DNA from: a virus
Reading direction: 5' to 3' (one strand)
IMG/VR virus record: IMGVR_UViG_3300009180_000235
Coordinates: 1-22,527 of that record
Length of the DNA stretch: 22,527 nucleotides
Made by a program: the position numbers and the translations under genes. This document shows positions 1-22,527 of this stretch, piece after piece. Within the stretch, counting starts at the first letter, position 1; the number at the start of each line of letters is the position of its first letter. The notes beneath the pieces were generated by a model that saw only the letters and a list, made by a program, of their open reading frames with translations, was not told the origin of the DNA and did not search any database.

Positions 1-56
1 ATCGCCAATAGCGTCTTTTTATCGACAAGCGGTAATGCTCTAATGTTATCAATCAT
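1..56 (-). CDS. Small hypothetical protein, paralog of the next upstream gene (partial, C-terminus off the window)
   Basis: An ATG at 56 follows a good ribosome binding site (TGGAGATATT) and opens a frame with no stop before the window edge. The 18 visible residues begin MIDNIRALPLVDKK. They align with the start of the protein at 117-392 (MISYIDTIQNLPVAQKRSL): both share the pattern I-x-x-L-P-x-x-x-K-x-x-L. This suggests two tandem paralogs in one early transcription unit driven by the promoter at 426-453. Function is unknown; most of the gene is outside the window. Confidence 0.6.
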   Translation of the reverse strand, partial: MIDNIRALPLVDKKTLLA

Positions 57-68
57 AATATCTCCAAT

Positions 69-111
69 AAATTTACTAATAGCGCCTCATGGAGAAGCGC
101 TACTATAAATT
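69..111 (-). repeat. Imperfect stem-loop between two paralogous small genes
   Basis: The left arm (69-85, ending TAATAGCGC on the plus strand) is complementary to the right arm (97-111, starting GCGCTACTATAAATT), with an 11-base loop; one mismatch and one bulge interrupt the outer part. It sits in the 60-base gap between the stop at 117 and the ribosome binding site of the next gene. No T-run follows on the minus strand, so it does not look like an intrinsic terminator. An mRNA processing or stability element is possible. Confidence 0.4.
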
Positions 112-116
112 CACTA

Positions 117-392
117 TTAAGCGAAAGTGGTCACGGTACAAGCGGACGGTTTGCGGTTCGCTTTAATCGCTTTAGCGCCGGCAGGGTTGCGGAGCGCTGC
201 TAATTTTGCTTCTAGTTTAGCGATGCGCTCTGCTTTCTTAGCAAACCGCTCAGCGGCGGAATTCTGCTTACGCTCGAAATTCTGCTGGCGCAAGGTGGTA
301 ACATCTTCTTTAATCATTTCCTTTAAGGTTTTGACTAAAGAGCGCTTTTGAGCAACGGGGAGGTTCTGGATGGTGTCAATATATGAAATCAT
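117..392 (-). CDS. Small basic coiled-coil hypothetical protein (91 aa)
   Basis: The protein is rich in Lys, Arg, Ala and Glu; residues about 25-75 form heptad-like helix (for example RFAKKAERIAKLEAKLAAL), so a coiled coil is likely. The ATG at 392 has a good ribosome binding site (AAAGGAATTACC) and lies about 33 bases below a consensus sigma70 -10 box. Its N-terminus resembles that of the partial gene at 1-56, indicating duplication. Base composition is higher in G+C and in GCG words than the rest of the window, which hints at a different origin or a host-like history. I recognise no family. An early host-interaction protein is an inference from its promoter and size only. Confidence 0.7.
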   Translation of the reverse strand: MISYIDTIQNLPVAQKRSLVKTLKEMIKEDVTTLRQQNFERKQNSAAERFAKKAERIAKLEAKLAALRNPAGAKAIKANRKPSACTVTTFA

Positions 393-425
393 GGTAATTC
401 CTTTCTTTTCTGAGTTAATGAAACC

Positions 426-453
426 ATTATACAGGTTTGGCGGTATTTGTCAA
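426..453 (-). promoter_or_regulatory. Consensus sigma70 promoter
   Basis: On the minus strand TTGACA (448-453) is followed by a 16-base spacer and TATAAT (426-431). Both hexamers are perfect consensus. The base run after the -10 box (TATAATGGTT) is shared with the promoters at 7409 and 8528. It would be read by host RNA polymerase holoenzyme and drives the small genes at 392 and 56. Confidence 0.85.
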
Positions 454-757
454 CCGTTATTTGCCGCTTCGGTATGCTATTGATTTTATTGAGGATAATA
501 CTCTAGCGGATTGGTCAAGTATTATTGGCGGTGGGCGCCGTGTGGGGTAAGGCACGGAAGGTAGGCGGTGAGCGAGTGGTGGTAAGGCGGTGGTGGGTGG
601 CGTTATGAGGTAAGGCGCTGAGTGCTGGTTTATTGACAGGCAAAGCGTATGGGGCAAAGCGCTGGACTGACTGTTAAGCGGAATTTTCTGGGGTGGTCAA
701 ACTCTTGTTTCAGTAACTTTTTTCGCAGGCTATTTTTTGAAATCCAGCGCATTTTGG
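454..757 (-). terminator. Gene-poor stretch with a C-rich, G-poor (rut-like) segment on the transcribed strand
   Basis: This roughly 300-base gap holds no convincing gene. Its core (about 525-620) is extremely skewed: in 541-600 I count 34 G and 5 C on the plus strand, so minus-strand RNA would be strongly C-rich and G-poor with many YC dinucleotides (for example CCACCCACCACCGCC). That is the signature of a Rho utilisation site. It lies downstream of the long minus-strand gene series and just before the early promoter at 426-453, where a terminator would make sense. No hairpin with T-run is seen. The assignment is an inference from composition and position. Confidence 0.35.
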
Positions 758-775
758 AATTTTTTTCAGGAGCCT
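758..775 (-). repeat. Direct repeat copy A flanking the 43-aa gene
   Basis: The 18-base plus-strand string (AATTTTTTTC, then AGGAGCCT) recurs at 935-952 with a single mismatch. A second shared string, TGGAGTA(G/A)TA, lies a little to the right of each copy, so the repeated unit is probably longer with an indel. The copy overlaps the stop codon of the small gene at 774-905. Confidence 0.55.
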
Positions 776-905
776 ATCTGATTGGAGTAGTATTTTTTCC
801 TTTCAGAGATTTTCTTAAAAGTTTCTTATATAACTTCTTTTCATTACTCATATTATGTTCTAAAATAGCCTTATACATTTTTCTAATCAATTTCTTGACT
901 TTCAT
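774..905 (-). CDS. Small highly basic hypothetical protein (43 aa)
   Basis: The ATG at 905 is chosen because it follows a strong ribosome binding site (GAAAGGAAAGAA); a longer frame starting with TTG at 989 has no such support. The product begins MKVKKLIRKM and is very rich in Lys and Leu (for example KKLYKKLLRKSLKGK), so it should form an amphipathic basic helix. It might bind nucleic acid or membranes; nothing in the sequence decides. Near-identical 18-base repeats lie at its stop and just upstream of its ribosome binding site. No family recognised. Confidence 0.55.
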   Translation of the reverse strand: MKVKKLIRKMYKAILEHNMSNEKKLYKKLLRKSLKGKNTTPIR

Positions 906-934
906 TTCTTTCCTTTCGATATCGTTAACTCTAA

Positions 935-952
935 AATTTTTTTCGGGAGCCT
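935..952 (-). repeat. Direct repeat copy B flanking the 43-aa gene
   Basis: It matches 758-775 at 17 of 18 positions (AATTTTTTTCGGGAGCCT). It lies about 30 bases upstream of the start of the 43-aa gene, so the two copies bracket that gene. Confidence 0.55.
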
Positions 953-1002
953 CCTGAGTATTTCCAGTATGGAGTAATACCAGAACCAAAAGTTTCTGTG
1001 CA

Positions 1003-1473
1003 TTAGAATTGTCCTATTAGATAGATTATAGTAAATATTATACTACCCCATATAATATAAGGTAACAGAGCAAAGAATAACCACACCACAAAGATTACTG
1101 AGCCAATCACTAGAGTAGCACCAAGTATATATGGTATCGTCACAGGCCACATATACATGATACTCAGAGCAATTACACCAAAAAGTATTAGTGGTAAGGA
1201 TAGTAATCCACTCAGGTCACCTCCAGAACTTCTATTACTCCTTCTAGAACCAACAGTAGTCTTAGTGGATATCTTAGTCCATCCACCACCTAGTTTCTGA
1301 GAATAGGTGGTTCTGGTCTTACCTGTCTTATGGTTAAATGATACAGTTCTTCTCGGAGATTGTTTTGATGGTCTATTAGAATATGATTCAGTTTTGGTAC
1401 CTGTAGAGGATAATGTGGTGGTTCTTCTACTATTATTTCCAGTTTTCTTGGAAGTTCTTCGAATATTAGGCAT
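1003..1473 (-). CDS. Hypothetical membrane protein with basic Ser/Thr-rich N-terminus (156 aa)
   Basis: Residues 1-85 are hydrophilic, very basic and rich in Ser, Thr and Arg. The rest is hydrophobic, with about three candidate membrane segments near residues 90-108, 112-133 and 136-155. The positive N-terminal half suggests it stays in the cytoplasm. The ATG at 1473 has a GAGAATA binding site and overlaps the stop of the upstream gene by 8 bases, supporting translational coupling. No known family recognised; a phage membrane protein acting on the host envelope is the simplest guess. It is too long and too basic for a typical holin. Confidence 0.7.
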   Translation of the reverse strand: MPNIRRTSKKTGNNSRRTTTLSSTGTKTESYSNRPSKQSPRRTVSFNHKTGKTRTTYSQKLGGGWTKISTKTTVGSRRSNRSSGGDLSGLLSLPLILFGVIALSIMYMWPVTIPYILGATLVIGSVIFVVWLFFALLPYIIWGSIIFTIIYLIGQF

Positions 1474-1720
1474 TATTCTCTAATATATTATTATCAATGA
1501 TATTATCTCTACTATTCCAATAGGCCTCAATAATTGCTTTGGCCGAATCGGAATCAATATACACTCCTAGATTAATACTATCAGTAGCATTAGGATATAC
1601 CGTACAAACAAATTTACTTTTCATCGACATTCCCATCATAGAGGTTTCACCGATTATTCTACCACTTTCATTGGCGTATAAACAATGATACGGAGCATCT
1701 CCACCCACCCATCTTCTCAT
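1466..1720 (-). CDS. Hypothetical protein (84 aa)
   Basis: The start at 1720 has a good ribosome binding site (AAGGTAGATT) that overlaps the end of the small gene at 1724-1828. The protein begins MRRWVGGDAPYHCLYANESG and includes a hydrophilic C-terminal third rich in Asn and Asp. No membrane segment or known motif is visible. It is overlapped by 8 bases by the next gene, as is typical of this block. Function unknown. Confidence 0.65.
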   Translation of the reverse strand: MRRWVGGDAPYHCLYANESGRIIGETSMMGMSMKSKFVCTVYPNATDSINLGVYIDSDSAKAIIEAYWNSRDNIIDNNILENNA

Positions 1721-1723
1721 AAT

Positions 1724-1828
1724 CTACCTTGATCCATACAATTGCTTTTCTAGCTCTTGTATTTTTTCTAATAGTTTTAGTACCTCTTGAATAGGTACCC
1801 ATTTACCCGATATGTCTGTTGTAATCAT
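1724..1828 (-). CDS. Micro-protein (34 aa), hypothetical
   Basis: An ATG at 1828 opens a frame that ends with TAG at 1724-1726. The product begins MITTDISGKWVPIQEVLKLL and continues as a Leu/Glu/Lys-rich amphipathic helix ending in KQLYGSR. It fills the otherwise empty gap between the neighbouring genes, and its end carries the ribosome binding site of the next gene. Against it: the binding site in front (GGATAAAAGAAT) is weak, and it overlaps the upstream gene by 26 bases. Confidence 0.45.
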   Translation of the reverse strand: MITTDISGKWVPIQEVLKLLEKIQELEKQLYGSR

Positions 1829-1991
1829 ATTCTTTTATCCATTGTAAAGCATCGTTTAATTCTCTGAACCAAGGCGACAACGAATTGTTTTTTATATCTG
1901 TCCATTGATAACTTGGCACATCCTCAATTTTCCATTTGTCATTCTCAAAGTCCCATCGTGCAGTTCGGTGATGGTCTTTAATTAGAATCAT
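1803..1991 (-). CDS. Hypothetical protein (62 aa)
   Basis: The ATG at 1991 overlaps the TGA of the upstream gene in an ATGA arrangement. The product is rich in aromatic and charged residues (several Trp, Asp and Lys) and has no membrane segment or recognised motif. Start and end fit the tight spacing of the block. Function unknown. Confidence 0.6.
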   Translation of the reverse strand: MILIKDHHRTARWDFENDKWKIEDVPSYQWTDIKNNSLSPWFRELNDALQWIKEYDYNRHIG

Positions 1992-2182
1992 TTTATTTTC
2001 TTTAAATCAATTGGTGGTATACTATAAGTTCCTGATCTTGGAACGGAACATTTAGCGTAGTCTAAATCTAACGAAATCTGCTCAGTAAGTGGCCAAAAGA
2101 AATTAAATGAAAATTGATTTGAATCCTCACTTGATTGCTCTGAGGTGCTCAGGAAATAATGTGTTAAATTTGGATCGCTCAT
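1988..2182 (-). CDS. Hypothetical protein (64 aa)
   Basis: The start at 2182 has a near-ideal ribosome binding site (AAGGAGATACT). The protein is acidic in its first half and has an aromatic stretch (FSFNFFWPL, about residues 23-31) and a Pro-rich end. No family recognised. It overlaps the next gene by 4 bases, so the two are probably translated together. Confidence 0.65.
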   Translation of the reverse strand: MSDPNLTHYFLSTSEQSSEDSNQFSFNFFWPLTEQISLDLDYAKCSVPRSGTYSIPPIDLKKIK

Positions 2183-2222
2183 AGTATCTCCTTGGATGCG
2201 CCGGAAAATCGTTGAAAAAACC

Positions 2223-2456
2223 TTAGGCTTTCTGTTTGTTTCTAATAAAATCTACTATGCGTTTTGCTGTTTCTATTGTCTTTAATTTATTTTCTCTGTA
2301 TTCGTTGATTTCGTGTAATAGAGAATTCTGGTCTTGTGTGATGATGGCATCTTCGTAACCTGGATGATAAGGAGCTTCTTCGACTAATTTTTTAGATTCT
2401 TCTGCTGATACCCATGGCCAAGCCTTTTCTCTATCTTCGGTGGTAAATGTGGTCAT
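2223..2456 (-). CDS. Hypothetical protein (77 aa)
   Basis: The ATG at 2456 overlaps the stop of the GroES-like gene (ATGA). The product is a charged, mostly helical soluble protein with Trp residues near the N-terminus and a Lys-rich C-terminus. No recognised motif. A weak stem with a T-run follows its stop, but it is too short to call a terminator. Confidence 0.65.
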   Translation of the reverse strand: MTTFTTEDREKAWPWVSAEESKKLVEEAPYHPGYEDAIITQDQNSLLHEINEYRENKLKTIETAKRIVDFIRNKQKA

Positions 2457-2710
2457 TGAAAAACTCCAACGATTTCTTTTTGGTCAATAATGTAAATATC
2501 TTCGTTTTCGTATTTTGTTGGACGAGCAGCGTTCCAGTTAGGTAATACGGTATCACCAATCGAAACATCAGTTACATCCGGTCCTACAGCCAATACTTTA
2601 CCACGATTGGCTTCAGAGGGATCAGCAGAAGAAAGAATTAAACCGGATTGGGTCACTTTTTCTTTTTGAATCAATTCAAGAATTACATTTGCTTTAATAG
2701 GTTTTAACAT
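2453..2710 (-). CDS. GroES-like (10 kDa) cochaperonin
   Basis: At 85 residues it is slightly shorter than bacterial GroES (about 97). The GroES fold is evident: an early strand (IKANVILELI), a flexible segment around residues 15-33 with SGLIL in place of the mobile-loop GGIVL that docks on GroEL, then GKVLAVGPDV, SIGDTVLPNW and the closing strand ENEDIYIIDQKEIVGVF. The known role is to cap host GroEL during folding of client proteins. T4 uses gp31, a functional GroES substitute, to fold its major capsid protein; this is a direct GroES homolog rather than a gp31 look-alike by sequence. The binding site AAGGAAATAATA precedes the ATG. No GroEL is present in the window, so host GroEL is the expected partner. 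Confidence 0.88.
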   Translation of the reverse strand: MLKPIKANVILELIQKEKVTQSGLILSSADPSEANRGKVLAVGPDVTDVSIGDTVLPNWNAARPTKYENEDIYIIDQKEIVGVFQ

Positions 2711-2725
2711 TATTATTTCCTTATT

Positions 2726-3361
2726 TTATAAAATCCAAATCCATTGTGTTCTTTTTAATGCTTTTTTCTTACTTATATGATTCATAAACTGATCAATATA
2801 CATTCCTTTTCCCACATCACCGTAGTGGTCATCTACAACAATCATACTACCTTCAGATAAGCAAGGCATGATTGCAGTCAATTCAAATATATGATGTAAT
2901 GAAGATGGGTGCATATTTTTTGGATCAAAGTCAAAAGAATCTAGATACAACAAATCAATTTTACGACCTTGTTCTTTCCATATTTTTCCTTGGCGATAAA
3001 GAAAAGAAACGGAATCTTCACAATGCATATTAGCACGTTTTACATGCTTAAGACAAGTATCCACATTTTCTTGTGAAATATCGACCGAATGGAATTCACC
3101 ACCATATGTATTAACATACTCATCAAATATATCTGTGGCCTGACCATCACCTTCAAAACCATTCCATTCTTTATCTCTTGAACATCCTGTTTCTACTATA
3201 AGTGGATATTTAAAAAAACTCAAATGTTCCAACATTAAAGAAAAAGCTAAAGATCGATTTCTTGTTTTGGCAGTTTTTCGTTTTATAAAATAACTATTAT
3301 TAACAGTCATTTTACCAACATATGAAAGATTTCTTATATTTGATTGTAATGCGTATTCCAT
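2726..3361 (-). CDS. Class I SAM-dependent methyltransferase-like protein (211 aa)
   Basis: The Rossmann-type methyltransferase signature is readable: IVETGCSRD (motif I, about residues 55-63), an acidic strand end HSVDIS (about 90), CEDSVSFL (about 113), then IDLLYLDSFDFD (about 135) and SMIVVDDHYGD (about 170). The Asp-Asp-His near the last motif could bind a metal, as in several small-molecule methyltransferases of this fold. Substrate is not evident. Its position beside a GalE-type epimerase suggests a sugar or a surface polymer, but that is inference. The start at 3361 lies just after the stop of the small gene at 3365, so reinitiation is likely; no strong binding site is seen. Confidence 0.75.
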   Translation of the reverse strand: MEYALQSNIRNLSYVGKMTVNNSYFIKRKTAKTRNRSLAFSLMLEHLSFFKYPLIVETGCSRDKEWNGFEGDGQATDIFDEYVNTYGGEFHSVDISQENVDTCLKHVKRANMHCEDSVSFLYRQGKIWKEQGRKIDLLYLDSFDFDPKNMHPSSLHHIFELTAIMPCLSEGSMIVVDDHYGDVGKGMYIDQFMNHISKKKALKRTQWIWIL

Positions 3362-3364
3362 AAA

Positions 3365-3565
3365 TTAGATTACTCTTTTTTTCAATTCACGACATTGTTT
3401 AATTACTTCAACGGGTACATCTGGATGCCAACCTCCCATCAAGACATCACAATTATATCTGATTATCTGCGGCTTGTCAAATATTTTGTGGTAATCATCA
3501 TTGTTAACAAAGGCAAAGATTAGGAAATATGCGATGATGTAGCAAGAGAGTTTAAGTTCTTCCAT
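3365..3565 (-). CDS. Small protein with N-terminal hydrophobic segment (66 aa)
   Basis: Residues about 6-20 (LSCYIIAYFLIFAFV) form a hydrophobic stretch that could be a signal peptide or membrane anchor. The remainder is soluble with the segment NCDVLMGGWHPDVPVEV. It overlaps the 3' end of the epimerase gene by 46 bases, which is unusually long here, and the binding site (GAAGAA) is weak. A shorter product from the internal Met of LMGGWHPD is possible. Its stop sits 3 bases before the methyltransferase start, which supports real translation. Function unknown. Confidence 0.5.
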   Translation of the reverse strand: MEELKLSCYIIAYFLIFAFVNNDDYHKIFDKPQIIRYNCDVLMGGWHPDVPVEVIKQCRELKKRVI

Positions 3566-4386
3566 TTTAACATTTCTTCATAGGTATAGTTTCTTGTCAT
3601 TAATTTAGAAGGATTGGGTAAGTACATTGCTTCTAAATCTCCAGGTCGAGCATCCTTATATATTACCTGGAAATCCACACCATTGGTTTCTTTAAAAATA
3701 TTTACAATTTCTTTTACAGTTCTTGTGTCATTGTATGCTAAGTTTTCAATATCATTTGTAGGATTATCAATGGCTTTAATGATTGCAGAACATACATCGT
3801 TTACATGAATATATTCTCTTATACAAGAACCATCTTTTGTATTATAATTTGTTCCATATAAATCAAATGTTCCGGTTTTAGTGGCTTCACAAAGGTTGTA
3901 GAATAATCCATCCGGATTTGTAGCAGGAAATCCATCGGATCCTGTAACATTGTAAAAACGGAATATTGTATAATTGTGACATTGTTCTCTAACAATATCT
4001 TCTGCACATCGCTTAGATAATCCATAAGGTGAAATTGGATTGGAAGCAGCACCAGTCGATGCAAAAATAAAATTATAATGCTTTACATATTTTAATATAT
4101 TTTTGGTACCTATAATATTGGTATCATAATATAATGTGGGATAATCTACCGATTCACCAACACGAACCAATGCTGCAAGATGAATTATTGTATCATAAGT
4201 GTGTAATGATAACACACCATTTTTTAATTCTTGAGTATCTCTAATATCACAATCAAACTGGTGATAATCAGAAACAGAACAATAATCTAAACGATGGAGT
4301 TCTATATCAGGAAATCGTTTCTCTAACATAGCACAAAGATGTTTACCAATATAACCATTTGATCCGGTAACTAAAATTCTTTTCAT
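3520..4386 (-). CDS. NAD-dependent sugar epimerase, UDP-glucose 4-epimerase (GalE)-like
   Basis: This extended short-chain dehydrogenase has the N-terminal NAD-binding motif TGSNGYIG (residues 7-14), IHLAALVRVGES (about 68), a catalytic Thr/Ser in FASTGA and the YxxxK pair in PYGLSK. RFYNVTG and DGSCIREYIHVNDV match the GalE-specific substrate-side motifs. Length (288) is shorter than cellular GalE (about 338). GalE interconverts UDP-glucose and UDP-galactose (or the N-acetyl forms) in the cytoplasm. Specificity for one nucleotide sugar cannot be read from sequence. The start overlaps the upstream 42-aa gene by 4 bases. A role in modifying a surface glycan or a phage product is plausible with the adjacent methyltransferase. 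Confidence 0.88.
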   Translation of the reverse strand: MKRILVTGSNGYIGKHLCAMLEKRFPDIELHRLDYCSVSDYHQFDCDIRDTQELKNGVLSLHTYDTIIHLAALVRVGESVDYPTLYYDTNIIGTKNILKYVKHYNFIFASTGAASNPISPYGLSKRCAEDIVREQCHNYTIFRFYNVTGSDGFPATNPDGLFYNLCEATKTGTFDLYGTNYNTKDGSCIREYIHVNDVCSAIIKAIDNPTNDIENLAYNDTRTVKEIVNIFKETNGVDFQVIYKDARPGDLEAMYLPNPSKLMTRNYTYEEMLKWKNLNSLATSSHIS

Positions 4387-4511
4387 ATAGGCATTCCCAA
4401 ATGCTGTTTTAGTTTATTAATCAAATCTTGTATTTTTGTTCTAGCTGTACTATCTACAGGAGTCCATACAATCAAACTCTGCAACCATGTTAATAGTTCT
4501 CTAGGATCCAT
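4383..4511 (-). CDS. Micro-protein (42 aa), hypothetical
   Basis: The ATG at 4511 shares its A with the TAA of the MazG-like gene (TAATG), and its TGA overlaps the ATG of the epimerase (ATGA). This gap-free fit on both sides strongly supports a real gene. The product begins MDPRELLTWLQSLIVWTPVD and continues with a basic helix ending KQHLGMPI. It is a small soluble helical protein with no recognised family. Confidence 0.65.
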   Translation of the reverse strand: MDPRELLTWLQSLIVWTPVDSTARTKIQDLINKLKQHLGMPI

Positions 4512-4795
4512 TAGTTAAATATACTCGACCAAATTTTAAGTTTTTCTTTTTTATAAATTCTTGCTGCATTAACGGCTTCATCAGAAATATAACCTTGTTG
4601 AACCAGAATATCAATCATGGCCAATACTTGGCCAATTTCCATTTGTAGTTCTTCTAAAGTTGTACCAGATTCTTCTGTTGGCCATCTAGATTCTTCACCA
4701 AATCGAAACACCTTAGAAGCGGCTTGAATTACTTCAGCACATTCTTCTTGTAATATTAATAATGTTTCTTTAATTTTTTCATTCGTCATAATCAT
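4511..4795 (-). CDS. MazG-like nucleotide pyrophosphohydrolase family protein
   Basis: The all-alpha NTP-pyrophosphatase pattern is visible: QEECAEVIQAASKVFRFG (about residues 16-33) with the EExxE metal-binding motif, followed by LEELQMEIGQVLAMIDILV (about 47-65), which aligns with the second ExxD helix. In most members the last acidic residue of ExxD is Asp; here the aligned residue is Gln (EIGQ). Known members hydrolyse NTPs or dNTPs to NMPs plus pyrophosphate; phage versions have been proposed to alter nucleotide pools or host alarmones. The Gln may reduce activity. A second in-frame ATG at 4789 is an alternative start. The gene overlaps both neighbours. Confidence 0.75.
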   Translation of the reverse strand: MIMTNEKIKETLLILQEECAEVIQAASKVFRFGEESRWPTEESGTTLEELQMEIGQVLAMIDILVQQGYISDEAVNAARIYKKEKLKIWSSIFN

Positions 4796-5045
4796 CTTGC
4801 TTCGTTAAAAATTTTATCACAGGCAATTTATTCGCCACTTCTAAAAACGCATCTCTTTTTGATATTGCAATTACATAACAAAAATAAACACCATCTATAA
4901 TCATAATTGAGAATGGTGCAGGACCTGTCCACCATTCTTCAACAATGCATTGAATTTCATATACTTTTGCTTTTTTACATCTATTGACAAGATCATCGTA
5001 TATTTTTTTTGGATCTAATGGATCGTTTTCAATTACTTGAGGCAT
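4779..5045 (-). CDS. Hypothetical protein (88 aa)
   Basis: I chose the ATG at 5045 (MPQVIENDPL); the frame runs five codons further to a TTG at 5060 with no binding site. The product has an alpha/beta look with an EEWWTGPAPFSIMIIDGVYF core (about residues 36-55) and no membrane segment long enough to be sure of. It overlaps the upstream gene by 17 bases and the MazG-like gene by 17 bases. Function unknown. Confidence 0.65.
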   Translation of the reverse strand: MPQVIENDPLDPKKIYDDLVNRCKKAKVYEIQCIVEEWWTGPAPFSIMIIDGVYFCYVIAISKRDAFLEVANKLPVIKFLTKQDDYDE

Positions 5046-5250
5046 CAGTCCATCTTTCAATTAAGAAACTTGGTCCTTTTTTTTCTTCAGACAAAACATA
5101 TTCTTCTGCCAAATTTTCAGCTTTCATATAATCAGCAGTAACTTCTTTACTAATTATTTTATTGTTTAAATAATAAACAACTGTGTAGTTATAATCTTGT
5201 CTTTCGATAATGGCTTTTTTATCGCCATTCATAAATTTAGATAATTCCAT
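5029..5250 (-). CDS. Hypothetical protein (73 aa)
   Basis: The ATG at 5250 overlaps the TAA of the large zincin/VWA gene (TAATG), with AGGATTGATTGC upstream as a weak binding site. The product is a small soluble protein with a beta-rich middle (YNYTVVYYLNNKII, about residues 20-33). Its coupling to the large gene suggests joint expression. No known family recognised. Confidence 0.65.
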   Translation of the reverse strand: MELSKFMNGDKKAIIERQDYNYTVVYYLNNKIISKEVTADYMKAENLAEEYVLSEEKKGPSFLIERWTDASSN

Positions 5251-7385
5251 TATGCAATCAATCCTATAAATCGGTTTAACACAACACGGTTCGCCAAACG
5301 ATTACCGGCATATTTACTAAATGCAGATACTAAACCACGAGTAGTTGCATTTTCTTTTACTTCAAAACTTACTTCTTCATCAGTATCTAGGCCTTCAGCA
5401 CGGAGCAAATAATACTCATCATAACCAGCTGAAGTAACAACCAAAGATTTGTTTTTACGAAACTCAGTTTTGATTTTGCTATAATCAGAAACCCTTGGAA
5501 AGAAATTATACAGTTCACGATTTAATTCACGGCCAGTTAACACAAAGAAACCAACAATGTTAGAATTGGTTCTTAATTTAAGAAGCTTTAAATAGCTTGC
5601 TGTTAAATCTCTGCTGTAAGCATCTTGTATCACAATTTCATTTTTAGTTAAAGGATCACGAATTACAAAAGCTCTGTCTTTACCATAAGAACGGCCATCA
5701 TCTAAATCTGGATTATTATAACCTTCGGATATACCACGATCAGTTTGATAATAAACACTTTTTAAATTATGTCCTTCACCATCAGTTAAAAATACGGTGT
5801 TAACAACTTGTAATTTATACGATTTCTGAAATTCCGGAACAATCTTCATAGCAGAAAAAATTGCTTCAGTTAAAGGAGTACCACCTAATTGAAACCAATG
5901 TGGACGATAAGTTCTCATTTGGCTTAAACTAACCAAAGCTGCACCAGCATAAGAAAATTCAGCTGCTGACATTTTACTTGAAAGTATATTTAATAATTTA
6001 AATTGTCTAGTAATAATGTTACCAACTTTAGGTTCAACCATACAAGGATCATTGTGTTCTGAGGTGAACGCATATACTTCATAAGGAATATTTACCTTTT
6101 TACAGAACATCACTAAATTAACTAATTGTTTAATTGTATTTTCTAAATTATTGGACATTGATCCAGACCAATCTAAAAACATTACAAGACCATGAGATTT
6201 TCCACCAGGTAAAACTGTGATCTTTTTGAAAATGTCATCAGTAAATTGATATGAATAAATTTTACTCATATTCAAATCACCCGTTTTTGCTACTGATGCA
6301 CGTTTCAACTGATCGGCATTTTTACGGAGTTCAAATTCTTTAGCCAAATAACCAACAACTTTTTTGGCATCATTACGCATTTTGATAAATGTTGTAGTAT
6401 CAATACTTCTGTAAGTATATTCAGAATCCTTAAAACGCTCAACAAAGTCTTTACGATAATCATTCCATAATTTTTTATGTGTAACGATTGCTGATTCTAA
6501 ATCAATATCAGGAATGTTACCATAATAATAAATACGATTTTCATTTGCAAATAGTTTGCTTTCGTTTTTACGAAAAGATTCATCAGTATGTGATTTTGGA
6601 TTATCATCAGATTCACCTTCTGGATCCATTCCAGAATTTTCATTATGTTCTTTGTTTGATTCGATTTCATCCATATCATCATCCGCAGAATTGCTTGCTT
6701 GGGTACTTTCACGCTCTTCGGTTTCTTCGTCCCAATCATCAGAATCTTCATAACCAAAATCGTCAATTGATTCGTATTCACCATTCTCATCTTCCTCAAA
6801 ATCTTCAGGCATGTTTGCTTGGCGTTTTTCTTTTTCTTCTTTGAGATAATCCATAATTTCATATGCGAGTTTGATAACATCATCATATGTTTCAGTTGAT
6901 TCAATTTTATTTAATAATGATTTTTCAAATTCGTCAAATTTGATACCTTGTGCAGCTCCACCTTTTGTGTAGAGATTCACACGGTCAATAAAATTCATAT
7001 CATTTAAATCTGCACCATTTGTACCAAAAAAATCTTTGTCAATTAGTTCACGATAACCTTTAACAAATGAGGAACGAATACCGGGATATTTGTTTTTGAT
7101 TTTTCTCTCAATACGAGAATCTTCCAAAACATTCATAATTGACATTGGGATTTTTGCTTCGTGAGCTTCTTTCATTCCTTCTAAAGGAGTATAAAGAGCA
7201 TGACCAACTTCATGGCCTAAGAACAGGTCATAAAGATAACCTGAAATGTTCTTATCAAGAACAGGAACCGTAAGGACACGATTCTTTACATCAAATGAAG
7301 CTGTATTAACATTACGCTGTTCAATCGTAAGGTTTTCTGTTGCCATCAATTTGGCGAGTAGTGATTTTGAATGAATAAGTTCCAT
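5250..7385 (-). CDS. Zincin/VWA-domain protein (phage 'peptidase', CobT-like VWA architecture)
   Basis: This 711-residue protein combines two modules. The N-terminal part has a metalloprotease HExxH motif (HEVGH, residues 58-62) followed by NVLEDSRIE (85-93), whose Glu could be the third zinc ligand. Residues about 190-275 are an extremely acidic, low-complexity linker. The C-terminal VWA domain has an intact metal-ion-dependent adhesion site: DWSGS (405-409), Thr503 in GGTPL and Asp535 in LTDGEG. Similar proteins are known in cyanophage-like T4 relatives, where a CobS-like AAA+ ATPase is often also encoded; the pairing resembles MoxR/VWA and CobS/CobT machines. No AAA+ gene is in this window. 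The start at 7385 has a GGAGAATCT site and its own consensus promoter. Substrate unknown. Confidence 0.82.
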   Translation of the reverse strand: MELIHSKSLLAKLMATENLTIEQRNVNTASFDVKNRVLTVPVLDKNISGYLYDLFLGHEVGHALYTPLEGMKEAHEAKIPMSIMNVLEDSRIERKIKNKYPGIRSSFVKGYRELIDKDFFGTNGADLNDMNFIDRVNLYTKGGAAQGIKFDEFEKSLLNKIESTETYDDVIKLAYEIMDYLKEEKEKRQANMPEDFEEDENGEYESIDDFGYEDSDDWDEETEERESTQASNSADDDMDEIESNKEHNENSGMDPEGESDDNPKSHTDESFRKNESKLFANENRIYYYGNIPDIDLESAIVTHKKLWNDYRKDFVERFKDSEYTYRSIDTTTFIKMRNDAKKVVGYLAKEFELRKNADQLKRASVAKTGDLNMSKIYSYQFTDDIFKKITVLPGGKSHGLVMFLDWSGSMSNNLENTIKQLVNLVMFCKKVNIPYEVYAFTSEHNDPCMVEPKVGNIITRQFKLLNILSSKMSAAEFSYAGAALVSLSQMRTYRPHWFQLGGTPLTEAIFSAMKIVPEFQKSYKLQVVNTVFLTDGEGHNLKSVYYQTDRGISEGYNNPDLDDGRSYGKDRAFVIRDPLTKNEIVIQDAYSRDLTASYLKLLKLRTNSNIVGFFVLTGRELNRELYNFFPRVSDYSKIKTEFRKNKSLVVTSAGYDEYYLLRAEGLDTDEEVSFEVKENATTRGLVSAFSKYAGNRLANRVVLNRFIGLIA

Positions 7386-7408
7386 AGATTCTCCGATTTA
7401 ATAGAACC

Positions 7409-7437
7409 ATTATACTACAATAATTGCTTACCGTCAA
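7409..7437 (-). promoter_or_regulatory. Consensus sigma70 promoter for the zincin/VWA gene
   Basis: TTGACG (7432-7437), a 17-base spacer and TATAAT (7409-7414) read on the minus strand, 24 bases above the ATG. The continuation TATAATGGTTCTATTAAA resembles that of the promoters at 426 and 8528. An inverted repeat lies 16 bases above the -35 box. Confidence 0.85.
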
Positions 7438-7453
7438 GTGGCAAGTATAATGC

Positions 7454-7471
7454 TGTTGTTTCTATACAACA
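7454..7471. repeat. Inverted repeat TGTTGT-N6-ACAACA (copy 1)
   Basis: A perfect 6-base inverted repeat with a 6-base centre, spanning the stop codon of the AbrB-like gene and lying 16 bases above the -35 box at 7432. The same arms and spacing recur at 8563-8580 above the next promoter. There is no T-run, so an operator or RNA element fits better than a terminator. Confidence 0.5.
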
Positions 7472-7641
7472 CCATCTTCAGGTAAGGCTTTTAGGTAGAC
7501 TTTCCCATCTTTTACTTCCATTTCAATAGCTTGACCTTCTTTCCACTTATTATATTTAATCACTTCTTCAGGAAGAATTAAAATTTTATCATCCGTACCA
7601 TCTTTAGGATCAACAAGTTCAGTAGAAAAAGTTTTATTCAT
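7462..7641 (-). CDS. AbrB/MazE-like swapped-hairpin protein (59 aa)
   Basis: I chose the ATG at 7641 because AAGGAAATGT precedes it. The C-terminal two thirds read ILILPEEVIKYNKWKEGQ, then AIEMEVKDGKVYLKAL. This is the usual SpoVT/AbrB pattern (strand, LP-x-E helix, W-x-x-G-x-x-I, beta hairpin) found in DNA-binding transition-state regulators and MazE-type antitoxins. No toxin gene is adjacent, so a DNA-binding regulator is more likely than an antitoxin. It could plausibly act on the inverted repeats near the two promoters that flank its operon, but there is no direct evidence. The gene overlaps its upstream neighbour by 8 bases. Confidence 0.65.
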   Translation of the reverse strand: MNKTFSTELVDPKDGTDDKILILPEEVIKYNKWKEGQAIEMEVKDGKVYLKALPEDGVV

Positions 7642-7795
7642 ACATTTCCTTGCGTTTTTGGTAGTCACTTAAATCTTTTTCCATTCCCGATAGAGTAGCC
7701 CACTTGCGGCAAACTATATCAAGTTGTTTCCAAGTTGGAATTTCATTATCATCAACTTTGGCATCGAGCCAAATGTAGTGTCCGGCATCATTCAT
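7634..7795 (-). CDS. Hypothetical protein (53 aa)
   Basis: The start at 7795 (MNDAGHYIWLDAK) follows AAGGAAAAAAAT; a longer upstream extension lacks such a site and would overlap its neighbour more. The product is a small soluble protein with several Trp residues and a charged C-terminus. Its stop overlaps the next start in the same way (TATGAATAA) as its own start overlaps the upstream stop (TATGAATGA). Function unknown. Confidence 0.6.
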   Translation of the reverse strand: MNDAGHYIWLDAKVDDNEIPTWKQLDIVCRKWATLSGMEKDLSDYQKRKEMYE

Positions 7796-7976
7796 ATTTT
7801 TTTCCTTCATTTTTTTCAAAAAAATTCTGCTCAATTGCAGTAGCTAAGCGATCCGCAAGCTTCGGATCAAACTTTACAAGATGCTGAGCAACATCTTCTA
7901 CCGGTAAATGGCGCAAATTAAAGAAAATTTCATCAATTCCACGCAAAATTTGTGCTTCTTCAGTTGGGTGTAACAT
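7788..7976 (-). CDS. Hypothetical protein (62 aa)
   Basis: The ATG at 7976 has a good site (GTGAGGAAAT). The product is helical and soluble, with the segment LPVEDVAQHLVKFDPKLADR in its centre and a charged tail. No known domain recognised. It belongs to the short operon read from the promoter at 8528. Confidence 0.65.
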   Translation of the reverse strand: MLHPTEEAQILRGIDEIFFNLRHLPVEDVAQHLVKFDPKLADRLATAIEQNFFEKNEGKKYE

Positions 7977-7982
7977 ATTTCC

Positions 7983-8150
7983 TCACATTATATAAAAAGA
8001 TTCATTCATAACAATATTTTTACCGCTTTTTTTCGCTTTTCCTAGCGATTCCAAGAATTTTAACTCAATTTTTAAATCCTTGGCAGACAAATTTTTCAAA
8101 TATTCCTCAAAATCGTCCCAATCTTCATCATTCCATTTTTCAGGAGTCAT
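7983..8150 (-). CDS. Hypothetical acidic protein (55 aa)
   Basis: The ATG at 8150 (MTPEKWNDEDWDDFEEYL) is preferred over the more distant in-frame start at 8237, which would overlap the upstream gene by 80 bases; GGAGATAATGAAAA lies in front. The N-terminal half is very acidic and aromatic, the C-terminal half Lys-rich. A charge-mimic role is conceivable but unsupported. Function unknown. Confidence 0.6.
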   Translation of the reverse strand: MTPEKWNDEDWDDFEEYLKNLSAKDLKIELKFLESLGKAKKSGKNIVMNESFYIM

Positions 8151-8157
8151 TTTTTCA

Positions 8158-8502
8158 TTATCTCCGCATACTAGAAATTTCTTTTGCTTCATTATCTGTG
8201 AAAACTGGCACAGCATTTGATTTGTGCATTGTTGCAATACCTTTCATTTTGTTGCCAGTATAAGAAAATGGAACATTTTTTGTCAAAGGTATAAAACCTG
8301 TATCTACGGAAACGCATTTAGGGGTTTCTCGACCAGGAGGAACCTTTGGCACATAATCTGTAATGGATTTTTTTGTGGAAATGGAAATATTACGAATTGG
8401 CTGAATTGCCATAATTGATTCCAACCATTCTTCGTGTTGGAGTTTTTTTTGCTTTGATACTTTTCTTTTCTTCGATTTTGGAATATAACCATATATTAAC
8501 AT
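8158..8502 (-). CDS. Conserved-looking hypothetical protein (114 aa)
   Basis: The ATG at 8502 has a GGAGAATTGTT binding site and lies 25 bases below a perfect -10 box, which rules out the longer frame to 8556. The N-terminal part is very basic (YIPKSKKRKVSKQKK, about residues 5-19). The end reads GIATMHKSNAVPVFTDNEA then ISSMRR; I recall similar endings in uncharacterised proteins of T4-like marine phages, without an assigned function. It is the first gene of an early operon. Confidence 0.7.
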   Translation of the reverse strand: MLIYGYIPKSKKRKVSKQKKLQHEEWLESIMAIQPIRNISISTKKSITDYVPKVPPGRETPKCVSVDTGFIPLTKNVPFSYTGNKMKGIATMHKSNAVPVFTDNEAKEISSMRR

Positions 8503-8527
8503 AACAATTCTCCAGTTTAGAAGAACC

Positions 8528-8556
8528 ATTATAATACGGAAATAGAGAAAAGTCAA
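8528..8556 (-). promoter_or_regulatory. Consensus sigma70 promoter
   Basis: TTGACT (8551-8556), a 17-base spacer and TATAAT (8528-8533) on the minus strand. The sequence continues TATAATGGTTCTTCTAAAC, sharing TATAATGGTT with the promoters at 426 and 7409. It serves the run of small genes from 8502 to 7462. Confidence 0.88.
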
Positions 8557-8562
8557 TACATG

Positions 8563-8580
8563 TGTTGTATTGGAACAACA
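8563..8580. repeat. Inverted repeat TGTTGT-N6-ACAACA (copy 2)
   Basis: Same arms and centre length as 7454-7471, here 6 bases above the -35 box. The centre differs (ATTGGA versus TTCTAT), so the arms are the conserved part, as expected for a dimeric protein site or a hairpin. The 133-base gap 8503-8635 holds this repeat and the promoter but no convincing gene. Confidence 0.5.
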
Positions 8581-8635
8581 TCAATACCAATACCTTTTAT
8601 ATGAAACGGCAGCATACCTACTTATGAGAAAAAAA

Positions 8636-8818
8636 TCAATAATGTTTGCTTTTTTCTGGTAAACTTGATTTTTCTTCCATTTCACTTAGAAATTCATCAT
8701 AATTTCTATTTTTTAATTTTTTGATTTCGGCATGTTCATTTCTATTCTTACTATAAACATAACTTCTATCATCATTATAATCTTGGTTCTTTCTGAACTT
8801 TCCTACAAATTTAGACAC
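8636..8818 (-). CDS. Hypothetical basic protein (60 aa), GTG start
   Basis: The start is a GTG at 8818 preceded by the strongest ribosome binding site in the window (GAAGGAGGAGAA). The product is highly charged (Lys, Arg, Asp, Asn), begins MSKFVGKFRKNQDYNDDRSY and is probably helical or disordered. Function unknown. It is the last gene before the promoter at 8528. Confidence 0.65.
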   Translation of the reverse strand: MSKFVGKFRKNQDYNDDRSYVYSKNRNEHAEIKKLKNRNYDEFLSEMEEKSSLPEKSKHY

Positions 8819-8828
8819 TTCTCCTCCT

Positions 8829-9200
8829 TCATTTCATTGTTTCAAATGTAATACCTTTAATTTTTGTTTCTGGCATATTGTGCATATCTTGTTGTGAAAT
8901 ATATGTGATGTCCGCATTGGGATAACAAATTTTGATAAGCTTGAGAAGTTGACAGACTGTACCATCAGAATCATTGAACGAAAATATTTCATCAACAAAT
9001 TTTAAACTTTTAAGTATTTCTCTGCGTGAAGGATAATCTTGAACATAACCACCTAAAGCCCATAACATCCACCAATCAGAATGAACGCCGACAATTAACC
9101 AATCTCCTTTTGATTTGCATTTTTTAAGGAAATTTAACTCATCAATTGATAAAGGATCATAAGTTCCGGTTGTTACTACTATTTTCTCTTTTTCTATCAT
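8829..9200 (-). CDS. Nucleotidyltransferase (cytidylyltransferase-like) fold protein with degenerate HxGH motif
   Basis: The 123-residue protein has the layout of the small glycerol-3-phosphate cytidylyltransferase-like family: TTGTYDPLSIDELNFL (10-25), KGDWLIVGVHSDWW (31-44), SRREILKSLKFVDEIF (about 58-73) and a late strand ADITYISQQD. In active enzymes the first motif is GTFDxxHxGH, where the two His bind the nucleotide phosphates; here those positions are S18-I-D-E21. The fold is therefore likely kept, but ordinary nucleotidyl transfer is doubtful. Related genes are annotated as cytidylyltransferases in T4-like cyanophages. The start abuts the upstream stop (TAAATG) with no clear binding site, so translation is probably coupled. 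Confidence 0.68.
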   Translation of the reverse strand: MIEKEKIVVTTGTYDPLSIDELNFLKKCKSKGDWLIVGVHSDWWMLWALGGYVQDYPSRREILKSLKFVDEIFSFNDSDGTVCQLLKLIKICYPNADITYISQQDMHNMPETKIKGITFETMK

Positions 9201-9626
9201 TTATGGTAGAAGTTGTGGAAAGGCCTCTTTAATAAATTTATAATTTAATCCTTTCACACCCAAATCTTTATTGAAAATACCAATAATGACTTCGGCTTCA
9301 CGAGGTTCAAGTGATTCTAATAATTGTAATAATATCTGTTGTCTTTTTTGTTCAGTTAAAGTTTCAGCTGAAGGATTACCTTTTTGAAACAAATACAATT
9401 TTCTTAATTGTGTTGATAATGTTTGTGGAGAAAGTCCAGGTAACATATCAGTTGGAATTTTATAATTTTCTGGCATTTCACTTATTAACCATTGATATTG
9501 TGGATGATAAGCTAACTCAAATACTTGAACCAATGTTTTTGATAGATTTTTTTCTATCACTTTCATTTTTTCTTTTTTTGAATCTGCTATTTCAAATTCA
9601 TCCAATACTTCATAAATGTTTTTCAT
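9201..9626 (-). CDS. Conserved helical phage protein, possibly ligase-N-domain-like (141 aa)
   Basis: The ATG at 9626 overlaps the RNase H stop (TGATG) and is preceded by GAGGAATTTTG, so I prefer it to the TTG three bases upstream. The protein appears all helical. The C-terminal part (ESLEPREAEVIIGIFNKDLG, followed by GLNYKFIKEAFPQLLP) recalls the helical N-terminal segment of phage ATP-dependent DNA ligases (a kDL...i.k.fP.Li pattern), but no adenylation domain or KxDG motif is present. Similar stand-alone proteins occur in T4-like marine phages without known function. Its coupling to RNase H suggests replication or repair. Confidence 0.6.
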   Translation of the reverse strand: MKNIYEVLDEFEIADSKKEKMKVIEKNLSKTLVQVFELAYHPQYQWLISEMPENYKIPTDMLPGLSPQTLSTQLRKLYLFQKGNPSAETLTEQKRQQILLQLLESLEPREAEVIIGIFNKDLGVKGLNYKFIKEAFPQLLP

Positions 9627-10468
9627 CAAAATTCCTCTATTACTTCCATTAAGTTTTTCAGTTTGTGTTCAATAAAATAATTCAACAATTTACCTTTAGC
9701 AGGTTTTATTTCATCATAGGTATTTATAATCTTCTCTTTTATATCTTGAGGAATGAAAGTCAAATCAATGAGTGTTTGGTTTCTACCAAAATTAACAGTT
9801 TCATCATATGAGAATTTTTTAACATCCTCATTAAGATATTTTTCTAATGTTTTTTGAGTGATAGGCTTTTGACGGAGGTCACGGACAAAACAATCGGAAG
9901 GCGAAAACATGTTAGGTATACCGTCACCCTTATCTCCACGAATAATCTTCTCCTTGAGTTCTAGGAGGGGTTTCTCCGACTTTATAAACTTCTTTTGTGA
10001 CGGGTTATATTGTTTTACATTACTACCATATTGTTGTAATTGGAGAAAATCGCCATCACTTGATAAAATCAATATCTTTTGGTGTGCTGAGTAAATTGGT
10101 ACTAATGTTCCAATAATATCATCAGCTTCAGCACCTTCAACATCAATTACTTTATATGGGAAATTTTCTTTGAGTTCTTGTTTGAATTTGGCAAGCATAT
10201 CAAAAATGAGGTGCCAATCTAAATCGGATTTCTCACGATTTTTCTTACGGCTAGCTTTATAGAATGGGAAAAACTCTTTGCGCCAATATTTTCGATTATC
10301 ACAACATAGTATAACTTCACCATATTCTGATTTGAAATTTTTAACATGGTTACGAATGATATTCAAAACCATATGACGAATTAGGCTTTCATCCAATTTG
10401 CCTTTGTGATTGGCAATTTGCGCCATGAGACCTGCTAATAATACTTGATTTAAATCAACGAGAATCAT
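9626..10468 (-). CDS. rnh: RNase H / 5'-3' exonuclease (T4 Rnh, FEN-1 family)
   Basis: The 280-residue protein carries the acidic residues of flap-type 5' nucleases: Asp5 in ILVDLNQ, Asp57 in CCDNRKYWRKEF, the EAEADD-like cluster GAEADDIIG (112-120), SSDGDFLQL (136-144) and the helix-3-turn-helix segment GDKGDGIPN (178-186). T4 RNase H (305 aa) removes RNA primers and adjacent DNA from lagging-strand fragments and acts with the phage single-strand-binding protein. The lysine-rich segment KASRKKNREK matches the helical-arch region. The ATG at 10468 has only a weak binding site. It is followed without gap by the ligase-domain-like gene. Confidence 0.9.
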   Translation of the reverse strand: MILVDLNQVLLAGLMAQIANHKGKLDESLIRHMVLNIIRNHVKNFKSEYGEVILCCDNRKYWRKEFFPFYKASRKKNREKSDLDWHLIFDMLAKFKQELKENFPYKVIDVEGAEADDIIGTLVPIYSAHQKILILSSDGDFLQLQQYGSNVKQYNPSQKKFIKSEKPLLELKEKIIRGDKGDGIPNMFSPSDCFVRDLRQKPITQKTLEKYLNEDVKKFSYDETVNFGRNQTLIDLTFIPQDIKEKIINTYDEIKPAKGKLLNYFIEHKLKNLMEVIEEF

Positions 10469-10499
10469 AATAAACTTTCAATAGTTTCCAATAAAACCT

Positions 10500-10528
10500 A
10501 TTGTATCATACCTCTGTGAGTTTGGCAA
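10500..10528 (-). promoter_or_regulatory. Possible sigma70 promoter before RNase H
   Basis: TTGCCA (10523-10528), 17 bases, TACAAT (10500-10505) on the minus strand, 32 bases above the start of the RNase H gene. It is a weaker match than the three consensus promoters and lacks the shared GGTT extension. The -35 box lies within the end of the upstream gene. Confidence 0.35.
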
Positions 10529-10859
10529 ATGTTTTTTCAATGAAAGCTTCTGATGTGGTAGTTCTACGAGCAATTATACCAAACCAATCTTGTGGTATTA
10601 ATGTGGAAATATATTCCAATGGTTCTGCCAAAATTGCTTCAAATTTATCAATATCGTAGATTTTAACTTCGTTGCCGTTTTTACTATCTTCTTTAAATAA
10701 AATAACATGATATGAATCTCCCATTGGTGAACCACCTAGTTTTTCACCAGGATTTTTATAAACAGCACTTTCGATATGAAGGCTATCTTCTTTAGGACCA
10801 GGCAAAAAGAATATTGCATCATGATCTTCGTTTTTTAATGTTTTTAGGAAGTCTAACAT
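10506..10859 (-). CDS. Hypothetical protein (117 aa)
   Basis: The start at 10859 follows AAAGGATTACA. The protein looks alpha/beta and soluble, with DAIFFLPGPKEDSLHIE (about residues 14-30), a beta-strand SYHVILF (about 49-55) and LIPQDWFGIIARRTTTSE (about 87-104). No catalytic motif is recognised. It overlaps the GIY-YIG-like gene by 7 bases and sits among replication genes, which hints at a DNA-related role. Confidence 0.68.
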   Translation of the reverse strand: MLDFLKTLKNEDHDAIFFLPGPKEDSLHIESAVYKNPGEKLGGSPMGDSYHVILFKEDSKNGNEVKIYDIDKFEAILAEPLEYISTLIPQDWFGIIARRTTTSEAFIEKTFAKLTEV

Positions 10860-11266
10860 TGTAATCCTTTAATGTGTGATTTACGAACTCTTACCATTAT
10901 CCATGTGTTATAATAATCATCTGATTCCATAACTCCACGAACAAATTGCTCTTTTGCTTCGAGATAACCACATTCACCTTTTGATTTACATAAATGCAAT
11001 ATTTCACGAGAAAAGTTCTCATGACCTAATGATAACACATCTTGCTTCAATGTGTCACTACTTCCATAGTAAGTTTGCCAATCTGATTGGACTTTGATTT
11101 TCTTCTTTTTACCTTTAACTTGTTTGGTTTTGGCAGAATAGAAAAATTTCTTGCCTATGTATTTTTTACCATTCGTCAGGTTTTTAATCTGATACACGAA
11201 CCCGTAGTTATCACCAATCAAGTCTTCCGTAAAATCTTTATCTTGATACTGCCAAGTTATTCCCAT
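10853..11266 (-). CDS. GIY-YIG-family nuclease-like protein (137 aa)
   Basis: The first strand pair reads YGFVYQIKNLTNGKKYIGKK (21-40), matching the GIY-(10-11 residues)-YIG pattern with FVY for GIY and YIG exact. A Lys-rich insertion follows (KGKKKKIK), then YYGSSDTLKQDV, and a helix NFSREIL in which Arg87 would be the conserved catalytic Arg; Glu103 in YLEAKEQF is the likely metal ligand. Stand-alone proteins of this kind in T4-like phages are often annotated as Seg-like homing endonucleases. No extra DNA-binding domain is visible, and the position is inside a replication operon rather than a typical free-standing homing site. A repair or recombination nuclease is equally possible. Confidence 0.72.
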   Translation of the reverse strand: MGITWQYQDKDFTEDLIGDNYGFVYQIKNLTNGKKYIGKKFFYSAKTKQVKGKKKKIKVQSDWQTYYGSSDTLKQDVLSLGHENFSREILHLCKSKGECGYLEAKEQFVRGVMESDDYYNTWIMVRVRKSHIKGLQC

Positions 11267-11445
11267 TCCTCATTGTCCAATTCATCGTCATCATCCTCTA
11301 TATAGTCCTCGGATAATTCTTCGATGATTTCGCCACAGAATGGGCAATGCTCGGGTAAATCTTGTGAAACCATTTCTTCCATAAATGATATGCTATAAGT
11401 TGATTCACAACTTAAACATTCTCCTGATAATTGTTTTTGTGTCAT
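11257..11445 (-). CDS. Small zinc-ribbon protein (62 aa)
   Basis: Two CxxC pairs, C10-L-S-C13 and C34-P-F-C37 (in EHCPFCGEI), are spaced as in a zinc ribbon. The C-terminal 20 residues are almost all acidic, so the tail may mimic nucleic acid or bind a basic partner. The start has AAGGAATCAA in front. It lies directly after nrdB and overlaps the GIY-YIG-like gene by 10 bases. Function unknown; a small DNA- or protein-binding adaptor is an inference. Confidence 0.72.
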   Translation of the reverse strand: MTQKQLSGECLSCESTYSISFMEEMVSQDLPEHCPFCGEIIEELSEDYIEDDDDELDNEEWE

Positions 11446-11453
11446 TTGATTCC

Positions 11454-12440
11454 TTAATTAGCCCAAACATCTCCCCAATTACCTGATAAAGAACCTTTAG
11501 CATAATCGGTGGCACGATTCTCAAAGAAATTCGTGTGTGTTGGTGCGTTGATCATTTCCTCTACCCAAGGTAAAGGATTTCTTTTCACTTTAAACACACC
11601 TTTGAGTCCAAGAGAAATCAAACGGCGGTCACAAATATAACGAATATACTTTTTTACATCTTCAGCTGTTAAATCTTCCATTTGACCCATCTTAAAGGCC
11701 AAATCAATAAATTTATCTTCCAATACAACCATCTTTTCAGCAATCGTATAAATCTTACCTTTTAGTTCATCATTCCAGATTTCACGATTTTCTTCTATAT
11801 ATGTTCTAAACAATTTGATCATTGATTCGCAATGTTGAGTTTCATCAACAATCGACCAAGTTACAATTTGTCCCATACCTTTCATTTTGCCATGTCGTGG
11901 AAAATTTAATAACATAATGAATGATGAGAATAATTGCATACCTTCGGTAAATGCAGAGAATACGGCAATATGTGTTGCTGTATTTTCTTTTGTTGTATTT
12001 TTAGCCGAAATGTCCATAATATAGTCATGCTTCTCTTTCATTTCAGCATATTCCATAAATTCATTATATGTTGTGTCTGGTAATCCCAAGGTTTCAATTA
12101 AATGTGAATATGCTGCAACATGGAGAGCTTCACGAGCAGCAAAGCCCATGAGCATCATTCTTACTTCAGGTTGGCTAAAATAAGGCAAATAATTACGAAC
12201 ATAACCACCGGCAACATCAATATCACCTTGAGTAAAAAAACGAAAAATATGAGTGAGAAATTGTTTTTCTTCATTTGTTAGTTTCTTCTTCCAATCTTTT
12301 ACATCTTCCAACATTGGAACTTCCGTATGTAACCAATGCGACTGTTCGTGTTTCAACCAAGCATCGTAAGCCCAAGGATAGTTAAAAGGTTTAAAGTAGG
12401 TTCTTTCTTGGGTAATATCTGTTTCGTGTTTCTTAATCAT
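11454..12440 (-). CDS. nrdB: Ribonucleotide reductase class Ia, small subunit
   Basis: The 328-residue ferritin-like protein has the complete dinuclear metal site: Asp73 (GDIDVAGG), Glu104 and His107 (REALHVAAY), Glu166 (FTEGMQL), Glu200 and His203 (VDETQHCES). Tyr111 falls seven residues after Glu104, the spacing of the radical tyrosine (Tyr122) in E. coli NrdB. The subunit generates the tyrosyl radical that is passed to NrdA for reduction of ribonucleoside diphosphates. The order is nrdA, Fe-S carrier, nrdB in one operon. Length is close to the usual 340-390. A GAGAATGATGA site precedes the ATG. Confidence 0.95.
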   Translation of the reverse strand: MIKKHETDITQERTYFKPFNYPWAYDAWLKHEQSHWLHTEVPMLEDVKDWKKKLTNEEKQFLTHIFRFFTQGDIDVAGGYVRNYLPYFSQPEVRMMLMGFAAREALHVAAYSHLIETLGLPDTTYNEFMEYAEMKEKHDYIMDISAKNTTKENTATHIAVFSAFTEGMQLFSSFIMLLNFPRHGKMKGMGQIVTWSIVDETQHCESMIKLFRTYIEENREIWNDELKGKIYTIAEKMVVLEDKFIDLAFKMGQMEDLTAEDVKKYIRYICDRRLISLGLKGVFKVKRNPLPWVEEMINAPTHTNFFENRATDYAKGSLSGNWGDVWAN

Positions 12441-12458
12441 TCATCATTCTCTTATAAA

Positions 12459-12782
12459 TTAGGCACTAAAGGAAGAACCGCAACCACAAGTGGCTTTGGC
12501 GCCAGGATTTTTTATTACAAATTTAGATTCAAAATTTTGTTCTATGTAATCAATTGTTGCTTCTTTTAAATACTCCATAGACATATAATCAATAACCAAT
12601 TTTACATCATCAGCTTCAATTACAAAATCTGTTTCCTCAATCACCTCATCAAAAGAAAAGTCATAAAGAAATCCAGAACATCCGCCACCTTTAACTGATA
12701 TTCTTAAACATTTAATATTTGGATCATTTTCATCAATAATTAAATCTTTTATTTTTGTTGATGCATTGGTAGTTAGTTGCAT
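12459..12782 (-). CDS. A-type iron-sulfur cluster carrier (IscA/ErpA/HesB family)
   Basis: The three invariant cysteines are present: Cys35 in KGGGCSGF and Cys99/Cys101 in the C-terminal ATCGCGSSF. Length (107) is standard for the family. The segment IDYMSMEYLKEATIDYI matches the typical SxxYLxGxxIDY region with changes. Known members accept Fe-S clusters from a scaffold and pass them to apoproteins. The gene sits exactly between nrdA and nrdB (TAAATG junction with nrdA, GAGGGATAA binding site inside nrdA). Delivery of iron or a cluster to the phage reductase or its reductant is a reasonable inference, not shown by sequence. Confidence 0.9.
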   Translation of the reverse strand: MQLTTNASTKIKDLIIDENDPNIKCLRISVKGGGCSGFLYDFSFDEVIEETDFVIEADDVKLVIDYMSMEYLKEATIDYIEQNFESKFVIKNPGAKATCGCGSSFSA

Positions 12783-14567
12783 TTATCCCTCACAGGCAAT
12801 ACAATCGTTACCTTGAGCAATCTGTGTCATATCAAGCTCTTTGATAACTTCTCTTTCTACCTTTTTAGCAACTTTATCTGCTTTACCAATCTTTTCAGAA
12901 CGACAATAATATAAAGTTTTCAAACCTTTTTTCCATGCCATGAAATGAATAGCATGAATGTATTTAATATGCACATCTGGACGGAAAAATAAATTAAGTG
13001 ATTGTGCTTGATCAATATGTTGTTGTCTATCAGCAGCCAAATCAATTACCCAGCGTTGGTCAATTTCCATTGAGGTTTTAAATACATCTTTCTGTACCTC
13101 ATCAAGTATATCTAAATGTTGTACAGAACCATCATTAGCAATAATAGACGACCAAATATCATTATATTCATTTTCATCTTTTATTTTTTCTTTGATGATT
13201 TTATCTAACCAACGATTTTTATTTAAGAATGATCCTGATAAAGTATCTTGTCGATAAGCGTTTGCACGATATGGTTCTATACTAGGAGATGTATTACCCA
13301 TAATAATAGAAGAAGAAGCATTGGGAGCAATAGCCATGACATGACTAAACCGGCGGCCTGTACCGCTAGCATCAGGAGCTTCACCTCGCTCTTTACCCAA
13401 TTGTAAATTTGCTTCATTTAAACCCTCCCTAATATTTCTAAAAATTTTATTATTAGCAACTTTTGACATTACTCCTTCAAATGCGATTCCGTTTCTTTGG
13501 AGGTATGCGTGGAATCCAAGAGCCCCAATCCCAATGCTACGCTCTTGTTTCGCAGAAAATTTAGCCCGAGCAATGGTATCAGGAGCATTGTCGATAAAAT
13601 ATTGAAGCACATTATCAAGCATTTCAGCAACATCACGCAAAAATGTTGGATGATCTTTCCAATCATCGTAGTTCTCCAAGTTAAGTGAAGATAAACAACA
13701 TACTGCGGTTCTTTCTTCGTTTGTAGGTAAAATAATTTCTGAACAAAGATTTGATTGATGAATCTTCAAACCTTTATTTTTTAACCATTGTGGTAAATGG
13801 GTATTACTCGTATCGATAAAATGTAAATACGGTTCACCTGTCATCATACGGAGTTCAAGAATTTTTTGCCAAAGTTCTTTAGCAGAAACAACTTCACGAA
13901 CTTCACCTGAATGAGGATCTTTTAATTCCCATGAATCATCAGCATCTGATTCTAACATACTTTTTTCAATGAGATTCATAAAATCATCAGTAATGTTTAT
14001 ACCATGATGTAAGTTTAAACATCGTTGATTTGGATCGCCTGTCGGCTTCCGCATTTCTAAAAAAGGAATGATATCAGGATGAGATATATCAAGGTAAGCG
14101 GCATAAGAACCACGGCGAGTACGACCTTGGCGATAGGCAAGAGAACTTGAATCGTAAATTTTGAGGTGCGGAAGTACACCAGTAGACTTATCATCAGCAG
14201 CCCTAATACCAAAGCCAATCCCCACTCCACCACCGAGCATTGAGAGCCAATTTGTTTCTGAGAGGTTGTCAACTAATCCCTCCGCAGTATCTTCAATATA
14301 GTTGAGAAAACATGAAATAGGCATCCCACGCTTACTACGGCCAAAACTAAGAATGGGAGTAGAATAAGAAAGCCAATGTTTACTAGAATATTCGTATAAT
14401 CTCTGTGCGTGTTCTTTATTGGAGCTAAACGTCTTTGAAACGTATGCGAATCGATGCTGCGGAGAAGTTTCTTCTTCTCGCATGTATGATTCTTGTAGTC
14501 TTTTAATTCCGAGTTCATCAAATAATCCATCTCTTTCTAAATCTATATTAATACCTAGATATTCCAT
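12783..14567 (-). CDS. nrdA: Ribonucleotide reductase class Ia, large (catalytic) subunit, lacking the ATP-cone
   Basis: The start is the ATG at 14567 after AAGGTGAAC; a GTG six bases upstream overlaps that site. At 594 residues it is much shorter than E. coli NrdA (761), and no N-terminal ATP-cone is visible. Catalytic residues are all present (approximate numbers): Cys86 in PISCFLN, Asn273/Cys275/Glu277 in SNLCSEI, Cys290-291 in TAVCCLSS, the radical-path Tyr pair in LKTLYYCR (553-554) and the redox pair in the tail CIAC (589, 592). It reduces NDPs to dNDPs with NrdB. Loss of the ATP-cone should remove dATP feedback inhibition, which suits phage dNTP demand. Confidence 0.95.
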   Translation of the reverse strand: MEYLGINIDLERDGLFDELGIKRLQESYMREEETSPQHRFAYVSKTFSSNKEHAQRLYEYSSKHWLSYSTPILSFGRSKRGMPISCFLNYIEDTAEGLVDNLSETNWLSMLGGGVGIGFGIRAADDKSTGVLPHLKIYDSSSLAYRQGRTRRGSYAAYLDISHPDIIPFLEMRKPTGDPNQRCLNLHHGINITDDFMNLIEKSMLESDADDSWELKDPHSGEVREVVSAKELWQKILELRMMTGEPYLHFIDTSNTHLPQWLKNKGLKIHQSNLCSEIILPTNEERTAVCCLSSLNLENYDDWKDHPTFLRDVAEMLDNVLQYFIDNAPDTIARAKFSAKQERSIGIGALGFHAYLQRNGIAFEGVMSKVANNKIFRNIREGLNEANLQLGKERGEAPDASGTGRRFSHVMAIAPNASSSIIMGNTSPSIEPYRANAYRQDTLSGSFLNKNRWLDKIIKEKIKDENEYNDIWSSIIANDGSVQHLDILDEVQKDVFKTSMEIDQRWVIDLAADRQQHIDQAQSLNLFFRPDVHIKYIHAIHFMAWKKGLKTLYYCRSEKIGKADKVAKKVEREVIKELDMTQIAQGNDCIACEG

Positions 14568-14612
14568 GTTCACCTTGCTATTGTTATTGTTATTGATAAT
14601 ACTACAAAAAAA

Positions 14613-15626
14613 CTAAATCTTTTTCCAGTTTACGAATTCAATTTTCGCTCTCAGATTTAAGAAGGTATTTTTACTTATGATATCTTGGATTTCATCCAAT
14701 GAAAAACCACCCAAGATCATATCATTTATATCTTTTTCTTCAATCATTTCTGGCCAAATAACCACATTAAAATGATTCTCTATTGCGTGTTCCACTTTAT
14801 TAACTATTTCTTTGTTACGAGGCTCATTGTCGAACACCAACACCACCTTGGACTTGTCCAATACATCGGTAATTGATTCTAGGTTAGAGTCTGCTGTTGC
14901 TACCGAATTCTCCAAAAACATAGAATCAATTGGACCTTCTACGACATATATTAATTCATCTTCATTAATTCTGTCAAGCCCAAATACTTTTTTATTATCA
15001 TCATGTAACTTTAATGTGATATACCGGAGTTTCGATTCACCCAACGAGCGACCCTGCACAGCCACGAGGTTTTTCTCTTTGTCATAAAAGGGAATGACGA
15101 GCCGTTTGTCATTTTTATAAAGACCCTCTTTCTCAATCCCAAGAGTTTGTATGAAGGTTGCAAAATCTTCCGCATAGTATAATTGCGAGAAAAAGGTCTC
15201 CGGAATCCTTCTTTGCTGAACATAGTTTTTAGCAAAATGCGCCTCTGGTAATGATTCAATTGTCGGAAGTTCCAAGGCTTTTTTGAATACTGGTGCTTGT
15301 GTTTTAAATTCTTCAAATTCTGGTTTTGGATAATTGTTGTTTCCTGTTTCACCGTTTTTATATCTTTCAAGTGCATATTCTTGTATCAAGTTAGGATCAA
15401 CTTGTTTTAGAAAATTATAAAAAGTAGTGGAAACACCACAATTATGACACATATAAAAATAGTCATTCTTTTTGCGGTAAATGTACCCACGGGTTTTCGT
15501 TTTATTCTTCTGTGAGTCGCCACAGAGCGGACACCGAAAATTATAAAGGTCATCCTTCTTTCGGGTAAACCTTTGTAATTTAGGCGAAACTTGTAACAGG
15601 AAAGACCTGTCGATAAAAACACTCAT
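14613..15626 (-). CDS. DNA primase (DnaG-type, T4 gp61-like)
   Basis: The N-terminal zinc-binding domain has C32-PL-C35 (FRCPLCGDS) and C60-HN-C63 (MCHNCGVS). The TOPRIM core shows VVEGPIDSMFLEN with Glu230 and Asp234, then VVLVFDNEPRN with Asp266, which matches the E...DxD pattern except that the last residue is Glu (DNE). VAVQGRSLG (188-196) fits the RNA-polymerase-like domain upstream of TOPRIM. Length (337) equals T4 gp61 (342). It lays RNA primers for lagging-strand synthesis with the phage helicase, which is not in the window. No good binding site precedes the ATG at 15626. Confidence 0.92.
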   Translation of the reverse strand: MSVFIDRSFLLQVSPKLQRFTRKKDDLYNFRCPLCGDSQKNKTKTRGYIYRKKNDYFYMCHNCGVSTTFYNFLKQVDPNLIQEYALERYKNGETGNNNYPKPEFEEFKTQAPVFKKALELPTIESLPEAHFAKNYVQQRRIPETFFSQLYYAEDFATFIQTLGIEKEGLYKNDKRLVIPFYDKEKNLVAVQGRSLGESKLRYITLKLHDDNKKVFGLDRINEDELIYVVEGPIDSMFLENSVATADSNLESITDVLDKSKVVLVFDNEPRNKEIVNKVEHAIENHFNVVIWPEMIEEKDINDMILGGFSLDEIQDIISKNTFLNLRAKIEFVNWKKI

Positions 15627-15660
15627 GATGTATATAGTTCAATTCAAAAAAGTAATGCAG

Positions 15661-16092
15661 TTATTTAAGCGCTCTTAACAGTATATCAAGATTTAAGTTA
15701 GAAATCAACCATGACGCAACAATAATACCACCGGCAATCATCCATTTCCATTGTAGCAATTTATCCAAAGCTTCTTTTTCACCTTTATTATGTTCTGATA
15801 TTTCTTTCCGAAGCGACTTGAATTCATCCATAATCTTTTGATTGGAATCTTGCATTTTATCCAAAACGGTATCGATTCGGCCATGAATCTCTTTAATATC
15901 GCTTTCGGTTTCTAGCCTACGCTGGTCCATGTCCGAGTATACCTTTGCTATATGACGGTCGTGTTGATCTACCAGCTTATCTATCACTTGATCCATTTTA
16001 TTACACAAAGCTGATAATGTCAATACTTGAGTTTTTAAAACACCAACATCCACTTTGACGTCCATCATCTCGTTATCTGGTTGCTGTGTCAT
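15661..16092 (-). CDS. Coiled-coil protein with C-terminal membrane anchor (143 aa)
   Basis: Residues about 10-110 are predicted from heptads to be a long coiled coil (for example KMDQVIDKLVDQHDRHIAKV, IKEIHGRIDTVLDKMQ). Residues about 115-133 (WKWMIAGGIIVASWLI) form one membrane helix near the C-terminus. The layout recalls XhlA-like lysis accessory proteins and uncharacterised proteins next to endolysins in T4-like marine phages. It follows the endolysin (binding site AGGAACATAAG inside its end), so a lysis role is favoured; a virion role cannot be excluded. Confidence 0.68.
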   Translation of the reverse strand: MTQQPDNEMMDVKVDVGVLKTQVLTLSALCNKMDQVIDKLVDQHDRHIAKVYSDMDQRRLETESDIKEIHGRIDTVLDKMQDSNQKIMDEFKSLRKEISEHNKGEKEALDKLLQWKWMIAGGIIVASWLISNLNLDILLRALK

Positions 16093-16093
16093 C

Positions 16094-16705
16094 TTATGTT
16101 CCTAAAATATTCAGCGCTTTTCTATAATTTTCTTCTCTCTCTATCAGTCCAAGAAAGCCACCATTAATCACTTTAGTCATATTTTTAATGTCACCAACAT
16201 CAGCATAGGTGTTTAAATTATTATTTTGCCAAAACCAACATGCAGCTTCTACTGCACCCCTATAAGTTTCCAAATATTCTGGAATCTCTGTTAAATCCTT
16301 ATCAATTGAATTGGCAAATCTTTGATAGTTATCTTTGCCTGTCAATTGTATTAAACCTCTTCCACGATACTTCCAACCATCTCCACTTGATTCGTCACCA
16401 TTACCTAATCTATTAGCATAAACAAAATTAGCAATCATCTCAGGTTGTCTATTATATTTATTTGCTAACTCAGTAGTTGTAAATCTTTTTGGCCATGTCA
16501 TTATCAGGCCTTTTGCACCATAATTTAAATTTTCTACTAATGCCGAAAAATGTCCTGATTCATGCGAACATTGAGCAATAAATGCAGCTATCCTCTGTGG
16601 AGAGTCTATTTGATATTTAGGTAATATTTCATTTAAAGATTCACACCACTCATTAATATTTTTACTAATACCTAGTAATTTTAATTGTTCTGATGTTATT
16701 GTCAT
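16094..16705 (-). CDS. Endolysin, glycoside hydrolase family 19 (chitinase-like)
   Basis: The 203-residue single-domain protein has the family-19 signature FIAQCSHESGHFSALVENL (42-60) with Glu49 as candidate general acid, and GDGWKYRGRGLIQLTGKDNY (108-127). Phage members cleave the glycan strands of peptidoglycan. There is no signal peptide, so a holin or similar is needed for export. The neighbours fit a lysis cassette: a holin-like membrane protein and spanins just upstream. The binding site in front of 16705 is poor, suggesting translation coupled to the upstream gene. Confidence 0.92.
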   Translation of the reverse strand: MTITSEQLKLLGISKNINEWCESLNEILPKYQIDSPQRIAAFIAQCSHESGHFSALVENLNYGAKGLIMTWPKRFTTTELANKYNRQPEMIANFVYANRLGNGDESSGDGWKYRGRGLIQLTGKDNYQRFANSIDKDLTEIPEYLETYRGAVEAACWFWQNNNLNTYADVGDIKNMTKVINGGFLGLIEREENYRKALNILGT

Positions 16706-16707
16706 GG

Positions 16708-17052
16708 TTATTTTTTTGTAATATTATCGTCATTGTTTGGATCGGGAATTGCTTTACCAATTAAAGCATTTGCAACCCAAGCACCCATATAACCTATAAA
16801 ATACCATTCAGTCAATTTGTCATTTGATAGAAGATAAACAAATCCCCATGTGCTAACCAACCAAGCTCCAAAACGAGATAATTTTCTATCGTTTAATTTT
16901 CCACCAACTGTTACTAAATCTATTAAAAAGATATCATTTTTTTTATCATTATTTAAACGAATTAGATATAATGTGCAAACTGCAATAATTATAGTTAAAA
17001 CAATATACATTATATCATTTGAGGTTAAAGTGTGAATATTCTGAATATTCAT
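16708..17052 (-). CDS. Holin-like small membrane protein (114 aa)
   Basis: Three hydrophobic segments are visible near residues 13-31, 61-76 and 84-100, the last two separated by NDKLTEW. The C-terminal tail is hydrophilic. Size, membrane topology and position between the endolysin and the spanins are those expected of a holin, which would permeabilise the inner membrane at a set time and release endolysin. I do not recognise a specific holin family, so the assignment rests on context. The ATG at 17052 has GAAGGTAAA in front and overlaps the i-spanin stop (ATGA). Confidence 0.62.
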   Translation of the reverse strand: MNIQNIHTLTSNDIMYIVLTIIIAVCTLYLIRLNNDKKNDIFLIDLVTVGGKLNDRKLSRFGAWLVSTWGFVYLLSNDKLTEWYFIGYMGAWVANALIGKAIPDPNNDDNITKK

Positions 17053-17633
17053 TTTACCTTCTCAAATATTTCTTTTTGTTGCTTATACCAATCCTGCCAA
17101 GCTTGCAATTTATTAACTACTTCGTAGTAGGTGCCGTAGTTTTGGTTGACTGTTCCGAGGAGTTCAGCGGTTGTAACTTTGGAGGTTCCTGTAACAGAGT
17201 TGATGGTGCTTGGGGGAAGTTCATTTTGACTGGAACTGTTGTGCAAGATGACAGCAGCATTAGAAAGCTTACACTCATCAGTAACATATTTGGTAATCGC
17301 ATTTTTATTTTCATTTTTAATATCCTTAATAATTTTATCTTTCTCAAGAATTTTTTCTACTAAAACGGTATTCGCTTTGGCTGATTTTGCTTCTGCTTGT
17401 GCAACTTTAGTTTCAAGCTCTTTTACTTTTAATAACCACGAGTTGTTATTACTGATAGCTCCTTCAAACCAAATACCAAATACCAAAACAACAATCGAAA
17501 TAATTTGAATTGGTTTTGTATATAAACTTATGAAGGGAATAAAACTAAAGAAAGTGCTTGCTAAAACACCAAAGAGGCCAATGATGACCATGCCATGAAA
17601 AACAAAATCAGGCAACCAATTCAAAATCCACAT
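17049..17633 (-). CDS. Inner-membrane spanin subunit (Rz-like i-spanin)
   Basis: Two hydrophobic segments lie near residues 8-30 and 38-58, followed by a coiled coil (about 64-115; VKELETKVAQAEAKSAKA) and a periplasmic part with a single Cys (121) in DECKLSNAAVIL, suitable for disulphide-linked dimers. The C-terminal region has YGTYYEVVNKLQAWQDWY. This is an Rz-type layout with an extra N-terminal membrane segment. Spanins fuse the inner and outer membranes in the last lysis step of Gram-negative hosts. The o-spanin gene is nested inside it in another frame (17117-17314). Confidence 0.8.
   Translation of the reverse strand: MWILNWLPDFVFHGMVIIGLFGVLASTFFSFIPFISLYTKPIQIISIVVLVFGIWFEGAISNNNSWLLKVKELETKVAQAEAKSAKANTVLVEKILEKDKIIKDIKNENKNAITKYVTDECKLSNAAVILHNSSSQNELPPSTINSVTGTSKVTTAELLGTVNQNYGTYYEVVNKLQAWQDWYKQQKEIFEKVK
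17117..17314 (-). CDS. Outer-membrane spanin lipoprotein (Rz1-like o-spanin), nested in the i-spanin gene
   Basis: The ATG at 17314 is preceded by AAGGATATTAAAA and encodes a 65-residue protein entirely within the i-spanin gene in a different frame. It begins with a basic N-terminus and hydrophobic core and ends its signal peptide with the lipobox LLSSC (Cys24). The mature 42-residue part is Pro-rich (VPVKMNFPQAPSTLLQEPPK), a hallmark of Rz1. It should be lipid-anchored in the outer membrane and bind the i-spanin C-terminus. The fully embedded arrangement is like lambda Rz/Rz1. Confidence 0.85.
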   Translation of the reverse strand: MKIKMRLPNMLLMSVSFLMLLSSCTTVPVKMNFPQAPSTLLQEPPKLQPLNSSEQSTKTTAPTTK

Positions 17634-17634
17634 T

Positions 17635-17895
17635 TTATGCTTTCGGAGGTTTTCTTTTATAAATTGGTGTTAATATTGGATTTCTTTTTTTAGAAACTCC
17701 AGGTTCACCGCCTTTACCACCAGTACCAGCAATTGCTCCACCACCAACAACATTAGTTGGTCCAGCAGATACAGCACCAGCACCCATACCATCTTCTTTA
17801 ACACAATTAGGTACCATATGGTTACCTTTTTTCTTCATGCCTTTGGCTGCATATCCAGTCCAACAGGCTTCAGTATATTGTTTAAATGTTTTCAT
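17635..17895 (-). CDS. Putative internal head protein with capsid-targeting-like N-terminus (86 aa)
   Basis: The start is the ATG at 17895, overlapping the TAA of the upstream gene (TAATG); a longer frame to 17907 is less likely. It begins MKTFKQYTEACW, similar to the two following cluster members and to the T4 capsid targeting sequence. The segment TGYAAKGMKKKGNHMVPNCV has two Cys (11, 31) and is a motif I recall from many marine phage proteins. The rest is Gly-rich (GAGAVSAGPTNVVGGG) and ends in a basic tail, RKPPKA. Packaging in the head is an inference from the N-terminus. Confidence 0.7.
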   Translation of the reverse strand: MKTFKQYTEACWTGYAAKGMKKKGNHMVPNCVKEDGMGAGAVSAGPTNVVGGGAIAGTGGKGGEPGVSKKRNPILTPIYKRKPPKA

Positions 17896-18476
17896 TAACA
17901 GTTCCATTTTCTTAATGCTAGTGCTTTACGAGTAGGTTCACCATTAGGTTTCTTCATGGGTCCTTCCATGCCACCCATGCGAGCACAGAATGATTTTCTA
18001 CGTTTAGCAGCTTTAGAACCCGGTTTCAATTTAGATGGTGGTGTTGTTACTGCCATAGATAATTTAGAACCAGGATGTTCAGCACGATAAGAAGCAATAC
18101 CTTTACGGTTTAAACCACCTTTAGGATCTTTACCTGCTTTTCTTTGCCAAGCAGCAGATTCATACAATTCTTCATCTGATACTTGTTCGAGTTCTTCCCA
18201 AATAGATTCTGGATCAACATTATATCTTAATGCAGATTCTTCAACCATTTCTTCAATAATATCAAATAATTCTTCAAGTTCTTCACTAACACTTTTCCAT
18301 CCACCACCCATAGCTTTATATTTCTTGGATGCCCAGCCATTAGCGTAAGCAGAAGGATAAACTGCAAATTTAGATTTGGCAGCTGATTTTGCTTGAGCCC
18401 ATTTTTCTGGACTGGTAGGAACATTTTTTTCTTCTAAATTTTCAATTTCTTCTAAAAATTGTTTTAGTGTTTTCAT
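17895..18476 (-). CDS. Putative internal head protein with capsid-targeting-like N-terminus (193 aa)
   Basis: It begins MKTLKQFLEEIENLEE. Residues about 24-60 (WAQAKSAAKSKFAVYPSAYA, then NGWASKKYKAMGGGWKS) and the C-terminal GLNRKGIASYRAEHPGSKLS through CARMGGMEGPMKK and RKALALRKWNC are two conserved modules widely seen in phages and large DNA viruses without a known function. They are separated by an acidic helix (EELEELFDIIEEMVEE). Both modules are basic and could bind DNA. The N-terminus and the L-x-E in FLEE fit removal by the prohead protease. The gene overlaps both neighbours. Confidence 0.75.
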   Translation of the reverse strand: MKTLKQFLEEIENLEEKNVPTSPEKWAQAKSAAKSKFAVYPSAYANGWASKKYKAMGGGWKSVSEELEELFDIIEEMVEESALRYNVDPESIWEELEQVSDEELYESAAWQRKAGKDPKGGLNRKGIASYRAEHPGSKLSMAVTTPPSKLKPGSKAAKRRKSFCARMGGMEGPMKKPNGEPTRKALALRKWNC

Positions 18477-19063
18477 TCTTGTTCTTTCTCTCTTTGTGCA
18501 TTACTTTTTCTCAAAGGATGATCCGGGTTCTTGTAAGGTGTTTTTCTAAATCCTTCAGAATCATAATTACCAGATTTTTTCTTTGATATTGCTGTAGCTG
18601 CTGCAATGGCTGCTGCGGCACTTTCTGTTCGAACATTAATTGGTGCACCACGGCGTTCTGGATTCGGATCTTCTCTGCGTTTTCTTTGAGCCGCAGCTGC
18701 ACGACCTTCTTTACCTAAAGCATGAGCTCTTGCCTGAGGTAAACATTTTGGTTTTCCTTCACCCGGTTCACGAGCACAATGGCCTTTGATATTCCCTTTA
18801 GTGTCCATGCGAACCCATTTTTGTTTAAACCATTTCCTTAAATCTTCTTCTAAATTCTGTTTAATCCATTCATCAGGAGTTTTGCCGTGTTTGGATACAA
18901 AATCGTCATGCAATTCTTTACCGGTTTTATTATTTTTTTTCGATATGGATAACATCAATTGATTAATGGATTCATAATCATGTTTATCCAATTTTTTTAA
19001 ACCTTTTTCCAAATCTGTTACGCAACAACAGTTTTCGTTTAAGTATTGTTTGAATGTTTTCAT
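18473..19063 (-). CDS. Putative internal head protein with capsid-targeting-like N-terminus (196 aa)
   Basis: It begins MKTFKQYLNE followed by NCCC. The central module (DLRKWFKQKWVRMDTKGNIK, CAREPGEGKPKCLPQARAHA) with two spaced Cys and the basic QRKRREDPNPERRGAPINVR is a known but uncharacterised domain of phages and large viruses. An Ala-rich helix (AAAAIAAATAIS) follows, then a charged tail. The ATG at 19063 overlaps the upstream stop by 4 bases. The L-x-E of YLNE is a candidate prohead-protease cleavage site. Confidence 0.75.
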   Translation of the reverse strand: MKTFKQYLNENCCCVTDLEKGLKKLDKHDYESINQLMLSISKKNNKTGKELHDDFVSKHGKTPDEWIKQNLEEDLRKWFKQKWVRMDTKGNIKGHCAREPGEGKPKCLPQARAHALGKEGRAAAAQRKRREDPNPERRGAPINVRTESAAAAIAAATAISKKKSGNYDSEGFRKTPYKNPDHPLRKSNAQREKEQE

Positions 19064-19446
19064 ATTTTTCGTAATATCTCTGCGATATTCATATCAATCA
19101 TAATTTCAGATGAATGAATATTTTTACCTTTAATACCTTTTACAACATCAGGCATCATGTTTAAAAACAATAGGAACGTTTTTAATATATCATAATCACG
19201 TTCATCAATCCTATAAAATAATATTCTTGCTGTTGGTTCTGGACCAAAAACATTATTTAATAGAATGATATGATTTAATATCAATCTCTCTTTAAGAGTT
19301 TTAGTAACCTTATACCTACGAAATAATCTTTTTAGATATTTGGTTCTTTTTATATCGCCTTCAAATTCTGACATAAGGCAATTTGGAGTTGTATAACACT
19401 TCATCGAATACATTATGAAATTTTCATCATTCAAATCATCAAACAT
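19060..19446 (-). CDS. Conserved hypothetical phage protein (128 aa)
   Basis: It begins MFDDLNDENFIMYSMKCYTT and contains IKRTKYLKRLFRRYKVTK (about 32-49), LKERLILNHIILLNNVFGPE (about 51-70) and LKTFLLFLNMMPDVV (about 88-102). I recall this arrangement from uncharacterised proteins of T4-like marine phages that sit near structural genes. It is helical and basic in the middle and lacks the MKTFKQ-type N-terminus of its neighbours. The binding site is weak (GAAAGAATAATTATAAA). Confidence 0.72.
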   Translation of the reverse strand: MFDDLNDENFIMYSMKCYTTPNCLMSEFEGDIKRTKYLKRLFRRYKVTKTLKERLILNHIILLNNVFGPEPTARILFYRIDERDYDILKTFLLFLNMMPDVVKGIKGKNIHSSEIMIDMNIAEILRKI

Positions 19447-19453
19447 TTTATAA

Positions 19454-19819
19454 TTATTCTTTCAGCAATTCATCCAACCCTTGTTCGTCTGTAATGGTAG
19501 CAAAAGATTGATAACTGCCATCTTCATTTATCTGATACGCATAATAAAAATAATAATCAGATTCGTTGATAGACAAAGCAACAACTTCTTCACCCTCGTG
19601 TAAATCTTTAAATATGTATCTTGGTAAATTGATGCCATATTTTTCCATTATTTTGGATGAATTTCTCCATCCAATATAAGGATTTAAATAATCTTCAACT
19701 AAGCAATTATCTAAAGCTTCGTTTATTTCTTCAAACAAAGAAATTATTTCTTCAGAAACGGAAACAACGGGTATGTCATTTCTCGTTTCATCAGAAACAA
19801 ATTCACGAAACGATAACAT
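19454..19819 (-). CDS. Hypothetical protein with capsid-targeting-like N-terminus (121 aa)
   Basis: The N-terminus MLSFREFVSDE resembles the pattern of the three MKT(F/L)KQ proteins, with Phe, a basic residue, Glu/Gln and Phe in the same places. The rest is acidic (EEIISLFEEINEALDN) and ends in a beta-rich part (SDYYFYYAYQINEDGSYQSF). The ATG overlaps the stop of the structural-type gene upstream (TAATG). The membership in the head-protein group is weaker than for the other three because the start lacks MKT. Confidence 0.65.
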   Translation of the reverse strand: MLSFREFVSDETRNDIPVVSVSEEIISLFEEINEALDNCLVEDYLNPYIGWRNSSKIMEKYGINLPRYIFKDLHEGEEVVALSINESDYYFYYAYQINEDGSYQSFATITDEQGLDELLKE

Positions 19820-20460
19820 TATAGTCCGCCAAAGACCGCATTAGAACTTGTATTGGCAGAACTTGCGTTAGATGCTGCTGTGTTAGTAATACACACTAAA
19901 GTTTCTTTTAAGAAACGAATCGTGCCGTCTGGTAGAATCTTACGAGTAATTTTGTTCCAACCGGAATTAATAGATCCAATTTTTGTATTAGCAACATTAG
20001 AACCAAATCCATAAGTTGTACCTTGTGTATTTGCTATACGACCAGGAGATACAAGAATTGTATCAGCAAAGTAAGTATTAGCTACATTAGAGTTGTTTCG
20101 AATTGGATAAGCAAAATCTACTTGTGTACCAGCTGGTATAGTAGCAAAGAATGTATTTGAAAAACTAACAAGATTTGCGCTAAAGCCTGAAGAATCATTA
20201 CCTACAGCTAAAACTATGTTATTTGACGAAAAGAATTCTTGCTCGCCAGACGTTGATAATCCAGAAGCATATGCTGACATACCAGCAACAATTCCTAAAT
20301 TAGCAGCGGTTTGTGCGTTAATACCAGTAAACTGAATGCTTTTACCAGCAAAAGCAGTTGTGCTGTTTGCAGTTGTTAAACTAATAAATGGCCGTACTTG
20401 TCTTTCCTCTGGAAAGTGTGGCTTATCGGCTAGTGAATCTGTATTTCCCCATGCTGGCAT
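19819..20460 (-). CDS. Probable virion structural protein (213 aa)
   Basis: The N-terminus MPAWGNTDSLADKPHFPEER matches a pattern I know from virion proteins of T4-like cyanophages. The body is rich in Asn, Ser, Thr, Ala and Gly, with short beta-type strands. The end, GWNKITRKILPDGTIRFLKE, followed by TLVCI, also fits those proteins. A strong binding site (AAGGAGAAAAAA) and a late-promoter-like box precede it, in line with high late expression. Exact role (neck, tail or decoration) is not clear. Confidence 0.75.
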   Translation of the reverse strand: MPAWGNTDSLADKPHFPEERQVRPFISLTTANSTTAFAGKSIQFTGINAQTAANLGIVAGMSAYASGLSTSGEQEFFSSNNIVLAVGNDSSGFSANLVSFSNTFFATIPAGTQVDFAYPIRNNSNVANTYFADTILVSPGRIANTQGTTYGFGSNVANTKIGSINSGWNKITRKILPDGTIRFLKETLVCITNTAASNASSANTSSNAVFGGL

Positions 20461-20493
20461 TTTTTTCTCCTTATTAACCTTGGGTTATGTTAC

Positions 20494-20501
20494 TATTTAT
20501 C
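20494..20501 (-). promoter_or_regulatory. Late-promoter-like box (GATAAATA)
   Basis: On the minus strand GATAAATA matches the T4 late consensus TATAAATA at 7 of 8 bases and the NATAAATA form described for T4-like cyanophages. It lies 33 bases above the start of the virion-type gene at 20460, in the only sizeable gap in this block. It would be read with the phage late sigma factor and sliding clamp. Confidence 0.55.
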
Positions 20502-20506
20502 TTTAT

Positions 20507-21883
20507 TTAAGCTGGTGATTTTTTTGGATTACCCTTATCGAAGGTATCCGGTTGATTTGGACGGCTCTTCATTAACGGATCAATTTCAACAGTATCTCTT
20601 TTTTCACCCGTTAATGTTTTACCTCCTGACATTACTATTCGTGCTGCTGGCTTTTTATCACCCACACTAGCGCCATCTTCTTCTTTTGCTATTTTGGGTT
20701 TTTTGCCATATGTTTGAACTGATTTATCTTCTTTTTCCCAATCGTTTAAATCTTCTTTCATATTGAGATGTTTATATAAAGATTTGATCATTCTAGCAGA
20801 TTTAGACATTTGGCGTTGTCTATCTGTTGTTTCTCCACCATTGGCACCATCACAGGGTGCTTCGGTTGCAGCCAAAGGATCTAAAGTATTTTCACTTGTT
20901 GGTTTGTAACCAGCCAAGCGATCTAAAGCTCTATTCCAACTCTTACTCTTAGTTTTTATTTTTTGATTATGAGCTTTTCTACTCATGCCTGGTTTTTTCT
21001 CAGGTACAACTGGTTGTTGTTTTAACCAAGAAAATACTGTAGTTTTTTTGAGTTCATCAATCTGTTCAACTTCTTCTTTATTTAAATGTTTTTCTAAACG
21101 GTCAATAGCCAAAGTTAAATCATCTTTTTTTGTATTGGCAACAGGTACAGTTACTTTAGAAGGATCCTGATGTAGTTTTTCTTGACGAGCTTTCTCAATA
21201 TCATTGTGTTTCTTTTCTCTTTCAGCAGCCGCAGCACGCCATCTATCTAAAGCAGTTAATTTAGGTTTTTTTGCTTCATCTATTTGAACTTCTTCTTTAA
21301 TCTTTGCTTTACCGTTGGCGATGAAATCATAATCAGCCATTGTCAGAGTTCCATTATTACGAATCTCAATTAATCTTTCGGTGATTTTATGAAGTTCCAT
21401 ATCATCTTTAACATCTTCACGAGCCAATTCAAGTAAACGAATCATTAAAGGAATATCAACACAGATTACATCTGCTTGATCAGTTTCAGATAATTGAATT
21501 TCTTCAAACATGTGATCTCTTTTCCATTTGGTGAATTCACCAGATTTAGCATAAGATATTTTTACATCTCTAGTAACAAATTTAGGATTGATACCTCTAG
21601 AAGATAAAAATTTATCTAATAAAGCATCTTCATCTAAATGTTCAAGTTCTTCAAATTGATGATCTTGTTTCCACTTTAAAAAAGCACTAGATTTGGCATG
21701 AGAAATTTTAGTATCTCTAGAAACAAATTTAGGATTAATACCTCTTGATAAAAGATATTTACCCAATGAACCATCTTCAGAAATATTGGCTTTTGCTGAC
21801 CAGGGATCCATTGGATTAATTCCAACTTTTCCTATTGCTGGTTCTGGATTTGTTTTTAGTATATCTTTTAATTTCTTGGCCAT
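20507..21883 (-). CDS. Virion or prohead-core type protein with internal duplication (458 aa)
   Basis: The ATG at 21883 (MAKKLKDILK) follows the upstream stop by one base; the frame continues 52 codons further but that part overlaps the neighbour in another phase. Residues 40-79 and 89-128 are a duplicated 40-residue unit (29 identities; core SRGINPKFV-x-RD-x-KIS-x-AKS). Later regions are charged and low-complexity with helices (RWRAAAAEREKKHNDIEKAR). Motifs EEVQIDEAKK and EEVEQIDELKK contain I-x-E, the T4 gp21-type cleavage pattern. I recall such features in T4-like marine phage head or scaffold proteins; exact role unknown. Confidence 0.7.
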   Translation of the reverse strand: MAKKLKDILKTNPEPAIGKVGINPMDPWSAKANISEDGSLGKYLLSRGINPKFVSRDTKISHAKSSAFLKWKQDHQFEELEHLDEDALLDKFLSSRGINPKFVTRDVKISYAKSGEFTKWKRDHMFEEIQLSETDQADVICVDIPLMIRLLELAREDVKDDMELHKITERLIEIRNNGTLTMADYDFIANGKAKIKEEVQIDEAKKPKLTALDRWRAAAAEREKKHNDIEKARQEKLHQDPSKVTVPVANTKKDDLTLAIDRLEKHLNKEEVEQIDELKKTTVFSWLKQQPVVPEKKPGMSRKAHNQKIKTKSKSWNRALDRLAGYKPTSENTLDPLAATEAPCDGANGGETTDRQRQMSKSARMIKSLYKHLNMKEDLNDWEKEDKSVQTYGKKPKIAKEEDGASVGDKKPAARIVMSGGKTLTGEKRDTVEIDPLMKSRPNQPDTFDKGNPKKSPA

Positions 21884-21884
21884 C

Positions 21885-22527
21885 TTATTTGATCTTTGTT
21901 TTAGATTGAATATTTTTAAATGCTGAATGAGCCAAATCTTTTGCACGGGACATTGGAGTATGTATTGCACCAGATTTATCTTTAATATCTTTTGACATTT
22001 TTTTCCAACCAGGAGTACCAGCAATCGTAGCTTCATCAACTTCTACACCTTCTGCTTTAATTGATGTACGAGCTGGAGTTTTTTCTGCTATTTTAATTTC
22101 TGGAGTTTCATTTTCTCCAGTTTCTTTCGCTAAAGGTTTAACTCTTAATTTATAAGATTTAAATGAATTAGACTTGCCGCCAGGTAAACGACCTGCTAGT
22201 GTATCTGTTGTAATTGGAGCATTAGATGCTTCATAGGCTTCTTTTTGTGCACCATAGTAAGCACCAAGAGCCATCTTCTTACGCTCTGCTTTGGACTTAC
22301 CAGCAAACTTAGGATTATCTGAATGAACAAAGTCATGAATCCAATCACCAGCAGAAGCATCTTTAGAAAGAACTTCATTTAACATTTCATCCAATTCATA
22401 TTCAGATACATCTTCTTTGTTAAGTGTTGATTTAATTGTTTGTTTCAATGTTCTATTAGTTTTTGCTGTGCCTTTGGATGCAGACTTAATATTGGCTCTT
22501 GATGCCAATGGATCTTCTTTATTTCGG
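21885..22527 (-). CDS. Virion or prohead-core type protein (partial, N-terminus beyond the window)
   Basis: The frame is open to the right edge (RNKEDPLASRANIK), so the real start lies outside; a TTG at 22508 is not needed. The visible 213 residues include GDWIHDFVHSDNPKFAGKSK followed by AERKKMALGAYYGAQ, a module I recall from several T4-like marine phage proteins, then a Lys/Ser-rich part (SNSFKSYKLRVKPLAKE) and GVEVDEATIAGTPGWKKMSK. The VDE-A string is similar to the IDE motifs in the next gene. The stop at 21885 is one base from the next ATG. It is probably a head or core protein; no enzymatic motif is seen. Confidence 0.7.
   Translation of the reverse strand, partial: RNKEDPLASRANIKSASKGTAKTNRTLKQTIKSTLNKEDVSEYELDEMLNEVLSKDASAGDWIHDFVHSDNPKFAGKSKAERKKMALGAYYGAQKEAYEASNAPITTDTLAGRLPGGKSNSFKSYKLRVKPLAKETGENETPEIKIAEKTPARTSIKAEGVEVDEATIAGTPGWKKMSKDIKDKSGAIHTPMSRAKDLAHSAFKNIQSKTKIK

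Follow-up and report, generated by a model that had tools for sequence, protein, structure and literature searches.

Four small genes of a T4-like phage share an N-terminal tag. From sequence comparisons, we are fairly confident that the cluster encodes proteins targeted to the prohead, and that three of them (p1, p2, and p3) are cargo while the fourth (p5) is more like a component of the prohead core. Our computations show the tag, its enrichment, its independence of the body behind it, its co-occurrence with the prohead protease gp21 and the capsid protein gp23, its cleavage motif, and its correlation with virion proteomes. From these, we infer that these particular proteins are targeted and cleaved, along with ejection and a cargo function.

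We propose that the first ~10 residues would act as a capsid-targeting sequence, with the aromatic residues at positions 4 and 7 docking the protein in the prohead core. gp21 would then cleave after [LIV]-x-E at residues 8-10. The tag-free bodies of p1, p2, and p3, which are basic, would remain alongside the DNA inside the head and would probably be ejected with it. These bodies are small modules on linkers that bear [LI]-x-E, and gp21 may cut there too, giving several peptides per gene. p5 bears the same address, but it is acidic and has a high density of these sites, and is more likely a core or scaffold component that is degraded.

The gene cluster

The window that we analyzed is a whole IMG/VR record (IMGVR_UViG_3300009180_000235; 22,527 bases) and is a fragment. 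It has a primase, nrdA/nrdB-like genes, and DUF7207, and part of it matches the cytidylyltransferase-to-primase-nrdA-nrdB block of cyanophages. The virus is a relative of phage T4 that infects aquatic bacteria. From 20460 to 17635 on the minus strand, six genes run in the same direction, with junctions that mostly touch or overlap. The four N-termini of a shared type that an earlier note had described at 19819-17635 (MKTFKQYTEA in p1, MKTLKQFLEE in p2, MKTFKQYLNE in p3, and MLSFREFVSDE in p5) are all present and all on the minus strand. The features are listed below, with a slash at each predicted cut.

17895-17635, minus strand: p1 (MKTFKQYTEACW, 86 amino acids); tag, CWTGY module, and Gly-rich, gp23-arm-like basic tail; charge +10
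17869..17895, minus strand: p1 tag MKTFKQYTE, with E at position 9, then A
17794..17802, minus strand: predicted gp21-type site VKE34/DGM in p1, between the CWTGY and Gly-rich modules
18476-17895, minus strand: p2 (MKTLKQFLEEIE, 193 amino acids); PTSPEKW/YPSAYANGW module and DUF6321 module
18447..18476, minus strand: p2 tag MKTLKQFLEE
18429..18437, minus strand: predicted site LEE16/KNVPTSPEKW in p2
18159..18167, minus strand: predicted site LYE106/SAAWQRK in p2, ahead of DUF6321
19063-18473, minus strand: p3 (MKTFKQYLNENC, 196 amino acids); basic (+14), with phrog_727-type modules
19034..19063, minus strand: p3 tag MKTFKQYLNE
18845..18853, minus strand: predicted site LEE73/DLRKWFKQKW, the only [LIVMF]xE in the body of p3
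19446-19060, minus strand: p4, DUF7207 (phrog_407); untagged, inside the cluster, conserved in cyanophages
19819-19454, minus strand: p5 (MLSFREFVSDET, 121 amino acids); tagged, acidic, prohead-core-like
19787..19819, minus strand: p5 tag MLSFREFVSDE, with D at position 10, where the majority of its homologs end an [IV]xE (8-10)

In the list of open reading frames, p1 begins four codons too far upstream, as MELLMKTF. The start codon of MKTF overlaps the stop codon of p2 (TAATG). Given this overlap, and since the start is conserved in relatives, the MKTF tag is the true N-terminus of p1.

The pattern M..[FLY][KR][QE][FY] begins 4 of the 42 genes in the window, versus 0.009 expected from shuffling residues (20,000 draws, with a maximum of 1). 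The tags are written with differing synonymous codons (TTT/TTC, TAT/TAC), so the likeness resides in the peptide.

DUF6321 in p2 (Pfam PF19846, E = 8.3e-22) is, with a weak DUF5872, the only recognized domain in the tagged proteins of the window. The AF2 model of p2 has low confidence (67.5, with pLDDT <50 at residues 100-105) and was used for linker positions only. The predicted fold of p5 (pLDDT 86) has no significant match in the PDB; its matches are uncharacterized phage proteins (E down to 2.5e-7). One match to p5, in a 1134-aa protein named for the anti-CBASS protein Acb1, was weak (E = 8e-3) and was set aside.

Directly downstream of the tagged cluster, at 17049-17633 and 16094-16705, are a candidate Rz-like spanin (phrog_4952, and weakly phrog_312) and a chitinase/GH19-type endolysin, the latter called by reading the sequence.

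The tag resembles the capsid-targeting sequence of T4

The earlier note had read the tag as a capsid-targeting sequence. This reading is supported by the tag's match to the T4 internal proteins IPI, IPII, and IPIII, by the dozens of bodies that it heads, and by its co-occurrence with gp21 and gp23. It gains further support from the end of the tag, which matches the L-x-E of relatives' gp23, and from a rule based on T4 that picks mostly virion-detected proteins in three cyanophages.

In T4, IPII and IPIII begin with MKTYQEFIAEA, and IPI begins with MKTFKEFTSTTT...ITEA (MKTFKEF). The first ten residues of IPIII suffice for entry into the head; residues 4 and 7 are for targeting and residues 8 and 10 for processing, and with D10, targeting is kept but processing is blocked (PMC9026906). 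gp21 cleaves after L/I-x-E (PMC9026906). At the targeting positions, p1 and p3 have F4 and Y7, p5 has F4 and F7, and p2 has L4 and F7. (A homolog of p2, L082, has F4.) The processing residues, [LI]8-x-E10, are present in p2 (LEE) and p3 (LNE). p1 has YTE/A at positions 7-9 instead, and p5 has V8 and D10, so processing of both is uncertain. Homologs of p1 have the tags MQTFKQFLEA, MKTFKQHVEA, MKSFKELREA, and MKTLKQFREA. The tags of p5 homologs mostly fit the layout (MLKFGEFIRE, MIKFREFISE, MLGFKQFVVE, and MKQFREFIRE; one is MIEFRHYISK), which indicates that the tag belongs to the p5 family too.

Overall, the first seven residues are nearly those of IPI, and the F/Y4, F/Y7, [IL]8, E10 layout is that of IPII and IPIII. 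As in T4, the bodies are basic and varied behind one tag. In contrast to T4, the window's bodies matched no T4 internal protein family, each protein combines several modules separated by L-x-E sites, and enzymes as well as an acidic protein of core-like character also bear the tag.

One tag, many bodies

We scanned IMG/VR with a back-translated, ATG-anchored version of the tag, and with a control that had the same residues in permuted order. The tag pattern was found in at least 120 stretches, versus 6 for the permuted-codon control. Among the matches listed (80 loci), 85 of 86 start an open reading frame of at least 40 amino acids or one that runs off the contig. In loci that were fetched by body rather than by tag (L001-L080), the core peptide is directly after Met in 16 of 18 occurrences; of the remaining two, one comes after Met-Ile close to the start of a reading frame.

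In the loci that we collected, 197 tagged proteins form 58 clusters of bodies. Tagged bodies include ART-PolyVal (E = 9.7e-24), cytidylyltransferase, HD_4, adenylate kinase, methyltransferase, and DUF6267, and the second-largest cluster is similar to phrog_14802, "virion structural protein" (E = 2.3e-4). DUF6321 is found directly behind the tag (MKTLKQFIESAAW, MKSFKEFLNESSAW, and MLKFKQFLDESAAW) or behind other modules. The 58 clusters show one tag on otherwise unrelated bodies. The bodies of p1, p2, and p3 are not simply unrelated, since they are modules reshuffled from a single pool (fused in phrog_727). At position 11, which was free in our pattern, 79 of 162 tagged proteins have S or A, versus a background of 14%; with one representative per cluster, this becomes 23 of 58.

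Could the common N-terminus be a relic of recombination or duplication at gene starts, or an element for starting translation, with no role in targeting? The genes are adjacent, they overlap by TAATG or ATGA, and they draw on one pool of modules; also, similar DNA at the start could have been copied along with the ribosome-binding region. We nevertheless consider this very improbable. The codons of the tags differ by synonymous changes, whereas residue 9 is unconstrained. Most members of the p5 family keep F4, [FY]7, [ILV]8, and E10 even though their bodies are only 30-58% identical. And tagged genes are scattered in genomes and correlate with gp21 and with detection in virions.

On other virus contigs (L304:6505-9422, L244:2357-3910, L218, L246, L302, and L321), two to four tagged genes whose bodies are unrelated stand in a row; these groups could be cargo islands. 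Among their products are a predicted ADP-ribosyltransferase (L321) and a HAD-like protein (L244).

The prohead protease and capsid protein in relatives

gp21 and gp23 were seen in relatives only. A search of the 22.5-kb window, which is a fragment, did not find gp21. Of 29 records from relatives, 12 have a gp21-type protease, among them all nine that reach 107 kb or more. The protease is also present in 13 of 16 contigs of at least 44 kb that were selected by the tag, but in just 6 of 20 control contigs, which were picked by an unrelated ATG pattern (P = 0.003, Fisher exact test). Of 14 contigs selected by the tag, 12 have gp23. Where T4 gp23 is cut during maturation, the relatives' gp23 has L-x-E (for example, QLNE/T, FLTE/A, and YLAE/S).

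Several small proteins, some of them tagged, imitate the N-terminal arm of mature gp23 (GGF..GP.AG[YF]DP..): L202, L247, L277, SSM1_197, S-SCSM1_97, and S-CREM2 gp160. The best matches to an HMM of the gp23 arm, other than gp23 itself, are SSM1_197 from phage S-SM1 (L325:22806-23354; E = 1.6e-4) and the tagged L202 (E = 3.4e-4). Two of these small proteins are virion proteins: S-SCSM1_97, by its flag, and S-CREM2 gp160, by its listing. The tail of p1 (GPTNVVGGG...RNPIL) weakly resembles the arm (blastp E = 0.004 to the S-CREM2 MCP), but the HMM did not reach p1.

Tagged proteins in cyanophage virions

For three cyanophages (S-CREM2, S-SM1, and S-SCSM1), purified particles have been studied by mass spectrometry. 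The rule from T4 was F/Y/L4, F/Y7, LIVMF8, and E10, with position 4 widened to admit L. In the three genomes, it picks 9 open reading frames, of which 7 are virion-detected. In S-CREM2, 6 of 217 annotated proteins fit the rule and 5 of the 6 are in the published virion list (P = 0.003; PMC10665884): a SAM hydrolase, an APH-like kinase, a cytidylyltransferase, gp13, and gp136. In S-SM1, the one fitting start genome-wide is that of the cytidyltransferase T4-GC190, which has been reported from virions (PMC3037559). In S-SCSM1, two proteins fit at their annotated starts: the NMNAT, which is a virion protein (PMC9602691), and SSCSM1_30 (MKTFKQFMSE), which is unflagged. (The S-SCSM1 flags are GenBank notes, which we took to mark detection by mass spectrometry.) We had seen the N-termini from S-CREM2 and S-SM1 before counting, so this is a strong correlation and not a blind test.

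The tags of these virion enzymes (MKNFSSFLTEA, MKSFLQFLKEA, MKKFSAFLNEA, MKDFDSFLEE, and MKRFDAFLTE) have the same layout as those in the window, and the enzymes (NMNAT/cytidylyltransferase, SAM hydrolase, and APH-like kinase) were found in purified virions. In contrast, the bodies in the window are small modules and not those enzymes. Virion proteins that share the modules of p1, p2, and p3 are S-CREM2 gp137 (which matches p2 with E = 8e-15 and p3 with E = 2e-6), S-CREM2 gp160 (whose modules resemble those of p1 and p3), and S-SCSM1_29, which has DUF6321. These three lack an N-terminal tag, so the tag is not required to package such modules. Virion proteins also come from the block that is syntenic with the window (S-SCSM1 89-93, 95, and 97; S-CREM2 154, 155, 156, and 160).

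A caveat is that the proteomics authors warn of carry-over in CsCl preparations (PMC10665884, PMC9602691). In the sections considered, the three papers do not propose a packaging signal and they leave carry-over open (PMC10665884, PMC9602691, PMC3037559). In proteomic studies of cyanophages, purified particles have repeatedly yielded NMNAT, SAM hydrolase, and kinases, which the authors could not assign to packaging or to carry-over. The T4-type tag on these enzymes offers a mechanism for packaging and a sequence test. If this is right, the tag would be a search key for proteins, mostly without an assigned function, that aquatic viruses of this abundant group deliver to their hosts.

In S-CREM2 gp12 (OR473000:7704-10313, minus strand), a virion-detected Cas9-like protein, a tag-like RFASFMAEAA lies ~18 residues in. 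This suggests that the annotated start is too early or that the tag is offset. By eye, tagged bodies that begin with SSLSRIKSKADKGG... (L255, L262, L279, and L235) resemble the N-terminal part of the S-CREM2 virion SAM hydrolase gp6.

Cargo or prohead core

The bodies differ in how many [LI]xE sites they contain: none in p1, one in p3, six in p2 (mostly in its acidic middle), and nine in p5. T4 IPI-III* have none each. p5 has a charge of -17 and 8.1 such sites per 100 residues, versus 3.5-5.9 for T4 gp22/gp67/gp68. This makes p5 look like a prohead core protein that is degraded rather than injected. The small basic modules of p1, p2, and p3 would fit association with DNA. The proposal that all four proteins are packaged and injected therefore has to be narrowed: we read p1, p2, and p3 as cargo, but not p5.

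Alternatively, the tag might be just a handle for binding the core, with all of the tagged proteins being core components that gp21 degrades. p5 resembles T4 gp22/gp67/gp68 in acidity and site density, and p2 has its six sites. In relatives, a tagged gene lies between gp20 and gp21, which is the place of gp67/gp68 in T4 (L189:7014, MKSFKEFISES; L175, MKSLKEFVAS; G004 and G007). But p1 and p3 are basic and contain almost no sites, like T4 IPI-III*, and enzymes are tagged (ART, SAM hydrolase, kinase, and cytidylyltransferase), several of them present in mature virions. We think that a core role for all of the tagged proteins is unlikely, and we prefer cargo for p1, p2, and p3.

T4 Alt and the core proteins gp22, gp67, and gp68 are a further close comparison. 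Those are also head-targeted gp21 substrates; Alt is a packaged enzyme, and we found ART-PolyVal proteins with the tag. Unlike the tagged proteins, the T4 core proteins lack this capsid-targeting sequence, and we recognized no Alt-like gene in the window.

We found no support for the suggestion that the cargo counters host defenses. Scans of eight cluster proteins with PADLOC and with NCBIfam gave no defense family (NCBIfam gave one match below its cut-off), and certain cyanophage proteins that share these modules reach the virion without the tag.

Modules and possible internal cleavage sites

At module boundaries without an adjacent tag, [LIVMF]xE is present in 121 of 145 contexts, versus a background of ~10%. 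By the module that follows, the counts are 41 of 51 for DUF6321, 21 of 33 for CWxGY, 31 of 32 for DLRxWF, 24 of 25 for KNxPTxPEKW, and 4 of 4 for the Gly-rich module. Since the boundaries carry the same type of L/I-x-E as the tag, we suggest that gp21 cuts modular tagged proteins into separate peptides. More broadly, in T4-like phages of aquatic bacteria, the prohead protease may both remove the tag and cut modular polyproteins into small DNA-associated peptides, so that one gene yields several pieces of cargo, and the common L/I-x-E linker lets modules shuffle between genes and tags. We view this as an even bet; if true, it adds a new role for a prohead protease.

Nearly as plausible is that the L-x-E between modules is part of a domain or of a generic acidic linker, and that gp21 removes the tag alone. 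The linkers are acidic (E or D is common at P2 and P4-P6), and an unfiltered test across all body families, in which module starts are uncertain, did not separate LxE from ExL (357 versus 339 of 667). On the other hand, E is strongly preferred over D at P1 (LxD is at only 7 of the 145 boundaries), and the motif precedes five different modules and also ends tags. Furthermore, DUF6321 proteins that stand alone and have their initial Met at the boundary (MAKTAAW or MVKTAAW) lack the motif, and on five contigs with such proteins (99.9, 88, 70.6, 36.9, and 36.6 kb), no gp21 or gp23 was seen.

Polyvalent proteins are multi-module phage proteins for which packaging and injection have been predicted (Iyer, Burroughs, Aravind 2017, PMC5512222). 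The proteins described here are also multi-module, and one tagged ART-PolyVal protein was found. However, those in the window lack a polyvalent effector domain, and their modules appear to be separable by gp21-type sites.

The window encodes a further modular protein, p7 (20507-21886), with the linkers VQIDE/AKK and EQIDE/LKK; its module CVDIPLMIRLLELAREDV resembles a separate tagged gene in L017. In two large contigs that lack gp21 and gp23 (L049 and L057), the reading frame of DUF6321 is interrupted at about the same Gly-rich position, after which another frame carries on from a Met inside the gene; this is either a programmed frameshift or a sequencing artefact.
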